Source: Planctomycetota bacterium
Lineage (GTDB): Bacteria > Planctomycetota > Planctomycetia > Planctomycetales > Planctomycetaceae
DNA: 64,000 nucleotides
Assembly: GCA_016872645.1 (NCBI GenBank)
Contig: VGZH01000020.1
Coordinates: 1-64,000 of the forward strand
Direction of reading: 5' to 3'
A model generated the notes under the pieces. It was not told where the DNA came from. It saw only the letters and a program-made list of their open reading frames with translations, and made no database searches. The position numbers and the translations under genes were made by a program. Positions 1 to 64,000 of the stretch are shown piece by piece. The first letter of the stretch is position 1. Each line of letters opens with the position of its first letter.

Positions 1-1255
1 AGAGCAGTTTCGCGATCGCAAGGCCGAGTCCCAAAAGCACGCCGGGGAGCACGCCCCAAAAGACCGTGGTTGCGGCCGTCACCGCGTAGATCGCAATCTC
101 GCGGCGGTCTTGGTCCCAAAGTTCTCGTAGAGCTTTCACGTTGACCAGTTTGAAGACCGCGACCACTAGCACGGCGGCGAGACTGGCGGTCGGGATCAAC
201 TTCAACAGTCCGGGCAAGAACGCGACGAAGACGAGCAGCCAGAGTCCGTGCAGGATGCTCGACAGTCGCGTCCGCGCGCCGGCCGAGACGTTCGCCGCAC
301 TGCGAATGATCACGCCGGTCAGCGGGATCGCTCCCAAGATGCCGCACGCCATGTTGCCCACGCCTTGCGCGATCAGTTCGCGGTCGTAGTTCGTGCGCGG
401 ACCTTGATGCAGACGATCCACGGCGGTCGCGCTCAGCAAGGTTTCCGTGCTGGCCAGGAAGGCCATGACCAACGCCATTTGCAGCGTCGGCCATTCGAGC
501 AACCTCGGCAGCAGGCTCAGGTCGAGCAGTTGAATCGAGCCGAGCAGATTCTCCGGCAGCTCCACCTTCGCGACAGGCAAGTGCGTGACCACGGTCACGA
601 TCGTGGCGATTCCGACCGCCACCAGCGACGCGGGCGTGTTAGCGATCGCGCGCGGAGCCAGCGGCTTCCAGAGCATCAGCAGCAGAATCGTCAGGGCTCC
701 GATCACCGCCGCGCGGTGCGAGCCGTCTCGATCGACGACCGCGTCCCAGATTGCCGCCGGCATCTCCAACAGATTCTTGAGCGCGGTCCCGCGAACCGGG
801 TCGTCCAGCATGACGTGAAACTGCGTGGCGAAGATGATGACCGCGAAACCGGTCATCAGACCATGAATGATCGCGGGAGGCATCGCTCGGAAAATCTGAC
901 CGAGACGACAGCGCCCCGCCACAAATTGCAGCACGCCCGCCGCCAGCACGACGAGTCCCAGAAACTCCAAACCGTGTTGCTGCGTGATGAGCAGCACCAG
1001 CACGATCAAGCTGTTGGCCGGTCCGCTGACTTGCATCGGGCAGCCACCCAGCGACGCGACGACCAATCCGCCGATGATGCCGCTGAGCACTCCGGCAATC
1101 GGCGGTGCGCCCGATGCAATCGCAATTCCCATGCACAGCGGCAGTGCCACCAAAAATACGACAATCGACGCGGCCACGTCTCCACGGCAGGTCGCGGCGC
1201 AGTTCCATCGACTCGGCTTGCCATTCGCCGGATTGTTGATGATCGGTGGATTCAT
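1..1255 (-). CDS. SulP-family anion permease, C-terminus off the window
   Basis: The frame stays open from an ATG at 1255 to the left edge, giving about 418 residues with no stop, so the C-terminal part (any STAS domain) is not visible. The protein starts MNPPIINNPANGKPSRWNC and continues into alternating hydrophobic helices. Early motifs include PLCMGIAIASGAPPIAGVL and GLVVASLGGCPMQVSGPANS, typical of SulP inner-membrane transporters for sulfate, bicarbonate or related anions. A later stretch, MAFLASTETLLSATAVDR, matches the conserved SulP helix with the SxExLL pattern. An AAGGA-like ribosome-binding site (GAGAAGGAACG) lies about 9 nt before the ATG. The substrate cannot be told from sequence. 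An open relic fragment lies immediately upstream on the same strand. Confidence 0.9.
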   Translation of the reverse strand, partial: MNPPIINNPANGKPSRWNCAATCRGDVAASIVVFLVALPLCMGIAIASGAPPIAGVLSGIIGGLVVASLGGCPMQVSGPANSLIVLVLLITQQHGLEFLGLVVLAAGVLQFVAGRCRLGQIFRAMPPAIIHGLMTGFAVIIFATQFHVMLDDPVRGTALKNLLEMPAAIWDAVVDRDGSHRAAVIGALTILLLMLWKPLAPRAIANTPASLVAVGIATIVTVVTHLPVAKVELPENLLGSIQLLDLSLLPRLLEWPTLQMALVMAFLASTETLLSATAVDRLHQGPRTNYDRELIAQGVGNMACGILGAIPLTGVIIRSAANVSAGARTRLSSILHGLWLLVFVAFLPGLLKLIPTASLAAVLVVAVFKLVNVKALRELWDQDRREIAIYAVTAATTVFWGVLPGVLLGLGLAIAKLL

Positions 1256-1342
1256 GATGTTCGTTCCTTCTCGGATTGTTGGTCGTCGCGATTGATTGAG
1301 TGACAAATGGATGTCGTCGTGTCGTCGGCGAGCGGTACGGAA

Positions 1343-1474
1343 CTACTCGAACACGTTGTGGCCGCGCGGCGTGAACAGCTTTTCGCACAGCGCCGAGCGC
1401 GCGGTCAGCGGCGTGTCGGTGGGCTTGAGCACCAGCAGCGGGACTCGGCTGTCGCGAGCGAAGCGCGCCCACGG
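1343..1474 (-). pseudogene. Start-less coding relic (C-terminal fragment)
   Basis: Between a TGA at 1475-1477 and a TAG at 1343-1345 the minus strand is open for about 44 codons. Nearly every codon ends in G or C, and the translation is protein-like (VPLLVLKPTDTPLTAR, then LFTPRGHNVFE). There is no start codon or ribosome-binding site, so this looks like the tail of a deleted gene. I do not recognise the family. It lies between the NTF2-like gene and the SulP gene. Confidence 0.4.
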
Positions 1475-1478
1475 TCAT

Positions 1479-1901
1479 TTAGGACTTTCGCGCCTTCTTC
1501 GCTTTGGCTGGAGGTGCCGCCGGTCTCAACGAAGAATGATGTTCGACGATGACCCAGTCGGTCTTAGCCCACTGGTACACGAAGGTGTATCGCGCTTCGA
1601 CGGTCTCGCGGCCCCCCTCCTTATTGTCGATCTCAAATTTGTAGATGCCGGAGTTCACGGCGACTCCGCCCAACAAACGGGTGTGCGGTTCCACGACGGA
1701 GCCGACCGGATGTTTCGGCAAAAAGTCCTTCTCGAAGTAGCCACGAATCTTTGGATGCCCCTGTTTGACGTCCCCTTTCAAGGTCGAAAGCAGGATGGCA
1801 TCTGGCGAGTACAATCGCGTGACGCTATCGGCATCTCCTGTCTTCAATGCCTTAAACCAACGGTCGAGTTGTTTTTCAACGTCTTTGACAATATCGGACA
1901 T
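1479..1901 (-). CDS. SgcJ/EcaC-like NTF2-fold protein (DUF4440/SnoaL type)
   Basis: A 140-residue protein starting [19 protein letters not shown]. The start at 1901 is chosen because GGGAGG lies 4-5 nt upstream; an in-frame codon at 1931 has no such site. The pattern of an N-terminal helix, [17 protein letters not shown], then [14 protein letters not shown] and a final strand pair ending in WVIVEHHSS, is typical of the cone-shaped NTF2/SnoaL fold. That fold includes DUF4440, the CaMKII-association domain and SgcJ/EcaC proteins. These usually bind small molecules or act as association domains; no specific reaction can be assigned. The C-terminus is basic and low-complexity ([14 protein letters not shown]). 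Confidence 0.8.
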
Positions 1902-1976
1902 TTGGCCTCCCGAATGAGTTGAAGAGATCACAATGAATGAAGTCGGAAATTCCGTTCGCCTCAGCCACGCGATCCT

Positions 1977-2162
1977 CTAGGTCTTGCTCACCGCGACCAT
2001 CGAAGTTGCGTAACCGACCGGCTCAAGGGCTTCCGCCGAATCGTGCCGCAGCAGCGACATTTCCCCTTCCAGTTCGGCTTCCGACTGGGCAAGTTCGCCG
2101 AACGGTTTGAGCCTGCTGATCTGCGTGAGGCGATGACATACCGAGGCTCGCCGGAATGTCCC
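1977..2162 (-). pseudogene. Start-less coding relic
   Basis: The minus strand is open for about 62 codons between a TGA (2163-2165) and a TAG (1977-1979). The second half has strong coding character: LTQISRLKPFGELAQSEAEL followed by EGEMSLLRHDSAEALEPVG and a stop after VAVSKT. There is no plausible start or ribosome-binding site, so it is best read as the 3' remnant of a lost gene. The family is not recognised. Confidence 0.35.
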
Positions 2163-2209
2163 TCAGACGCGATCAGAAGAATGCTGGAAATGCCGTGACA
2201 GAGCGCGGC

Positions 2210-2590
2210 TCAACAGCGCAGGGGGCAACACCAAGCCGGGTTGCCGGCAGCGGCCGTGCATTGCCGCTCGAAGGACGCGACCACGAGGGTTCGCGGAGAG
2301 ACTCGGCACCCGAAGGGGCGAGCATGGAGCGGATCGGTTTCTCGAGATCGGTGACGCAAGCGACTCGTCAGTTGCACGGGGCAATCGACTTCTTCCGTCT
2401 CGCAACGGCCTTCCGATTCACTTTCTTGTGCCGCGCCCGACCAGCAGATAATCATCGGTTGGACCAGCGCCGCTTGAAACAACCACAGCGTGAGGCTCAG
2501 GAACGTGACCAGTGCCGGTCCCTGCCGCAATGAGAATCGCGATTGGAATTGATCCCACGCTCGCATGACGAAAATCTCAACAGCACCCAC
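2210..2590 (-). CDS. Hypothetical small membrane-anchored protein (doubtful)
   Basis: A 126-codon frame that opens GTG (2590) or ATG (2563; MRAWDQFQSRFSLRQ) and has one convincing hydrophobic helix, PALVTFLSLTLWLFQAALVQ, followed by an acidic, cysteine-containing stretch. The C-terminal half (HRSRETDPLHARPFG onward) is arginine- and cysteine-rich and does not look coding, so the gene may be frameshifted or spurious. It lies in the same eroded stretch as the two relics. No family is recognised. Confidence 0.25.
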   Translation of the reverse strand: MGAVEIFVMRAWDQFQSRFSLRQGPALVTFLSLTLWLFQAALVQPMIICWSGAAQESESEGRCETEEVDCPVQLTSRLRHRSRETDPLHARPFGCRVSPRTLVVASFERQCTAAAGNPAWCCPLRC

Positions 2591-2599
2591 AAAAAAAGC

Positions 2600-3008
2600 T
2601 AAAAAGCCACACGTCGTTCACGCAACTCCTCAGCCATATTCTCGCGGGCCGCAACACCCCTCCCGCCGAACGTCAGTCTGATTCCTGCAACTTAAATCAC
2701 GGCCAATGACGACCCGAGATTCATGTCGAGCAGCAAACTATCGCGAGTCCGAAAGCCTGTCTAGGGGAAACCCAGTGCGTTCATTTCGTTGGCGCGTTCG
2801 GCATCGGCAGAAACATCTGCCTGTCTTTCTCGCCGAGGTTTGTCCTGAGCGTGCAAGACCAAGTTGGCTCGCCGCAGCGCATCTTCAATCACGACCTGGC
2901 GAGGGTACTTCGCGCACGACACACCGATGCAAAGTCGTCACGATGCCGCCAAGTTCGAGCCATGTTGGCTCGACGTTTGAATAAACTCCTCGCATCGTGG
3001 GCATCGAC
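2600..3008. other. Spacer without recognisable gene
   Basis: Together with the relics at 1343-2162, this forms a gene-poor stretch of about 1.1 kb before the next confident gene. Short open frames on both strands lack ribosome-binding sites and family resemblance. I see no terminator or clear promoter. Confidence 0.5.
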
Positions 3009-4223
3009 ATGACAAATCGACGTGATTGGCTGACTTCGTTGGGCGTGTTGGCGACAGGAGGCCTCGCGGTCGGCAGTTTCGGACCGCGGTTCAACGAGGC
3101 GTTCGGCGTTGACGACTCGAACAACCCAGCCGCAAACGTCGGCGACCGGACTTCGACGATCAAGATCACGAAGCTCACCGCCACGCCGATGCAACGGAAA
3201 GTGTTCCTTAAGCTGGAGACGAATCACGGCATCACCGGCTGGGGAGAGATCGATCAGCTTGAACCGTATGTCGCCACGGCACTCGCGAGGTCGCTGTTTG
3301 AATTGCTCGACGGCGAGAACCCGACGCGGATCGAGCATCTCTGGCAGAAGATTTATCGCTCACACCGCGACATGCGCGGCGGGCCGTTCATGACGCATAC
3401 GCTGGCCGGAATCGACATGGCCTTGTGGGACATCACCGGCAAGCTGTGGGGCGTACCGGTTTATCGGCTGCTCGGCGGGCCGACGCGCGACAAGTTGCGG
3501 TTCTATCCAACACCGAACGCCACGAAAGTCGGCGCGGGGCCGCAGCCGTTCTCCGGGACTCCACAGCAGATCGAAGGTTTCGTGAAGTCGGTCGAGAACG
3601 CTCGCAAGCAAGTCGGACCGGACGGGATTGTGATGTTCGACGCACACTGCGCGATGCCGCCGCCATTCCTGATGCAGTTCGCGGCGGCGGTCAAACCGTA
3701 TGACCTGCTCTATATCGAAGAGCCAGCCGTTCCCGGCAACATCGAAGTCTTCAAGCGCCTGAAGCAGCACATCCACATCCCGCTGGCGGTCGGCGAACAG
3801 GCTCGCACGATCTGGGACGTCATCACGTATTTGCATGAAGGCTGTGCTGACATCTTGCAGGTCGATTGCGCTCACACCGGCGGCATCACGCAGCTCCGCA
3901 AGATCGCGATTCTCGGCGAGGCGTATCACGTCCCGATCGCTCCGCACTGCGTGACGACCGATCTCGGAGCGACGGCCAGCCTGCATTGCAGCGCGGCGGT
4001 CCCGTTCTATTTGATCCACGAGTACTACCCCAGCATTTCGCCGCCGGGCCTCGTGACGAAGAACTGGTCGATCGACAAAGAGGGCTATGCCTCGCTGCCT
4101 CAAGGAGTCGGCCTGTGCTGCGAAATCGACGAAGCCAAGCTCGCCGAGATCGCCAAGACTCCGAGCAAACCCGAATGGCCCACGCGCGGCCGGAACCCGG
4201 ACGGATCCATCGCGGACTATTGA
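3009..4223 (+). CDS. Tat-exported mandelate racemase/muconate lactonizing family enzyme
   Basis: A 404-residue enolase-superfamily protein, probably an acid-sugar dehydratase of the D-galactonate dehydratase type. The ATG at 3009 begins MTNRRDWLTSLGVLATGG, a twin-arginine signal; a GTG at 2997 is an alternative. The capping domain runs from about residue 50 and the barrel follows. Putative metal ligands are Asp211 in FDAHC, Glu237 in YIEEP and Glu263 in VGEQAR. His213 and His313 (APHC) fit the acid/base pair of the galactonate dehydratase group. Export is unusual for this superfamily but frequent in planctomycete versions. It faces the porin gene across a 400-bp gap. Confidence 0.85.
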   Translation: MTNRRDWLTSLGVLATGGLAVGSFGPRFNEAFGVDDSNNPAANVGDRTSTIKITKLTATPMQRKVFLKLETNHGITGWGEIDQLEPYVATALARSLFELLDGENPTRIEHLWQKIYRSHRDMRGGPFMTHTLAGIDMALWDITGKLWGVPVYRLLGGPTRDKLRFYPTPNATKVGAGPQPFSGTPQQIEGFVKSVENARKQVGPDGIVMFDAHCAMPPPFLMQFAAAVKPYDLLYIEEPAVPGNIEVFKRLKQHIHIPLAVGEQARTIWDVITYLHEGCADILQVDCAHTGGITQLRKIAILGEAYHVPIAPHCVTTDLGATASLHCSAAVPFYLIHEYYPSISPPGLVTKNWSIDKEGYASLPQGVGLCCEIDEAKLAEIAKTPSKPEWPTRGRNPDGSIADY

Positions 4224-4563
4224 GCCGAATCGTGTGGCCATCGCCAGGCTTGCGAAGGGCGCAGACAACTTGGTCCGGAATCTGAGGCCCACGTTCTTGG
4301 CACGCGTGGCTGCACAAGCATTACCCGGGGGAATTCCCGACAATCTGATCGTCGGCCGTAAGCTCAGTTCGCGCCGATCGTCGCCGCACGGCCCAGAGCC
4401 AGTGCAAACACAGCATCACCCTCTTCATAGTCGGCCGTCGCTTTGATGCTCGACGACTTCATGGGAACAAAGAGTACACTCATCAATTGACCGGCGACTG
4501 TCGCGCATCCGCTGAAAAAGTCGACTCTGATCGGGGAGCATGAAGTGGAAAATCGCGTCAATG
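4224..4563. other. Convergent spacer, no gene seen
   Basis: This is the gap between the plus-strand dehydratase and the terminator of the minus-strand porin. Short open frames here have no start signals or family resemblance. Confidence 0.5.
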
Positions 4564-4595
4564 AAAAGGCCGTGGTCGAAGAGTCGACCACGGCC
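4564..4595 (-). terminator. Intrinsic terminator of the porin gene
   Basis: A perfect 12-bp stem (GGCCGTGGTCGA at 4568-4579 pairing with 4584-4595) closes a 4-nt loop. Read on the minus strand it is followed by TTTT. It lies 31 bp past the porin stop codon. Confidence 0.85.
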
Positions 4596-4626
4596 ATTGG
4601 TTTTCAGTCAGACACTTTTCAATCGA

Positions 4627-6045
4627 CTAGAACTTGAGGATCGCGTCGATGCCGAAGACGTCGTTGTTCCAAGGCGCTACATCGTTGCCGGGGGCAAAAT
4701 TGTGCCGCATTTCTGGCCGCACAATCACATTCGGCGTCGCTTGGTAGTTCACCCCATAAGTGAAGGTGTTGTACGAAGTGCCGTCCGCCTTGTACCACTC
4801 GTAACGAACTCCGGCCTTAGCCTTATCGGTCAACTGATAGAAGGCGTAGTTGATGAAGCCGGTTGAGTTATCGGCTTGTGCATCGGCCGCAAGAGTAGTG
4901 TTGCTGTTGGTGCTCAGAACATCGAATTGGTGCACCGTCATCAGTTTCTCGCCCCATTTCTGAGACAGAATGAAACTGTTGACCGAGCCGTCGCCACGCC
5001 GGCCAAAGTCTCCAATAGCGGCGGAGTAGACCAACGTCGTGTTCTCGCTGACCGCGTACGTCGCGCCCATGATCGCGTTACTGCCACCCCCAAATTGGTC
5101 GAAACCAGTGTCCCAACCGAGCGTCCAGCCGGCGATCACACTCAACTTGTCGCTGACCTTGTAAGTACCCAAGGCTCCGGTGTGTGTGAACGGCTCGCTG
5201 TTATAGAAGGTGAGCTGCTTGCTGAAGAAGAAGTTGTCTGGAGTCGTGACAACTTCGTATCCCACCGGCGTATAGAAGTGACCAAGCTTGACGGACAGAT
5301 TGCCCATCGCCACTTCGCCGTACAACTGCGGCATCGCCCATTCGTAGATGCCGTGATTCCAGCCGTTTTCGAAATCGAATTCTCCGCTATTGTTGCCGAA
5401 CGCTTGGGTGTCGCCTCCGTCCACACCGTAGATGATGTCAGCGCGATAGCCGAAGCCGACGCCATTGCTGCCGTCTGCCACCTTGGCCGCATACAGATAC
5501 AGTTGATTGACGTGGAACTTGCCAGCTTCCCCAGCTTGCGTGAAGGCCCCATCCGCTTTGTTCTGGTATCCCATTGCCAACCAGCCGGCGACGGTGATGC
5601 CTTCGTCCTTAAGAAAATTGTGGCCACAGTCGTCATCGAAGATGGACATCAGCGCCCAAGGGTCTTTCTTCTCTTCCGCACAGCCGTCGTTATGAGAGAA
5701 CAGGCCACCGAAGAGGCAACTGTCTTTCGCACAACCGTCGCTGAGACATCCGGGTTGCCCCACATTGCCACAGCCGGCAGCAGCGGTGCCGCAGCCGGGA
5801 CCAGCACTGCCGTTCGCCGCACATGGGGCCGAGCAGCTTCCCATCTGCTGGAGGTGCTGAGCCAATCGCTCGCCCGCTTTTTTGTAGACTTCGTCCGAGC
5901 AAGCCGGTTGGCAAGCTGGCTGCGGAGTGGCGCAGTTTGCGTCTGCCGCAAAGGTTAATGTGTCCGTCGAAACCCCAACGCTACCGAGCAGCAGCAGGGC
6001 TCCAGCGGATCGACGAATCATTTCCGAAATCCGGCCGTGTCGCAT
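4627..6045 (-). CDS. Outer-membrane beta-barrel porin (OmpL-like / BBP2 type)
   Basis: A 472-residue protein. ATG 6045 (MRHGRISEMIRRSAGALLLL) is chosen over upstream in-frame codons because AGGAGAGG lies about 4 nt before it. A signal peptide ends near TLTFAADA. It is followed by a cysteine-rich stretch (about residues 25-100) containing CATPQPACQPAC and repeated GCG/CG pairs, then a beta-rich barrel domain with alternating aromatic strands (GYQNKADGAF, GFGYRADIIYG, KLGHFYTPVGYE) and a final strand ending in phenylalanine (DAILKF). This matches planctomycete porins annotated as putative OmpL-like beta-barrel porin-2. The Cys-rich N-terminal segment may tether or crosslink the barrel, which is inference. 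Confidence 0.85.
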   Translation of the reverse strand: MRHGRISEMIRRSAGALLLLGSVGVSTDTLTFAADANCATPQPACQPACSDEVYKKAGERLAQHLQQMGSCSAPCAANGSAGPGCGTAAAGCGNVGQPGCLSDGCAKDSCLFGGLFSHNDGCAEEKKDPWALMSIFDDDCGHNFLKDEGITVAGWLAMGYQNKADGAFTQAGEAGKFHVNQLYLYAAKVADGSNGVGFGYRADIIYGVDGGDTQAFGNNSGEFDFENGWNHGIYEWAMPQLYGEVAMGNLSVKLGHFYTPVGYEVVTTPDNFFFSKQLTFYNSEPFTHTGALGTYKVSDKLSVIAGWTLGWDTGFDQFGGGSNAIMGATYAVSENTTLVYSAAIGDFGRRGDGSVNSFILSQKWGEKLMTVHQFDVLSTNSNTTLAADAQADNSTGFINYAFYQLTDKAKAGVRYEWYKADGTSYNTFTYGVNYQATPNVIVRPEMRHNFAPGNDVAPWNNDVFGIDAILKF

Positions 6046-6595
6046 GGTCCTCTCCTGAATCATTCTGGATCGAGTATGTCCGTTCTTCGACGATTCACCG
6101 GACCAACCGGCAAACTTCGCCGTCATGATTTGAGTCGTGTCGTCGCGCCGTTCCCTCAAAGCGCGGAACTCCACTTGACTGCACGAACTCGGACAGCCCC
6201 ACCAGTGAGCGCTGTGAGGCTAAGTTGTCCATTGCCTCTTATCGGAACGGCAAGAATGCGAGACTCACGCAGTCGCTCCTTCCTGTCAGAACCTTCGGAG
6301 TTCTCAGCATTCCCGCAACTCGCCAAGTTTACACAGATGGCAATCTCAGCGTGGTCGGCACGCCAGGCAAGACGTGCAGCAGAATGTGCGACTAGCACGC
6401 GCACCTCGGTCTGATTTGTCAGCGATTTCAGCGAAGTTTGCCGATCCGTCAGGTTCAACTTACACGGCGGTCGTGTCACTCGACATGGTTGTCCATGAGG
6501 TGCTTCGATTCAACGTCTCCGCACCGACGAAAGAACTCTCAGAAAACGTCACGACAACAGGTACCAGACGTTGCTGGTCGTATCGCTTGATCCAG
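6046..6595. other. 550-bp spacer upstream of the porin
   Basis: It lies between the DUF1501 stop and the porin start, both on the minus strand, so it should hold the porin promoter. I could not find a convincing -35/-10 pair. Open frames here have no ribosome-binding sites or family resemblance. Confidence 0.5.
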
Positions 6596-8026
6596 CTAGG
6601 CAAGCAATTCCTTCACGACGCGCGCCCCTTCGACTCCGGTCAGCCGCGAATCCAAGCCCTGGAACTTCACGCTGAACCGCGAATGATCGATCCCTAACAA
6701 ATACAGCAGCGTCGCGTGGACGTCATGCACCGAGACTCGATTCTCGACCGCGTGATAGCCGAACTCGTCGGTCGCCCCGTAATGGAAGCCGGGTTTGAAA
6801 CCACCTCCCGCGAACCACATCGTGAATCCGGCGAGGTGATGATCGCGACCGTTGCCCTGAGCCATCGGGGTTCGACCGAACTCTGACCCGAACACGATGA
6901 TCGTGTCTTTGAGCATGTCGCGCTGCTTGAGGTCGGTGATCAGCGCGGCGATCCCCTGATCGACTTCCTTCGCAGTTCCCGCCGAGTGATCCTTGACCGC
7001 TCCGTGATGATCCCAGTCGCGGTGATAAAGCTGGATGAATCGCGTCCCGCGCTCGGCCAGTCGGCGGGCCAGCAGACAATTCGAAGCGAATGAACCGTCC
7101 CCTCCCTTTGTGCCATACAGGTCGAAGATGTGCTGCGGTTCATTCTTGACGTCCATCAATTCCGGAACACTCGACTGCATCCGAAACGCCAGTTCGTATT
7201 GGCTGACTCGGGTTGCGATTTCAGGATCATCGAGACTTTCGTTCGCGATGCCATTGAGCGACTGCACGGCATCGACGACATCACGCTGTCGTTTCAGAGT
7301 CACCCCCTTTGGATTGCCGACGTATAGAACCGGATCACCGGTGCCGCGGAATTCGACCCCTTGAAACTGTCCCGGCAGAAAACCCGAATGCCACTGCCGC
7401 GCGGCGATCGGCTGCTTCTGTCCGAACTTTCCCGTCGAGACCATCACGACGAAGCCCGGCAAACTCTCGGCTTCGGCCCCTAGACCGTACAGCAACCACG
7501 AGCCCATTGCGGGCCGGCCGGGAGTCATCGTGCCGGTGTTCATAAACGTGTGAGCCGGGTCGTGATTGATTGCGTCTGTCGAGAGCGACCGCACGATGCA
7601 CATGTCATCCGCGCACTTCTCGCCGAGGTGCGGCCAAATCTCGGCCAGCGACTGTCCCGACTGACCCCACTGTTTGAAGGGATGCTGCGGCGCGAAACAA
7701 TTCAGCTTCTGACCCTGCAACTGAGCGATCTGCTGCCCCTTCGTGATCGACTCCGGCATCGGCTGCCCGTGTAACTCGGCCAGCTTCGGCTTGTTGTCGA
7801 AAGTGTCGATGTGTGTCATGCCTCCGGCCATGTACAGCCAGATGACTCGCTTCGCTTTCGGTGCGAAGTGCGGCGGATTCAGCACTCCCGCCCATTTCGG
7901 CACTTGTCGCCCTGACGGCTCCGCCGCCAGTCCGTCGCCCGTCAGCAGCGAACTTAACGCCATCGAACCGAGACTCACGCCTGTCGTTTTCAGAAACGCA
8001 CGCCGGGCAACTGAAGTGGGAAGCAT
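6596..8026 (-). CDS. DUF1501 family Tat-exported protein
   Basis: A 476-residue protein. The start at 8026 (MLPTSVARRAFLKTTGVSLG) follows AGGAGAG by 5 nt and begins a twin-arginine signal (ARRAFLK). The sulfatase/phosphatase-like fold of DUF1501 shows in VIWLYMAGGMTHIDTFDNKP near residue 60, HDPAHTFMNTGTMTPGRPAMGS, FIQLYHRDWDHHGAVKDHS and FGSEFGRTPMAQGNGRDHH. DUF1501 genes are nearly always next to a DUF1549/DUF1553 gene in planctomycetes, as here (9662-12769), and are thought to act on the same extracellular substrate; the reaction is not known. In this locus a cystathionine gamma-synthase gene sits between the two partners. Confidence 0.9.
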   Translation of the reverse strand: MLPTSVARRAFLKTTGVSLGSMALSSLLTGDGLAAEPSGRQVPKWAGVLNPPHFAPKAKRVIWLYMAGGMTHIDTFDNKPKLAELHGQPMPESITKGQQIAQLQGQKLNCFAPQHPFKQWGQSGQSLAEIWPHLGEKCADDMCIVRSLSTDAINHDPAHTFMNTGTMTPGRPAMGSWLLYGLGAEAESLPGFVVMVSTGKFGQKQPIAARQWHSGFLPGQFQGVEFRGTGDPVLYVGNPKGVTLKRQRDVVDAVQSLNGIANESLDDPEIATRVSQYELAFRMQSSVPELMDVKNEPQHIFDLYGTKGGDGSFASNCLLARRLAERGTRFIQLYHRDWDHHGAVKDHSAGTAKEVDQGIAALITDLKQRDMLKDTIIVFGSEFGRTPMAQGNGRDHHLAGFTMWFAGGGFKPGFHYGATDEFGYHAVENRVSVHDVHATLLYLLGIDHSRFSVKFQGLDSRLTGVEGARVVKELLA

Positions 8027-8137
8027 TTCGTCTCTCCTGAGAATCGCCTTTGGCCGATCACCGGAAATCGTTGGCCGAAAGGTGTGGTCGTTATTGCTGC
8101 AAAAAACATTCTGAACCAGCACGGTCGTGAATTCCAC

Positions 8138-9649
8138 TCACCCCCACAGCGCCTCGGCGAACCGTTCAATCTGCCAGGCGGACTCCTCCAAGCCAACGGA
8201 CACGCGGATCAAGTGGCGCGAGATGCCGCAGCTTTCGGCGAAGTCGAGTTCCTGGTAGTGGGCCAACAATGTGAACGGGCAGCAGAGCGTGAAGTTCGTG
8301 CCGAGGTTCGGGCCTTTGGGAATCTGCAAGGCGTCGAAGAAGCGTTCGGTCGTCGCCGCCGAATCGCGCAGCACGATCGAGAGCAGGCCGCCGAAGCCGC
8401 CGCCGGGACGCAGGAAGCGTTCGTAATTCGTGCGATCAACTTGCGATGGATAGAAGACATCGGCGACTTGCGACTGCTCGGCGAGGAACTCGCACAGCCG
8501 CGCGGCGTTGGCGTTGATCTTCGGAATTCGCTCGGTGACGTCGCGCGAGTTGCGTTCCAACACGATCGCGTCTTCGCCATAGAAGATGTCCTCGAATTCT
8601 TCCGCGAGCAACGTCTTCAGCCGCTCGTAGTACGGCCGCTCGCGGTTGAGCACCAGCGAGCCGGCCAGCACGTTGCCCGCACCGGAAAAGTATTTCGTGA
8701 GGCTTGTCGCAACGACATCGGCGACCGGCAGCGTGTCGAGATTCACGCAGGCGGCCAGCGTGTCGTCGATCAGCAACGGGAAGTCGTACCGCAACGAAAG
8801 CTCGCTGAGCCTTTCGACGTTGGGGCTCCCCAGCAACGGGTTCCCCGGCAACTCGACGAACAAACCGAGTAACGAATCCGCCGCCGCTAACCGCGCGACC
8901 TCATCGGCGTCTGACTCCGTCCCACGAGGGAAGAACGAGCAAGCCTGCTCAACAGGTCGCACACGGGATAGCCGCTGCTGGATCTTCAAGTTGTCGACGT
9001 AGGGAAACCCAAACTGAATGCTGCGAGATTCCGGCCGCAGGCGTTGAAACAGCCGATATGCCGTAAAGACCGCCGCCATGCCGGACGGAAACAGATAAAC
9101 GTCGTCAGGCGCGCAACCTTGCAACCGAGCCACTCGCTCACGCAGTAACTTCTTCTCAGGAGTTCCGTCTGCCGAAGTCGCAGCACATCCTTCGAGCAAC
9201 GCGACCGCCTGTCGTGATGGAATGATCTCTCCCGTGTGTTGCCAAAATGCTCTCGCCGTGTCGCGCGCGGCGATTGGCATCACAACCGCATGAACTCGTC
9301 TGTCAAATCCAACCCCGACACGCACTGGCGATCCCGTCTCGCGAGCTACGAACTCCGCACATCGTCGTGCAACACGCTCTGACGGAAACGCGATCGCACA
9401 CTCTCCTGGCTGAGCCAGCCGGCGCTCGCACTCAGTGAACAGCCGCATGGTGTCGGGATGAAAAAAGAAGCGCGGATACCCGCACTGCATCGCGCCTGTG
9501 ACCGCCGGATCGGCCTCTTCGTAGCCAACGTTGTCTCGCCAACGAGGTAAGCACACCGACACGGCGTGCTGTTCTTGGGGAATCGGCAGGCCGAGGTCTG
9601 TTCCTCGCCAGCGACTAACATTCAACGGAGACGTCATGGACGGAAACAT
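8138..9649 (-). CDS. Cystathionine gamma-synthase-like PLP enzyme, fungal type
   Basis: A 503-residue fold-type-I PLP enzyme of the Cys/Met metabolism family. Expected features: SGMAA at about 189-193, a PLP-binding Asp in LLIDDTLAA (about 295) and the Schiff-base lysine in TSLTKYFSG (Lys319). It is longer than usual bacterial MetB (about 390) because of an N-terminal region with HAVSVCLPRWRDNVGYEE and GYPRFFFHPDTMRL. That layout resembles fungal cystathionine gamma-synthase (yeast STR2-type). The start is ATG 9649 (GAGAGGA directly upstream) or ATG 9637 (MTSPLNVSR). It begins 12 bp after the DUF1549/1553 stop, so it is probably co-transcribed with it. A role in methionine synthesis is likely but not proven. 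Confidence 0.8.
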   Translation of the reverse strand: MFPSMTSPLNVSRWRGTDLGLPIPQEQHAVSVCLPRWRDNVGYEEADPAVTGAMQCGYPRFFFHPDTMRLFTECERRLAQPGECAIAFPSERVARRCAEFVARETGSPVRVGVGFDRRVHAVVMPIAARDTARAFWQHTGEIIPSRQAVALLEGCAATSADGTPEKKLLRERVARLQGCAPDDVYLFPSGMAAVFTAYRLFQRLRPESRSIQFGFPYVDNLKIQQRLSRVRPVEQACSFFPRGTESDADEVARLAAADSLLGLFVELPGNPLLGSPNVERLSELSLRYDFPLLIDDTLAACVNLDTLPVADVVATSLTKYFSGAGNVLAGSLVLNRERPYYERLKTLLAEEFEDIFYGEDAIVLERNSRDVTERIPKINANAARLCEFLAEQSQVADVFYPSQVDRTNYERFLRPGGGFGGLLSIVLRDSAATTERFFDALQIPKGPNLGTNFTLCCPFTLLAHYQELDFAESCGISRHLIRVSVGLEESAWQIERFAEALWG

Positions 9650-9661
9650 TCCTCTCGCGAA

Positions 9662-12600
9662 CTAATTCCTCGTGATGGTCTCGTGCAGATTCAGAATCGT
9701 CCGTGCGACGCTGGTCCAGGCGGCGAGTTCGGACTTGTCGAGGTCGGTCGGAGTGGGCTTAGCTCCCACCGTGAGCAGCTCGTTGGCGGCGTTCGCGTCT
9801 AATTTGTATTCGTCAAGATGCGTTTGCAGCAGGCGTTCGAGAACTTCGGCTTCAGCCGGCTTCATGTCGCGCGAGACGGCTCGGCGAAAGGCGAAGTTGA
9901 GTCGATCACGTGGAGCAGAACCGCCGTTTCGCAAGATCAATTCAGCGAAGGCTCGAGCGGCTTCGACGTAACTGGGATCGTTCAACAAGACCAGCGATTG
10001 CAGCGGCGTGTTCGAGCGTGCTCGGTCAGCAGTGCATTCTTCGCGGTTGGGTGCGTCGAAGGCCAGCAGGCTCGGATGCAGGTACTGCCGCTGCCAGTGG
10101 GTATAGAGGCCGCGGCGATAGAGGTTCTCGCCGGAATCATTTTGCCACTCGCGCGTTGGAAAGTTGAGGTACGCGAAGTAACCGGGAGGCTGGTACGGCT
10201 TGGCGCTCTTGCCGCCGAGCTTCGTCACGAGCAACCCGCTGATCGACAGCGCGTTGTCGCGGACCAGTTCAGCATCCAAGCGGAATCGCCCTTGCCGCGC
10301 GAGCCAACGGTTGTACGGGTCCGCTTCGCGCAGTTCGCGGCTGACGAACGAGGACTGCCGATACGTCTGGCTCATCACAATCGACTTGATGAGCTGCTTC
10401 ACGTCCCAGCCGGACTCGATGAACGATGCCGCAAGGTGATCCAGCAGCAGCGGGTGACTCGGCCATTCCCCCTGAGCACCGAGGTCATCGAGCTTGCGCG
10501 ATAAGCCCGCACCGAACAGCAGCTTCCAAACGCGGTTCACAAAGACGCGAGCCGTCAGCGGGTTGTCGTTCGAGACAATCCACTTCGCGAGATCGACGCG
10601 GTTGAGCCGCGTCGGCGATTCCAGTGGCTGCGAGAGGATCGCCGGAAAACCAGGGGTCACTTCTTCGCCGCTGTCGTCCATCCAGTTGCCGCGTTTGAGA
10701 ACTCGAACCATTCGCGGCTGCACCGATGCGGTGATGAGCGTACTGGGAATGCTCGCGTCCAAATCCCTGCGGGACTTTTCTTGATCCGCCAGTTGCTTGC
10801 GAAACGCATCGAGCGTCGGCGCGATCGAACGGAAGTGTGCTGCGAGTTCGTTTTTCTGCGAGTCGTTGCGTTGATCCGCCGCGATGGCCAGCAGCGCGGC
10901 AATATTCGGCGGCGGAGCTTGATCCGCTCGAATCGGTCGCGGCGACGTCGCGATGGAAAGTCGGAAGCGGCCGATCGTGTGCTGCGGATTGTCGAGGTTT
11001 TGCAACATCGAGATCACTAGCGTCGAGCCTTCGCCACCGGCGACATCCTTGGCCGTTTCAAACACCGCGATGTGCGGCTGACCGACTTTCTCCATGACGG
11101 CCCAGCCCCACGTTTTCCCCTTGGCATCGCCGTCGATGGCGGCGGCGATCGCCCACTTCTTGTACGGGTTCGCGTCGGCGAATCCGGTTTGTTCGTAGGT
11201 CGCGGTCGCGTTTTGTAACGGGACAGCCTCGTCGATCGTGTCGCCGATGACTTGCTTCACGGTGAACTCGCTGAGCACGAAGTTGCCGTTCCCCGCTCGA
11301 CCGGGGCCTTTCTTCGGCAACGAATCATCGGGCAACACTTCGAGGCGAAATGCCGTGATGTTTGCTGGTGGGTTCTTCACAACCAGCGAGTAGGTGTCGG
11401 TCGCTGGGTTCTTGCCGCTGGCGAGAATCGAACTGTCTTCCTTGGCAGTCAGCGTGACCCCTTCGGTCGACGTAATCGAATCAGGCTTGAGTAATGTCCA
11501 CACGATTTGCGACTTCTCCCACGTGGCCTGCGCGGCAGCAAGTTCGGGAGTCGTCGTGTCGAGTATTTTTTTTGTTTCGACAATCTGCTGATCGATTTTC
11601 GCGAGAGCGGCCTCTTGCTCGGCGTTCGGAACTTTCACGAACGGACCCCAATTGCCATCGGCGTTCGCGCCGGAGTACAGGCCGCGCTCCTGAATGTCGG
11701 CGAAGAACGCCTCGAAGCGATAGAAGTCGCGCGTCGTCAGCGGATCGAACTTGTGGTCGTGGCATTCCGCGCAACCAAGCGTAATGCCGAGCCACGTCCC
11801 GCTGGCGTTGCGGACTCGTTCGGCGATGTACTTCGCGAGGTATTCCTTGTCCTGCACACCACCTTCGGCCGACATCATTCCGAGACGGTTGTAGCCCGAC
11901 GCAATCTTCTGATCGCGCGTCCCGTTTGGCAGCAAGTCTCCCGCGAGCTGCTCGACGGTGAACTGATCGAATCGCTTATTGGCGTTGAACGAGTCAATGA
12001 CGTACTGCCGAAACGGCGAGACGCTCATGTCCTGATCGCCGTGATAGCCAACCGTATCGGCATACCGCACGAGGTCCAGCCACCACATCGCTTGCCGCTC
12101 GCCATAGTGCGGCGACTTGAGCAGCCGATCGACCAGCTTCTCGTAGGCGTTCGACGACGAGTCGTTCACAAACGTGGCGACTTCGTCCGGGCTCGGTGGC
12201 AAGCCGATCAGATCGAAACTCAGCCGGCGGATCAGCGTGATGCGGTCGGCGGCAGGTGACGATACGAGTTTTTGGTTCGCAAGTGACTCGCGGATGAAAC
12301 TGTCGATCTGGGTCGCCGATTGAAAAACGGAATCACGGCTTTTGGTCGGGCGTTTGATCGGCAGGAACGCCCAATGGCCCTCGAATTTCGCGTCTTGCTC
12401 AATCCATTTTTTGAGCAGCGCGATGTCGCGCGGCGTGAGCGACTTCCCACTTTCTGCCGGCGGCATCTTCTGTTCGGGGTCCGTCGAGGTAATGCGGCGG
12501 AAGAGTTCGCTGTCGGCCGGTTTGCCAGGCACGACGGCGCCCGGTTCGCCCGGTTTTCCGGACAACCCTTCAGCCGTGTCGAGCCGCAGGTCAGCCTTGC

Positions 12601-12769
12601 GCTTATTCTTGTCCGGACCGTGGCAAAAGAAGCAGTTGTCCGACAGGATCGGGCGAATGTCGCGATTGAATTCGACGACGTCCGGCAATCCAACGTCAGC
12701 GGCTTGAACCGCAGGGCAAATCGCCAAAGCCATCAACGCGACAAGCATCCACTTAGACGAAGCACACAT
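9662..12769 (-). CDS. Secreted DUF1549/DUF1553 cytochrome-c-like protein
   Basis: A 1035-residue protein with a Sec signal (MCASSKWMLVALMALAICPA). It has an N-terminal planctomycete cytochrome c domain with heme motif CFFCH (residues 46-50) and MPP downstream (EQKMPPAES, a possible axial Met), then DUF1549 (about 160-370, including LIGLPPSPDE and YGERQAMWWLDLVRYADTVG), a central beta-sandwich-like insert, and DUF1553 (about 740-1000, with NPLTARVFVNRVWKLLFG). A second CxxCH, CAECHDHKFDP, lies within DUF1549. It is the first gene of a run with the PLP enzyme and DUF1501. A possible promoter is at 12943-12971. Function is thought to be extracellular redox or polymer breakdown. Confidence 0.9.
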   Translation of the reverse strand: MCASSKWMLVALMALAICPAVQAADVGLPDVVEFNRDIRPILSDNCFFCHGPDKNKRKADLRLDTAEGLSGKPGEPGAVVPGKPADSELFRRITSTDPEQKMPPAESGKSLTPRDIALLKKWIEQDAKFEGHWAFLPIKRPTKSRDSVFQSATQIDSFIRESLANQKLVSSPAADRITLIRRLSFDLIGLPPSPDEVATFVNDSSSNAYEKLVDRLLKSPHYGERQAMWWLDLVRYADTVGYHGDQDMSVSPFRQYVIDSFNANKRFDQFTVEQLAGDLLPNGTRDQKIASGYNRLGMMSAEGGVQDKEYLAKYIAERVRNASGTWLGITLGCAECHDHKFDPLTTRDFYRFEAFFADIQERGLYSGANADGNWGPFVKVPNAEQEAALAKIDQQIVETKKILDTTTPELAAAQATWEKSQIVWTLLKPDSITSTEGVTLTAKEDSSILASGKNPATDTYSLVVKNPPANITAFRLEVLPDDSLPKKGPGRAGNGNFVLSEFTVKQVIGDTIDEAVPLQNATATYEQTGFADANPYKKWAIAAAIDGDAKGKTWGWAVMEKVGQPHIAVFETAKDVAGGEGSTLVISMLQNLDNPQHTIGRFRLSIATSPRPIRADQAPPPNIAALLAIAADQRNDSQKNELAAHFRSIAPTLDAFRKQLADQEKSRRDLDASIPSTLITASVQPRMVRVLKRGNWMDDSGEEVTPGFPAILSQPLESPTRLNRVDLAKWIVSNDNPLTARVFVNRVWKLLFGAGLSRKLDDLGAQGEWPSHPLLLDHLAASFIESGWDVKQLIKSIVMSQTYRQSSFVSRELREADPYNRWLARQGRFRLDAELVRDNALSISGLLVTKLGGKSAKPYQPPGYFAYLNFPTREWQNDSGENLYRRGLYTHWQRQYLHPSLLAFDAPNREECTADRARSNTPLQSLVLLNDPSYVEAARAFAELILRNGGSAPRDRLNFAFRRAVSRDMKPAEAEVLERLLQTHLDEYKLDANAANELLTVGAKPTPTDLDKSELAAWTSVARTILNLHETITRN

Positions 12770-12942
12770 CGGAGTTCTCCGAAATTCGTTGGTTGGGAAC
12801 TATTGTCGATCCCTTTCGAGAATGGGCAAGGGCGCGCATCCTACACGCAGGAATAAGATCGCGAAGTGAAAACTTCCAATCCATCAGCGTCGGCCAGAAT
12901 CGCTCGACGGATCGACAGATCCAACCCCGCGGCTTCTGGGTA

Positions 12943-12971
12943 ATCGTAAGTTTTCGCTTTTTAAATGTCAT
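12943..12971 (-). promoter_or_regulatory. Possible sigma70-type promoter
   Basis: On the minus strand ATGACA and TACGAT are separated by 17 nt, about 175 nt before the DUF1549/1553 start, in the otherwise gene-free spacer 12770-13129. The AT-rich spacer fits a promoter, but the match is only approximate. Confidence 0.3.
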
Positions 12972-13129
12972 CGACCCTCAGGATCGTACGCAGTTCGTGT
13001 GTCTCACCGAACAATTTCGCCAGTCGGGTCGAGATCGTAATGTCTTAGCCGTCGTGCGTCTCGATCAGCAAATCCCAAAGGTACATTCCCAATCGAATTG
13101 CTCGGTGATGATTTCACCGTTGCGAGCTT

Positions 13130-14470
13130 TCACACTTCGGGATGCACCCACGGCCCGCGATATGGTCGCCGCAGCAATTTGTTTGCATCGGGATCGTTGG
13201 CGATCAGGCCCTTCGCCGCGTCCCATGTCAGCGAGCGTCCGAGTTGCATCGACAGGTTGGCCAGGATGCAGCTCACCGTTGAGGTGTGTCCTTCTTCGAT
13301 GTCTGCGATCGGCTTGCCGCGCGTGGCGATGCAGTCGAGCAGGTTCTGCATATGTCGTCGGATCGCGGGGGCGACATGCTTTTCGAGATCCTTCTCGGTC
13401 TTGTCTTCCGGGTATTGCTCCAGCTCCATCATCACATCTTTGTGGATCGCTTCGCCGCTGTTCGGGATGAAGTCGTAGCTGTTCACGCTGGCCTTGAGAG
13501 TCCCTTTCTCGCCGTAGAACGTCGCGCCCCACGGGTACTTCGGATCGGGAGACGATCCCCAAGTACGATGCTGCCAGACGACGTTGACGCTGTCGAACTC
13601 GAACGTCGCCGTCTGCGTGTCGCTGATGTTCGCCTTGCTGTCCTTCTGCACGAGAATGCCGCCGCTCGAACTGACCGTCTTCGGCCAGCCGAGCCCCGCC
13701 ATCCAGCGGACCATATCGAGCATGTGGATGCACATGTCGCCGACGATCCCGTTGCCATATTCCATGAACGCTCGCCAGCGTCGCGGATGGACCAGCGGGT
13801 TGTACGGCCGCATGGGAGCCGGCCCGGTCCACATCTCGTAGTCGAGATAATCTGGCGGCGTCGCGTCCGGCGGGTTCTCGCGAGCACGCATGTGGTAGTA
13901 GCAGTAAATCTCGATCAGCCCGATTTTACCAAGCTTCCCTTCCTGAATGATCTCGCGAGCCTCCGCCAGATGCGGCGTGCTCCGCCGTTGTGTCCCGACT
14001 TGCACGACTCGGCCATGCTTCCGAGCCGCCGCGAGCATCGCCTGACTCTCGACAATGTCCACACTGGTCGGCTTCTGGACGTAGATGTCGGCTCCGGCCT
14101 TCACCGCTTCGATCATCGGCAGCGCGTGCCAATGATCTGGCGTCGCGATCTCAACAATGTCGAGATCTTTTTCCGCAAGCATCTTCCGATAGTCGCCGTA
14201 CAATCGCGGAGTCTTCTTCGAAACCTGCCGCGAGGCCACGATCTCACCCGCCTCGGCCAGCATCTTCTTATCGACATCGCACAGCGACACGACTTCGACC
14301 GGCGCAATCTGAATCAGCCGCAGCAAGTCCGACTTGCCGTACCAACCGGTTCCAATGAGACCAACACGCTTCGGTTTCGGCTCGGCCGCAAACGCAGTCG
14401 GCAACACGGGAATGAAGGAACTCAGAGCAACACTGCCGACACCGGCTTTCAAAAACGAACGACGATTCAT
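13130..14470 (-). CDS. Gfo/Idh/MocA family oxidoreductase, Tat-exported
   Basis: A 446-residue NAD(P)-dependent oxidoreductase. ATG 14470 (MNRRSFLKAGVGSVALSS) follows GAGGGG and starts a twin-arginine signal. The Rossmann fold begins at RVGLIGTGWYG (about 35-45). PDHWHA (111-116) and YVQKPTSV (about 130-137, the EKP motif with Gln for Glu) mark the Gfo/Idh core, and the C-terminal GFO/IDH alpha/beta domain contains HMLDMVRWMAG. Such exported proteins are abundant in planctomycetes and probably act on sugars or sugar derivatives in the periplasm; the substrate is unknown. It is upstream of the DUF1549/1553 gene on the same strand but separated by 360 bp, so it is probably a separate unit. Confidence 0.9.
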   Translation of the reverse strand: MNRRSFLKAGVGSVALSSFIPVLPTAFAAEPKPKRVGLIGTGWYGKSDLLRLIQIAPVEVVSLCDVDKKMLAEAGEIVASRQVSKKTPRLYGDYRKMLAEKDLDIVEIATPDHWHALPMIEAVKAGADIYVQKPTSVDIVESQAMLAAARKHGRVVQVGTQRRSTPHLAEAREIIQEGKLGKIGLIEIYCYYHMRARENPPDATPPDYLDYEMWTGPAPMRPYNPLVHPRRWRAFMEYGNGIVGDMCIHMLDMVRWMAGLGWPKTVSSSGGILVQKDSKANISDTQTATFEFDSVNVVWQHRTWGSSPDPKYPWGATFYGEKGTLKASVNSYDFIPNSGEAIHKDVMMELEQYPEDKTEKDLEKHVAPAIRRHMQNLLDCIATRGKPIADIEEGHTSTVSCILANLSMQLGRSLTWDAAKGLIANDPDANKLLRRPYRGPWVHPEV

Positions 14471-14483
14471 GATGCCCCTCGTT

Positions 14484-14594
14484 GGAGTGCGGTGTGTCAG
14501 CACCGCTTTCCATTTTGATTTCTGAACTTCGATTGCCAACGGAACCAAGTCGACAATCGAAAAACATCCAAAGCGGTGCTGACACACCGCACTC
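14484..14594. repeat. Long inverted repeat of the GGAGTGCG...CCGCTTT family
   Basis: Two 25-bp arms (14485-14509 and 14570-14594) are exact reverse complements around a 60-bp spacer, and each arm itself contains a small hairpin (GCGGTG...CACCGC). Related single copies occur at 31240-31265 and 40415-40439. It fills the gap between the Gfo/Idh/MocA gene and the upstream secreted-protein gene, overlapping neither. Confidence 0.85.
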
Positions 14595-14600
14595 TAAATC

Positions 14601-15329
14601 CTACGGCACCAAACCTGGCAGCTTGGCCTTCGCATCTTTGCCCTGGTCTCGTAGTGACATCTTTATTTTCGCTGCTTGCTTCTGGCCGCCAATGCTGAGG
14701 TTGATGTCTTGGGTCATCCCCGCCAGTCCGAACGGAACATCCTTGTGTCGAAAAATGCGGTTTACTATGCGGACTTTCGTGGCCCCGAATTCAATCTCGT
14801 GCAGACCGCTGAAGACCGAGCACTCCAAGTCACCCTGCTGCCAGTTGACCTTCTCCTTGGCGTCTTCTGTCTTGAGGTTTTGCTTCGGCCCCGCCAAGAG
14901 CATCGCGAAAACGGGATCGCGGAGCGTGATCGACTCGACCGTTTGCGGTTCGTTCTCCCCTTGCTTGATCCAGATTTTGACGGCTTTGGCAATTGGATCT
15001 TTCCCTTCGCCGAACTCCTCTTCGGGGACCAGCACTCGCCAGATTGTCTTGGGAAATTGAGGCACGTCGCTGGTCTGTTCCATTTCCAGAAATCGGCACT
15101 GCTTTCCCCCATGAAAAGCTTGCCCCAATGACCGCAGAGCCCAGTTGAGCACGAACTCTTGATCGTTCACCTTCAAATTGACATTCAATTCGCTCCAGGA
15201 ACCGTCTTTGGGCAGCGTCTGAATCAATGCGGCCGACTTCGGTTCGTCAGCAGCGGTGACCTCGTTCAGCCAGCAGGAACTCAACACGCACAAACACAGG
15301 GCGGACTTCCGCAGTGAAGAGCGATCCAT
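14601..15329 (-). CDS. Secreted hypothetical protein
   Basis: A 242-residue protein beginning MDRSSLRKSALCLCVLSSCW, a Sec signal that ends near EVTAADEP. The mature part is mixed alpha/beta with no transmembrane helix; conserved-looking stretches include WRVLVPEEEFGEGKDPIAKA and LRDPVFAMLLAGPKQ, and the C-terminus is lysine-rich. I do not recognise a family, and no catalytic motif is evident. It ends next to the long inverted repeat. The start lacks an obvious ribosome-binding site. Confidence 0.65.
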   Translation of the reverse strand: MDRSSLRKSALCLCVLSSCWLNEVTAADEPKSAALIQTLPKDGSWSELNVNLKVNDQEFVLNWALRSLGQAFHGGKQCRFLEMEQTSDVPQFPKTIWRVLVPEEEFGEGKDPIAKAVKIWIKQGENEPQTVESITLRDPVFAMLLAGPKQNLKTEDAKEKVNWQQGDLECSVFSGLHEIEFGATKVRIVNRIFRHKDVPFGLAGMTQDINLSIGGQKQAAKIKMSLRDQGKDAKAKLPGLVP

Positions 15330-15459
15330 GAGCGACCTCGCGAAAGCGATTAAGAAGCGATGGCGACGGGAAGCAGCATAAACGAATTCGAGCAGCGAAC
15401 GTCAATGATCGAAGCCGGATGGTCGCGATCCAGTCGCATGCTGGATTACAAAGCTCACT

Positions 15460-15509
15460 GTAGATCGGACGCCTACGTTCGATCGCCCGGACGTAGGAGT
15501 CTGCTCTAC
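15460..15509. repeat. 50-bp imperfect palindrome upstream of the ceramidase-like gene
   Basis: GTAGATCGGACGCCTACGT at 15460-15478 pairs with 15491-15509 at 15 of 19 positions around a 12-nt loop. It ends about 20 bp before the start codon at 15530. It could be a spacer repeat or an RNA hairpin affecting the downstream gene. Confidence 0.6.
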
Positions 15510-15529
15510 ATCACTTACGAGGACTAATC

Positions 15530-16939
15530 ATGCTGATGAACGTCTCGCGCCGCGACTTTCTTAAAGAAACTGTGCTCACGACCGCCGCCGGTTGGTCGTT
15601 GTCGATCAGCCAGGCGCTCAACGCTGCGGAGACGAACGCCGGTGGGCTGCACATCGCGCCGTTCAAATTCGATGTCACGCCGCCGCTCGGCCATTCGTGC
15701 TGTGGTGGCTGGATCAAGCCGATTGAGGTCGTGGATGACACGCTCGAAGCGCTCGGTGTCGTGTTGCTCGGAGCTGGCAAGCCGATCGTGTTGTGTGCCG
15801 TCGATTGGACCGGGTTGCTCAACGAGGCTCACGTTCAGTGGCGCACCGCGTTGGCGGAAGCGGCGGGAACGACGCCTGATCGAGTCGCTGTACATTGCGT
15901 GCATCAGCACAACGCGCCGTTCGCGTGTCTCGAAGCGGAACGGCTCGTCGCGGCTGAGGGCGACTTGCCGCACATCGTCGATGTCGAGTTCTTCAAACGT
16001 TGTCTCGATGCGGGCCGAGCGGCTGTTACAAAAACGATCAAGCAGGCGACACCCGTGACACATATCGGTTGGGGACAAGGGAAGGTGATTGACGTTGCCT
16101 CAAACCGCCGAGTCCATCGGGACGAGTCGGGAAAAATCATCGCGATGCGCGGAAGTTCGTGTTCCGACCCGAAACTGATCGCGTTGCCGGAGGGGCTGAT
16201 CGATCCGTTCTTGAAGACGGTCGCGTTTTTCGACGGAGAGAAAAAAATCGCGTCGCTGCATTATTACGCGACGCACCCGATGAGCTACTACGCCGACGGC
16301 CGCTGCACCAGCGACTTTGCCGGGTTGGCTCGCAAGCAGCGGCAGCAGGATGAGCCGAATTGCCTGCACATCTACTTCACCGGCTGTGCGGGGAACGTCT
16401 CGGCCGGCAAATACAACGACGGCTCGAAAGCCGTGCGACCGATCCTGACGAAGCGCGTGTACGACGGCATCGTCGCGTCGGAAGCGAAACTCGAACGTGC
16501 CGAATTGAAGTCCGAAAAGCTCGCCTGGAAGACCGCGGAGATTCTGCCGCCGCCGCTCAAATCACTGCACGCTGAGAAGATCGCTCAGCAAATCTCGACG
16601 AAGACCAACGCGGTCGTGAACCGCAATCGTCCGTCGTATCAACTCTCGTGGCTGCGGCGTGTCGAGAAGCGCACGCCGATCGTGCTCAGCTCGCTGCATC
16701 TCGGAGGCGTGAAGCTGCTGCATCTCCCCGCCGAGTCGTTCATCGAATACCAACTCCGCGCCCAGAGCTTTGCGAAAGAGAGCTTCGTCTGCACCTCGGC
16801 CTACGGCGACGGCGGCCCGTGGTACATCCCGGTGAAAGAGGAATATCCCAACGGCGGCTACGAAGTCAGCGTCGCCTTCTGCGAACCGGAGATCGACGAC
16901 GTGCTGACCGAGGGTATGAAGCGGATATTACCGAGCTGA
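15530..16939 (+). CDS. Neutral/alkaline ceramidase N-terminal domain-like protein, Tat-exported
   Basis: A 469-residue protein. ATG 15530 follows ACGAGGAC, and the sequence MLMNVSRRDFLKETVLTTAA is a twin-arginine signal. The mature part resembles planctomycete proteins annotated as having a neutral/alkaline non-lysosomal ceramidase N-terminal domain. Features are a start at FKFDVTPPLGHSCCGG, a metal-binding-like VHCVHQHNAP (His122, His125, His127) and HYYATHPMSYYADGRCTSDF with another His/Tyr-rich site. The short length compared with full ceramidases (over 600) means the substrate may differ. It ends 13 bp from a converging gene. Confidence 0.8.
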   Translation: MLMNVSRRDFLKETVLTTAAGWSLSISQALNAAETNAGGLHIAPFKFDVTPPLGHSCCGGWIKPIEVVDDTLEALGVVLLGAGKPIVLCAVDWTGLLNEAHVQWRTALAEAAGTTPDRVAVHCVHQHNAPFACLEAERLVAAEGDLPHIVDVEFFKRCLDAGRAAVTKTIKQATPVTHIGWGQGKVIDVASNRRVHRDESGKIIAMRGSSCSDPKLIALPEGLIDPFLKTVAFFDGEKKIASLHYYATHPMSYYADGRCTSDFAGLARKQRQQDEPNCLHIYFTGCAGNVSAGKYNDGSKAVRPILTKRVYDGIVASEAKLERAELKSEKLAWKTAEILPPPLKSLHAEKIAQQISTKTNAVVNRNRPSYQLSWLRRVEKRTPIVLSSLHLGGVKLLHLPAESFIEYQLRAQSFAKESFVCTSAYGDGGPWYIPVKEEYPNGGYEVSVAFCEPEIDDVLTEGMKRILPS

Positions 16940-16952
16940 TCTTGGCGTACGG

Positions 16953-19900
16953 TCAATCCTTCGTGACGGCTTCATCCAAGTTCAACAACGCTCGCGCGAC
17001 GAGCGACCAAGCGGCTCGTTCACCGGCATCTGCTTCGCCTGGACCTGCGAGCGTGGCGGCGTCGAGTTCCTTCGTGGCGAGGCGTTCTCGCTGAGTCTTA
17101 AGGAAGCGGATCAACAGCGCGGTCTCGGCATCGGTGGGTGGTCGCGTGAGGCAGCGGCGGAAGAGTTCGGTGAGTCGCACGTCGTCGTTGTTCGGCAACG
17201 CCGCGAATTGCCGGCCGAGGGCTTGTGACGCTTCGAAGAAGACGGTGTCGTTGAGCAGCGTCAACGCTTGCAGCGGAGTATTCGAGACTTCGCGGCGGCA
17301 GACGCACGCCTCACCGCTGGGAGCGTCGAACGTCGTCAACATCGCAAATGGCGAGGTTCGCTTCGCAAACGTGTAGAGGCTGCGGCGATGCCGATCGAGC
17401 CCCTCGCTGACCTTCCAGGCGAGCTGCCCGTAAGTTCCTTCGGTCGTGATGTTCGCCGGCTGTGGCGGAAAGACGCTCGGCCCACCCAGCTTCCGTCCGA
17501 GCAATCCGCTGACGCTCAGCAACGAATCCCGCACGGCTTCGGCTTCGACTCGGAAGCGCGGACCGCGTGCGAGCAGTTCGTTTTGCGCGTCACGTTTCAA
17601 CAACTCTGGCGTGACGCAACTCGATTGCTGATACGTCGCGCTTGTGACAATCAGGCGGTGCAGGCGTTTCAGCGACCAAGCGCCACTGAATTCCATCGCT
17701 TGCCAATCGAGCAATTCTGGATGCGACGGCAGCGCACCTTGAAAACCAAAATCTTCTTGCGTGCGGACGAGGCCACGCCCGAAAAACGCAGCCCAGTGGC
17801 GGTTGACGGTGACTCGTGCAGTCAGCGGGTTGTCCGGCGAGACCAGCCAATTCGCCAGGGCCAGCCGATTGGCGGACGAGTTCGCAGGCAACGGCGGCAA
17901 GGCCGAAAGGCTACCAGCCGCGACAAGCTCTTTCGATTGGAGGTACTCGCCACGATGATGTCGATGGGTCGGGCGCGGGTTGTTCGCGGGTCGCTCTTGC
18001 AGGACCAGCGCGGTCGGCAGCGCGATCCGCTGAGCACGCAGCGATTCGATCTCTTGCCGCGCGCTGGCGAGTTCCGGTGCGGTCGCGCAGAACTGCTTCA
18101 CGATTAAGGCGTGTTTGGAGAGGTTGGTGCCACTCAGTTCCCGTTCGACGTCTGTGGGCAGGATCGGTGCCTGAACCGCGCGCGGGTCGCTGGTCACCGA
18201 AATTCGGAACTTGCCGAGACCGGGGGCGTAGTACCGTTCGAAGAGCATCTGCAGTTTGATGAGCCCCGTGTTCGTCAGCGGTTCAGCGAGCTGGAAGACG
18301 GCGGTGTGTGGTTTCCCTTGGCCGCCGTTGATGGACCAGCCGGTTTGTTTGTTGTCGTCGAGCGCGGCCATTGCGTTGCTGTTACCTGCGGCGAATGTCT
18401 GCGTCGCGCGAGCGAACCGGCGCGGTGTCTTGCCGACGATCAGGGCAATGTCGCTGAGGAAAAAGTCGCCGAATGGGCCTTCGTAGTAGACTCGGCCGGG
18501 GCCATGCTTCGGCAGACGATCATCCGGCAGGGCTTCGAGGCGGACGGCAACGATCTCTTTCAAGCTCGACTTCAGCGTCAGCTCGTACAAGTCGCTCTTC
18601 GACATGTCGCCGCTGACGAAGACAACGCCGTTCTCTTCAACGGTCAGCAGCGGCAAGTTGCTGGTGGTGGCGACGATCTGCGGTGTCTCCCAGCGGATCA
18701 GCGACTTCTGAGTCTCCGCCAGCCACGCTGCGAACTTTTCGTCGAAGTGCTTGCGACGCTGTTCCTCCAGCGAACCGTTCTCCGAGTTGCGTCGGCCGAG
18801 GCTAATCCGAAACTTGCCGAGCGTGTGCTGCGTGCCGTACTGTTGCTCGAGCTTGATCGTCCAGCGAGCCGTCTTGTCCGTGAAGCCGCCCGGCTGTGCG
18901 AGAACAAATGTCGCTGTCCGATTCACGTTCCAAACGCCGGGTCCGTGGATGGCCCAGCCACCGGTCTTCATGTTGCCGTCGATTGCCTGAGCCACGTCGA
19001 ACTTCTCCTGCGAAAAGTCGGCCGAAGCACGCGTGAATTTCAGTGGCTGTGCTTCGCCCGGCACATCGCGAGCTACGATCGACGCGGTGATCTCGCTGAG
19101 GACAAAATTGCCGTGCGGTGTGCGGCCGGGGCCTTTGCTCGGCAGCTTGTCGTCAATCAACGCTTCGACCCGGATTGCGACGACATCGCGCAGATCGCTG
19201 TCGAGTTGAATCTCATAGGAATCCGTTTCGGGATTCGAGCCGCTCAGCAGGACGCTGGCATCCGCTTGAATCTCCGTTGTCGCCCTGTTCGTGCTTTTCA
19301 CGGCAATCGGCTTGAGCGGTGTCCAAATGAACTCGTCCGGCAAAGGGAACCGGTTCGGCAGATCGGCTTCGAGTTCGGCGATCCGGCGGTCGATCTCGGC
19401 CTGCTTCGCGACCAGTTCGGGAACCGGGATGTCGAGCTCCGGTTCCTCGGCGTTGTTAAGCAGGCCGAAGAAGCGGTAGTAGTCGGTGTGCGTGATCGGG
19501 TCGTACTTGTGCGTGTGGCACTGAGCACAACCGATCGTCAGCCCCAGCCAAACCGAGCTGGTTGTCGCAACGCGATCGGTCATCGCGTGGAAACGGAACT
19601 CCAGCGGGTCGATGCCTCCTTCTTCGTTGAGCATCGTGTTGCGGTGAAAACCGGTCGCGATGCGTTGCTGGATCGTCGCGTTTGACCGCATGTCTCCAGC
19701 GATTTGGTCGATCGTAAATTGATCGAACGGCTGATCGGCATTGATCGCGTTGATGACCCAATCGCGGTACGGCCAGACATTGCGAGTCCGATCCTTCTCG
19801 TAGCCATTCGTGTCGGCGTACCGCGCAAGATCAAGCCAGCGCCGCGCCCAACGTTCGCCGTAGCTCGGCGACGCAAGCAGCCGATCGACGAGTTGTTCGT

Positions 19901-20525
19901 AGGCACTCGGCGACGGGTCGTTGACGAACTCATCGACCTCGGCCGGAGTCGGCGGGATGCCGATCAAGTCCAGAAACACGCGCCGCGCGAGTGTGTGCCG
20001 ATCGGCCTGCGGCGACGGCTTCAACCCTTCCGCTTCGAGCCGCGCGAGGACGAACTGGTCGATGCCGTTGCGCGGCCAACTCGCATCCCGGATTTTCGAA
20101 AACGCCGGCCGCTTCGGAGCGACAAATGCCCAATGCGGACGATACTCCGCGCCACTGGCAACCCAGCGTTTGAGGATGTCGCGCTGCTCGGCAGTGAGTT
20201 CAAACTTCGTCGCCGCGGGTGGCATCTTTTCTTCAGCGCCGTCGGCGAGATGGATACGGCGGATCAATTCACTGGCGTCTGGCTTGCCGGGGACGATCGC
20301 CTGTTTGCCACTGTCGACAGCTTTGATCGCAGCCTCGCGAACGTCGAGCCGCAGTCCGCTCTGTCGTTGCCCCTCGTCGGGGCCGTGACACTTGAAACAG
20401 TACCGCGACAAGATCGGCCGCACTTCACGCTCAAACGACGGAACGTCGGCGGCGCGAACTTGCGAAGCGACGAGGCAGAAGCTGGCAACAATCCATCCGG
20501 CGATTCGACTTCGATCGGAGTGCAT
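16953..20525 (-). CDS. Secreted DUF1549/DUF1553 cytochrome-c-like protein, long form
   Basis: A 1190-residue protein with Sec signal MHSDRSRIAGWIVASFCLVA, heme motif CFKCH (43-47), a distal MPP (EEKMPPAATKF), DUF1549 (LIGIPPTPAEVDEF, YGERWARRWLDLARYADTNG, CAQCHTHKYDP), two consecutive beta-sandwich-like repeats in the middle (each with LPSKGPGRTPHGNFVLSE- or LPKHGPGRVYYEGPFGDF-type lines), and DUF1553 (NPLTARVTVNRHWAAFFG). The second middle repeat explains the extra length relative to the gene at 9662-12769. There is no DUF1501 partner next to it, which is uncommon. Same inferred role as the paralogues. Confidence 0.9.
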   Translation of the reverse strand: MHSDRSRIAGWIVASFCLVASQVRAADVPSFEREVRPILSRYCFKCHGPDEGQRQSGLRLDVREAAIKAVDSGKQAIVPGKPDASELIRRIHLADGAEEKMPPAATKFELTAEQRDILKRWVASGAEYRPHWAFVAPKRPAFSKIRDASWPRNGIDQFVLARLEAEGLKPSPQADRHTLARRVFLDLIGIPPTPAEVDEFVNDPSPSAYEQLVDRLLASPSYGERWARRWLDLARYADTNGYEKDRTRNVWPYRDWVINAINADQPFDQFTIDQIAGDMRSNATIQQRIATGFHRNTMLNEEGGIDPLEFRFHAMTDRVATTSSVWLGLTIGCAQCHTHKYDPITHTDYYRFFGLLNNAEEPELDIPVPELVAKQAEIDRRIAELEADLPNRFPLPDEFIWTPLKPIAVKSTNRATTEIQADASVLLSGSNPETDSYEIQLDSDLRDVVAIRVEALIDDKLPSKGPGRTPHGNFVLSEITASIVARDVPGEAQPLKFTRASADFSQEKFDVAQAIDGNMKTGGWAIHGPGVWNVNRTATFVLAQPGGFTDKTARWTIKLEQQYGTQHTLGKFRISLGRRNSENGSLEEQRRKHFDEKFAAWLAETQKSLIRWETPQIVATTSNLPLLTVEENGVVFVSGDMSKSDLYELTLKSSLKEIVAVRLEALPDDRLPKHGPGRVYYEGPFGDFFLSDIALIVGKTPRRFARATQTFAAGNSNAMAALDDNKQTGWSINGGQGKPHTAVFQLAEPLTNTGLIKLQMLFERYYAPGLGKFRISVTSDPRAVQAPILPTDVERELSGTNLSKHALIVKQFCATAPELASARQEIESLRAQRIALPTALVLQERPANNPRPTHRHHRGEYLQSKELVAAGSLSALPPLPANSSANRLALANWLVSPDNPLTARVTVNRHWAAFFGRGLVRTQEDFGFQGALPSHPELLDWQAMEFSGAWSLKRLHRLIVTSATYQQSSCVTPELLKRDAQNELLARGPRFRVEAEAVRDSLLSVSGLLGRKLGGPSVFPPQPANITTEGTYGQLAWKVSEGLDRHRRSLYTFAKRTSPFAMLTTFDAPSGEACVCRREVSNTPLQALTLLNDTVFFEASQALGRQFAALPNNDDVRLTELFRRCLTRPPTDAETALLIRFLKTQRERLATKELDAATLAGPGEADAGERAAWSLVARALLNLDEAVTKD

Positions 20526-20635
20526 GAGGTTGATCCTCTGAAACGGGCTGCGGTGGCCTCACCGTATGTTGCTCGCGGTTTATGAGCAACTCCGTCGCGG
20601 GTCTGTTTGGGTAACGGAGATCTTCTGGCCATTGC

Positions 20636-20714
20636 ATTTTTGAAATGCAGAGTGCTCGGAAACTCTTGGCGAACTCTAGGCGTTTCCTCTCGGCAGCCTC
20701 CGCATTTCAAAAAT
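20636..20714. repeat. Inverted repeat in divergent promoter region
   Basis: ATTTTTGAAATGC (20636-20648) is repeated as its exact reverse complement at 20702-20714. It lies in the 267-bp space between the divergent genes at 20525 and 20793, so it could be an operator for either gene. Confidence 0.5.
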
Positions 20715-20792
20715 CAATCGCCTAACGATCCATGTTTGCGAGTCCTGATCGCGAGCGGCTACGCTACCTGGGTCACTTGAGAACTCGTTGCA

Positions 20793-21956
20793 ATGAACTT
20801 GGAATTGAAAACTATGCGATTTGAAACGAAGTGCGTTCATGTCGGCGTCGATAAAGACCCGTCCTACAACAGTTGCATCACGCCGATTTATCCAACCTCC
20901 ACATTTCGGTGGGACGATCTGCAAACCAACAAGGGGTTCGAATACACGCGGTCTGGAAATCCGACTCGGCTGGCGTTGGAACAGAGCATTGCGGCGCTTG
21001 AAGGCGGCATCGACTGTAAGGCGACCAGCACAGGGATGTCGGCGATCACCTGCGCGATGTATCTGTTCAAGTCTGGCGACCATATCATCGCCGGGCACGA
21101 CATTTACGGCGGGACGTTTCGGTTGTTCTCCAAAATTCTGCCGGACTACGAACTGAAATTCTCGTTCGTGAACATGAGCGATCCGGCCAATGTGCGAGGT
21201 GCTCTGACGCCGCAGACGAAGGGAATCTGGATCGAGACACCGAGTAATCCGTTGCTCAATTTGGTGGACATGTCGGCCATCACAGCAATCGCGAAAGAGG
21301 CCGGAGCGATCACGATCGCTGACAACACATTTCTGTCACCGTACCTGCAACGACCGTTTGAGTTCGGCGTGGATGTCGTGATCCACTCGACGACGAAGTA
21401 TCTCAACGGGCATTCGGATGTCGTCGGCGGAGCCGTCGTGACTCGGCAGCAGTCGCACGCCGAGCGGATTGCGTTCATTCACAATGCCTTGGGCTTGGCG
21501 TGTTCGCCATTTGATGCGTGGCTGGTGCTGCGAGGGATTAAGACCTTGGGGCCAAGGATGGAGGCGCATCAGCGCGGAGCGATGGCGGTTGCAAAAATGC
21601 TAGCGGAGCACCCGAGGGTCGAGCGCGTTTACTACCCCGGTTTGCCAAGTCACCCACATCACGAATTGGCGAAGCGGCAACAGCGCGGCTTTGGGGCGAT
21701 GCTCAGCTTCGACATTAACGGAGGACGTGCTCAGGCGGAGAAAATGATGATGCAGACGAAGTTGTTTCAAATGGCGGAATCGTTAGGTGGAGTCGAATCG
21801 CTGATCGCATATCCGGTGACGATGAGCCACGCATCGATGACGCCGGAAGCTCGACAAGCCGCAGGCATCTCGGAGAAAACGATTCGTCTGTCGGTGGGCA
21901 TTGAAAGTCCGGACGATTTGGTCGAAGACTTGCGGCAGGCGCTGGCTATTGCGTGA
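20793..21956 (+). CDS. Trans-sulfuration PLP enzyme (cystathionine gamma-synthase/lyase family)
   Basis: A 387-residue enzyme of the usual length for the Cys/Met metabolism PLP family. Motifs: YTRSGNPTRLALE (about 51-63), STGMSAI, ETPSNPLL (148-155), IADNTF with the PLP Asp177, and the Schiff-base lysine in HSTTKYLNGHSDVVGG (Lys202). SLGGVESLIAYPVTMSHASM matches the MetB/MetC/CGL C-terminus. The start is ATG 20793 (MNLELK) or ATG 20814 (MRFETKCVHVG); neither has a strong ribosome-binding site, and family length favours the second. Synthase, beta-lyase and gamma-lyase cannot be separated from sequence alone. A second, fungal-type relative lies at 8138-9649. Confidence 0.9.
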   Translation: MNLELKTMRFETKCVHVGVDKDPSYNSCITPIYPTSTFRWDDLQTNKGFEYTRSGNPTRLALEQSIAALEGGIDCKATSTGMSAITCAMYLFKSGDHIIAGHDIYGGTFRLFSKILPDYELKFSFVNMSDPANVRGALTPQTKGIWIETPSNPLLNLVDMSAITAIAKEAGAITIADNTFLSPYLQRPFEFGVDVVIHSTTKYLNGHSDVVGGAVVTRQQSHAERIAFIHNALGLACSPFDAWLVLRGIKTLGPRMEAHQRGAMAVAKMLAEHPRVERVYYPGLPSHPHHELAKRQQRGFGAMLSFDINGGRAQAEKMMMQTKLFQMAESLGGVESLIAYPVTMSHASMTPEARQAAGISEKTIRLSVGIESPDDLVEDLRQALAIA

Positions 21957-21986
21957 ACTTCCGCACCGTTCGCCGAACACACCTAC

Positions 21987-22016
21987 TTGTGGCTGCGGAC
22001 TCAGCCCCGATAGAAT
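21987..22016 (+). promoter_or_regulatory. Possible sigma70-type promoter of hpf-pts
   Basis: TTGTGG and TAGAAT are separated by 18 nt, ending about 42 nt before the hpf start. The match is partial but the position suits the first gene of the hpf-ptsN-ptsH-ptsI run. Confidence 0.35.
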
Positions 22017-22058
22017 CCGCGCCCGACATCACTAATCAACACATCCGGAGGATGCACC

Positions 22059-22388
22059 GTGCACGTGGAAATCACCTGCCGTCACGGACACGTTAAAGAT
22101 GACGTGCGGGCCTACATGGCCGAGAAAGTCGAAAAACTGCTGACCTACTTTGAACGCATCACTGCCATCAACGTGACGATCAGCTTCGAAAACAGCCACG
22201 CCAAAGTTGAAATCCTCGTCGATGCCGAGCACAAGCACGACTTCGTGGCTCATGACACCGACGATCAGGTACAGGTCGCGTTCGATCGAGCACTGCACAA
22301 GGTCGAGCAGCAAATTCACAAATACAAAGAAAAGGTCCAAAATCACCACCGGCACGAATTGCCCAAGAGCCTGGCCGGGGAACAGTGA
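22059..22388 (+). CDS. hpf: Ribosome hibernation promoting factor, short type
   Basis: A 109-residue HPF/YfiA-family protein, starting [20 protein letters not shown] from a GTG with GGAGG 7-8 nt before it. The beta-alpha-beta-beta-beta-alpha fold shows in [19 protein letters not shown] and [18 protein letters not shown], with [19 protein letters not shown] as the last helix. It should bind the 30S decoding centre in stationary phase. It lacks the C-terminal dimerisation domain of long HPF. Being next to ptsN matches the common hpf-ptsN pairing of proteobacteria, here without rpoN. Confidence 0.92.
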
Positions 22389-22403
22389 TTCCAGGGAATT
22401 TTC

Positions 22404-22451
22404 GATTTTCGATGGGACGGTCCGCTGCAGCGGACACTTCCATCGAAAATC
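22404..22451 (+). promoter_or_regulatory. Strong hairpin between hpf and ptsN
   Basis: An outer 12-bp stem (22404-22415 with 22440-22451) encloses a perfect 16-bp palindrome, GTCCGCTGCAGCGGAC (22420-22435). There is no T-tract, so it is more likely an mRNA processing or stabilising element than a terminator. Confidence 0.6.
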
Positions 22452-22480
22452 AAGAATCAAAATCGAGAGGGGTGTCTTTC

Positions 22481-22954
22481 ATGAAGTTGATGGACTTTGT
22501 CGTGTCCAATGCGATCGTCCCGGATCTCCAGGTGACGAACAAAGAGGGCGCAATTCGCGGATTAGTCAATGCGCTGAAAGTTGCCGGAGTCGTTGCGGCT
22601 GACAGCGAAGAAGGGATCGTTGCAGCGATTCTCAAGCGTGAGGAATTGGGTTCGACGGGCATCGGCAACGGAGTCGCTGTCCCGCACACCAAGCATGCGT
22701 CCGTCGGAAAACTAGTGGCGGCCATCGCACTGGTGAAGGACGGCGTGGACTTTCAAAGCCTCGACGGGGGACGAGTTCACATCATGTTCCTGCTGGTCTC
22801 GCCTCCGGATCGCCCCGGTGATCATCTCCGCGGACTCGAGAACATTTCACGTCACTTGCGCAATCAAAACTTCTGCAACTTTTTGAAGCAGGTGAAGTCC
22901 AAGGACGAAGTGATCTCGCTGCTGAATGAGGCAGACAACAATCAACTCAGCTGA
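22481..22954 (+). CDS. ptsN: PTS EIIA of the fructose/nitrogen type
   Basis: A 157-residue protein starting [16 protein letters not shown] at ATG 22481, with GAGAGGGG about 8 nt upstream; the frame extends further 5' without start signals. The phosphoryl-accepting histidine is His69 in GVAVPHTKH. The surrounding [15 protein letters not shown] signature and the downstream [17 protein letters not shown] helix are typical of EIIA-Fru/PtsN. No EIIB or EIIC is nearby, so it is likely the output of a regulatory phosphorelay (PTS-Ntr type) rather than a sugar importer. Confidence 0.92.
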
Positions 22955-23005
22955 GCGGCAACGGAGTCAATTCACGCTACGACACAAGCGTCTTGGGAAC
23001 TTTCG

Positions 23006-23278
23006 ATGGGCGGAGAATCTGTCTCGCGCACCGTAACTGTCAGGCTGGAGCACGGCCTGCACCTGGTGCCGTGCTCGCGGCTGGTGAAGCTGGCGAACGG
23101 CCTTGGTTGTAACGTGCGCATTCGCAAAGGCTCAAAGCTCGCTGATGCAAAGAACATTTTCGATCTGATGGGGATGGCTGATTTCGGAGATCAGCTCGAA
23201 GTCATCGTTTCCGGAGAAGGTGCCGACGAGGCGCTGGTCAAGATCGTGCAGTTGTTCGAATCGAACTTTGCGGAGTGA
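23006..23278 (+). CDS. ptsH: HPr-like phosphocarrier, non-canonical
   Basis: A 90-residue HPr family protein. The phosphorylated histidine is kept (His19 in EHGLHLVPC), but the adjacent Arg of the usual GLHARPA is replaced by Val21. The regulatory serine position in the AKS motif is asparagine (Asn50 in DAKNIFDLM), so HPr-kinase control of the Gram-positive kind is not expected. Length and the FGDQLEVIVSGEGADEA C-terminal strand/helix are otherwise normal. It lies between ptsN and ptsI, so it is almost certainly their phosphate shuttle. The start has a weak GGGAA site. Confidence 0.85.
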   Translation: MGGESVSRTVTVRLEHGLHLVPCSRLVKLANGLGCNVRIRKGSKLADAKNIFDLMGMADFGDQLEVIVSGEGADEALVKIVQLFESNFAE

Positions 23279-23437
23279 CCATCGCGGTGGGATTTTCAGA
23301 TCAGTGGCGGACATTTGCACGAATCCATCGCGCGATCAGTTGCACAGTCAGGCCGTCGGCTTTGTGATGGAGCCGTATCGAGGCCTGTTTCGCCAGTCGG
23401 TCCAGCCTGACAAGGTGGATAAAGACCAGAGGTTTTT

Positions 23438-25207
23438 GTGAGCAACATGTTGGTCAAACGCGGGATTGCAGTGTCGCCGGGAGTGGCGATCGGGCCCGCG
23501 GTGTTGTTTGGCGTCGAAAACTTCAAAGTCCAACGGCATTACACCAGCAAGTCAGAGATCAACGCCGAGATTGATCGGTTTCACGCGGCACTCAACGCCG
23601 TTTGTGCGGACATCGAAGAGAATCAACGAGTCGCGGCCGAACGGTTGGGTGGAGAACTTGGTGCGATCTTTGGAGCGCACCTGCTGATGGCTCGATCGCC
23701 TGAACTGCTGGGTGAGATCGAACGACTGATCCGCGAAGAGACGAACACGCCGGAACGCGCCTGCGACATCGTGCTCAACCGGTACGCGAGACTCTTTTCT
23801 GATTTGGGCAGCCGCTACCACGCCGAGCGGTCGCATGACATCGTCGACTTGAAGAATCGATTGCTCCGACAGTTACTCGGAAAACAGCGGCAGGAGTTAT
23901 CAAATCTCACCGAATCGGTGGTGGTCGTCGCGCACAACCTGACCCCCAGTGAGACCGCGAATCTCAAAAAGGAATTCGTGCTCGGTTTTGCCACCGAGGT
24001 CGGCGGGCCGACCAGTCACACGGCGATCCTGGCTGGTGCTCTGGAATTGCCGGCCGTTGTTGGCGTTGGAGACTTCCTCTCAGAGGTCAACAGCGGCGAC
24101 ATCATCATCATTGATGGCGATCGGGGCGAGGTGATCATCAACCCCGTCGAATCGGTCATCGCTGAGCGACGTGAGGCTCAGAAGAAGAGCAACGCGAATT
24201 ATGCCGCGTTGGAAACCGAACGAACGGCCGAGCCGATCACGGCCGATGGCGTACGCATTCAAATGCTGGGCAACATCGAGTTTCCGACCGAAACCGCGCA
24301 CTGCCTCGAGCGCGGGGCGGACGGCATCGGCCTGTACCGCACCGAGTTCCTGTATCTCGGCCGCGATGTCGAACCGTCCGAGGAAGACCATTACGAAGCG
24401 TACTGTCGAGTCATCGACGACCTCGGTGGCCGCGAGTGCATCATCCGCACGCTGGATCTCGGAGCGGACAAGATTCCGACCTCCAACGGAATCCTCGCGG
24501 AAGTCCCGAATCCGGCCCTCGGCTTACGAAGTATCCGCATCAGTTTGCAGTACCTCGAAGGCTTCAAAACGCAACTTCGGGCGATCCTGCGAGCGGCCGC
24601 GAACGCTCCGCCAGGCAGCGTGAAGATCATGTTTCCCATGATTTCGTCGCTGTACGAGTTCCGGCAAGCGAAGATGGTCGCTCGCGACGTCATGGATGAC
24701 CTCGAAGAGGCAGGCGTCCCGTTTCAACGAGAGATGCCGTTGGGAATGATGGTCGAAGTCCCTTCGGCGGCGATCCTGGCGGAGCATTTTGCGACCGAGG
24801 TCGATTTCTTCTCCATTGGCACGAACGACTTAATCCAGTACACCCTTGCCGTTGACCGTGGCGATCCGGCGGTCTCCAGCCAGTACCGCACTGGTGACCC
24901 TGCGATCTTGCGCATGATCCGCATGGTCGTGGATGCCGCCGAAATGTCCGACCGCAAAGTCCCCGTGACGGTTTGCGGTCAAATGAGTTCCGATCCGAAG
25001 TTTCTCCCGCTGCTAATTGGCTTGGGGATCCGACGGGTCAGCGTCACACCACATTCGATCCCTGAACTGAAGGCCGTGATTCGGCGGCTGACCATCCCGC
25101 AAGCCAAAGACATCGCGACTCACGCCGAGTGGCTCGGCCTGTCGCGCGGAGTCGACAACTATCTGCAAGGCGAACTGACTAAAATCTGTCCGCAACTTGG
25201 TCACTGA
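23438..25207 (+). CDS. ptsI: Phosphoenolpyruvate-protein phosphotransferase (Enzyme I)
   Basis: A 589-residue EI starting from GTG 23438, AGAGG 5 nt upstream. The N-terminal domain carries the phosphorylated His194 in GGPTSHTAI. The PEP-binding C-terminal barrel has GIGLYRTEFLY, IMFPMISS, MVEVPSAAI and FFSIGTNDLIQYTLAVDR. The catalytic cysteine is Cys513 in VCGQMSSD; most EIs have CGEMAGD, so the neighbouring Glu is Gln here. A 159-bp gap separates it from ptsH. It should transfer phosphate from PEP to the HPr-like protein and on to PtsN. Confidence 0.95.
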   Translation: MSNMLVKRGIAVSPGVAIGPAVLFGVENFKVQRHYTSKSEINAEIDRFHAALNAVCADIEENQRVAAERLGGELGAIFGAHLLMARSPELLGEIERLIREETNTPERACDIVLNRYARLFSDLGSRYHAERSHDIVDLKNRLLRQLLGKQRQELSNLTESVVVVAHNLTPSETANLKKEFVLGFATEVGGPTSHTAILAGALELPAVVGVGDFLSEVNSGDIIIIDGDRGEVIINPVESVIAERREAQKKSNANYAALETERTAEPITADGVRIQMLGNIEFPTETAHCLERGADGIGLYRTEFLYLGRDVEPSEEDHYEAYCRVIDDLGGRECIIRTLDLGADKIPTSNGILAEVPNPALGLRSIRISLQYLEGFKTQLRAILRAAANAPPGSVKIMFPMISSLYEFRQAKMVARDVMDDLEEAGVPFQREMPLGMMVEVPSAAILAEHFATEVDFFSIGTNDLIQYTLAVDRGDPAVSSQYRTGDPAILRMIRMVVDAAEMSDRKVPVTVCGQMSSDPKFLPLLIGLGIRRVSVTPHSIPELKAVIRRLTIPQAKDIATHAEWLGLSRGVDNYLQGELTKICPQLGH

Positions 25208-25214
25208 ATTTTCC

Positions 25215-25296
25215 GTAGGTTGGGCGCTCTTGCCCGACCCGAACAACATCAAACACTGTTTTTCAAAAGGGGGACGGGCAAGAGTGTCCGTCCTAC
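25215..25296. repeat. Inverted repeat, 'GTAGG...GGGC...CTCTTGCCCG' family
   Basis: Arms at 25215-25240 and 25271-25296 are reverse complements at 21 of 26 positions around a 30-nt loop. A single copy of the same sequence forms the terminator at 32677-32707. It follows the ptsI stop within 10 bp and may end that transcript. Confidence 0.75.
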
Positions 25297-25727
25297 TGGA
25301 TTCACTAGGGTGCGTGCTCGTTCTGAAGGCGTCTGTTTTTCGCCGAGACTGGCCGAAGCTGCAAAGCTCGCGGCCATGAAGGCTCCGGGAGTCGAAACTT
25401 CCTGCTCCGCGTTGCGACGCGGCGGAAGTGGGCTGACCCGAGAGCTGCTTTCGTGTCTCGACAAACCGCCGTGCTCAACATTGCCGACCCTGCTCGCTGG
25501 CCCGCCCCGTTCGAGTAACCGACGAACGCCGCAGCCAAATCGCCAAACACCGCTCGCCGCAATCCCCGTCTCGCGCGTCACCCGCGCCAACGATCGGCGA
25601 CGATTTAGCGAACAAACCGACGGACACGCTCGTCCGTCGCTGGCATCCGAGCAGGTCGCCACACTCCGCACAGCAACAGCTCCGACGACCGCAGCGAGCC
25701 GCACCCGCAGAACTCAAAGGGTGCTCC
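25297..25727. other. Spacer, no gene seen
   Basis: 430 bp between the repeat and the RNase gene. Overlapping open frames exist on both strands but are arginine/serine-rich with no start signals. It presumably holds the promoter of the RNase gene, though none was clear. Confidence 0.5.
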
Positions 25728-27302
25728 ATGAAGAAGGAAATGCTCGTCAACGTCCTGCAGCCGGAAGAGAGCCGCATCGCCATCGTTGAGGACGGCGTGC
25801 TCGAAGAGCTCTACGTCGAACGCAACAGCGTCGAGAGCTTCGCCGGCAACATCTACAAAGGCCGCGTGGTCAACATCGAGCCGAGTATTCAGGCCGCCTT
25901 CGTCGATTTCGGCGTCGGCCGCAACGGCTTCTTGCACGTCAGCGACGTCGAATACCAGTACTACAAACACCTCGCCCCCGAACGGGAGGAAGAAGGAAAC
26001 GGCCGCGGCCGCCGCCCGTTCAACGAGCGCAGTGTCCGCAACAAACCGCCGATTCAGAACATCTTCAAACGCGGCAGCGAAGTACTCGTGCAGGTCATCA
26101 AGGAAGGGATCGGCACGAAGGGGCCAACTCTCTCGACGTACATCAGCATCCCCGGCCGCTATTTGGTGCTGATGCCCGGACTCGCGCGAGTTGGCGTCAG
26201 CCGCAAGATCGAAGACGACGACAGCCGTCGTCGCATGCGAAAGATCCTTAATCAACTGCAACCACCCGCTGGTCTCGGTTTCATCATCCGCACCGCCGGA
26301 CTTGAGCGCGACGCGGCCGACCTACAACGGGATCTCGATTACCTCGTCCGTTTGTGGAAGGTGCTGGTCCGCCGAGTTCAAAAATATCACTCGCCGATCA
26401 GCATCTACGAAGACAGTGATCTAATGATCCGCACGATGCGCGACATCTATCGCGACGACGTCGAATCCGTCTGGATCGACGAACCAAAAACCTTCGAACG
26501 TGCTCGCGAGTTTATGACGGTCATCTCCCCCGATCACGCCGACCGCGTGAAGCTGTACACCGGCAAGGATTCAATCTTCCACCACTACCATATTGAAGAC
26601 GACATCGCTCGCATCCACGAACGGCACGTCCCGCTCAAAGGAGGCGGATCGATCGTCATCGACCAAACGGAGGCTCTCGTCGCCATCGACGTCAACAGCG
26701 GCAACTTCCGCTTCGACGACAACGCCGAGGAGACCGCCTATCAGATGAACCTCCGCGCGGCTGAAGAAATCTGCCGGCAGCTTCGCCTGCGCGATCTCGG
26801 CGGAGTGATCGTCAACGACTTCATCGACATGCGCGACGAACGTCACCGCCGTGGCGTCGAACGTCACTTCCGCGACCTGCTCCGCCGCGATCGAGCCCGC
26901 ACGAAAGCACTCCGCATCAGCCCTTTCGGCCTGATCGAGATGACTCGGCAACGCATCCGACCGTCGCTCCGCCGCAGCGTCTTCGAGAACTGCCCGACCT
27001 GCGCCGGCGTCGGCCTCGTGAAAACCGCCGAAAGCGTCGCGATCGAGGTTATGCGTCTGCTGATGACCGTCGCCCATCGCGAAGGGGTGCGAAAAATCGG
27101 GGTCGACGTCCACGAGCGAGTCGCCAACTACCTCAACAACCGTCGCCGCCGCGAAATTAATCAGCTTGAGGACAACGGCCGTCTAACCATCAATATCACG
27201 GCTCGTACGGACGTCAGCCCCAACCACCTCGAATGCCAGACCCAGGACGACTCCGGGAACGTCACTCGGATTCCAGTGGGGATTGACTCGAAATCACGCT
27301 AA
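25728..27302 (+). CDS. rng: Ribonuclease E/G family endoribonuclease
   Basis: A 524-residue RNase. An S1 RNA-binding domain spans about 36-140 (AGNIYKGRVVNIEPSIQAAF, GFLHVSD), with an acidic/Arg-rich loop (EREEEGNGRGRR) inside it. The catalytic Mg ligands are Asp321 in AIDVNSG and Asp364 in VNDFIDM; the Zn-link is CPTC (422-425). There is no long C-terminal degradosome scaffold, so it is RNase G-like in length, though RNase E-type genes of this length exist. It lies directly upstream of rplU, a frequent arrangement. Likely roles are rRNA processing and mRNA decay. Confidence 0.92.
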   Translation: MKKEMLVNVLQPEESRIAIVEDGVLEELYVERNSVESFAGNIYKGRVVNIEPSIQAAFVDFGVGRNGFLHVSDVEYQYYKHLAPEREEEGNGRGRRPFNERSVRNKPPIQNIFKRGSEVLVQVIKEGIGTKGPTLSTYISIPGRYLVLMPGLARVGVSRKIEDDDSRRRMRKILNQLQPPAGLGFIIRTAGLERDAADLQRDLDYLVRLWKVLVRRVQKYHSPISIYEDSDLMIRTMRDIYRDDVESVWIDEPKTFERAREFMTVISPDHADRVKLYTGKDSIFHHYHIEDDIARIHERHVPLKGGGSIVIDQTEALVAIDVNSGNFRFDDNAEETAYQMNLRAAEEICRQLRLRDLGGVIVNDFIDMRDERHRRGVERHFRDLLRRDRARTKALRISPFGLIEMTRQRIRPSLRRSVFENCPTCAGVGLVKTAESVAIEVMRLLMTVAHREGVRKIGVDVHERVANYLNNRRRREINQLEDNGRLTINITARTDVSPNHLECQTQDDSGNVTRIPVGIDSKSR

Positions 27303-27365
27303 CACCCGGCTATACTCCCCGACCCTTTACCGTCCCGAGCCAGAGTTTTGAGGAATTTTCGAGCC

Positions 27366-27725
27366 ATGTTCGCGTACATCGAAAACGGCAGCCATCAGTA
27401 TCGAGTTTCCAACGGCGACACTCTGTTGATTGACTTCGTCGACACCGCAAAAGCCGGCGATTCGATCACCTTCGACAAGATTCTGCTCGCTAACGGCGGT
27501 GGAGCCAGCGTGATTGGTGCCCCGTCGATTTCTGGAGCCAGCGTCACCGCCGAAGTCGTCGAACCGCTGGTCAAAGGGCCGAAGCTCGAAATCCAAAAGA
27601 TGCGCCGCCGCAAGAATTATCGCCGGCACACTGGCCATCGACAGGGATACACCCAAGTGAAGATCACCGGAATCACCGTTCCTGGCCTGCAAATCGTCGA
27701 GACCGCTCCAGCCGCCGGTGCTTAA
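27366..27725 (+). CDS. rplU: 50S ribosomal protein L21
   Basis: A 119-residue L21, starting MFAYIENGSHQYRVSNGDTL at ATG 27366 with GAGGAA about 11 nt upstream; the in-frame TTG 27348 is less likely. The KMRRRKNYRRHTGHRQGYT signature (about 79-97) is the rRNA-binding L21 motif. A TATACT hexamer at 27311-27316 could be a -10 box for a separate rplU transcript, but no good -35 was seen. L27 (rpmA), usually the next gene, is absent: a terminator follows at once. Confidence 0.95.
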   Translation: MFAYIENGSHQYRVSNGDTLLIDFVDTAKAGDSITFDKILLANGGGASVIGAPSISGASVTAEVVEPLVKGPKLEIQKMRRRKNYRRHTGHRQGYTQVKITGITVPGLQIVETAPAAGA

Positions 27726-27742
27726 TTGAACCTGGAAATCGC

Positions 27743-27773
27743 GAGAAAACCCGGTTTTTGGCCGGGTTTTCTC
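27743..27773 (+). terminator. Terminator after rplU
   Basis: GAGAAAACCCGG (27743-27754) pairs perfectly with CCGGGTTTTCTC (27762-27773) around a 7-nt loop. The T-run lies within the 3' arm. It closes the RNase-rplU unit. Confidence 0.8.
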
Positions 27774-27953
27774 ATGCGCGGTCGGGTGCGAGTTCGCAAT
27801 TGCTGCAGATCAAAACTCAGCCACCGGCTCGACCCATGATGAACCGCTTTTAATGATTCTTTCATTTTTTCCGAACTCGCTAAGCCTGCAATTCACCGAC
27901 AGGTTACGGCCACTCGGAATCGAATTTTGGATGTTCCGAAAGAATTCATCACC

Positions 27954-27981
27954 TTGACAATTCGGCCTGCCGATTTATAGT
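27954..27981 (+). promoter_or_regulatory. sigma70-type promoter of nrdJ
   Basis: A perfect TTGACA (27954-27959) and TATAGT (27976-27981) are spaced 16 nt apart. Transcription would start near 27988, giving a leader of about 200 nt before the nrdJ start. Confidence 0.75.
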
Positions 27982-27987
27982 TCCGAC

Positions 27988-28185
27988 CCGATTCTTACAT
28001 ACTAGATGCGGGGTTTGATCCATCTCGGCCCCACAATTAGTTGTGGTTCGATTCTCGTCGGGTGACTGGTTCTTGGTCGCCTGAAAATCACTGTATTTTC
28101 AACATTTTCCCGGCAAGAGGTCGCTTTCGAGCGGGTCATGAGGCCCCGGCTCCCTTTTGTTTTTTTCTCTTGGCTGAAGGAGTGC
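27988..28185 (+). promoter_or_regulatory. Structured nrdJ leader with possible attenuator
   Basis: The leader contains a 16-bp palindrome CCACAATTAGTTGTGG (28031-28046), a GAAAAT/ATTTTC hairpin (28083-28100), and finally a GC stem (28129-28135 with 28145-28152, one bulge) followed directly by a T-rich tract (28155-28167). The last element looks like an intrinsic terminator placed just before the ribosome-binding site. The palindrome resembles NrdR boxes in symmetry but not in their central ATAT. No B12 box was found. The function is inferred. Confidence 0.45.
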
Positions 28186-31100
28186 ATGATGCACGACGCC
28201 AATACGCTTTTGGATGCTGATTACCTTTCCGCTTCGACCACTCGTTCGCACAACGGGAACGGCCACGGGGGCAACGGACAAATGACTCGCGAAACCGCCG
28301 TTCGTAGCGTTCCCTCGTCCGGGCCGCACTTCACCCCGCAGACGACTCCCATGAAGATCGCTCCGCACTTCTGCCCCGCGAACGTCGACCCGTTCTCGAC
28401 GACCGAATGGGATTACCGCACCGCCGCGATCAAAGACGAAAACGGCAAGGTGCTCTTCGAGCAAACCAATTGCGAAGTCCCGAAGGACTGGTCTCCGCTC
28501 GCCACTAACGTTGTCGTCAGCAAGTATTTTTATGGCGAGCCGGGAACTCCCGAGCGTGAGACGAGCGTGCGACAAGTGATCCATCGGGTATCTCGTACGA
28601 TCGCCGACTGGGGCATTAAAGATGGATATTTCGCGACGCCAGCCGACGGCGAGACGTTCTACCGCGAACTGACCTGGCTCTGCCTGCATCAGCACGGTTG
28701 CTTCAACTCGCCGGTGTGGTTCAACGTCGGATTGTATCACCAGTACGGTGTCAAAGGTTCGCAAGGCAACTACCGCTGGGACGTTGAGACGCAGTCCATT
28801 CGCCGGCCCGACACGCCGTATGAATTCCCGCAAGGCTCGGCCTGCTTCATTCAGTCGGTCGACGACAACATGGAAGATATCATGCGTCTCGCTCGCAGCG
28901 AGGCGATGTTGTTCAAGTTCGGCTCGGGGACCGGCACCGATCTCTCCACGATCCGTTCGTCGAAAGAAAAACTCTCCGGCGGCGGAGTCCCGTCCGGGCC
29001 GTTGTCGTTCATGCGGGTCTACGACCAGATCGCAGCCGTCGTGAAATCCGGCGGAAAGACTCGCCGAGCGGCCAAGATGCAGAGTCTCAAAGACTGGCAT
29101 CCAGACATCCTCGAGTTCATCCAGTGCAAGACGAAGGAAGAGAAGAAGGCTCGCTTGTTGATTGATTCGGGCGAGTACGAATCGAACTTCAACGGTGAAG
29201 CATACAGCTCGATCATGTTCCAGAATGCGAATTTGTCGGTGCGTGTCAGCGACGAATTCATGCAAGCAGCCATCGAGGGCAAGAAGTGGAAGACGCACTG
29301 GGTCACCGATCCCAACAAGTCCGGCCCGGAATACGATGCGATGATGATGATGCGTGAGATGGCTTCCGGAACGCATTACTGCGGCGATCCCGGCGTGCAG
29401 TACGACACGACGATCAATCGCTGGCATACCTGCTCGAACACCGGCCGCATCAACGCCAGTAATCCGTGTTCGGAGTACATGTTTCTGGACGATACGGCGT
29501 GCAATCTCGCCAGCATCAACTTGCGCAAATTCTCTCGCGAGGGGAACAAGTTCGACATCGACGGTTTCCGTCGGGCATGCGCGATTTTCATCACGGCTCA
29601 GGAGATTCTCGTTGATCACGCGAGCTATCCGACTCCGGCCATTGCCGAGAACAGCCATCTGTTCCGCCCGTTGGGACTCGGCTATGCAAACCTTGGCAGC
29701 TTGCTGATGTCGTGGGGCATTCCGTACGACAGCGATGCCGGCCGTGGCGTGTGTGGAGCCTTGACGGCGTTGCTTAACGGGCAGGCGTATCTCACGTCGA
29801 GTCGTATCGCCAGCAGCATCGGACCGTTCGCCGGGTACGCCGAGAATGAACAACCGATGCTTCGCGTCATGTCGATGCACCGCGAGGCTGCCTACCGCAT
29901 CGACCCGTGTTGCCCGGACTATCTGCGGCAGGCGGCTCAGCAAGTTTGGGACGAGTGCCTCGAATCGGGCCGCAAGTACGGCTATCGAAACGCTCAGGCG
30001 ACGGTGCTCGCGCCGACCGGCACGATCGCCTTCATGATGGACTGCGACACGACCGGCATCGAGCCGGACATCGCGCTCATCAAGTACAAGCAGCTCGCAG
30101 GCGGCGGCATGTTGAAGATCATTAACCGCACTGTGCCGACGGCCCTCAAGGCGCTCGGTTACGATCAGCCGCAGATCGAAGGGATCCTCGACTACCTCGA
30201 AAAGAACGACACGATCGAGGGTGCTCCTGGCCTGATGAATGAGGACTTGCCGGTGTTCGACTGTGCTTTCAAAGCCGCCAAGGGAACTCGTTCGATCCAT
30301 TGGCGCGGGCACGTCAAGATGATGGCGGCCGCTCAGCCGTTCCTGAGTGGTGCCATCTCGAAGACGGTCAACATGCCATCTGATTCGACGGTCGAGGACA
30401 TCGAGAACGCCTACATCGACGGCTGGAAGCTGGGCCTCAAGGCGTTGGCGATTTACCGCGACGGCTCGAAGCAATCACAGCCGCTGAACACCTCCAAAGA
30501 GGGTGACAAGAAGAAAGCGGACGACGCCGTCGAGGCGATTCCCGGTCGTCCGGTTCGTCGCCGGTTGCCGGCCACTCGGCAGTCGATCACTCACAAGTTC
30601 AGCGTCGGCAATCACGACGGCTACATTACCGTCGGCCTGTTCGAGGACAACACTCCCGGCGAGCTGTTCATCACGATGGCCAAAGAGGGGAGCACGATCG
30701 GCGGCCTGATGGACGTCATTGGCACGCTGACTTCGATGGGCCTGCAGTACGGAGTGCCGGTGCAAGTCTTCGTCGAGAAATTCTCGCACAGCCGCTTCGA
30801 GCCCAGCGGTTGGACGAAGAACTCGGACATTCCGCACGCCAAGTCGGTGGTCGATTACATCTACCGTTGGCTCGGCATGGAATTCGTCGAAGGCTACCGC
30901 GAAGCCAATAGCCCGCGTTTCAACGGAAACAACGGACATGGCAACGGACACGCTCCGGCAGCGACGACCGCATCTGTCACCAAAGAGCTGACTTCGTTGA
31001 TCGAGACGCACGTCAACGGAGCCGGCTCGACTTCCGCGACCGCCCAACTCGGCAACGCGAGTTCGGCCCAGGACGTGTTGCCGGAATCAGGCGACAGCCC

Positions 31101-31233
31101 GGCCGTTCGCAACAAGCAGTTCGCTCGCTTCCAAAGCGACGCCCCTGCCTGTGACAGTTGCGGAGCCATCACTGTCCGCAACGGCAACTGCTACCTCTGC
31201 CACAACTGCGGAGCCAGCATGGGCTGTTCTTAG
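28186..31233 (+). CDS. nrdJ: Adenosylcobalamin-dependent (class II) ribonucleotide reductase
   Basis: A 1015-residue reductase converting ribonucleotides to deoxyribonucleotides. ATG 28186 follows GAAGGAG; a longer frame from 28138 would overlap the leader hairpin. Motifs: CFNSPVWFNVG, AMLLFKFGSGTGTDLS, the active-site NPCSEYMFLDD region, VLAPTGTIAFMMDCDTTGIE, and a C-terminal zinc-type CDSCG...CYLCHNCGASMGCS carrying the redox cysteines. This fits vitamin B12-dependent NrdJ. A low-complexity Gly/Asn/His linker (NGNGHGGNGQ near the N-terminus and NGNNGHGNGHAP late) occurs twice. A terminator follows at 31369. Confidence 0.95.
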   Translation: MMHDANTLLDADYLSASTTRSHNGNGHGGNGQMTRETAVRSVPSSGPHFTPQTTPMKIAPHFCPANVDPFSTTEWDYRTAAIKDENGKVLFEQTNCEVPKDWSPLATNVVVSKYFYGEPGTPERETSVRQVIHRVSRTIADWGIKDGYFATPADGETFYRELTWLCLHQHGCFNSPVWFNVGLYHQYGVKGSQGNYRWDVETQSIRRPDTPYEFPQGSACFIQSVDDNMEDIMRLARSEAMLFKFGSGTGTDLSTIRSSKEKLSGGGVPSGPLSFMRVYDQIAAVVKSGGKTRRAAKMQSLKDWHPDILEFIQCKTKEEKKARLLIDSGEYESNFNGEAYSSIMFQNANLSVRVSDEFMQAAIEGKKWKTHWVTDPNKSGPEYDAMMMMREMASGTHYCGDPGVQYDTTINRWHTCSNTGRINASNPCSEYMFLDDTACNLASINLRKFSREGNKFDIDGFRRACAIFITAQEILVDHASYPTPAIAENSHLFRPLGLGYANLGSLLMSWGIPYDSDAGRGVCGALTALLNGQAYLTSSRIASSIGPFAGYAENEQPMLRVMSMHREAAYRIDPCCPDYLRQAAQQVWDECLESGRKYGYRNAQATVLAPTGTIAFMMDCDTTGIEPDIALIKYKQLAGGGMLKIINRTVPTALKALGYDQPQIEGILDYLEKNDTIEGAPGLMNEDLPVFDCAFKAAKGTRSIHWRGHVKMMAAAQPFLSGAISKTVNMPSDSTVEDIENAYIDGWKLGLKALAIYRDGSKQSQPLNTSKEGDKKKADDAVEAIPGRPVRRRLPATRQSITHKFSVGNHDGYITVGLFEDNTPGELFITMAKEGSTIGGLMDVIGTLTSMGLQYGVPVQVFVEKFSHSRFEPSGWTKNSDIPHAKSVVDYIYRWLGMEFVEGYREANSPRFNGNNGHGNGHAPAATTASVTKELTSLIETHVNGAGSTSATAQLGNASSAQDVLPESGDSPAVRNKQFARFQSDAPACDSCGAITVRNGNCYLCHNCGASMGCS

Positions 31234-31239
31234 TCCTGT

Positions 31240-31265
31240 GGAGTGCGCGATGTCAGTCCCGCTTT
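31240..31265 (+). repeat. Copy of the GGAGTGCG...CCGCTTT spacer repeat
   Basis: 26 bp with the same ends and GTCAG centre as the arms of the repeat at 14484-14594. It sits 7 bp after the nrdJ stop codon. Confidence 0.7.
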
Positions 31266-31368
31266 GGATCTCTACTAGCCGGGAATCCAAAATGGTGCTG
31301 GCACCTGTGTACTCCAAAATTCCAAAACGCACGGGATGCTGCTGACGGAGCGGCTGGTCTCGGCATCG

Positions 31369-31407
31369 AGCACCCCAGTCCAAGTTGGAGGGACCGGGGT
31401 GCTTTTT
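31369..31407 (+). terminator. Terminator of nrdJ
   Basis: AGCACCCC (31369-31376) pairs with GGGGTGCT (31396-31403), the stem extends inward with GTCC/GGAC after one mismatch, and TTTT follows. It ends about 170 bp past the nrdJ stop. Confidence 0.8.
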
Positions 31408-31557
31408 CGTTGATCTGGCATAACGAACGGCAGGGGCTCGATTGGTTCCCATTCCGTGCGGCGAATTGCATACTGATCGCCCGACGTTGACCGATAGCTT
31501 GGCCGCGTGGCGGCAGGCATCGAGACAAAACGAGAATCCCCCAGCAGGAGTTGAATC

Positions 31558-32643
31558 ATGCGAGCGATTCGTTTGGTGCCCTGTGTTGTCACTGGTCTGT
31601 TGCTTTCGATGAGTGCCGCTTTCGCAGCGGAATGGGGCTTGAAGGAAGGAACACCGGAAATCAAATCCGCCGGGGCGCTGGCCTTCGGCCCGGACGGGAT
31701 TCTGTTTGTCGGCGATGCGAAGGGTGCGACCGTCTTCGCCATCGGCACCGGCGACACGAAGGGTGATCCGAGCAAGGTGCAGCTCAACGTCTCTGGGTTG
31801 AATGCGAAAGTCGCCGAGACACTCGGCGTGAATGCTGACAAGATCACGATCAATGATCTCGCCGTGAATCCGCTGACAGGCAATGTCTTTTTGTCGGTGT
31901 CCAAAGCGGGCAGCCCGGCAGTCGTGAAGGTCGCCAACGATGGCAAGCTCAGCCAGGTTGGGTTGGCGAAGGTCGCGTTCCAGAAAGTGGAACTGCCGAA
32001 TGCTCCGGAAGACAAAGAAGTCGCGACGAAACGAGGTCCGGCGAATCTGCGCAACCAATCAATTACTGACCTCGCTTATGCCGAAGGGAAGGTTTACGTC
32101 TCGGGCGTCGCGGGGGGATCGCCCTCCAACGTGCGCGAGATTCCGTTCCCGTTCACCGATGCGAACGCCGGCACGAGCGTCGAAATCTATCACGGCGCTC
32201 ACGGCCGTTTGGAAGACAACGCGGTTGTACGCACGTTCCTGCCGATCAACATCGATGGCGAAGCGAGCTTGCTGGCTGGTTTCACTTGCACGCCACTCGT
32301 GAAGTTTCCGGTGAACACGCTCAAGCCGGGTGAGAAGACTCGCGGCACGACGGTTGCCGAACTCGGAAACCGCAATCAGCCGCTCGACTTGATCGTCTAC
32401 AAAAAGGACGGCAAAGACTTTCTGTTGATGTCCAACAGCGCTCGCGGCGTGATGAAGATCAGCACCGACGGCATCACCAAGAATCCCGGCATCACTGCGC
32501 CGGTCACGGGCGGTGGCGTTGCCGGCCAAACCTACGAGACGATCAAGGAACTCGAAGGTGTCGTGCAGCTCGACAAGCTGAATGCCACGCATGCCGTGAT
32601 CGTGACCAATGCGTTTGAGCTGCGGACGATCGCCCTGCCATAA
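31558..32643 (+). CDS. Secreted beta-propeller-like hypothetical protein
   Basis: A 361-residue protein with GCAGGAG 7 nt before the ATG and a Sec signal (MRAIRLVPCVVTGLLLSMSA, cut near AFAAEW). Repeated strand pairs such as GALAFGPDGILFVGDAKGAT, NDLAVNPLTGNVFLSVSKAG, SITDLAYAEGKVYVSGVAGG and DLIVYKKDGKDFLLMSNSA suggest a six- or seven-bladed propeller. There is no catalytic motif or heme site. It is followed by a terminator at 32680, so it is monocistronic. No named family can be assigned. Confidence 0.7.
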   Translation: MRAIRLVPCVVTGLLLSMSAAFAAEWGLKEGTPEIKSAGALAFGPDGILFVGDAKGATVFAIGTGDTKGDPSKVQLNVSGLNAKVAETLGVNADKITINDLAVNPLTGNVFLSVSKAGSPAVVKVANDGKLSQVGLAKVAFQKVELPNAPEDKEVATKRGPANLRNQSITDLAYAEGKVYVSGVAGGSPSNVREIPFPFTDANAGTSVEIYHGAHGRLEDNAVVRTFLPINIDGEASLLAGFTCTPLVKFPVNTLKPGEKTRGTTVAELGNRNQPLDLIVYKKDGKDFLLMSNSARGVMKISTDGITKNPGITAPVTGGGVAGQTYETIKELEGVVQLDKLNATHAVIVTNAFELRTIALP

Positions 32644-32679
32644 CGTGGGGCAGGTTTTCAACCTGCCAAGCAATTTGTA

Positions 32680-32707
32680 GGACGGGCACTCTGGCCCGTC
32701 CTTTTTT
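32680..32707 (+). terminator. Terminator formed by a spacer repeat
   Basis: An 8-bp GC stem (32680-32687 with 32694-32701) and six T residues (32702-32707). The stem belongs to the repeat copy 32677-32701, which matches the 3' arm at 25271-25296. A second small hairpin (GGCAGGTT/AACCTGCC) lies just upstream at 32650-32667. Confidence 0.85.
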
Positions 32708-32775
32708 GGTGAACCGCCGGACGGCCAAGCGTGTTCATCCTCCATTTGGCCCGTGCTTTCAAATTAGAGGCCCGA

Positions 32776-35700
32776 ATGCTCCGAACGGCTCGCAGAGTTT
32801 GCTTCATTGCGATTGGCCTGCTGGCACAACTCGTGACAACTGTGTTCGGACAAGGCTTATCGCCTGATGAGGCCCTCAAACGGATGAAGGTCGCTGACGG
32901 CTTTGAGGTCAGTGTCGTCGCCAGCGAGCCGCTCGTCAGGCAACCGGTGGCGATTGAGTTTGATGATCGTGGCCGATTGTGGGTCATTCAGTATTTGCAG
33001 TACCCAAATCCAGAAGGCTTGAAGCGAGTCCAAGTCGATCGCTTCTCGCGGACGAAGTACGACCGTGTTCCCGATCCGCCGCCGAAGGGGCCGCGAGGAG
33101 CGGATCGAATCACGATCCTCGAAGACACCGACAGCGATGGCCGCATGGATCGCGGCAAGGATTTTATCGATGGCCTGAATCTCACGACGGGGATCGCGTT
33201 CGGGCATGGCGGCCTGTTCGTGCTCAACGTGCCGTACTTACTTTTCTATCCCGACAAGAATCGGGATGACGTTCCGGACGGCGATCCCGAAGTGTTGCTC
33301 AGCGGTTTTGGCATGGAGGACGCGCATAGCGTCGCGAACTCGCTGACGTTTGGGCCAGACGGTTGGCTCTACGGCTGTCAGGGGAGCACCGTCACCGCGA
33401 ACGTGCGCGGCATCGAGTTTCAGCAAGGCGTCTGGCGCTATCATCCGCTGACTCGCGCGTTTGAGCTTTTCTGTGAGGGTGGAGGCAACTCGTGGGGGCT
33501 GGATTTTGATCGCGCGGGCCATTTACTTTACAGCACGAACTGGGGCGGCCATGTGTTGCTGCACGGCGTGCAGGGGGCGTATCTCGTCAAAGCGTTCGCC
33601 AAACATGGAGCGTTGCACAACCCACACGCCTACGGCTTCTTCGATCACGCGCCGCACAAGAACTTTCGGGGCGGGCATGTGACCGTCGGCGGCATTGTCT
33701 ATCAGGGGGACTCGTTCCCGGCCTCATTTCGAGGCAAGTACATCGCCGGCGATTTGCTTGGCCACGGAGTTTATTGGCACGACATCGAACCGCGCGGCTC
33801 GACGTTTCAGACAGCGCATGGCGGCGAGTTGCTGGTCGCGAACGATCCCTGGTTCGCCCCGACTGACGTGACGATGGGACCGGACGGAGCGATTTACGTT
33901 TCCGATTGGCACGACTCACGAACGGCGCATCCCGATCCCGATGCCGAATGGGACCGCTCGAACGGCCGCATCTATCGCATCGCCGCAAAGGGGACGAAGC
34001 CCGCCGCGCCGATCGACTTCGCCAAGCTGTCGGACGACGAGTTGCTCAAGCTGCATTCACACCGCAGCCAATGGAACGTGCGACACGCGCGACAAGAGTT
34101 GGCAAGACGCTCGCCCCCCCCGCACGACGCGACAGCGAGTGGTCAACCGGTGAACGACCACTCGCTCACGCGTCGTGCTATTGTCGAGAAGTTGCAACAA
34201 GCCGCGCTCAGCATTCGCGTCGGCGAATCCGCCGCGCTCGAGGCGTTGTGGTCACTCAATGCCTGTGGTGGTTTCAACGAAGCGCTGGCCTTCCAGCTAC
34301 TCGATAGCCCTTACGCCGCCGTGCGGATGTGGACGGTGCGGTTGCTGGGGGATCCGCAGAAGGCCGTCTCGACCGAAATGGCTCATCGCTTGGACGACTT
34401 TGCGGAACAAGACACGTCGGTGGCCGTGCGGATGCAGCTTGCTTGCACAGCCGCGCGGTTGCCGGCGAATCAAGCGCTTCCGATCATCAACGCGAACATC
34501 AACCGCGACATCGACAATGCCGATCCGTTCGTCCCGCTGCTCTGGTGGTGGGCCGTCGAACGTCACAGCGTCAGCACGGACAACGGCGTTGATGGTCGCA
34601 ATGAAGTGATGAAGCGGTTCGTGCGACCGTCGCTGTGGAAATCGAAGCTCGGCAGTCAGACGTTGCTGCCGCGACTGCTGCGGCGGTACGCGGCCAGAGG
34701 AACTCCCGTCGATCACGAGTCCTGCCTGAAGCTGATCCAAGCGGCACCAAATGAGACCGAGCGGGACCAGTTGTCTGGCGTTCTCCTGACGGGTTGGAGG
34801 GAAGCCCCGCGAAAGTCGCCGTCGGAACCGGCTCCATTGTCGTCCGGGCTGGCGGCACACGTTTTAGCTCGATGGAACATGAAACCGGACGACAACGCAT
34901 TACTCGCATTCGCGTTGGCACTGAGAGAGCCGGCTGCCTACTCGCGAACGTTGAGGGAGATTCTGAATTCGCAAACGAATGCGAATCGTCGTGTCGCCCT
35001 TTTGGGTTTGTTCGCCGATTGCGTGGAACCGGATTCTGTCGAGCCATTGTTGGGTTTGACTGTCATGTCGAACGAGCCAGAGTCGGTTCGTTCGGCTGCG
35101 CTTGCAACCGTGTCACGCGTGAGTAGCGAGGAGGTCACCTCACGTTTGCTGACGGAATTCTCGCTGTTTCCGCCAAATCTCAAGACTCAAGGCATCGACG
35201 TACTGCTCAGCCGCAAAGCCTCGGCCGCCGCGCTGTTGAAGCAAGTCGATCGCGGCGACCTCAAGCCGAGCGAACTGTCCGTCGATCAAGTCCGTCGCTT
35301 CGCGTTGTTCGAGGATGCGGAAGTCGGTGCGCTGGTCACCAAGCATTGGGGCAAACTCAACGCGGCGACTCGCGAAGAAAAACTTGCCGAGGTGCGACGG
35401 CTCAACAACGACCTGCGAGCGACTGGCGGAAATATCGAAGCCGGCAAGGCGGTCTTTAAGAAACACTGTGCAGCGTGCCATCAGATTTTTGGCGAAGGGA
35501 CGAAGCTCGGCCCGGACCTGACGGCGGCCAATCGGAAGGATCGCGATTACCTGCTCATCAGTCTGGTCGATCCCAGCGTCGTCATCCGCAAGGAGTTCTT
35601 GTCTCACATCGTGCAGACGCGTGACGGCCGAGTCCTCAACGGCTTGGTCATCGAACGGAACGACGCCGGGCTGACGATCGCCAACGCGAAGAACGAACGA

Positions 35701-35829
35701 GTCACGCTGGCGATCGCGGATATCGAAGAGCTGCGTGAGTCGCCGATCTCGCTGATGCCGGACGATTTGTATCGTCAGCTCAAGCCGCAGGAGTTGCGGG
35801 ATCTGTTTGCGTACCTCGCGAAGGATTGA
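32776..35829 (+). CDS. PVC-type heme-binding CxxCH protein
   Basis: A 1017-residue secreted protein. ATG 32776 (MLRTARRVCFIAIGLLAQLV) follows AGAGG and gives a signal peptide. The N-terminal sorbosone-dehydrogenase-like propeller (about 30-400) has PVAIEFDDRGRLWVIQYLQY and LTFGPDGWLYGCQGST. A HEAT-repeat-like middle follows, then a C-terminal cytochrome c domain with HCAACH (about 896-901), ending in the planctomycete DUF with SPISLMPDDLYRQLKPQEL. An in-frame palindromic insertion lies at about residues 449-468. It is a paralogue of 55083-58205. It probably oxidises a sugar or alcohol and passes electrons to its heme; the substrate is unknown. Confidence 0.9.
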   Translation: MLRTARRVCFIAIGLLAQLVTTVFGQGLSPDEALKRMKVADGFEVSVVASEPLVRQPVAIEFDDRGRLWVIQYLQYPNPEGLKRVQVDRFSRTKYDRVPDPPPKGPRGADRITILEDTDSDGRMDRGKDFIDGLNLTTGIAFGHGGLFVLNVPYLLFYPDKNRDDVPDGDPEVLLSGFGMEDAHSVANSLTFGPDGWLYGCQGSTVTANVRGIEFQQGVWRYHPLTRAFELFCEGGGNSWGLDFDRAGHLLYSTNWGGHVLLHGVQGAYLVKAFAKHGALHNPHAYGFFDHAPHKNFRGGHVTVGGIVYQGDSFPASFRGKYIAGDLLGHGVYWHDIEPRGSTFQTAHGGELLVANDPWFAPTDVTMGPDGAIYVSDWHDSRTAHPDPDAEWDRSNGRIYRIAAKGTKPAAPIDFAKLSDDELLKLHSHRSQWNVRHARQELARRSPPPHDATASGQPVNDHSLTRRAIVEKLQQAALSIRVGESAALEALWSLNACGGFNEALAFQLLDSPYAAVRMWTVRLLGDPQKAVSTEMAHRLDDFAEQDTSVAVRMQLACTAARLPANQALPIINANINRDIDNADPFVPLLWWWAVERHSVSTDNGVDGRNEVMKRFVRPSLWKSKLGSQTLLPRLLRRYAARGTPVDHESCLKLIQAAPNETERDQLSGVLLTGWREAPRKSPSEPAPLSSGLAAHVLARWNMKPDDNALLAFALALREPAAYSRTLREILNSQTNANRRVALLGLFADCVEPDSVEPLLGLTVMSNEPESVRSAALATVSRVSSEEVTSRLLTEFSLFPPNLKTQGIDVLLSRKASAAALLKQVDRGDLKPSELSVDQVRRFALFEDAEVGALVTKHWGKLNAATREEKLAEVRRLNNDLRATGGNIEAGKAVFKKHCAACHQIFGEGTKLGPDLTAANRKDRDYLLISLVDPSVVIRKEFLSHIVQTRDGRVLNGLVIERNDAGLTIANAKNERVTLAIADIEELRESPISLMPDDLYRQLKPQELRDLFAYLAKD
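34122..34178 (+). repeat. In-frame palindromic insertion, 57 bp
   Basis: Two 23-bp arms (34122-34144 and 34156-34178) pair at all but 2 positions. The length is exactly 19 codons and it is translated within the PVC heme gene, ending DHSLTRRA. An 8-C run lies directly before it. The same element occurs at 62266-62355 in another giant gene. Confidence 0.85.
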
Positions 35830-35913
35830 GCGTTGGGCTAACGTGGATGTTGCGCCTTGCGTCGCAGAGGGATTCGGATGCGAGACGCATCCACCACGCA
35901 GAAGGATTGCGGC

Positions 35914-37812
35914 ATGAATGCAACCACGTTGGACGATGTCCTGCGGATTTACGGCATCGAGAATTGGGGAGCGGGCTACTTCTCGATCAATCGAGACGGG
36001 CATCTCGCCGTGCATCCGGCGAAGGGGGACGCGCGCGTCGCCGACGTCTACGAACTGGTGCGTGAGTTGATCGACAAGCGAAAACTCGCGCCGCCGTTCA
36101 TGCTCCGATTTCCGCAGATTCTGGCGGCTCAATTGCAGCGACTGTGCCTGGCCTACGAATCCGCGGCGAAGCAGTTCGAGTACACCGGCGGGCACTTCCC
36201 GGTCTTCCCGATGAAAGTCAATCCGCGGCGCGAGGTCGTCGAGGAATTTCTCCGCGAGGGGCGGAAGCAAAGCGTCGGAGTCGAGTGCGGATCGAAGGCG
36301 GAGTTGTATGCCGCGCTCTCGCTCGAACAGCCGACCGACAGTTTGATGGTCTGCAACGGCTTCAAAGACGAGACGTTCTTGCGGCTGGCGTCGCTCGGAG
36401 TGCCAGCCGGAAAGCGCGTGGTGATCGTGGTCGAGAAACTCAACGAGTTGAAGATGGCATTAAGGGTTGCCGACGATACCGGACAGATGCCGTGGATCGG
36501 GCTGCGGGCCAAGCTGTACTCGAAAGGCTCCGGCAAGTGGGCTTCCTCTGGCGGCGAGTCGGCAAAGTTCGGGCTGACGACGTCTGAGATTTTGGAATGC
36601 GTCCACCTGCTGCAAGCAGCCGGAAAAATCGACTCGCTCAAACTGCTGCACTTTCACATCGGCTCGCAGATCACCGACGTCAAGCGGGTGAAGAACGCGA
36701 TGAAGGAAGCGGCTCGCGTCTACGCCAAGATCCGGCAGATGCGTGTCGCAGTCGAGTACCTCGACATCGGCGGTGGGCTGGGCGTCGATTACGACGGCTC
36801 GAAGACGACGTTTGATGGCTCGGTGAATTACTCGGTCGAGGAGTTCGCCAACAACGTCGTCTACACGATCAAGACCGTCTGCGACGACGAGCAGGTGCCG
36901 CATCCGCATCTCGTCACCGAAAGCGGCCGAGTGATGACGGCGTATCACACTTTGTTCATCACCGAGATTCGCGACGAGATAGAAACCTTCGCCGAAGACA
37001 TTCCGACGGCCGCTGTCGATGACGATGACCCGCAGGTGATCTATGAGCTCAAGTCGCTGCTCGACGGCGTCAGCATCAAGAACTATCGCGAGTACTACCA
37101 TGATGCGCTCGATCAGAAAGACGAACTGCACACACAGTTTAATCTGGGACTGATCAGTCTCGAAGATCGGGCGAAGGGCGAAGTGTTGTTCTGGGAAATC
37201 TGCGCGAAGGCGTCGCAGCTCGCGCATCAGGCAGAGACCGAAGAGCCGGAGTTCGATGAACTCAAACGCATTCTGGCGACGAAGTATCTGTGCAACTTCT
37301 CGGTCTTTCGATCGGCTCCGGACTCGTGGGCGATCAACCAGCTCTTTCCGATCATGCCAATCCATCGGCTCAACGAACGGCCGACCGATTTCGCGACGCT
37401 GGTCGATGTGACCTGTGACTCTGACGGCTGCATCGACCGCTTCGTCGATCTAAAAGACGTCAAGCAAGTTTTGGAACTGCACAAGTTTAACGACCAACCG
37501 TACTTCGTTGCGCTGTTTCTGACCGGAGCGTACCAGGAGGTCATGGGAAGCCATCACAACCTCTTCGGGCATTCGACTGAGGCTCAGGTCGTAATCGACA
37601 CGGATGGCCGGTATCACATCACGAAGCTGATCGCCGGCAGCCGAATCGCTGACATGCTCAGCTTTGCCAAGTATGACAAGCAACAATGCCTGGAGAATTT
37701 CCAGCGGCAGATCGCGGCTCAAGTCACCGCCGGCCGCATCGATCCATCTCGCGCCACCGAGTCGGTGAAGCAGTACGAGTTAGCCGCGAACGGTTCGACC
37801 TATTTGGAGTGA
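35914..37812 (+). CDS. speA: Biosynthetic arginine decarboxylase
   Basis: A 632-residue fold-III PLP enzyme making agmatine from arginine. ATG 35914 (MNATTLDDVLRIYGIENWGA) with AAGGAT upstream. The PLP lysine is Lys101 in FPMKVNPRREVV; VECGSKAEL, LLHFHIGSQITD and YLDIGGGLGVDYDGSKT are the SpeA barrel motifs. Length matches bacterial SpeA (about 630-660). The agmatinase gene starts 5 bp after its stop, so the pair should form a two-step arginine-to-putrescine unit. Confidence 0.95.
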   Translation: MNATTLDDVLRIYGIENWGAGYFSINRDGHLAVHPAKGDARVADVYELVRELIDKRKLAPPFMLRFPQILAAQLQRLCLAYESAAKQFEYTGGHFPVFPMKVNPRREVVEEFLREGRKQSVGVECGSKAELYAALSLEQPTDSLMVCNGFKDETFLRLASLGVPAGKRVVIVVEKLNELKMALRVADDTGQMPWIGLRAKLYSKGSGKWASSGGESAKFGLTTSEILECVHLLQAAGKIDSLKLLHFHIGSQITDVKRVKNAMKEAARVYAKIRQMRVAVEYLDIGGGLGVDYDGSKTTFDGSVNYSVEEFANNVVYTIKTVCDDEQVPHPHLVTESGRVMTAYHTLFITEIRDEIETFAEDIPTAAVDDDDPQVIYELKSLLDGVSIKNYREYYHDALDQKDELHTQFNLGLISLEDRAKGEVLFWEICAKASQLAHQAETEEPEFDELKRILATKYLCNFSVFRSAPDSWAINQLFPIMPIHRLNERPTDFATLVDVTCDSDGCIDRFVDLKDVKQVLELHKFNDQPYFVALFLTGAYQEVMGSHHNLFGHSTEAQVVIDTDGRYHITKLIAGSRIADMLSFAKYDKQQCLENFQRQIAAQVTAGRIDPSRATESVKQYELAANGSTYLE

Positions 37813-37817
37813 TCGTC

Positions 37818-38765
37818 ATGGCCACGACCGGTTCACCGTTTTCTGCTCAGCCGTACCAAGGAATAGCGACTTTCGGTCGGCGTCCACACACGCGCGAGTT
37901 GTCGGGAGTGGACGTTGCGATCCTCGGCGTGCCATACGACAGCTCGACGTCATACCGCAGCGGAGCACGCTTCGGTCCGCGAGCGATCCGCGAGCAGTCG
38001 CTGTTGCTGTGGGGCTACAACAACGCGCAGCAAGTCGCTCCGTTCGAGGTGCTCAACGTCGTCGATTATGGCGACGTCGACATCATCCCGGTCGACATCC
38101 GCGCCACACATCAAGCGATCGAGCAAACCGCCACGACGATCCAGCAAGCAGGACTGCGGCTGATCTCGTTGGGAGGCGATCATTCCATCAGTCTGCCTCT
38201 GCTGCGAGCGCATCACAAACAGCACGGCCCACTGGCGGTCGTCCATTTCGACGCGCATCCCGACACCTGGGATGAGGAGTATCCGACTTTCAAATACAGC
38301 CATGGAACGCCGTTTCGCCGTGCTCTCGAAGAAGGCCTCATCGACACCGCCGCCTATTTACAGATCGGCATTCGAGGCCCAACCGCCGGCCCGCAGGATT
38401 ACGCTGATGCCCGACAACTTGGCGGTCGGCTGATCACTTTTGACGAAGCCACGGAACTGGGGCCAAGTCGACTTCTCGCGGAGATTCACCAGCGAGTCGA
38501 GCAGCGTCCGCTGTACGTCACGCTCGACATCGACGCGATTGATCCCGCCTTCGCTCCCGGCACAGGGACTCCGGAAGTCGGCGGATTCTCCAGCTATCAG
38601 ATGCTGCAACTGCTGCGCGGGCTGAGCGACTTGAATCTGGTCGGAGCCGATCTTGTCGAAGTCTCGCCGCCGTTCGACTCACAACACATCACCGCGATCT
38701 TGGCCGCGAACCTGGTGTTCGAGCTACTCTCTGTGATGGCTCGCAAACCCACGAAGCGAATTTGA
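37818..38765 (+). CDS. speB: Agmatinase (ureohydrolase family)
   Basis: A 315-residue Mn-dependent hydrolase (agmatine to putrescine and urea). ATG 37818 follows GGAG, which overlaps the speA stop. The binuclear metal ligands are present: His122 in GGDHSISLP, Asp145/His147/Asp149 in HFDAHPDTWDE, and Asp237/Asp239 in TLDIDAIDPAFAPGTGTPE. Tandem position after speA supports the agmatinase reading over arginase or guanidinobutyrase. Confidence 0.92.
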   Translation: MATTGSPFSAQPYQGIATFGRRPHTRELSGVDVAILGVPYDSSTSYRSGARFGPRAIREQSLLLWGYNNAQQVAPFEVLNVVDYGDVDIIPVDIRATHQAIEQTATTIQQAGLRLISLGGDHSISLPLLRAHHKQHGPLAVVHFDAHPDTWDEEYPTFKYSHGTPFRRALEEGLIDTAAYLQIGIRGPTAGPQDYADARQLGGRLITFDEATELGPSRLLAEIHQRVEQRPLYVTLDIDAIDPAFAPGTGTPEVGGFSSYQMLQLLRGLSDLNLVGADLVEVSPPFDSQHITAILAANLVFELLSVMARKPTKRI

Positions 38766-38770
38766 AGAAC

Positions 38771-39463
38771 ATGCACATCATTTTTTTCGACATCGATGGA
38801 ACTCTCCTGCACTCCGGTGGCGCGGGCCAGGGAGGCCTTGAGCGCGCGTTGGAGTTGGCATTCGGGGTGACCGCTCCGACGGACGGCATTCCAACGGCGG
38901 GGCGAACCGATCGCGGGATCGGTCGCGATCTGATCCGGTTCCACGGCCTGGAAGAATCCGATTCCACGCATGCACGGTTGCAGGAGACATACTTGAGAGT
39001 GCTGCCGGGCGAATTGGCTCGGCGACAAGGAACCGTCTATCCCGGCGTGCGCGATTTGCTTTCGCGGTTGAGCAGTCGCGAAGACGTGCGCCTCGGATTG
39101 CTTACCGGCAACTACCGCGAGGCGGCTTGGCACAAGCTACGACACTTCGGGTTGGCGGAGCACTTTTCGTTCGGCGGTTTCGGCGATGATCATGCCGACC
39201 GCGATGATGTCGCGCGACAAGCGCTGACGGCAGCGGCAGAGCATCATGCTCCGGAAACAATCAATCGCAACAAGCTATGGGTCATTGGGGACACGCCAGC
39301 GGATGTTCGTTGCGGTCGGGCAATTGGAGCGCGAGTCATTGCTGTCGCCACTGGCAGCTACTCGATCGACGAACTCAGATTGTCTGATCCGGATCATCTC
39401 TTTGCTGATTTCGCGGATGTCGAAACGGTCCTGTCGCTTTGGCCTTCCTCAGAGCGCGGCTGA
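38771..39463 (+). CDS. HAD-family hydrolase (phosphoglycolate phosphatase-like)
   Basis: A 230-residue HAD hydrolase beginning MHIIFFDIDGTLLHSGGAGQ (motif I DxDGT). Motif II is in GLLTGNYREAA, the lysine in HKLRHFGL, and motif IV in VIGDTPADVRCGRAIGARVI. The cap insert follows motif I, as in phosphoglycolate phosphatases. It overlaps the speB stop region (a TTG at 38762 is an alternative start), so it is co-transcribed with speAB. The substrate is not known. Confidence 0.88.
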   Translation: MHIIFFDIDGTLLHSGGAGQGGLERALELAFGVTAPTDGIPTAGRTDRGIGRDLIRFHGLEESDSTHARLQETYLRVLPGELARRQGTVYPGVRDLLSRLSSREDVRLGLLTGNYREAAWHKLRHFGLAEHFSFGGFGDDHADRDDVARQALTAAAEHHAPETINRNKLWVIGDTPADVRCGRAIGARVIAVATGSYSIDELRLSDPDHLFADFADVETVLSLWPSSERG

Positions 39464-39491
39464 TTGACACTCTTCTTGCGCCTCATACAAT
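39464..39491 (+). promoter_or_regulatory. sigma70-type promoter of argB
   Basis: TTGACA (39464-39469) and TACAAT (39486-39491), 16 nt apart. The start site would be near 39498, which rules out an ATG at 39495 as argB start and supports GTG 39528. Confidence 0.7.
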
Positions 39492-39527
39492 CACATGCTT
39501 TCTCACAGCCGATTTCAGGGGTTTTCC

Positions 39528-40400
39528 GTGGACGAAGCGATCCAAAAAGCGAAGGTGCTGATCGAGGCACTGGCTTGGATTCGCCGGTTCCGGGGGAAGC
39601 ATGTCGTCATCAAATTGGGAGGAAGCGCGCTCGAAGAGCGAGACGCCGTGCGCAGCTTTCTGACCGATGTGATCTTTCTGCAATCGGTCGGGCTACGGCC
39701 AATCCTGGTGCATGGGGGCGGCAAAGACATCGACAAGGCGATGGCGGCAGCAGGCATCGCACCTCGCAAAGTACAGGGGCGGCGGTTCACGGATGCCGCA
39801 ACGCTGGAGATCGTCGCACAGGTGTTGGCCGGAGACATCTGCGGCGGGCTCGTCAACGAGATTCGACGACAAGGTGGCAACGCAATCGGGTTGAGTTATC
39901 GGACTCAGAATTGCCTGATCGGAAAAAAACTGGAACTCCCGAGCAACGACGGGCCCGTGGATCTGGGATTCGTTGGCGAGGTGGTCGATATTGACCGTGG
40001 TTTTTTGGACGATGTCTGCTCGGCGGGGGTCATTCCGGTGGTGCCGTCCGTTGCTGTCGATGCGTCGGGGCAGATGCTCAACGTCAACGCAGATACGGCC
40101 GCGGCGGCGATCGCTCGAATACTCAAGGCCGAGAAGCTGGTCTTCGTCAGCGACGTGCCGGGCATCTTTTTGGATCGGAAAAATCCGGCGACATTGCAGT
40201 CGCATCTGACGGCGATCCGTTGTCGCGAACTGATCCGCGACGGCATCATCGACGCCGGAATGGTGCCGAAAGTGGAAGCCGCGCTGGAGGCGCTGCAAGC
40301 CGGCGTCGGGAAAGTTCACGTCGTGGACGGTCGTATGCCGCACTCGGTGCTGCTAGAGATTTACTCTGACACTGGCGTGGGCACGGAGATCGTGCTCTGA
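39528..40400 (+). CDS. argB: Acetylglutamate kinase
   Basis: A 290-residue kinase phosphorylating N-acetylglutamate in arginine synthesis. The GTG start is chosen because AGGGG lies 6 nt upstream and a promoter ends just before it. Conserved signatures: [12 protein letters not shown] (Lys for ATP), [43 protein letters not shown] and [16 protein letters not shown] terminator-like repeat follows, so argD may be transcribed separately. Confidence 0.95.
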
Positions 40401-40414
40401 TGGTTGCCGCTTCT

Positions 40415-40447
40415 GGAGTGCGGCGGATCTCGCCGCTTTTCTTTTTT
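40415..40447 (+). terminator. Repeat copy acting as terminator between argB and argD
   Basis: The GGAGTGCG...CCGCTTT repeat (40415-40439) contains a 6-bp GC stem (40420-40425 with 40431-40436) followed by TTTTCTTTTTT. It therefore has the form of an intrinsic terminator. Confidence 0.7.
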
Positions 40448-40487
40448 ATGGAATGTCATGTTGTTGGTTTTGTGAGAGGAGATTCCC

Positions 40488-41693
40488 GTGGACGCCGCAG
40501 CGACTCGAAGTAGTGCTCAGACCATCGAACAGTTCGAGAAGTTCGTGATTCCGAACTATCGCCGCTATCCGATCAGTCTGGTGCGCGGCGAAGGTTCGTA
40601 CGTCTGGGATGCCGAAGGGAAACGCTACCTCGATTTGTTTCCCGGTTGGGGCTGCAACATCCTCGGCTACTGTCCACCGCGAGTCATCCGGGCGATTCAG
40701 GAACAGGCCACAAAGCTGATTCACGTCCCGAACACCTGGTACACCGAGGCTCAAGGGGACTTCGCGGAGATGCTCTCGACGCGGGGCTTCGGGAAGGCGT
40801 TTTTCTGCAACAGCGGCGCGGAAGCAAATGAGGCAGCGATCAAGCTGGCTCGACTGCATGCACGCGACGGGCGGTACAAGGTCATCAGCTTCGAGAACAG
40901 CTTTCACGGACGAACGTTTGCAACGGTGACGGCGACAGCTCAGCCGAAGTACCACGATGGTCTCGGCCCGTTGCTGGCGGGATTTCGATACGCCCCGCAC
41001 AACGATCTCGACGCGGTGGCGAAACTGCTCGACCGCGAAACCTGTGCGATCATCATTGAGCCGGTGCAAGGTGAGGGAGGCATCAACCTCCCGATGGAAG
41101 GCTACCTGCAAGGACTGCGAAGACTCGCCGACGAGAACGGTTGCTTGCTGATCTTCGACGAAGTGCAGACCTGCATGGGCCGTACCGGAACATGGTACGG
41201 ATACCAGCAATTCGGAGTTCAGCCCGACATGATCTCGCTGGCCAAAGGGCTGGCGGGCGGTGTCGCTGCCGGAGCGATCCTCTGCAAGAACGAACTCGCT
41301 CCTGATCTGCGTCCCGGTATGCATGCCAGCACCTTCGGAGGAAATCCGCTGGCAATGGCGGCCGGTGTCGCCACGATTCAAACCATCGAAGAAGACGGCC
41401 TGCTGGCGAACTGCCAAGCGATGTCCGATCGCTTTCGGTCACACTTGGAGAAGCTCAAGGCTGAGTTGCCGATCATCTCGCAACTGCGAATCCTTGGGAT
41501 GATGATCGGTCTCGACCTGAGCATCCCGTCCACACCGGCCGTCGCCAAGTGCATGGAGCGGGGACTGCTGATCAATGCGACTCACGATACCGTTGTCCGC
41601 CTGTTGCCGCCTCTGAATGTCACCGCCGAGCAAGTCGACGAGGGCTGTCACGTGTTGGCGACAGTGCTGCAAGAAATGGCGAACGAAGTGTGA
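40488..41693 (+). CDS. argD: Acetylornithine aminotransferase
   Basis: A 401-residue class-III PLP aminotransferase, GTG start with GAGAGGAG 6 nt upstream. Markers: [65 protein letters not shown] and the Schiff-base Lys253 in [10 protein letters not shown]. It acts after argB and argC; argC and argJ are not in the window. The close ArgD relatives SucC/AstC or GabT cannot be fully excluded, but the arg context supports ArgD. Confidence 0.93.
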
Positions 41694-41722
41694 TGAACGT
41701 TTCAATTTCCAAAACCCAATGT

Positions 41723-41839
41723 CCAAGGAATGTCCAATGACAAAGCACCAATGACCAAAAAGAGCAGCGATCCAATCCACCTTCCGTAATTAGAGGTTGC
41801 GATTTGGTCATTGATTGGACATTGGCATTTGATCCTTGG
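41723..41839. repeat. Inverted repeat of the 'AATGTCCAATGAC' family
   Basis: Left arm 41723-41759 contains TGTCCAATGACAAAGCACC and CCAATGACCAAA; right arm 41803-41839 is its approximate reverse complement (TTTGGTCATTG ... ATTGGACATTGG ... CCTTGG). It fills most of the argD-argF spacer. Similar low-GC repeats are known to me from spacers of planctomycete genomes. Confidence 0.7.
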
Positions 41840-41878
41840 GCCTTCTTGATCGGCATCTGTCGCTTGGCCCGATCAACT

Positions 41879-42790
41879 ATGAAACATCTCACGTCACTTT
41901 TGAATTTGTCCGTGGACGACGTCCACGCGATTTTGGCGAAGTCGCATGAACTGAAGGCCGGCTGGAAACGCGGTGAGCGGCCAGCTCTGCTGCAAGGCCG
42001 CTACTTGACGCAGGTCTTCGAAAAGCCGTCGTTACGTACGCGAGTCAGCTTTGATGCCGCGATGGCACAGCTCGGTGGGACCGGGAATTTTCTGAGCGGC
42101 CAGGATGCCGGACTAAGCGGACGCGAATCGCTCGCAGATGTCGCCCGCGTCATTAGCGGCTATTCCGATGCGGTCGTGCTGCGCACTTTTTCTCAAAAGC
42201 TGATCGAAGACTTCTCGTCGCATTCGCGCTGTCCGGTGATCAATGGCTTGTCCGACGACGATCATCCTTGCCAAGCGTTGACGGACATCCTGACGCTGCA
42301 AGAGGTCTGGGGAGACGTCCAAGGCAAGCGGCTGGTCTTCGTCGGCGACGGGAACAATGTGGCGAATTCGCTGGCGATGATCGTATCGATGCTGGGCATG
42401 TCGATGACCGTGTGTGCTCCGCGCGACTTCGAATTGGACGAAGCCTTGTTGCAAGCGATTCGGCTGACATTTCCAAATTGTGATATCACCCAACTGACAG
42501 ATCCGGTTGCCGCAGTCTCGACCGCGGACGTCGTCTACACGGACGTCTGGGCGAGCATGGGCCAGGAATCGGAAGCGGATCGCCGCAGTCGCATTTTCTT
42601 CCCGTACCAAGTCAACGCACGACTGATGTCGAAGGCTCCCAGCGGCTGCTTGTTCATGCACGATCTGCCGGCTCGACGAGGTAAGGAAGTCACCGACGAC
42701 GTCATCGACGGTCCAAACAGCATCGTGTTCCAGCAGGCAGAAAATCGCATGCACCTCGCCAAGGGATTGTTGGTCTGGCTGCTCGGTTGA
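41879..42790 (+). CDS. argF: Ornithine carbamoyltransferase-like enzyme
   Basis: A 303-residue carbamoyltransferase, ATG 41879 (MKHLTSLLNLSVDDVHAILA); no clear ribosome-binding site. The carbamoyl-phosphate loop reads FEKPSLRTRVSF (47-58), followed by DDDHPCQALTD. The ornithine motif HCLP is HDLP here (residues 261-264, His-Asp-Leu-Pro), so the usual cysteine is missing. The rest, including NSIVFQQAENRMH, is typical OTC. Context with argB and argD supports citrulline synthesis. Confidence 0.9.
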   Translation: MKHLTSLLNLSVDDVHAILAKSHELKAGWKRGERPALLQGRYLTQVFEKPSLRTRVSFDAAMAQLGGTGNFLSGQDAGLSGRESLADVARVISGYSDAVVLRTFSQKLIEDFSSHSRCPVINGLSDDDHPCQALTDILTLQEVWGDVQGKRLVFVGDGNNVANSLAMIVSMLGMSMTVCAPRDFELDEALLQAIRLTFPNCDITQLTDPVAAVSTADVVYTDVWASMGQESEADRRSRIFFPYQVNARLMSKAPSGCLFMHDLPARRGKEVTDDVIDGPNSIVFQQAENRMHLAKGLLVWLLG

Positions 42791-42857
42791 AGCCGCGGCT
42801 TGCGATTCGATTCCAGCGCCAAATACTCTCTCCGCCGATGCCTTCTGAGGGACGGTT

Positions 42858-44711
42858 ATGACTCAAGATCATCACGACATCGACCCCAACACGCTGGAAC
42901 GAGACGACACGATCATCTCCACGGCGCTCAATTGGTCGTTGATCGTGTTGTTTTTTCTGGGAGCGGTCGGTGGTACCGTAGCATTTTTGTATCTTCAAAA
43001 ACCGGTGGCAGTTGTCATTCCTGCGCCGCCCCTCCCCCCCCCTCCACCAGCTCGCGTGAAGCTGGAAACTCCGGAGATTCTCTTCACCGACATCACCGTT
43101 GAGTCTGGCGTCAAGTTTGTCCACGAGAACGGAGCGTATGGCGACAAGCTGTTGCCAGAAACAATGGGCAGCGGCTGCGCGTTCTGCGACTACGACGGCG
43201 ACGGCGATCAAGATATTGTCTTCGTCAACTCCTGCCGCTGGCCGTGGGATCCGCGTGACATCGCCAAAGATCGGCCGCAGCCGACGCAGGCAGTGTATCG
43301 CAACGACGGACAGTGCCGATTCGTCGACGTAACGAAGGAGGTCGGACTCGACGTAACCTTCTACGGCATGGGTGTCGCCTGCGGAGACTACGACAACGAC
43401 GGCGATACGGACTTGTTTTTCACGGCGGTCGGCCGAAATCGGCTGTTTCGCAACGACGGCGGCAAATTTGTCGACGTGACCAGTGACGCCGGGATTGGAG
43501 GTGTCGATTCGCAGTGGAGTACTGGTGCCGGCTGGTTCGACTACGACAACGACGGCGATCTCGACCTGTTTGTCGCCAACTACATTGAATGGACCAAGGA
43601 GAACGACCTCTCGCAAAAGTTCACGCTCATCGGGGGTGGTCGCGGCTATGGGCGGCCACAGCCGTTTCATGGCGTCTTCCCGTACCTCTATCGCAACGAC
43701 GGCGAAGGAAAGTTCGCCGACGTTTCCAAAGAAGTTGGCATCCAAGTCTTGAATGCTGCGTCAAACGAACCAACGGCGAAGTCATTAGGCATCACCTTCG
43801 CTGACCTGGATGCCGATGGTCAAATGGACGTCGTGATCGCCAACGACACCGTGCAGAATTTTCTGCTGCACAACCTTGGCGGCACATTTGAAGAGATCGG
43901 GGCACAGTCTGGAGTGGCGTTCGACTTGGATGGCAACGCACGCGGAGCGATGGGCATCGATACGGCCTGGTTTCGCAACAGTGCCGCGCTGGGCATTGCA
44001 ATCGGAAATTTCTCGAACGAGATGACCGCCCTGTATGTGACCAAGTCGAACGATCTGCAATTTCGCGACGAAGCGGTCTCAAACGGATTGGGGCCGGGCT
44101 CGCGGCTGGAACTGAAATTCGGAGTGCTCTTCGCCGACCTGGATCTCGATAGCCGCCCAGACTTGTTCAGCGCGAATGGACACTTAGAAATCGAAATCAA
44201 CAAGGTGCAGGAGAGTCAGCACTACGAGCAGTCGCCGCATTTGTTTTGGAATTGCGGCCCCAAGCATGGGACAGAGTTCGAGCTGGTTCTTTCCGCCAAG
44301 TGCGGCAGCGATTTCATGAAGCCCAGCGTTGGTCGCGGCGCGGCGTATGCCGATATCGACGGAGACGGAGACCTCGACTTGCTGATCGCCAATAGCGGGC
44401 AGGCTCCGCGGTTGCTCCGCAATGATCAAAAATCTGGCCACCATTGGGCCCGGTTTCATTTGACTGGCAACGGAAAATCCAACCGCGATGCAATCGGAGC
44501 TGTCGTTGAAGTTCGCTGTGGGGACGTGACACAACGCCGCCTGGTCATGCCAACGCGCAGCTATCTCTCGCAGGTTGAGCTGCCGGTGACGTTTGGTCTG
44601 GGCAAGGCCGAGCAGATCGACTCCGTCCGCATCCGCTGGCCGGATGGCTCGACGCAAGAACTGGAGGTTCTCAAAGTCGATCAGACGCATCGAGTGCGAC
44701 AGTCGGATTGA
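42858..44711 (+). CDS. Membrane-anchored CRTAC1-like FG-GAP/ASPIC-UnbV protein
   Basis: A 617-residue protein with a single N-terminal anchor (WSLIVLFFLGAVGGTVAFLY, about 26-45), a proline linker (PPLPPPPPARVK), then repeated calcium-type FG-GAP/VCBS motifs: CDYDGDGDQDIVFVNS, GDYDNDGDTDLFFTAVG, FDYDNDGDLDLFVANY, ADLDADGQMDVVIAND, ADIDGDGDLDLLIANSG. The C-terminus has the ASPIC/UnbV domain (ending RIRWPDGSTQELEV). It probably works outside the cell in adhesion or Ca-dependent binding. GAGGGAC precedes the ATG. Confidence 0.88.
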   Translation: MTQDHHDIDPNTLERDDTIISTALNWSLIVLFFLGAVGGTVAFLYLQKPVAVVIPAPPLPPPPPARVKLETPEILFTDITVESGVKFVHENGAYGDKLLPETMGSGCAFCDYDGDGDQDIVFVNSCRWPWDPRDIAKDRPQPTQAVYRNDGQCRFVDVTKEVGLDVTFYGMGVACGDYDNDGDTDLFFTAVGRNRLFRNDGGKFVDVTSDAGIGGVDSQWSTGAGWFDYDNDGDLDLFVANYIEWTKENDLSQKFTLIGGGRGYGRPQPFHGVFPYLYRNDGEGKFADVSKEVGIQVLNAASNEPTAKSLGITFADLDADGQMDVVIANDTVQNFLLHNLGGTFEEIGAQSGVAFDLDGNARGAMGIDTAWFRNSAALGIAIGNFSNEMTALYVTKSNDLQFRDEAVSNGLGPGSRLELKFGVLFADLDLDSRPDLFSANGHLEIEINKVQESQHYEQSPHLFWNCGPKHGTEFELVLSAKCGSDFMKPSVGRGAAYADIDGDGDLDLLIANSGQAPRLLRNDQKSGHHWARFHLTGNGKSNRDAIGAVVEVRCGDVTQRRLVMPTRSYLSQVELPVTFGLGKAEQIDSVRIRWPDGSTQELEVLKVDQTHRVRQSD

Positions 44712-44717
44712 CCGCGA

Positions 44718-46952
44718 TCACAGGCGGAAGTGGAACGTCGACTTGATGTATCGCCAGATCCAGTCCCACGTGGAACGATGACCGACCGAAAAACGGGCGC
44801 GGCCACGCATTCCGGATCGAAGCAGCGGGATGTCCTCTTCAAGCAGGACGGTCGTTTGGTACGCGGCACTGACGAGCCGTTCGCGTCCTTGTTCATCGGT
44901 CTTGGTCGGAATTTCGCCACCGAGCTTGTTGGACAACAGCTGGGGAACGAATTCCAAGTTGCGGTCGGAAATCTTTTCGACCTTTCCGACGTAGGTCTTG
45001 GCCGGCAAGCTGTCCAACTTCAATTCAACGTCGCTACCGATGTCGATGTCATTGCGGTCTTTTTGATCCACCAGCAATGTGGCTTGGAATTTGTGGTCCG
45101 GCGCGATGCTGCAAACGTGAGTCCGCTCCTCGAGAAAACTGTCGCGGTTTCTGGGCTGCAACGGAGTGCCGTGCCAAGCTGCGAGCTGCAGTCGGCTTTC
45201 GTCGGCCCTGGGTTCGGGTATTGACGGCGGAGCGATGACTTTACCGTTACACGGAGCATCGATCTTCAACTGCGCAAGCTGATGCTCGTATTCGGCGAGT
45301 TGCTCTCTGACAGTCCTCAGCCTCTCTTTGGCAACCTCTTCCTCGGCGATCGCACCGGTGGCTCGATGCACGCGAATCTCCGCGTGGATCACGCGGAGTT
45401 GGACTTCCATCTCCCGCTTTTTGTCGTCCTTTTCGGGATTCTCTAGATCGACGAGCGGATCTCCTTCTTGGACAAGCTGTCCCTCGGCGACGTATTGCTC
45501 GCGCAGGAAGCCGGGCGTGGTCGAATAGACGTGCTGCACGTCGTGTGGTTCGACAATGAACATCGCCTCGACGTGCCAGGGAATCGGAACCAAAAGTCCC
45601 ACTCCAAGAAGGGTCACGAGTACCGTGCAGGTCGCAATCATTTTGGGACGGCTCATGGGTTCGATCCTTGGGGCAGTGATTATCTGATAGAGGTTGTAGA
45701 ACATCGAGTAAATGATGCCTGCGAATGAAAACACAGCCATCGTGATCCCGAGGCTTTGCAAGTCGTACGGCTTCAGCACGGTATAGAAAAACGTCAAAAT
45801 CGCTGCCATCACGAAGATGCGATAAATGTTCGCCGTGACTGCGAAGACAATGAACCAAAACTTGCCGGTCTCAGGCATGAACGGGTCCGGCTTCGCCTCG
45901 ATCCCCAGGCAGTACCACGCGAAGCTCTCACGCATCAGCTTGTCAGCCTTGGGACGCATGTTTGGAATTTCGAGGAAGTCGGCCAGCATGTAGTAGCCGT
46001 CGAATCGCATCAACGGATTGGCGTTGAAAATGACTGTCGTAATCGAAGTCACAAAAAAGATGTTCAAGCACAGGTGATGCATCAAGCCGGTTTCGGTATA
46101 GGCCCAGAAGAAGATCGCAATGCCGGAGATAATCGCTTCGATGTACATGCCGGCGGCGCCGATCATGATCCGCTGCCACTTATTTTTGAGCGTCCAACTG
46201 TCGGACACATCGCAGTACAAGCAGGGGCTGAAGCAGAGCAGCATCACCCCCATTTCATGGCATTCACCGCCGTAGACTTTGCAGCTCAGCCCGTGGCCGA
46301 ATTCGTGGCAGATCTTGCAAACCGCCAACGTGAGCCACAGATACAGCATGTTGGGCCAGCCGAAGAACTGCTGGAACTCCGGAATTTGATCGGTGAAGTC
46401 GTTGAACCGCGTTCCCAGCATCACCCACGAAGCGATGCAGAACAGCGTCATCAAGATCAGGCCCAACGGCTTGAACAGCCACCCGCAGAGCGGTTGCAGA
46501 AACGTCAGCGTGCGTTCCGGATCCCAACCAGGCAGCCGCAAGTAAAGCAGGCTGCGGAGCGTCTGCCACACCTTTTTGCGGAAGTTGTCTTTTTTCTGCT
46601 TCAGCAGCGCGGCCCCCTGCCCCATGCGATTGCTGTACACGAGACCTTTCTCGTGCAAGTCGGTGATCAGGTGCTGAATGTCGCTCAACTGCAGACGCAC
46701 GGTGGGCAGAATGCGGAGCAATTCGTCGCGGACTTCTTCCAGGCTCCGTTTGCCGTCGAGCAGGTACAAAACCTGGTGTTGTTCGGTTTGCAAACGGTAG
46801 TACTTCAATCCAACCGGCTCTTTGACGACCCAGTAGGCAACCCCCTGATACTCGATGCGTTCGATCCGCAAGTCCGGCCGCACCTGTAACGGAATCGGCC
46901 GTCGATTGGACGGAGTCAGCGACGACAGAGCGGGGTTACCGGCAATCGACAT
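44718..46952 (-). CDS. M50-type membrane metalloprotease fused to a HlyD-like domain
   Basis: A 744-residue chimera. Residues about 25-115 form a winged-helix-like PqqD-type domain (YYRLQTEQHQVLYLLDGKRS). Residues 150-460 are a multi-helix membrane domain with the zinc motif HEFGHG (216-221) and a downstream ligand Asp318 in NPLMRFDGYY, as in site-2 protease/M50 peptidases. Residues 470-744 are a periplasmic lipoyl/HlyD-type barrel (FLREQYVAEGQLVQEGDPLV, APCNGKVIAPP). Relatives are found near peptide-export systems. Here no ABC transporter is adjacent; the HlyD adaptor 47016-48038 is its only partner, 63 bp upstream. Confidence 0.85.
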   Translation of the reverse strand: MSIAGNPALSSLTPSNRRPIPLQVRPDLRIERIEYQGVAYWVVKEPVGLKYYRLQTEQHQVLYLLDGKRSLEEVRDELLRILPTVRLQLSDIQHLITDLHEKGLVYSNRMGQGAALLKQKKDNFRKKVWQTLRSLLYLRLPGWDPERTLTFLQPLCGWLFKPLGLILMTLFCIASWVMLGTRFNDFTDQIPEFQQFFGWPNMLYLWLTLAVCKICHEFGHGLSCKVYGGECHEMGVMLLCFSPCLYCDVSDSWTLKNKWQRIMIGAAGMYIEAIISGIAIFFWAYTETGLMHHLCLNIFFVTSITTVIFNANPLMRFDGYYMLADFLEIPNMRPKADKLMRESFAWYCLGIEAKPDPFMPETGKFWFIVFAVTANIYRIFVMAAILTFFYTVLKPYDLQSLGITMAVFSFAGIIYSMFYNLYQIITAPRIEPMSRPKMIATCTVLVTLLGVGLLVPIPWHVEAMFIVEPHDVQHVYSTTPGFLREQYVAEGQLVQEGDPLVDLENPEKDDKKREMEVQLRVIHAEIRVHRATGAIAEEEVAKERLRTVREQLAEYEHQLAQLKIDAPCNGKVIAPPSIPEPRADESRLQLAAWHGTPLQPRNRDSFLEERTHVCSIAPDHKFQATLLVDQKDRNDIDIGSDVELKLDSLPAKTYVGKVEKISDRNLEFVPQLLSNKLGGEIPTKTDEQGRERLVSAAYQTTVLLEEDIPLLRSGMRGRARFSVGHRSTWDWIWRYIKSTFHFRL

Positions 46953-47015
46953 GAGCGGTTAACTTCAGAGATATCGAACAGCTGGGAACGAAGGATGACG
47001 ACGGACGACCGTTCA

Positions 47016-48038
47016 TCATTTCTCACCACCGGCCTGTTTGATGCCGGACGCAACGGGTGCCTTCTTGGCAGTACCAGCGGCTCGGCGACCATGTTTGATC
47101 GTCATCTTGGCGTACAAGCCTTCGATCAGTTTCTCGTCAGGATTCTGGACCTCGGCCCAAACACGAGCACGGTGAGTCACGTTGCTGACCGTTGGGTCGA
47201 TGGAATACATCTTTCCGTGAAACACTTCCTTTTCAATTTCCAGGTTTCGATCCGGGAAATCGATCTGCACTTCCACGGGGTCGCCCCGTTTGACGCTCCA
47301 CAGATCTTCCACCGGCAGGTACCCCTCGACTTTGACGATTCGCGTGCTGACGAGTTCCAGAATCGGAGTCCCCTGCGTGACTGCCTCTCCCTTGTGTTTG
47401 ATCACTTTTCGGACTTTGCCGTCGAACGGAGCTTCAATCCTGCCGGCCTTCAATTGAGCCGCGGCCTTCTTCATTTCGAGTCTGGCAACCACTTGTTCAT
47501 GCTCCGCCTGTTTGCCCTGTAACTGAGCTTTGATGTAGTTCAGCCGGCCACGCTCGACCTCGGTCGAAGTGATCGAACCCGGGACTCTGCGATTGCTTTC
47601 GAGCATCTTTTCCAGTTCGACTTTGGCCACATCCGCCGAGGCCTCCGCGAACTGTTTGTTGACATCGTTCTCGGCCTTTTCTTTGGAGATTTCAAAGATC
47701 GCCATCAGCTCGTCATCTTTCAGGAAAACGATCTCTTGATCCTTACGGACGTCGTCACCTTCCCTCGGTTCCACAAACGAGATGAGCCCGGGCCGATCAC
47801 TTGCCAAGGTGACACTGTGCAGCAGTTTGACCGAGCATTTCGGTAAGGTGATCTGTCCGGGGATCGAGCGTTCGACTTGCTCTTCCGGATCCGAATCATC
47901 GAGTTGCGGATTCGTGTTGGCCCGCAATCGCGGAGTCTGATTCTGCCAAGCCTGCGTGAAATTATTGCCGGCGACGAACAAGCCCAGCGACAGCGCTACA
48001 GCCGTCAGCCAAGGCCACTTGGAAGAAAAAACACGCAT
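47016..48038 (-). CDS. HlyD-family periplasmic adaptor
   Basis: A 340-residue membrane-fusion-type protein, AAGGAG 6 nt before ATG 48038, with an N-terminal signal or anchor (WPWLTAVALSLGLFVAGNNF). The layout is lipoyl half-motif (GLISFVEPREGDDVRKDQEI), alpha-hairpin coiled coil (about 115-200, ELEKMLESNRR through EHEQVVARLEMKKAAAQL), second lipoyl half (GRIEAPFDGKVRKVIKHKGE) and beta-barrel. It probably acts with the M50/HlyD chimera downstream. No RND or ABC pump is in the window. Confidence 0.88.
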   Translation of the reverse strand: MRVFSSKWPWLTAVALSLGLFVAGNNFTQAWQNQTPRLRANTNPQLDDSDPEEQVERSIPGQITLPKCSVKLLHSVTLASDRPGLISFVEPREGDDVRKDQEIVFLKDDELMAIFEISKEKAENDVNKQFAEASADVAKVELEKMLESNRRVPGSITSTEVERGRLNYIKAQLQGKQAEHEQVVARLEMKKAAAQLKAGRIEAPFDGKVRKVIKHKGEAVTQGTPILELVSTRIVKVEGYLPVEDLWSVKRGDPVEVQIDFPDRNLEIEKEVFHGKMYSIDPTVSNVTHRARVWAEVQNPDEKLIEGLYAKMTIKHGRRAAGTAKKAPVASGIKQAGGEK

Positions 48039-48203
48039 CGGAAACTCCTTCGGACCCGCGATGTCGAAAAGCTCATAGATTCATACAACATCCGCAGTCT
48101 AGCTGTGACCTCGGAACGTTGGAACGCGAGGTTTCGCGGGATTCCTCGCGACGATGGTGCGGATGCGTCTCATCTCGAACCGACGCGAGGCGCGCCAGGC
48201 ACG

Positions 48204-49622
48204 TCATTCGCCGAAGCAATACAGGTGCCCGTTCGTCCGCAGGTAGATGCGGTTGTCGACGATCGCGGGGGTCGCGAACGACTTCTCGCCGAATTCGGCC
48301 GTGTGCAGCGTGCGGCATTCACGGTCGGCGCTGAGTACCGTCAGTCGGCCCTCTTCATCGATGAGATAGACCTTGCCATCACCTATGACCGGTGAACTGT
48401 AGTACTCGTCGGTTCCAGAGGCTCGGCCCTGCTTGACGTGCTTGCCAGTCTTCGCGTCGATGCAGGCGAAAATCCCGCCGTCCTTGATCGTGAACACGAA
48501 ATCACCGAACGACACCGGCGACGAACAGAACGGAACCAGCTTCCGTTGCTTCCAAAGCAGATGCGTCTCAGTCGCCTCGCCATTCGCACCCGGCTTGATG
48601 GCGACGATTGAATTCTGCCCTTGCTCGAACAGCGAGCGGAAATACTCGTACTCCACCTCAGTGACCGAGCCGTCCTTGTTGCGATCGACTTGCGGGAAAC
48701 GTTGTTTGATGTCCCCCTTCGGGAGTTCGTCATTCTCGAACGTGCCGTTGTTATTCTTGTCGACGGCTTTCTTGATTACTGCAAACGGCTCGACGGAGAT
48801 CCGTTCGGTCTCTTCACCGCCGGCTGCCCAGCCGCCGGCGATCAGCGTACCCGATTCCGTCAGCAGCGGACTGATCGACACCATTCGCGAGATGCCGCGC
48901 ACTGTCCACAGTTCCTTGCCGGTCTCGAAGTCGTAGCCGACCACCCGCAGCGTGGCCGCAATGACGATCTGCTTCTTGCCATTCACGGTCCAAATCAGCG
49001 GCGTACAGTAATTGCGAGGAAACTCTGCTCGATCGGTCCGCCAAATTTTTTGGCCCGTCCGCTTGTCGTACGCGGCGAGGAACGAATCGGTGTCGTGGTC
49101 CTGACAGACGATGACCCGGTCTTCGACGATTTGCGGAGAGCTGCCCGCTCCGAACTCGTTCTTGAACGGCCCCATCGGGATGTGCCATGTCTGATTGCCC
49201 TCACGGTCGTAGCAGAACAGCCCGCAGCTTCCAAAGAGCACGACAACTCGCTCGCCATCCGTTGTCGGGCTGCACTGAGCGTGACTGCCGATCCCATGCA
49301 CCGATTCAAACTTCTCGTGCGGAGCGACTTTCTCCCAAATCGTCTTGCCAGTCGCACGGTCGAGCGCAATCGTCACGAGTTGCGTGTCCTTTTCGGCCGT
49401 CACATAAATTCGATCGCCGAACACGACCGGCGACGAATGTCCTGGCGCGAGGTCAATCTTCCACGCGACATGCTTGTCCGGCGCAATCTCGGTCGGCAAC
49501 TTCGATCCCGCCGCCGCTCGCCCGCCGTTCTCTCCTCGGAAGCGCGACCAAACCTCGGCGGCATTCGCTTGAGTCACAACGATCGTCAGCAAACACATGG
49601 CAAACAGTGGCAACCGCCTCAT
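48204..49622 (-). CDS. Secreted PQQ-type beta-propeller with EF-hand insert
   Basis: A 472-residue protein. ATG 49622 (MRRLPLFAMCLLTIVVTQAN) follows GGAGG; the longer frame to 49742 has no site. Repeated propeller blades (IALDRATGKTIWEKV, AYDKRTGQKIWRTDR, GYDFETGKELWTVRG, CIDAKTGKHVKQGRA) match PQQ-binding-like repeats. Between blades, residues 288-324 hold two EF-hand loops (DKNNNGTFENDE and DRNKDGSVTEVE), calcium ligands in the right places. Quinone binding itself is not proven. Such proteins are common in planctomycetes. Confidence 0.88.
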   Translation of the reverse strand: MRRLPLFAMCLLTIVVTQANAAEVWSRFRGENGGRAAAGSKLPTEIAPDKHVAWKIDLAPGHSSPVVFGDRIYVTAEKDTQLVTIALDRATGKTIWEKVAPHEKFESVHGIGSHAQCSPTTDGERVVVLFGSCGLFCYDREGNQTWHIPMGPFKNEFGAGSSPQIVEDRVIVCQDHDTDSFLAAYDKRTGQKIWRTDRAEFPRNYCTPLIWTVNGKKQIVIAATLRVVGYDFETGKELWTVRGISRMVSISPLLTESGTLIAGGWAAGGEETERISVEPFAVIKKAVDKNNNGTFENDELPKGDIKQRFPQVDRNKDGSVTEVEYEYFRSLFEQGQNSIVAIKPGANGEATETHLLWKQRKLVPFCSSPVSFGDFVFTIKDGGIFACIDAKTGKHVKQGRASGTDEYYSSPVIGDGKVYLIDEEGRLTVLSADRECRTLHTAEFGEKSFATPAIVDNRIYLRTNGHLYCFGE

Positions 49623-49822
49623 GGGAGACCTCCGCGTTGATTGGAAAACCGGTCGAGGGTCGGCATGATGAGACGTCGCCCCCAAGATGAGCAAGCGCAG
49701 CGACCTTTGTCTGGCCGATGGCCGAAAGCCGATGGCCGTCATCTTTTTTGATAACTTTGAAAAACGAACACACGGCGATCGGCCAACGGCTCACGGAGGC
49801 CGGCCGAATCGAGGGAACTCCG

Positions 49823-50671
49823 ATGACCACTGCAAGCCGACTCCGCGAACTGCTGGCCCGACCGGGCATCATCAAGACGCTGGCGCCACACGACGTCTTC
49901 ACCGCACGGCTGCTTGAACAGGCCGGCTGCGAGATGCTGTTCCTGGGTGGCTTCGGCGTCTCGGCGAGCGTCTTTGGTTGGCCGGATGTCGGTTTGGTCA
50001 CGCAATCTGAGATGACTGAGGCCGTGCGTCGCATGGCCGCACGGATCAGCATCCCGCTCGTCGCGGATGGAGACACCGGCCACGGCGACCTGCACAACGT
50101 CGCCCGCACCGTCCGCGACTTCGAACAAGCAGGAGCCGCCGGCATTCTGCTCGAAGATCAAGTCAGTCCGAAGCGCTGCGGCCACTTCGCCGGCAAGCAA
50201 GTCATCCCCGCGAACGAGATGCTCAAAAAGCTGCGAGTCGCTCTCGATGCTCGTCGCGATCCCGCCTTCGTAATCTTCGCCCGCACCGACGCGCGGGCCG
50301 TTGAGGGACTCGACGCCGCGATCGAACGAGCTTGCCGTTACGGTCAACTCGGCGTTGATGTCTGCTTCGTCGAAGCGCCACGCAGCCGTGATGAACTTGT
50401 TCGCATCGCTCGCGAGGTGCCGTACCCGCAGCTCGCCAACATGCTGCTCGGCGGAGTCACCCCGCTCCTTGCCGCGGACGAACTGCAAGAACTTGGATTC
50501 AAAATCATGGTCGATCCCGTCGCCACGCTGCTGGCCACCGGCTCGGTCGTGCGACAGCTAGCGCAGACGCTATTCCGCGAAGGTCGAGTCGATACGATGG
50601 CCGACAAACTGTTGAGCTTCGACGACGTCAAACAGGTTCTCGGCCTGTCGGACATCATTCTGTCCCCGTGA
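49823..50671 (+). CDS. PEP mutase/isocitrate lyase superfamily enzyme
   Basis: A 282-residue barrel enzyme, ATG 49823 with GAGGGA 6-7 nt upstream. Family signature KRCGH (117-121) contains the catalytic Cys; metal-binding acidic residues are Asp82/Asp84 in VADGDTGHGD and Asp112 in LLEDQVSPK. This fits 2-methylisocitrate lyase or oxaloacetate decarboxylase-type members. No methylcitrate-cycle genes (prpC, prpD) are nearby, so the exact substrate is open. Confidence 0.87.
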   Translation: MTTASRLRELLARPGIIKTLAPHDVFTARLLEQAGCEMLFLGGFGVSASVFGWPDVGLVTQSEMTEAVRRMAARISIPLVADGDTGHGDLHNVARTVRDFEQAGAAGILLEDQVSPKRCGHFAGKQVIPANEMLKKLRVALDARRDPAFVIFARTDARAVEGLDAAIERACRYGQLGVDVCFVEAPRSRDELVRIAREVPYPQLANMLLGGVTPLLAADELQELGFKIMVDPVATLLATGSVVRQLAQTLFREGRVDTMADKLLSFDDVKQVLGLSDIILSP

Positions 50672-50703
50672 TTCGGTTTTCCCGGCTTCAAGGAATACCA
50701 AAC

Positions 50704-50799
50704 ATGTTCAAGCCTCTGAACCGCCGCGCGTTTCTCACCGCAACCTCAGCCCCCTTGATTCTGCGACCGCGATCACGCTCCGAAAAGACAAACCGCTGA
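50704..50799 (+). pseudogene. Truncated Tat-signal gene remnant
   Basis: A start codon with AAGGA about 9 nt upstream begins MFKPLNRRAFLTATSAPLIL, a textbook planctomycete Tat leader, but the frame stops after 31 residues. The following 100 bp hold coding-looking shreds on both strands (for example a minus-strand frame ending VTFTVVPVTG). A larger exported-protein gene was probably deleted here. Confidence 0.6.
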
Positions 50800-50898
50800 T
50801 CGACTAACCAGTCACCGGCACGACCGTAAACGTGACCCGCGAGTGCCCACTGACGTAATCCACTTGCCGTTCGTCGTCGCGTCGCATTCAATGCCCCC

Positions 50899-53745
50899 AT
50901 GCCTACGCTACCGACGGACAAGATCATCAAACCGAACCAGCCCCGCCGAGGCCGAGGGTTAGTCGTTTTGATCGCGTTTGCCGGACTGATCTGGTCGCTG
51001 CCGAGACCCCAGTTGCAGGACGTGGTCGTCGACGAAACAGGCGAGTCGGGCTCGACAAAGCCAACAGGACGACTTGCCTTCCGCACCGCCGAGTTGCTCG
51101 GTGAGCTCTCCGGCAAGGGAACGCTCGCCGACGAGACCGAACTCTCCGGCCCCTGCTTCGCCGACGACGGCCAGACATTGTACTTCTCTCGAGCACGACC
51201 CGGTCAGAAAGCGGACATCGTTCGCTCAATGCTGGGAGAGAATGGCTGGGCGAAACCGGAATCCGTTCGCGACCTGAACAGCGTCGATGATGACCGCCGC
51301 ATGACGCTCTCGGCCGATGGACGGATTGCGATCCTTGCATCGAATCGATCCGGCGGTCACGGCGGTTTCGATCTCTACGAATCGACGCACGATGGAAAAC
51401 GTTGGTCGAAACCTCGCAATGCCGGTGCGACACTCAACACCGACGCTGCCGAGTTCGACCCAGCCCTCACTCCCGACGGACTGACGATGTACTTCGTCCG
51501 CGTGGCACCGGGTGAAAAGGCCGACTTGTTTATGACGCGGCGCGAAGCACTCGACGCCGTCTGGTCAACACCGCAACCCATTCCGTTGGTCAACGCAGCC
51601 GATTTCCACGAACGAAGCCCAGCCGTCTCTCCCGACGGAAGCTGGTTGTTGTTCGCCTCCAACCGTGGTGCTCGATCCAGCGAACCGGGCCCTTTCGCCC
51701 TCTTCCGAGCGGCAATCCACGATGGCAAAGTTGGCACCGCCGAGCGATTGCGTGATGGCATCGCGTCCGAAGTGGACGACCTCGACGCCACGTTCTCACC
51801 CGATGGCCGCTCGCTGGCGTTCGTCAGCAAGCGTGACGGGCCGAAGCAGATTTTTCTGTCACGAGGCCAGCCTGTCGTCTTACGACTGGCGATCAGTACC
51901 GCACACCTCGAAACATTCGGCCGAGGAAGATGGGCTGTCCCGGGCGTCGGACTTGTGATCCTCTTCCTCGCCTGGTGCTGGTCTCGACAAGCGCTCTCTG
52001 CCGCAGTCATCGTCGTTCCGGAGACTCGTCCGGCGACCGCTGCGCCGAAACGGAGTGAGCCACTCAAGAATCCGCTCGACAATTGGACGATCACCAAACC
52101 GACTGAAGCACCCCCGACCCCCAAACCGTTGAACCCGTTAGTCGCCTCGGCGAAGCTCAGCAGCGAGCCCAAGCCGACGACAGTTGTCCCGCTGAAGCCG
52201 GAACCGGTGCGACCCAGACGCCGTCGCTTGGCAGTTGCCGCCCTCGTGATCTCTGCCGGGTTGTTGTTCGCGTTCCGAACAAAGATTTGGGATTCGTCCC
52301 CTTCGTCAACCAGCCCGTTGCCAGCATTCGATGCCGACAGTCTGGCAGTCGTGACGTTTCTCGATCTCGATCACTCGCGCATCGTCGAGCTGCTGAAGTT
52401 CGACCGTTTCGACACGTTGTCAAAAACTGCTCCGCAGCCAATCGCTCCGCCGTCTGACGCGGTCGCGCTGCGCCTCGCAGCCCGCTGGCCTGTCGATCAA
52501 ACGACCGTCCGCCAACGTTCGGAAGTCGCTCGACTCGCGGACATTGACCCATCGCAAAGCAATTCGAAGCGGCTCGCTGTGATCGCAAGACAACCGTTGC
52601 AGGCGGAGCTGACGCGACCGACGGCTCGACCCGCCGAAGAGGCAAAACTCATTGCGGTCGTCGCGGAACTCGAGAAGCCGCACGTCGTCGCACCGACGAG
52701 TACCACACAGCAAACGTTTGTCCCCTCCTCGGCTGAGCGAACGGCAGTTTCATCTGCCGTCGCGAATCAAGCCGCGTTGCGTGCTCCGACTTCGCGGGCC
52801 ACTCCGATCGCGCCGGCCATCGCCGTCGTCGGTGACGTGTCACAATCGGCCACGCTCGCGCGCAACGGCGCGGCGAATCGAGGTGTCACTCCCAGCAATC
52901 TCGTCGAGCCGGAAGCACTGACCGCATTGAGTGCAATCATCCCGACCGAATCGCCGTTGCCGCCTCAGTCAATCAGTATCCTACGCAGCGAACCGGCTCC
53001 AATCGGAAGACCCAACAGTCCCAACGAAGTTCCCGCTCGGCCGCTGTTGCCGCCGAGTCGAACGGTTTCCAACGTCGCCGGATCAGCGGTCAGCGCACCC
53101 GACGCGAAGGGCCTGTCGACACAGCTTCCCACGAAGTCGCCAGCGGTTCCGAAAGCCGCGCCGTTGATTGAAGAGATCGTGCTCCCCGCGACCAGCGCGA
53201 CGCCGGTAACGGACAACTCACTCGCAGCCAGCACACCACCGCGCATTGAGAGTCTGGGACCACAACCCAACTTGCCTCCAACGTTCTCCACGCCGAATAC
53301 CGCTCGCATCGACCTGACGACGCTGCGCAGCCCCAGTCGCATCGAATCCACCGAGTCGTCTGCACGCGTGCTGGAGAACCGAACCATTCTCACGATCACT
53401 CGCCGAGACTCGCCACTGCCACTCATCGCCGCTGCCGCCGCCCAGGGTGCGACAGAACCAATGCCCGGCAGCCCGGCAATCCTGCTGACGTCCTCGACAA
53501 TGCTGGTCGAGCTACTCGCGTCGGCGAACTTGAATCCGCTGCCTCGCGCTGAGTCATCGGCTCCAACTCCGACCGTCGCCACATCATCGGCCAGTGAGTT
53601 CACCGGCTGGCTGTCGCGTGTCCCATCGCTGACTACTCTCAGCGGCGCTCGCTCCGAAAGCGAACCGCGATCAGCCACACCCGCTACCGCGATACCGCGC
53701 CAGTCGCGAACAGTCGCGCCGGCCGAATTCGTCGGAGCTCCGTAG
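50899..53745 (+). CDS. PD40 propeller protein with long disordered tail
   Basis: A 948-residue protein of three parts. The N-terminus has a helix (RGLVVLIAFAGLIWSL, about 19-34) then WD40-like PD40 strands (ALTPDGLTMYFVR, AVSPDGSWLLFASNRG, ATFSPDGRSLAFVSKRD). Two further membrane-like helices lie near residues 348-363 and 443-458. From about 490 to the end it is Ser/Thr/Pro/Ala-rich, with no domain visible. TolB/OmpA-type PD40 proteins are periplasmic, but the double inner helix here is unusual and the tail may be a surface or wall linker. The ATG at 50899 has no clear ribosome-binding site. Confidence 0.75.
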   Translation: MPTLPTDKIIKPNQPRRGRGLVVLIAFAGLIWSLPRPQLQDVVVDETGESGSTKPTGRLAFRTAELLGELSGKGTLADETELSGPCFADDGQTLYFSRARPGQKADIVRSMLGENGWAKPESVRDLNSVDDDRRMTLSADGRIAILASNRSGGHGGFDLYESTHDGKRWSKPRNAGATLNTDAAEFDPALTPDGLTMYFVRVAPGEKADLFMTRREALDAVWSTPQPIPLVNAADFHERSPAVSPDGSWLLFASNRGARSSEPGPFALFRAAIHDGKVGTAERLRDGIASEVDDLDATFSPDGRSLAFVSKRDGPKQIFLSRGQPVVLRLAISTAHLETFGRGRWAVPGVGLVILFLAWCWSRQALSAAVIVVPETRPATAAPKRSEPLKNPLDNWTITKPTEAPPTPKPLNPLVASAKLSSEPKPTTVVPLKPEPVRPRRRRLAVAALVISAGLLFAFRTKIWDSSPSSTSPLPAFDADSLAVVTFLDLDHSRIVELLKFDRFDTLSKTAPQPIAPPSDAVALRLAARWPVDQTTVRQRSEVARLADIDPSQSNSKRLAVIARQPLQAELTRPTARPAEEAKLIAVVAELEKPHVVAPTSTTQQTFVPSSAERTAVSSAVANQAALRAPTSRATPIAPAIAVVGDVSQSATLARNGAANRGVTPSNLVEPEALTALSAIIPTESPLPPQSISILRSEPAPIGRPNSPNEVPARPLLPPSRTVSNVAGSAVSAPDAKGLSTQLPTKSPAVPKAAPLIEEIVLPATSATPVTDNSLAASTPPRIESLGPQPNLPPTFSTPNTARIDLTTLRSPSRIESTESSARVLENRTILTITRRDSPLPLIAAAAAQGATEPMPGSPAILLTSSTMLVELLASANLNPLPRAESSAPTPTVATSSASEFTGWLSRVPSLTTLSGARSESEPRSATPATAIPRQSRTVAPAEFVGAP

Positions 53746-53761
53746 CCCGACCCCTAGTGAG

Positions 53762-53805
53762 TCGGTCGAATCAGGGGTCGGTCGAATCAGGGGTCGGTCG
53801 AATTC
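53762..53805. repeat. 16-bp tandem repeat
   Basis: TCGGTCGAATCAGGGG occurs twice head-to-tail (53762-53777, 53778-53793), with a third partial copy to 53805. It is flanked by inverted GTAGCCC/GGGCTAC ends (53743-53749 and about 53824-53830), so it may be a spacer repeat. Confidence 0.75.
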
Positions 53806-53862
53806 TCCCGGCCACAGGGGCTTGGGCTACTCCGTGGCATTTGCGAGTTTGACCTCACGACA

Positions 53863-55065
53863 TCACCAGCGACTGTTTAATACTGGCGACGTTCGGACAA
53901 CCGCTCGCCACATCGCGCTGACTAGTTCTTCGCGTAGCAGTTCCAGAATCTTTGAGACTCCTGCCTCGCCATCCGCCGCCAAGGCCCAGGCGTAGGGGCG
54001 GCCGATCAGGACTGCTTTCGCTCCAAGCGCGAGCGCCTTCAACACATCGGTGCCGCGACGAACGCCGCTGTCGAGCAGCACCTCGACCTTGCCGTTGACC
54101 GCCGCGACGATCTGCGGCAACTGGTCGATGCTCGCTGGAACTCCGTCGAGTCGACGGCCTCCGTGATTTGAAACGACGATCCCATCCAGTCCAAGTGCGA
54201 CCGCCTTCTTCGCGTCGTCCGGTCGGAGCACTCCCTTGACCAGTAGCGGCAGTTTCGTGATCGAACGGAGCCAATCGAACGCGTTCCACGAGAGCGTCAA
54301 ATCCCACGCCTGATCATTGAACGCCAGCAACTGCTCGTAGGTCATCCGCTCGGACACGTTGAAGCCAATGTCGCTGAGATGCTTTCGCAGCACCGGCTCT
54401 GGAAGCGTGAAGCGGTTCCGTTTGTCGGCGTCTTTGCGCTCGCCGAGATCGACGGTCAGCACGATCGCCTTAAAGCCAGATCGCTCGGCCCGTTCGACCA
54501 GTCTCCGAGCAACCGCGCGGTCCTTCGGCATGTAAAGCTGAAACCACTTCGGCCCCGAACTGGCCGCCGCGACTTCCTCGACACTGTGCCCGACGCTGCT
54601 GCTGACTCCGAGAATCGTCTTCGCTTTCGCTGCCGCGCGAGCTGACGCGAGTGCTCCTTGCGGGTGATACAAACTCTGCCCTGCAACCGGAGCCAACAGA
54701 ATCGGTAACGCGATCGGCTGCTTGAGCACCGTCGTTGCCGTGTCGACGTCGGCCACGCCGGTCAGCAACGGCGGCAACAATCTCAGCCGCTGAAACGCAG
54801 CCACGTTGTCCCGCAAGGTGACTTCGTCGGTCGAACCAGTCGTGATGTAGTCGTACGTCGCTGGCGGCAGCGCGGCCTTTGCCAGTTCCTGAAAGTCCGC
54901 GACGTTGACCGGCTCGAGCCGCTGCGGATTCGGCGGAACGCCGGCAAGCCGCGTGCCATCAGCGGGAGCTTGAGCAAGCTCATGATCCGCTCGCGCGCGA
55001 GCCTGCCAAAGTCCCAGCGATCCGGCTCCCAGAGCCACGAGCTGCGAAAAAAAGCGACGATTCAT
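53863..55065 (-). CDS. FMN-dependent 2-hydroxyacid oxidase, exported
   Basis: A 400-residue alpha-hydroxy-acid oxidase. ATG 55065 (MNRRFFSQLVALGAGSLGLW) follows GGAG; the RRFF signal suggests Tat export with flavin. Barrel motifs: YDYITTGSTDEVTLRDN (71-87), LLAPVAGQSLYHPQGALA, WFQLYMPKDR, Lys277 in LLVKGVLRPDD, the base His301 in VSNHGGRRLDG and the flavin-phosphate motif LLDSGVRRGTDVLKALALGA. It starts 17 bp after the upstream PVC heme gene. Substrate (lactate, glycolate or other) is not clear. Exported members are uncommon. Confidence 0.85.
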   Translation of the reverse strand: MNRRFFSQLVALGAGSLGLWQARARADHELAQAPADGTRLAGVPPNPQRLEPVNVADFQELAKAALPPATYDYITTGSTDEVTLRDNVAAFQRLRLLPPLLTGVADVDTATTVLKQPIALPILLAPVAGQSLYHPQGALASARAAAKAKTILGVSSSVGHSVEEVAAASSGPKWFQLYMPKDRAVARRLVERAERSGFKAIVLTVDLGERKDADKRNRFTLPEPVLRKHLSDIGFNVSERMTYEQLLAFNDQAWDLTLSWNAFDWLRSITKLPLLVKGVLRPDDAKKAVALGLDGIVVSNHGGRRLDGVPASIDQLPQIVAAVNGKVEVLLDSGVRRGTDVLKALALGAKAVLIGRPYAWALAADGEAGVSKILELLREELVSAMWRAVVRTSPVLNSRW

Positions 55066-55082
55066 GAGCACTCCAATGGAAA

Positions 55083-58000
55083 TCACTTGATCGAATTCAG
55101 ATACGCCAGTAGGTCGGCCATCGCGGCTTGATCGAGTTGTTTCTCCAAGCCTTCGGGCATGAACGACAGGCCGGTACTCTTAAGTTCGTCGATGTTGATC
55201 CGCAGCACGGTCTCGGTGGTGTTGTCCGCTTTGCGGAGCGTCAGGCTGTTGGCTGTTTCGGTGGCAACCATGCCGGTCAGAGTACGGCCGCTGTCGAGCT
55301 GTACGACGTAGCTCAGGAACTGCGGCTTCACCTCGCGGTTCGGGTCGAGAATGTTGAGCAGAACTGCCGCCGTCCCTCGGTCCCGAATCGCGTTGAGGTC
55401 CGCTCCGATCGACTCCCCGAAGTTTTCCAGCTTGTGACAGGCCGCGCAGTGCTTGCGGAAGTGCGCGCGTCCACGATCGACATCCCCTTTCAGTTCGAGC
55501 GACTTCTGATACGCATCGACGACTTCCTGCCGCCGAGCGAGCGTTGCGCCGGCAAACAGCTTCGTCGTCCGCTCGCGAATTGCCGTCTCTTTGTGCTGAC
55601 GCAGCAGCACGATGCGTGCGGGATCGAGGTCCGCTCGCGCGATCGTCTGTTTCTCGACGGCATCGAGGAACGCGGTGATCCAGGTGGCTCGCGTGAACAG
55701 AGTCTCAACCGAGGAGGCTCGCAACTGCGGCGTTTGCGACGGCCACGCGGCGAGGATCAAGCTCGGCACATCGGCCGCATCGAACCGAGCCAGCGTTTCG
55801 AGCGTCGCCGCCTGCACCGGCTGCGGCTGCTTCGACTGCAGCAACTCGGCAAACAGCTCTTTCGTTTCGGCCAGTGATGCGGACGAAAGAGTCCGCACGG
55901 CAGCCGCTCGATCGGCTGGAGCTTTCGCTTCATCGCGTGCCGCAACGATCGCATCGCGAACGAGGCCCGCAAGGATCTCGCGAGCCTTCCCTGCCGTCGC
56001 GCCTGCCAACATCTCCTTGGCGGCCGGCTGTTTGCTGACAAGGTTGCGGACCAGCTCTTCCACCAGCGATTTGTCCTTCGCGTCCGCCGCCAACAGATCG
56101 AGCTGCCGAATCATCGCGGCCAGTTCCGCCTTGGAATTCGCCGCTCCGATTTGGACGGCAACAGTGTTGAGCATCGCTCGGACATGCGACTGTGACCGGT
56201 TTTTAGAATCGCTCAACAACGCCGCCAGGAATTCGCCGCGGCGTTGGCCGATCGAGCTCAGAATCGCCAACTGCATCCACGGGTCCGCACCGTCTCGCGC
56301 GGCGAGCTTGCCCAGAACGCGAGTCGCTTCGTCGCCAGCAAAGCCTCCCAGCGTGAACGCGGCTTGATAGCGAACCAGCAAGTCCGCATCTGCAGTTCGT
56401 GCCATCACCGAGTCGCGGACGTCGGCGTGATCAGCAAACAATTCGGCAATTCGCAGCGTGTGCAAAACCTCTTCTGGCGAGACGGCAGGCGTCAGCCCCC
56501 GGACGTCATCTGTCGTTCGGGACTGATCCGGGGGCTGACGTCCGTCGGCTCGCTGGAGTGCAGCGACAATCAATTTCGGCTCCAGCGCCGACAAGCCGTA
56601 CAACGAATACAGCGCCATAACTCGAGCCAGCGGCGACTTCGAGTTCGCAGCCAATTCGCGCAGCGGCGCAATCGCAGCTCTGTCTTGGCGTTGATAGATC
56701 AGTCGCGAAGCGGTGTCGCGATGCCAGCCGTTCGGGTGCTCGAAGAGTTTGACGAGTTCCGTCGTCGGCAGATCGCCGAGTCGCGTCGCGGGCTTGAATC
56801 GATAACCGTCGGGGGCGATGCGGTAGATGCGACCCTTGTCCGCTCCGGCGCTCGTGTCCATGTGCTTGAGGATCGCCGGGGCGAGGAATGCGGCTCCTTC
56901 GATCAGCTCGCGATACATGTCGATGACGTACAACGTGCCGTCGGGAGCGTTCGTGAATTGCACCGGTCGGAACCAGTTGTCGGTCGAGGCAAGAAACTCG
57001 GCATCGAGGTCCGCTCGATGCGCGGTCAGGGCGATGCCATTGCGTTCCAGCCGCGCGCGGTAGACGAGATTGTTCGCGACCTCGCCGACGAAGAGTTGAC
57101 CGCGATACTCGGCTGGCCAGGCATCGCCGCGATAGACCGTGATGCCGGTCGCTCCGGTGAAGAAGCCGGACGGCGTACCCCCTTCGTCCGATCCGGGAAT
57201 GACTCCCGACTTTCGCAGCCGAGTTCGCAGCACCCGCCACGGCTCAACCGCGCTAGTCCGCATCAGCTTCGTGAATTTTCCATCCGGAGCGATGTTGATC
57301 GCCGCCGCCGGAGCCTGCAGGTACGGATTCCGCGCGAGATACCGCCCGTCGTACATCACGAGATGGACCGGCTCACTGTTACCGCAGACGAACGCTCGCA
57401 AGTTCCAGTCGTCGAGACTCATGCCATGCTGACCGCCGCCGCTCGTCGCGGCGATCGTCATCGCGCGCGGCTCGAGCAAAAGATGCTGTCCCCGCACGTT
57501 GATCGGCTTGGCTGCCGCCTGTCCGCCCCCGTCTCTCTTCGAGAGAGGGCTGGGGTGAGGGTCCGCATTGGCAGCACTCTCGACCGGCATCACCTCGCCT
57601 CCATCCAACCCACACGGGATGTGGAATCGATTGTCGATCCGCCAGCGAAACGAATTGAGCATCCCCTCGCCCGCTTTGTCCTGCCCAAATCCGGTGAAGA
57701 GTTTTTGCCGCACATCCGCCTTACCGTCACCGTCAGTGTCTTTGCAAAACAAGATGTCCGGTGCGACACCGACTAGAATGCCGCCGTCCCAACAGGCGAC
57801 CGCCGTGGGGTAGTCGAGATCACCGACGTAGACCGTGGCCTTGTCGAATCGTCCATCGCCGTCGAGATCCTCCAACATCTTGACGTCGCCACGACCGTGC
57901 GGCTTCGGGCTGGCGTACTGGTTGTATTCGGGCAGCTCAACAACGAACGCTCGGCCGAACTCATCGAATTCCATCGCCATCGGCGAGCGAATCAATGGCT

Positions 58001-58205
58001 CAGCCGCGACGATCTCGGCATGAAACCCGGCTTTGAGTTTGATCGCCTTGAGGGACTCCTCTGGCGACTTCGGCGCAATCCTCGGAAGCTCAGCCGAGTA
58101 GTCTTTGTCGGCGCTGTCTTTGTCTTGAGCATCGCCAAGCGAGAGCCATGCGCCGGTCAAACAAACCGAGAACAACACGCTCAACAGCCAAGGGGTTTGT
58201 TTCAT
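55083..58205 (-). CDS. PVC-type heme-binding CxxCH protein
   Basis: A 1040-residue secreted protein (signal MKQTPWLLSVLFSVCLTGAW). The N-terminal sorbosone-dehydrogenase-like propeller includes MAMEFDEFGRAFVVELPEYN and EDLDGDGRFDKATVY; HEAT-like helices follow, then a cytochrome c domain with HCAACHKLENFG (about 920-931) and the terminal region FMPEGLEKQLDQAAMADLL. It carries two in-frame palindromic insertions (about residues 215-227 and 556-572). It lies between DUF1501 and the 2-hydroxyacid oxidase and is probably co-transcribed with the latter. It is a paralogue of 32776-35829. Confidence 0.9.
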   Translation of the reverse strand: MKQTPWLLSVLFSVCLTGAWLSLGDAQDKDSADKDYSAELPRIAPKSPEESLKAIKLKAGFHAEIVAAEPLIRSPMAMEFDEFGRAFVVELPEYNQYASPKPHGRGDVKMLEDLDGDGRFDKATVYVGDLDYPTAVACWDGGILVGVAPDILFCKDTDGDGKADVRQKLFTGFGQDKAGEGMLNSFRWRIDNRFHIPCGLDGGEVMPVESAANADPHPSPLSKRDGGGQAAAKPINVRGQHLLLEPRAMTIAATSGGGQHGMSLDDWNLRAFVCGNSEPVHLVMYDGRYLARNPYLQAPAAAINIAPDGKFTKLMRTSAVEPWRVLRTRLRKSGVIPGSDEGGTPSGFFTGATGITVYRGDAWPAEYRGQLFVGEVANNLVYRARLERNGIALTAHRADLDAEFLASTDNWFRPVQFTNAPDGTLYVIDMYRELIEGAAFLAPAILKHMDTSAGADKGRIYRIAPDGYRFKPATRLGDLPTTELVKLFEHPNGWHRDTASRLIYQRQDRAAIAPLRELAANSKSPLARVMALYSLYGLSALEPKLIVAALQRADGRQPPDQSRTTDDVRGLTPAVSPEEVLHTLRIAELFADHADVRDSVMARTADADLLVRYQAAFTLGGFAGDEATRVLGKLAARDGADPWMQLAILSSIGQRRGEFLAALLSDSKNRSQSHVRAMLNTVAVQIGAANSKAELAAMIRQLDLLAADAKDKSLVEELVRNLVSKQPAAKEMLAGATAGKAREILAGLVRDAIVAARDEAKAPADRAAAVRTLSSASLAETKELFAELLQSKQPQPVQAATLETLARFDAADVPSLILAAWPSQTPQLRASSVETLFTRATWITAFLDAVEKQTIARADLDPARIVLLRQHKETAIRERTTKLFAGATLARRQEVVDAYQKSLELKGDVDRGRAHFRKHCAACHKLENFGESIGADLNAIRDRGTAAVLLNILDPNREVKPQFLSYVVQLDSGRTLTGMVATETANSLTLRKADNTTETVLRINIDELKSTGLSFMPEGLEKQLDQAAMADLLAYLNSIK
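56490..56540. repeat. In-frame palindromic insertion, 51 bp
   Basis: CGTCAGCCCCCGGA (56490-56503) and its perfect reverse complement (56527-56540) enclose 23 bp. The length is 17 codons, within the PVC heme gene, encoding part of ADGRQPPDQSRTTDDVRGL. Confidence 0.8.
57526..57561. repeat. In-frame repeat of the CCCTCACCCCAGCCCTCTC type
   Basis: A 36-bp stretch around the palindrome CTCTCTTCGAGAGAG (57533-57547), read on the minus strand as DPHPSPLSKRDGGG. This sequence type is common in bacterial spacers. It lies within the propeller part of the PVC heme gene. Confidence 0.75.
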
Positions 58206-58355
58206 CTCGTTACTTTCTCTCGAGTGACTGCAGGAATGGTTTGGGCGTCACTCAACATATGAAATCTCAGCTGCGGGAGCGACTGAGCTACATAGGCGAC
58301 TCACTCCCGCGACTCGCATTCAGAATGTCGATCGTAGTGCAATCGGCGAGACAGT

Positions 58356-59846
58356 TTACGCGATGACGTCGTCGATGACTCGGCCGTCGTCGATCTCAAG
58401 TCGCTTGCGGCCTGGGTAGTGCAGACGGCGGTTGTCCAAGCCGAGCAGATGCAGCACGGTCGCGTGCAGGTCGGTGACATAGTGTCCTTCGCCGAGCGCG
58501 TGATAGCCAAGTTCATCCGTCGCGCCATGGACGTAGCCGCGCTTCAGGCCCGCTCCGGCCATCCAAATCGTGAAGCCGTTCGGGTGATGATCGCGACCGT
58601 CCTTGCCACCCGCTCGCAATTCGAGACCCGGAGTACGTCCAAACTCGGTGCAGAAGACAACCAGCGTGTCATCGAGCAACCCGCGCTGTTTCAAGTCCTG
58701 GATCAATCCGGCGACCGGCAGATCGACCGTCGCGCAGAGTCGCGTGTGGTTGTCCTTCAGCTTTTGGTGCGAGTCCCACACTCCGTACGGCGACGGAAAG
58801 ACTTGCACGAAGCGGACACCTCGTTCGACGAGCCGTCTGGCCGCAAGCAACCTCTGGCCAGCGAGCTTCGTGTTGTCGGCATTCAAGCCGTAAAGCGATT
58901 GAGTCGAGGCAGTCTCTTGCGAGAAGTCGATCGCTTCGGGGACGGCGGCCTGCATCCGAAACGCCAGCTCGTAGGCGCGGATGCGAGCCTGCAGCTCTTG
59001 GTCTTCCGGGTACTCGACTGCCGCCAGCAGGTTGAGCTTGTTGATCAACTCGTACTCGCGGCGTTGTTCTTCGAGCGACTGCCCGGCCTGACGCTGCCCG
59101 AACGGCAGTGGGTTCTTCGGATCCAGAGCGATCGGAACTCCCGCGTGCTGCGGGCCAAGGTACAGCGAGTCGATCGAAAGCCGCGTGTCCGACCGGGTCG
59201 GCCCGCCGAGCACTGCGAACTTCGGCAGGTTTTCGTTGAGCGTGCCAAGTCCGTAATGCGCCCACGCTCCAACACTCGGCTGTTGTTCGTCGAGCCGATG
59301 GCGACCGGTGTGAATCTGATTCTCGGCCGCGTGATCGTTGTCCGTCGTCCACATGTTTCGGACAAAGCACAGTTCATCGACCTGCCCCGCAAGATGCGGC
59401 CACCAGTCGGTCATCTCGATGCCGCTGTCCCCGCGCTTCCGCCAGCCGACCTGCATCGGGTAGATCGTCGGATACACGTCCCGAATGTTGATCTCTTCGG
59501 CCAAGACCGACCGAAAACGCTTAGTGTGCAACGGTGAGTTGACCGGGTTCTCGAACGGCGTCTTATCGAACGTCATTCCCGCGTACTGATTGAGCGCCGG
59601 TTTGGGATCGAAAGTCTCGACGTGGCTATAACCGCCGGACAAAAAAATCCAAATGACGGACTTGGCCTTCGGCGCGTGATGCAGGGGGAATGGAGTGACA
59701 AGGTGAAGAGGCGATTCGTCAGCCTTCGCAATGCCATCCTCTGCCAACATGGCTCCGAGTACGAGTCCTGTGAATCCCATACCAAGATCCGACAGACACG
59801 CGCGGCGGCTTCGATGACACGAACGGAATGTGAAATCAGGATTCAT
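58356..59846 (-). CDS. DUF1501 family exported protein
   Basis: A 496-residue protein starting MNPDFTFRSCHRSRRACLSD (ATG 59846), with a Tat-like twin Arg (SRRACLSDLGMGFTGLVLG). Core DUF1501 motifs: SVIWIFLSGGYSHVETFDPK, HAAENQIHTGRHRLDEQQPS, FVQVFPSPYGVWDSHQKLKD, VVFCTEFGRTPGLELRAGGK and GRDHHPNGFTIWMAGAGLKRG. Its typical partner, a DUF1549/DUF1553 gene, starts upstream (59967-63644). It belongs to the same fold superfamily as sulfatases and alkaline phosphatases; the reaction is not known. Confidence 0.9.
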   Translation of the reverse strand: MNPDFTFRSCHRSRRACLSDLGMGFTGLVLGAMLAEDGIAKADESPLHLVTPFPLHHAPKAKSVIWIFLSGGYSHVETFDPKPALNQYAGMTFDKTPFENPVNSPLHTKRFRSVLAEEINIRDVYPTIYPMQVGWRKRGDSGIEMTDWWPHLAGQVDELCFVRNMWTTDNDHAAENQIHTGRHRLDEQQPSVGAWAHYGLGTLNENLPKFAVLGGPTRSDTRLSIDSLYLGPQHAGVPIALDPKNPLPFGQRQAGQSLEEQRREYELINKLNLLAAVEYPEDQELQARIRAYELAFRMQAAVPEAIDFSQETASTQSLYGLNADNTKLAGQRLLAARRLVERGVRFVQVFPSPYGVWDSHQKLKDNHTRLCATVDLPVAGLIQDLKQRGLLDDTLVVFCTEFGRTPGLELRAGGKDGRDHHPNGFTIWMAGAGLKRGYVHGATDELGYHALGEGHYVTDLHATVLHLLGLDNRRLHYPGRKRLEIDDGRVIDDVIA

Positions 59847-59966
59847 ATGGAACTCTGAACTCCTCAACTCCAGAATTTGAACAGAAGCAAACGGAGGTAA
59901 CAAAGGCCAACAATCTGTGATCGTTCAATCTCTTCGTTTCTTTTGCTTATTCCAGTCTAGTCCGAT

Positions 59967-62900
59967 TCATCGGATCGTGACGAAATCGTTGTGATTCAAG
60001 AGTACTCGGACAAGGCTTTCTCGGCTGCGGGTATCGGCGGGATTGGTCAGGAATTGGGCACAGGTCGCGATTTCGGATGCGGTTGGCTGACGAGACAGGA
60101 TGCGTTCGAAGGCGGCAGTGATGAAATCGCCGGCGGTTGTTTCAGTGAGCGACACGACGATGTCCGTGCTGACTTTGTGGATCATTTCGCTGTTGGTCAG
60201 CGCGAGTGCCTGCTGCGGGACGATGCTCTTGGTGCGACGATAGCAGTCGAGCGGATTCGGGGCATCGAACAGTTCGCCGAGGGGACTCATGCCTCCTTGC
60301 TCCGGGAAGACCGAGTAGTACAGGCTGCGTCGAAAGGTCTTGAGGGCGTCGGTATTCTCCAGTTCTTGGCCGCCGAGTTTCGGGTCGAGCTTGCCGGCGA
60401 CGAACAGCACGCTGTCTCGCACGACTTCGGCTTCCATCCGGCCGGGGTTCATGCGCCAGAGGAGACGGTTTTCAGGATCGTGATTGATTGCCGTACCGCG
60501 ACCGTCGGGGGACGACCCGGGTGATGAATCGAGCCGACCGCTTCCTGACGGTCGCAGTACGGATTCGATGACTCCGACCGACGACACTCGCCGGTAAGCC
60601 GCGCTCGTTACGATCAGTCGATGCAGGTGCTTCATACTCCAGCCGGAGTCCATGAATTCGACGGCAAGCCAGTCAAGCAGTTCGGGATGAGTCGGCTTCG
60701 CTCCGTTGCGGCCGAAGTCGGTGATGCTCGTGACGAGCGGCTGATGAAAGTGATGCGACCAGATGTGATTGACGGCGACGCGCGCGGTGAGTGGGTTGTC
60801 GCGCGAAGTCATCCACTCGGTGAGCGCTTTGCGCCGGCCGGTGCTCGTCTTCGCATATGTTGGGCCCAGCGGGGTGTAGGTTTCGACCAGCGGTTCATTC
60901 GCGGCCGCCTTCGCCTTCTCCAAAATCGGACGCGCGGCGGCGAGCCCTTTCGTTGCGGCATCGACCTCTTTTGCACGATTCATGTCGGTCATCGGCTTCG
61001 CTTCGGCGACAGCGAGTGCGTTCTCCTGCGCGAGAACTTCCGCTTCGGCCTTGCGGAGAGAAGCCTCACGTTCGAGTCTGTTGGCGTTACGAGCGGACGA
61101 AATCACGTCAACGCTTTGGCGAGCCGATGGGCGTAAGCCCTCGGACCCGTCTTGAGTATTCGCGTTGGTGCGGGGGCTGCCCCCCTCCGGCTCGCCATTT
61201 CGTTTCGTAGTGGTCACTTCGCCGAACTTCGCGCGGTCGGCGGCGATGCGGGCTTCGAGGCTGGCGAGGTCGGCGCGAGCGGCGAGGAGTTTTGATTCAG
61301 CCGCGCGAGCCGGTAACGACGCAGCATCGACGGCCCGGCGAGCAGCGAGCAACTTCGTCCACAATTCGCGCAGCGATCCATTGCCGGCGGTTGTCGAAAC
61401 GACCGACGTCGCAGGAGCCACCGCGAACGACGAAGTCGCCCAACCGGCGATCCCCACAATGTCGCGATCGGCAGTGAACGTCGGAGCCTCGAAGTCATAG
61501 AACGCAACACGAATCGGAGCGGCATCCCCGACAGCGGGTGCAGTCAGCACGACATCGTCGATGACGGCCACACTGCCGGTGCGGGCGTCGAAGCTGAGTG
61601 CTTTCGTCGCGTCGCCGACGGGATTCCAGCCGTTGAGCGCAACCGGAACTGCATCGACCAGCAGCTTGTCGTCGGTCAGCGAGCGCACCGACAGCAAGCA
61701 GCGATCGGCTTTCGTTTCGAGCTTCAGCGAAACTACAAAGCGTTTTTGTCCAGCCGCAAAGTCGTAGCGGCCGGCTTCGAATTCGGTGAAGCTGCCCGGT
61801 TGATACGACATCACCCGGCCCTTCTCGAACGCGATGTAGCCGGAGGTCAGACCTTTGACGATGTCCTTTGCGAACTGAAAGTTGAAGTGCGCATCGTTCA
61901 GGATCAGCAGTTGAAAACTGAATGTCGTACCGTCGTCGAGCGATTTGAGATGCTGCACTCCGTTGTGTAACGTGCGTCGTCCGGCGGTGGCGTCGAAGAG
62001 AAGCGATTGTTTGCCGACAAGCGCCCCAGGCCGCACGGACTGTTCGGCCTCTTTCGCTGCCGCGCCGTAGGCGGCTTCGGCTTGAGCGAGTTGTTGCTTC
62101 GCGGACTCCGAAGCCTCCGACTTCGGCACTCTGCTGAGTTGCGACTCGACCGTCGCGATTGCCGCGCGAGCATCCTTTAACATCGTCTCGACGATCGCCG
62201 GGCGGAGGCCCGGATAGAACGCTGACGTCGGGAGGTTGATCGGCGCGATTGGTAAAGACGAATGCGCACGACGCACCAGCGAGTGGTCGCGCGCGTCGTT
62301 CGGTGTCGTCGCAGACGCGGAATCACGGTTCCGATCACTCGCTGGCGCGTCTTGCTGGTGGATCTGGAGAAATGCCGGCACACCCGGCGATATCGAACCG
62401 CGTTCTTTCACGCGATTGCGTTCGTCGCCGCCGGTGTAGAACCACGTCGGGGCGTCGGGTGTCTTGTCGAAGATACGGACGGCTCCGAGTCGCTGAATCT
62501 TGCGGAGTTTGCCATAGTCATAGTCTTCAAACGGTCCCGGATCGGCTTCGCCCGGCTCGCGGTCTTGGCGGATGTAGATCGGCTCGAAGAACGCTCGCAG
62601 CCGAAAATAATCCTCCTGCGTGATCGGGTCGTACTTGTGGTCGTGGCAGTGAGCACAATTGAACGTCAGGCCGAGAAACGCTTTGCCGGTGTGCTCGACC
62701 GTGCTGCGCATCCAGTCGTTCGGATTGAGTGCGTACCAGTTGCGAATCAAGTAACCGGTCGCGACCGTCGCCTCGTCGTCTTCAGGACAGACCTCGTCGG
62801 CCGCGAGCATCTCGCGAATCATCCGGTCATAGCCGTGATCGTTGTTCAATGATCGCACGATCCAATCTCGCCAACGCCATATCTGCGGAGCGCTGTTCCA

Positions 62901-63644
62901 GACATCTGGCACATGCCGTCTCCCATGCCAATCGGCGTACCGCCACAAATCCATCCAATGCCGAGCCCACCGTTCGCCGTGCCGAGGATCACGCAGCAGC
63001 CGATCGACAACGTCTTCGTAAGCCGTCGGCGATTCGTCCGCGAGAAACGCCCGCAACTCCTCGCGAGTCGGCGGCAGTCCGATCAAGTCGAGATAAACGC
63101 GCCGGAGCAAGACATGCTTCTCGGCAGAGGGACGTGGTTCGATGCCCGCGGCTTCGAGTTTCGCCGCGACAAACGCGTCAACTTCATTTCGAACTTCGGA
63201 TTTTGAATTTCGGATTTCCGGCCCAACCGGGCGGCTCGGTTTCTTAAATGCCCAATGCTCGCGCGGGTCTGGTTCTGGCTGCTCGTTCTCCGGCGACATC
63301 GCTCCTTGCTCAACCCACGCTTTGAAAAGTGCCCTCTGCTCAGCAGTCAGCGGCTTCCCCTCCGCCGGCATCCGCAGCGAGTCGTCTTGAGAAGTGATCC
63401 GCTCGACCAGCAAACTTTCAGCGACTTTTCCCGCAACTACCGCTGGACCACCATCACCGCCGCGACGCAACATCGCACCGGTGTCGAGTCGCAGACCAGC
63501 CGTCTGCTTCAACGCTCCGTGACAGGCAAAACAACGCTCTTTCAAAATCGGCTTGATGTCGCGCAGATAATCGACAACGGGTGCCTGGGCAGATGCTGGT
63601 AAGGCAATCGCTAGCGTGATCCCGAAGGCAAGGACGACTTTCAT
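59967..63644 (-). CDS. Secreted DUF1549/DUF1553 cytochrome-c-like protein with four inserted repeats
   Basis: A 1225-residue protein. ATG 63644 (MKVVLAFGITLAIALPASAQ) follows GGGGA and gives a signal peptide. The N-terminus has the heme motif CFACH (about 37-41), a distal MPAE, DUF1549 (LIGLPPTREELRAF, HGERWARHWMDLWRYADWHG, CAHCHDHKYDP), a long coiled-coil-bearing middle (LASLEARIAADR, REASLRKAEAEVLAQENALA), and DUF1553 (NPLTARVAVNHIWSHHFHQP). It is longer than its paralogues (1035, 1190), partly from insertions at about residues 141-151, 430-459, 816-842 and 1028-1051. It is probably the first gene of the DUF1501 unit downstream. Confidence 0.88.
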   Translation of the reverse strand: MKVVLAFGITLAIALPASAQAPVVDYLRDIKPILKERCFACHGALKQTAGLRLDTGAMLRRGGDGGPAVVAGKVAESLLVERITSQDDSLRMPAEGKPLTAEQRALFKAWVEQGAMSPENEQPEPDPREHWAFKKPSRPVGPEIRNSKSEVRNEVDAFVAAKLEAAGIEPRPSAEKHVLLRRVYLDLIGLPPTREELRAFLADESPTAYEDVVDRLLRDPRHGERWARHWMDLWRYADWHGRRHVPDVWNSAPQIWRWRDWIVRSLNNDHGYDRMIREMLAADEVCPEDDEATVATGYLIRNWYALNPNDWMRSTVEHTGKAFLGLTFNCAHCHDHKYDPITQEDYFRLRAFFEPIYIRQDREPGEADPGPFEDYDYGKLRKIQRLGAVRIFDKTPDAPTWFYTGGDERNRVKERGSISPGVPAFLQIHQQDAPASDRNRDSASATTPNDARDHSLVRRAHSSLPIAPINLPTSAFYPGLRPAIVETMLKDARAAIATVESQLSRVPKSEASESAKQQLAQAEAAYGAAAKEAEQSVRPGALVGKQSLLFDATAGRRTLHNGVQHLKSLDDGTTFSFQLLILNDAHFNFQFAKDIVKGLTSGYIAFEKGRVMSYQPGSFTEFEAGRYDFAAGQKRFVVSLKLETKADRCLLSVRSLTDDKLLVDAVPVALNGWNPVGDATKALSFDARTGSVAVIDDVVLTAPAVGDAAPIRVAFYDFEAPTFTADRDIVGIAGWATSSFAVAPATSVVSTTAGNGSLRELWTKLLAARRAVDAASLPARAAESKLLAARADLASLEARIAADRAKFGEVTTTKRNGEPEGGSPRTNANTQDGSEGLRPSARQSVDVISSARNANRLEREASLRKAEAEVLAQENALAVAEAKPMTDMNRAKEVDAATKGLAAARPILEKAKAAANEPLVETYTPLGPTYAKTSTGRRKALTEWMTSRDNPLTARVAVNHIWSHHFHQPLVTSITDFGRNGAKPTHPELLDWLAVEFMDSGWSMKHLHRLIVTSAAYRRVSSVGVIESVLRPSGSGRLDSSPGSSPDGRGTAINHDPENRLLWRMNPGRMEAEVVRDSVLFVAGKLDPKLGGQELENTDALKTFRRSLYYSVFPEQGGMSPLGELFDAPNPLDCYRRTKSIVPQQALALTNSEMIHKVSTDIVVSLTETTAGDFITAAFERILSRQPTASEIATCAQFLTNPADTRSRESLVRVLLNHNDFVTIR
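60491..60562. repeat. In-frame palindromic insertion, 72 bp
   Basis: CCGTACCGCGACCGTC (60491-60506) pairs with 60547-60562 at 15 of 16 positions. 72 bp is 24 codons; it falls in the DUF1553 domain, giving RPSGSGRLDSSPGSSPDGRG. Confidence 0.8.
61118..61196. repeat. In-frame palindromic insertion, 79 bp core
   Basis: Outer ends GGCGAGCCG and CGGCTCGCC are perfect; the 28-bp terminal segments match at 21 positions, each with a GGG/CCC hairpin. It is translated as a loop (EPEGGSPRTNANTQDGSEG) within the coiled-coil region of the DUF1553 protein. Confidence 0.75.
62266..62355. repeat. In-frame palindromic insertion, 90 bp
   Basis: Arms at 62266-62288 and 62333-62355 pair at 20 of 23 positions; 90 bp is 30 codons. 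The 5' arm matches that at 34122-34144 at 21 of 23 positions, so this is the same element in a second gene, with a longer loop. Confidence 0.85.
63190..63222. repeat. In-frame TTCGGATTT-type repeat
   Basis: GAACTTCGGATTTTGAATT followed by TCGGATTTCCGG, read in the minus frame as PEIRNSKSEVRNE. Near-identical 'TTCGGATTT' strings are a familiar spacer repeat. It is AT-rich compared with the rest of the gene and lies between the cytochrome and DUF1549 parts. Confidence 0.65.
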
Positions 63645-63669
63645 GCTTTCGATCCCCGTGACGAGGCCA

Positions 63670-64000
63670 TCAGTCCTTGAGCTTGTACCGCGATCGCAAT
63701 TCTTTGCGCATCGCCGCGACCGTCGCCGCGTGCGCGGCATCGTTCGCGAGATTCTTCAACTCACCTGGATCGGAGTCATGATCGTAAAGCTCGGTTCCTT
63801 TATCACCACTGTTCCATTCAGTGTAGCGGAACCGTTCTGTTCGGATCGAGCGGCCGACAATGCTCGGCTTCGTCGGCGGTGCATTCGTCATCGTCGGAGT
63901 GCCGCGAGTCACCTGCGTCAGAGCCGGCTTGTCCCACGCGGCATTCGGGTCATCGAGCAACGGCTTGAGACTCTTGCCGTCGAGCGGAGTGTGAGTCTTC
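63670..64000 (-). CDS. Sulfatase, C-terminal end (N-terminus off the window)
   Basis: An open minus-strand frame from the right edge with stop at 63670; about 109 residues are visible. TPLDGKSLKPLLDDP and ELYDHDSDPGELKNLANDAA, with RTERFRYTEWNSG, are the typical C-terminal region of sulfatases (iduronate-2-sulfatase type). The catalytic CxPxR motif lies outside the window. It ends 25 bp before the DUF1553 start, so it is co-transcribed with it and suggests sulfated polysaccharides as the target of this cluster. Confidence 0.9.
   Translation of the reverse strand, partial: KTHTPLDGKSLKPLLDDPNAAWDKPALTQVTRGTPTMTNAPPTKPSIVGRSIRTERFRYTEWNSGDKGTELYDHDSDPGELKNLANDAAHAATVAAMRKELRSRYKLKD

Follow-up and report, generated by a model that had tools for sequence, protein, structure and literature searches.

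Genes and domains at the locus

The window, that is, the 64,000-nucleotide stretch of a Planctomycetota bacterium contig (VGZH01000020.1) analyzed here, carries a pair of genes separated by 63 bp. All of the features described below lie on the reverse strand. The first gene of the pair (P0002; 47016–48038) encodes a separate HlyD/RND-type periplasmic adaptor of 340 aa, recognized by its open reading frame (ORF), Pfam matches and TIGR01730 (100.5 bits, passing the cut-off of 94.9). The second gene (P0001; 44718–46952) encodes a chimera of 744 aa, in which ORF, domain and structure evidence identified an RRE (PqqD-like) domain, an M50 protease and an HlyD part. The genome carries the pair a second time, on contig C36 (753 and 376 aa). 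In the Pfam search of P0001, HlyD_3 scored above the cut-off at residues 604–663 and HlyD_D23 slightly under it; Peptidase_M50 (PF02163) scored 26.2 bits alone against a cut-off of 27.2, and 36.2 bits with the neighbors in frame. The part covering residues ~455–735 (44748–45590) is a periplasmic adaptor of the MacA/EmrA/HlyD type, as indicated by HlyD_3 and by the match to MacA in the structural search (9qgy_G; Z 16.1, rmsd 5.5 over 220 residues). The original prediction for this DNA had described a PqqD-like domain, a zinc membrane protease and an HlyD barrel in one chain, an adaptor gene upstream and no ABC or RND transporter nearby. This description stood. Neither an ABC nor an RND pump was found among the ten proteins typed at 40.5–58.2 kb, P0001 and P0002 included.

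The membrane core of P0001 (residues ~195–330; 45963–46370) structurally resembled both an RseP orthologue (7w6y; Z 11.2, rmsd 3.2, 132 aligned residues) and SpoIVFB (8vjl; Z 10.5, rmsd 4.2, 136 aligned residues). The HEFGH zinc motif (residues 216–220; 46293–46307) and the NPLMRFDGY motif (residues 312–320; 45993–46019) were read directly and found to be conserved, and P0001 fits the M50/site-2 proteases by possessing HExxH and N-P-x(4)-D-G inside the membrane core. No variation was observed at H216, E217, H220, N310, P313 and D318 across 69 diverse sequences. HExxH was present in 110 of the 111 gene calls of at least 600 aa, the lone exception being a shortened gene call; the loss of this motif in relatives, which the original prediction had named as adverse to itself, did not appear. 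Among the 63 diverse relatives scanned, all matched the model of the daptide intramembrane metalloprotease (NF041824) and 61 matched Peptidase_M50. NF041824 spans both the N-terminal domain and the protease.

The sections of PMC4452313 that deal with the M50 protein of such loci argue from the domain content and transmembrane helices that it mainly forms the membrane-spanning pore in a system resembling type I and powered by SecA_DEAD, in which case the protease site would be no leader peptidase. We regard this as unlikely, since a pore alone would not need the HExxH and NPxxxxDG motifs that are invariant in the 69 sequences, and the nearest curated models are leader-processing RiPP proteases.

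The N-terminal domain of the chimera

The N-terminus of P0001 (residues ~15–110; 46623–46910) was assigned to an RRE/PqqD-like winged-helix domain from an AlphaFold2 model, fold matches and profile hits. The Pfam PqqD model matched 26 of the 63 scanned relatives, and no match to it was found in P0001 itself at E ≤ 0.01. The family profile of P0001 searched against the PDB hit the RRE protein TfuB1 (6e-4) and PqqD (0.007). As adaptor matches filled the list of the fold search with the whole model, the N-terminal domain was folded by itself with AlphaFold2 (pLDDT 84.4). The isolated model displayed the RRE fold, a three-stranded beta sheet with a winged helix, and its closest folds were TfuB1 (Z 9.5), TbiB1 (Z 8.9) and PqqD (Z 7.7), together with TigE. 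The N-terminal domain is thus of the RRE type and akin to leader-binding domains, and it may itself bind a leader.

Partner genes in relatives and in the source genome

A module comprising a secondary SecA-like ATPase, an M50-HlyD protein, an HlyD protein and a GAF-HlyD protein, with TolC in some cases, was described in 2015 (Kamneva, Poudel and Ward; PMC4452313). The sections concerned place this SecA_DEAD or type I-like locus in Planctomycetes, Verrucomicrobia and Proteobacteria, call its role "completely unknown" and name no substrate. The operon of Methylobacterium extorquens AM1 is given in the paper as META1p2399-2402. LEPR and DUF3467 were absent from the paper by term search, and its sections 16 and 17 do not discuss an RRE domain. 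The core module is therefore already known, and P0001 and P0002 belong to it.

We examined the five genes on either side of 81 planctomycete M50-HlyD genes. An HlyD adaptor was found in 59, GAF-HlyD in 46, a SecA-like gene in 25, DUF3467 in 14 and TolC in 12 of these neighborhoods, and a protein of at least 1000 aa was encoded in 26. In the source genome, the parts of the module are on separate contigs, and no leader protein adjoins P0001 and P0002. The SecA-like gene (C43:29184-31043) encodes a protein 67% identical to the query, with SecA_DEAD, PP_bind and P-loop domains and no Pfam match to SecA_SW or SEC-C. The GAF-HlyD homologue (contig C83; 52% identical) matched HlyD of Pfam, while GAF was not matched at E ≤ 0.001, and DUF3467 was matched on contigs C45 and C69. 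TolC as a partner of the module comes from the loci of relatives. Because SecA-like ATPase, GAF-HlyD, DUF3467 and TolC reside at those loci, the pair is not a stand-alone device as originally proposed.

The co-presence of an RRE domain and an M50 protease, as well as the top NCBIfam models (daptide_HExxH and YydH/LiaK), could point to a unit of the RiPP type, which matures and exports a short precursor peptide in the manner of YydH/LiaK or daptides. We consider this highly improbable. P0001 scored under both curated cut-offs (176.6 vs 300 and 36.6 vs 225 bits). Except for the DUF3467 family, no short gene was conserved across the 82 clustered neighborhoods, and the ORFs of 20–130 aa at 44.6–48.3 kb had weak coding scores, the best (11.2) being antisense to the long gene of the pair. 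The linked large genes encode hundreds to thousands of residues. The conserved neighbors are large or giant proteins with a leader at the N-terminus, in place of the short peptides that the original prediction had proposed to look for.

No recognizable type I ABC exporter was found in the source genome (213 contigs, 99.99% complete), in which none of the three ABC_membrane proteins reached the cut-offs of HlyB, LssB or PrtD. A dedicated ABC exporter, the other adverse outcome named beforehand, was thus not encountered. These three proteins were rejected as partners of the pair: one is CphA-associated (over the cut-off) and two are nearest to MsbA (under the cut-off).

Association with large proteins bearing a LEPR-type leader

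The leader considered here consists of an N-terminal basic stretch followed by (L/F)E(P/D/S/N/A)RxLL(S/D/N)(A/G). We searched for LEPR-XLL with NCBIfam NF012209 and for a wider range of leaders with a model termed A1. Among 294 planctomycete genomes, M50-HlyD was present in 25 of the 26 with LEPR-XLL vs 43 of the 268 without it (Fisher, p = 5e-17, with related genomes treated as independent). At the level of taxonomic families, all 15 families with LEPR-XLL were among the 30 with M50-HlyD and none among the other 62 (Fisher, p = 2e-9, relatedness ignored). One genome (G277) has LEPR-XLL and no M50-HlyD, and LEPR-XLL was not matched at E ≤ 0.01 in 43 of the 68 M50-HlyD genomes of the phylum. 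Both were located on one contig and no more than 10 kb apart in 6 genomes, where chance would give 0.58 pairs. A relative of P0001 (53% identical) adjoins a leader protein of 2838 aa composed of cadherin/Ig repeats. For the 120 genomes of the family to which the source belongs, a leader match was found in 93 of the 106 with the SecA-like gene (13 had none) vs 3 of the 14 without it.

In the source genome, the curated NF012209 gave no match at E ≤ 0.01. The wider model A1 gave 6 matches at E ≤ 0.0911 vs 0.09 expected, each being weak singly (E 0.01–0.09). The four leader ORFs examined by Pfam were RTX proteins with 10–17 RTX stretches each, and the RTX calcium-repeat proteins are likely the clients in this genome.

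On proteobacterial plasmids, a gene of 4.2–48.7 kb lies directly upstream of the operon in 14 of the 15 regions with an annotated upstream gene, and 12 of these 14 giants bear a LEPR-type N-terminus, the two without it being those of Alisedimentitalea and Phyllobacterium. The giant upstream gene was absent in Magnetospirillum and Tistrella. In the versions examined from beta- and gammaproteobacteria and from Azospirillum, the SecA-like gene is not beside the operon. We dropped the Ig-like protein RSP of the IncHI plasmid R27 as experimental support, as the passages on RSP report that the protein depends on TrhC, a type IV ATPase, to leave the cell and make no mention of HlyD or TolC (PMC6764697, PMC8730810). 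An envelope stress or signaling protease with an adaptor-like sensor domain, only indirectly linked to large proteins, would suit the likeness of the M50 core to RseP and SpoIVFB and the GAF domains in one partner, but is the least credible of the alternatives, since in the operons the protease is accompanied by two or three MFPs, a SecA-like ATPase and TolC, and since the plasmid versions have giant genes directly upstream.

A proposed leader-directed exporter

Altogether, P0001 and P0002 probably form the core, in the inner membrane and periplasm, of a leader-directed exporter for large surface or secreted proteins, present here in a dispersed form. The apparently new part of this proposal, judged from a small set of literature searches, is the candidate substrate class, which likely comprises proteins of large to giant size whose N-terminus bears a LEPR-type leader. 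A substrate would carry the basic stretch and the leader at its N-terminus, as seen in the sequences and their linkage. The RRE domain of the chimera, judging from its fold, would bind the leader as RRE domains bind those of RiPPs. A truncated SecA-like ATPase, whose gene is at another site in the genome, may then push the chain through the inner membrane; its association with the module comes from neighborhood and co-occurrence. Adaptor folds and neighbors suggest that P0002 and GAF-HlyD, along with the HlyD parts of the chimera, would connect to a TolC channel. Finally, the HExxH site may remove the leader and free the mature protein, given the invariant catalytic residues and the kinship to RiPP leader proteases. 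The original idea of cleavage combined with export without an ABC pump is thus retained, both activities being putative.

If this scheme holds, a mode of leader recognition familiar from small peptide natural products would also serve in exporting proteins that rank among the largest in bacteria, and planctomycetes lacking a recognizable type I ABC exporter would have a route for RTX secretion. The SecA_DEAD/HlyD/M50 module gains a testable client class, and LEPR-XLL, a common tag, gains a testable function.

Comparison with known systems

The M50 protein with HlyD, the separate HlyD/biotin-lipoyl adaptor and, on another contig, the secondary SecA_DEAD of the 2015 module are all present in the source genome. 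The described module comprises SecA_DEAD, Peptidase_M50 with HlyD, HlyD/biotin-lipoyl, GAF-HlyD and sometimes OEP, with no ABC transporter, and the components are the same here, GAF-HlyD being represented in the source genome by the C83 homologue without a GAF match; the sections describing it allow for parts elsewhere in the genome, and here the pair is apart from the SecA-like and GAF-HlyD genes (PMC4452313). The linked large proteins have LEPR-XLL (NF012209) at their N-terminus, although the source genome was matched by the wider model A1 alone. The sources searched gave no function for LEPR-XLL and, with LEPR queried separately from SecA, RRE and HlyD and with subscription papers and preprints outside the scope, no link between LEPR and the module. 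The literature on LEPR-XLL includes a Vibrio protein of 8000 aa with RTX (PMC10868602). Term searches for M50 with PqqD in planctomycetes and for a peptidase M50-HlyD fusion retrieved no papers.

The RRE domains of PqqD, TfuB1 and TbiB1 are alike in fold and profile, but the domain here shares its chain with a membrane protease and an adaptor. The leader proteases of daptides and YydH/LiaK belong to the same M50 class of HExxH zinc proteases; P0001 differs in scoring under their curated cut-offs, in its fusion to an export adaptor and in its link to large proteins. The signal for type I secretion is C-terminal. The systems of that type (HlyB/HlyD/TolC, LapBCE) share with the module the HlyD-type adaptors, TolC in relatives and RTX or adhesin-like clients, whereas the module has an N-terminal leader, a protease-adaptor chimera and no ABC exporter. 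It is an evenly balanced question whether the module represents a distinct secretion class rather than a type I variant. In such a class, the RRE-site-2-protease-adaptor chimera would read a LEPR-type leader in the fashion of RiPPs, a SecA-like motor (or, for the beta- and gammaproteobacterial plasmids, some motor encoded away from the operon) would thread the chain, intramembrane cleavage would free proteins of up to ~16,000 residues, and LEPR-XLL and LEPRxxFDAA would be one export signal common to planctomycetes and proteobacteria.

Domain architecture and conservation of the M50-HlyD chimera

The 744-aa chimera P0001 (44718-46952, minus strand) comprises an RRE/PqqD-like domain (residues about 15-110), an M50 core (residues about 195-330) and a MacA/EmrA-type adaptor (residues about 455-735; structural match with a Z of 16.1), while domain typing assigned P0002 (47016-48038, minus strand) to the ordinary HlyD/RND-type adaptors. 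The full-length chimera model had a pLDDT of 80.7 and a pTM of 0.56, and its M50 core matched RseP (7w6y; Z 11.2, rmsd 3.2, 132 residues) and SpoIVFB (Z 10.5). The RRE/PqqD-like domain, folded by itself with 28 aligned sequences (pLDDT 84.4, pTM 0.72), matched best to TfuB1 (6jx3; Z 9.5, rmsd 3.0, 84 residues) and TbiB1 (5v1u; Z 8.9), both leader-binding lasso-peptide proteins, and further to TigE (Z 8.2), PqqD (5sxy; Z 7.7) and PbtF (Z 7.2); note that Z below 8 may be background by the tool's own remark, and that a few non-RRE winged-helix proteins scored similarly (e.g., a Rickettsia methyltransferase with a Z of 8.7). Foldseek by itself gave the same leading group at an E-value of about 0.005 and nothing at E<=0.001. 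An independent family profile matched TfuB1 (E 6e-4) and PqqD (0.0068) over the full length of the domain. Pfam PqqD was detected in 26 of 63 relatives and not in P0001 itself.

Among 111 distinct M50-HlyD gene calls that are 600 aa or longer, 110 contain HExxH, and the remaining one is a shortened call. A regular expression recovered the NPxxxxDG-type motif in 107 of the 111, and the remaining four either differ in the letters beside the invariant ones or are cut. H216, E217, H220, N310, P313 and D318 were invariant across 69 diverse aligned members, four of which are proteobacterial plasmid copies. Within the window's family, 115 of 120 genomes have chimera homologues, as do 68 of 294 phylum-wide, commonly in multiple copies; Gimesia, Planctomicrobium, Schlesneria and Fuerstiella are examples among the named relatives (Planctomycetaceae MAGs). 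Lake MAG records under the title Candidatus Kuenenia stuttgartiensis (L202, L204, L210, L233) also carry genes that share 92-95% identity with the window protein; these titles look like mislabels.

Partner genes

Five partner families recurred in the neighbourhoods of 81 planctomycete chimera genes (of 82 loci called, one had no usable anchor): the HlyD adaptor (59), GAF-HlyD (46), a SecA-like ATPase of 590-690 aa (25), DUF3467 (14) and TolC (12). Directly 5' of the chimera on the same strand lay the HlyD cluster in 43 and GAF-HlyD in 26 of the 81. Two SecA-like proteins tested had SecA_DEAD, preprotein-binding and P-loop domains, and no match to SecA_SW or SEC-C. The full set stood as one run (TolC, HlyD, DUF3467, GAF-HlyD, M50-HlyD, SecA-like) at L240, a locus of a Desulfovibrio-labelled MAG. 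In five relatives (L129, L131-L134), a divergent gene for a CorA-like membrane protein (218-267 aa), missing in the window, lies beside the pair.

This module was already described by Kamneva, Poudel and Ward (2015; PMC4452313). The authors proposed SecA_DEAD as the motor and the M50 protein as the pore and called the biological role "completely unknown"; a term search of their text gave no occurrence of LEPR or DUF3467.

Co-occurrence and linkage with leader-bearing proteins

The LEPR motif opens large ORFs in several chimera operons (L182, L183, L184, L186, L190 and others), and we examined this link in five ways: across the phylum, by linkage, on plasmids, in the window's family and in the window genome. 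LEPR-XLL (NF012209) was detected in 26 of 294 planctomycete genomes, and the chimera was present in 25 of these 26 versus 43 of the 268 others. All 15 taxonomic families with LEPR fell within the 30 chimera-bearing ones and none within the other 62; this family-level test is the one that takes kinship into account, whereas the other statistical tests disregard it. In 6 of the 25 genomes a LEPR match and a chimera were no more than 10 kb apart; uniform placement would give 0.58 such pairs.

A wider leader model, A1, built from 28 leaders, matched in 96 of the 120 genomes of the window's family, namely 93 of the 106 that have a SecA-like protein versus 3 of the 14 that do not (p = 5.5e-7), a test not fully independent because some of the 28 leaders derive from the same genomes. 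We scored SecA-like as absent where the best E-value was at housekeeping level (about 1e-115 to 1e-125). In five genomes (G028, G060, G086, G097, G119), isolated SecA-like genes have a leader ORF no more than 2 kb away, and in G037 the distance is about 8.6 kb; four of these six cases were read directly. In another genome (G016), the ORF immediately downstream of a chimera with 53% identity bears the leader and encodes 2838 aa with cadherin/Ig repeats.

On proteobacterial plasmids, we read 20 regions, with one species represented twice; they were taken from 75 matching records with 78 places and were selected to cover a broad spread, not randomly. Among the 15 regions whose upstream gene is annotated, 14 had a same-strand gene of 4.2-48.7 kb next upstream of the operon, Magnetospirillum (1.5 kb) being the exception. 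Of the five regions lacking upstream annotation, four had an open frame of 2435-3359 codons (one rivalled by long antisense frames), and no such frame was found upstream in Tistrella. Three of the 14 annotated giants are called LEPR-XLL in their records; among the other eleven N-termini, seven matched a regular expression, two were recognised by eye (Burkholderia LEPRVVYDA, Pseudosulfitobacter FEPRVLLSAD) and two had no motif. The form LE(P/A/S)RxxFD(A/G)A, seen in Azospirillum, Niveispirillum, Variovorax, Kosakonia and Citrobacter, brings the DUF4347, Ig-like and tandem-95 giants into the LEPR-XLL group. LE(P/A)RxxFD(A/G)A, common to the N-termini of the Azospirillum, Variovorax, Niveispirillum and Kosakonia giants (L249, L257, L259, L260, L266, L269, L270), seems to be one and the same leader as LEPR-XLL.

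A SecA-less version was observed on an IncHI1B/IncP-typed enterobacterial plasmid (L248, 9665-11797 and upstream; L265 is Citrobacter freundii pB18196_2), with a 13.4-kb Ig-like gene (beginning with the leader LESRQLFDGA), TolC, two HlyD genes and M50-HlyD with an intact HELGH; the matching plasmid records also include 18 from E. coli and 8 from Citrobacter.

The window genome

Module parts are dispersed here: SecA-like on contig C43, a GAF-HlyD homologue on C83 (one of three matches across the genome), DUF3467 on C45 and C69, and a second chimera-adaptor pair on C36. A1 gave six matches at E<=0.0911 against 0.09 expected; one was in a 75-codon frame, one on C76 had no placement, and the rest were close to ORF starts. 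An extra leader ORF lies beside one match, and a weaker match was found on C70. RTX proteins are typical exporter clients, and all four leader ORFs tested against Pfam carry RTX calcium-binding repeats (10, 12, 12 and 17 stretches). One 1475-aa ORF on C93 (L293, 196-4623, minus strand) has a leader-like N-terminus together with a cyclophilin domain and RTX repeats in 12 stretches. Near the pair, a PVC-type heme-binding protein (55083-58205, minus strand) and an ASPIC/UnbV FG-GAP protein (42858-44711, plus strand) are seemingly unrelated to it.

Proposed function and comparison with known systems

Leader-bearing large proteins are likely the substrate of the module. The order that fits best is that the RRE of the chimera would bind the leader, the SecA-like protein would drive ATP-dependent export, the substrate would pass via an adaptor-TolC conduit, and the M50 site would cleave the leader. 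The data establish the domain folds, the conservation of the catalytic residues, and the genetic linkage and co-occurrence with leader proteins, and we infer the binding, the motor role, the route and the cleavage. Against leader-directed export count the fact that the window genome has scattered parts and weak single leader matches, the many chimera genomes with no LEPR leader detected, and the proteobacterial operons without a SecA-like gene, which need a different motor. Both the module and the LEPR-XLL model are known, each by itself; as far as our searches show, the open-access literature searched contains neither a connection between the two nor the chimera's RRE fold nor the unified leader.

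A whole-genome search (213 contigs, 99.99% complete) found three ABC_membrane proteins, one of the cyanophycin-associated type (over its cut-off) and two nearest MsbA. None reached the HlyB, LssB or PrtD cut-offs; the ABC exporter that defines type I secretion was thus not found for this machine, though its working may be similar to that of type I secretion. On a bolder reading, the chimera machine would represent a separate secretion class.
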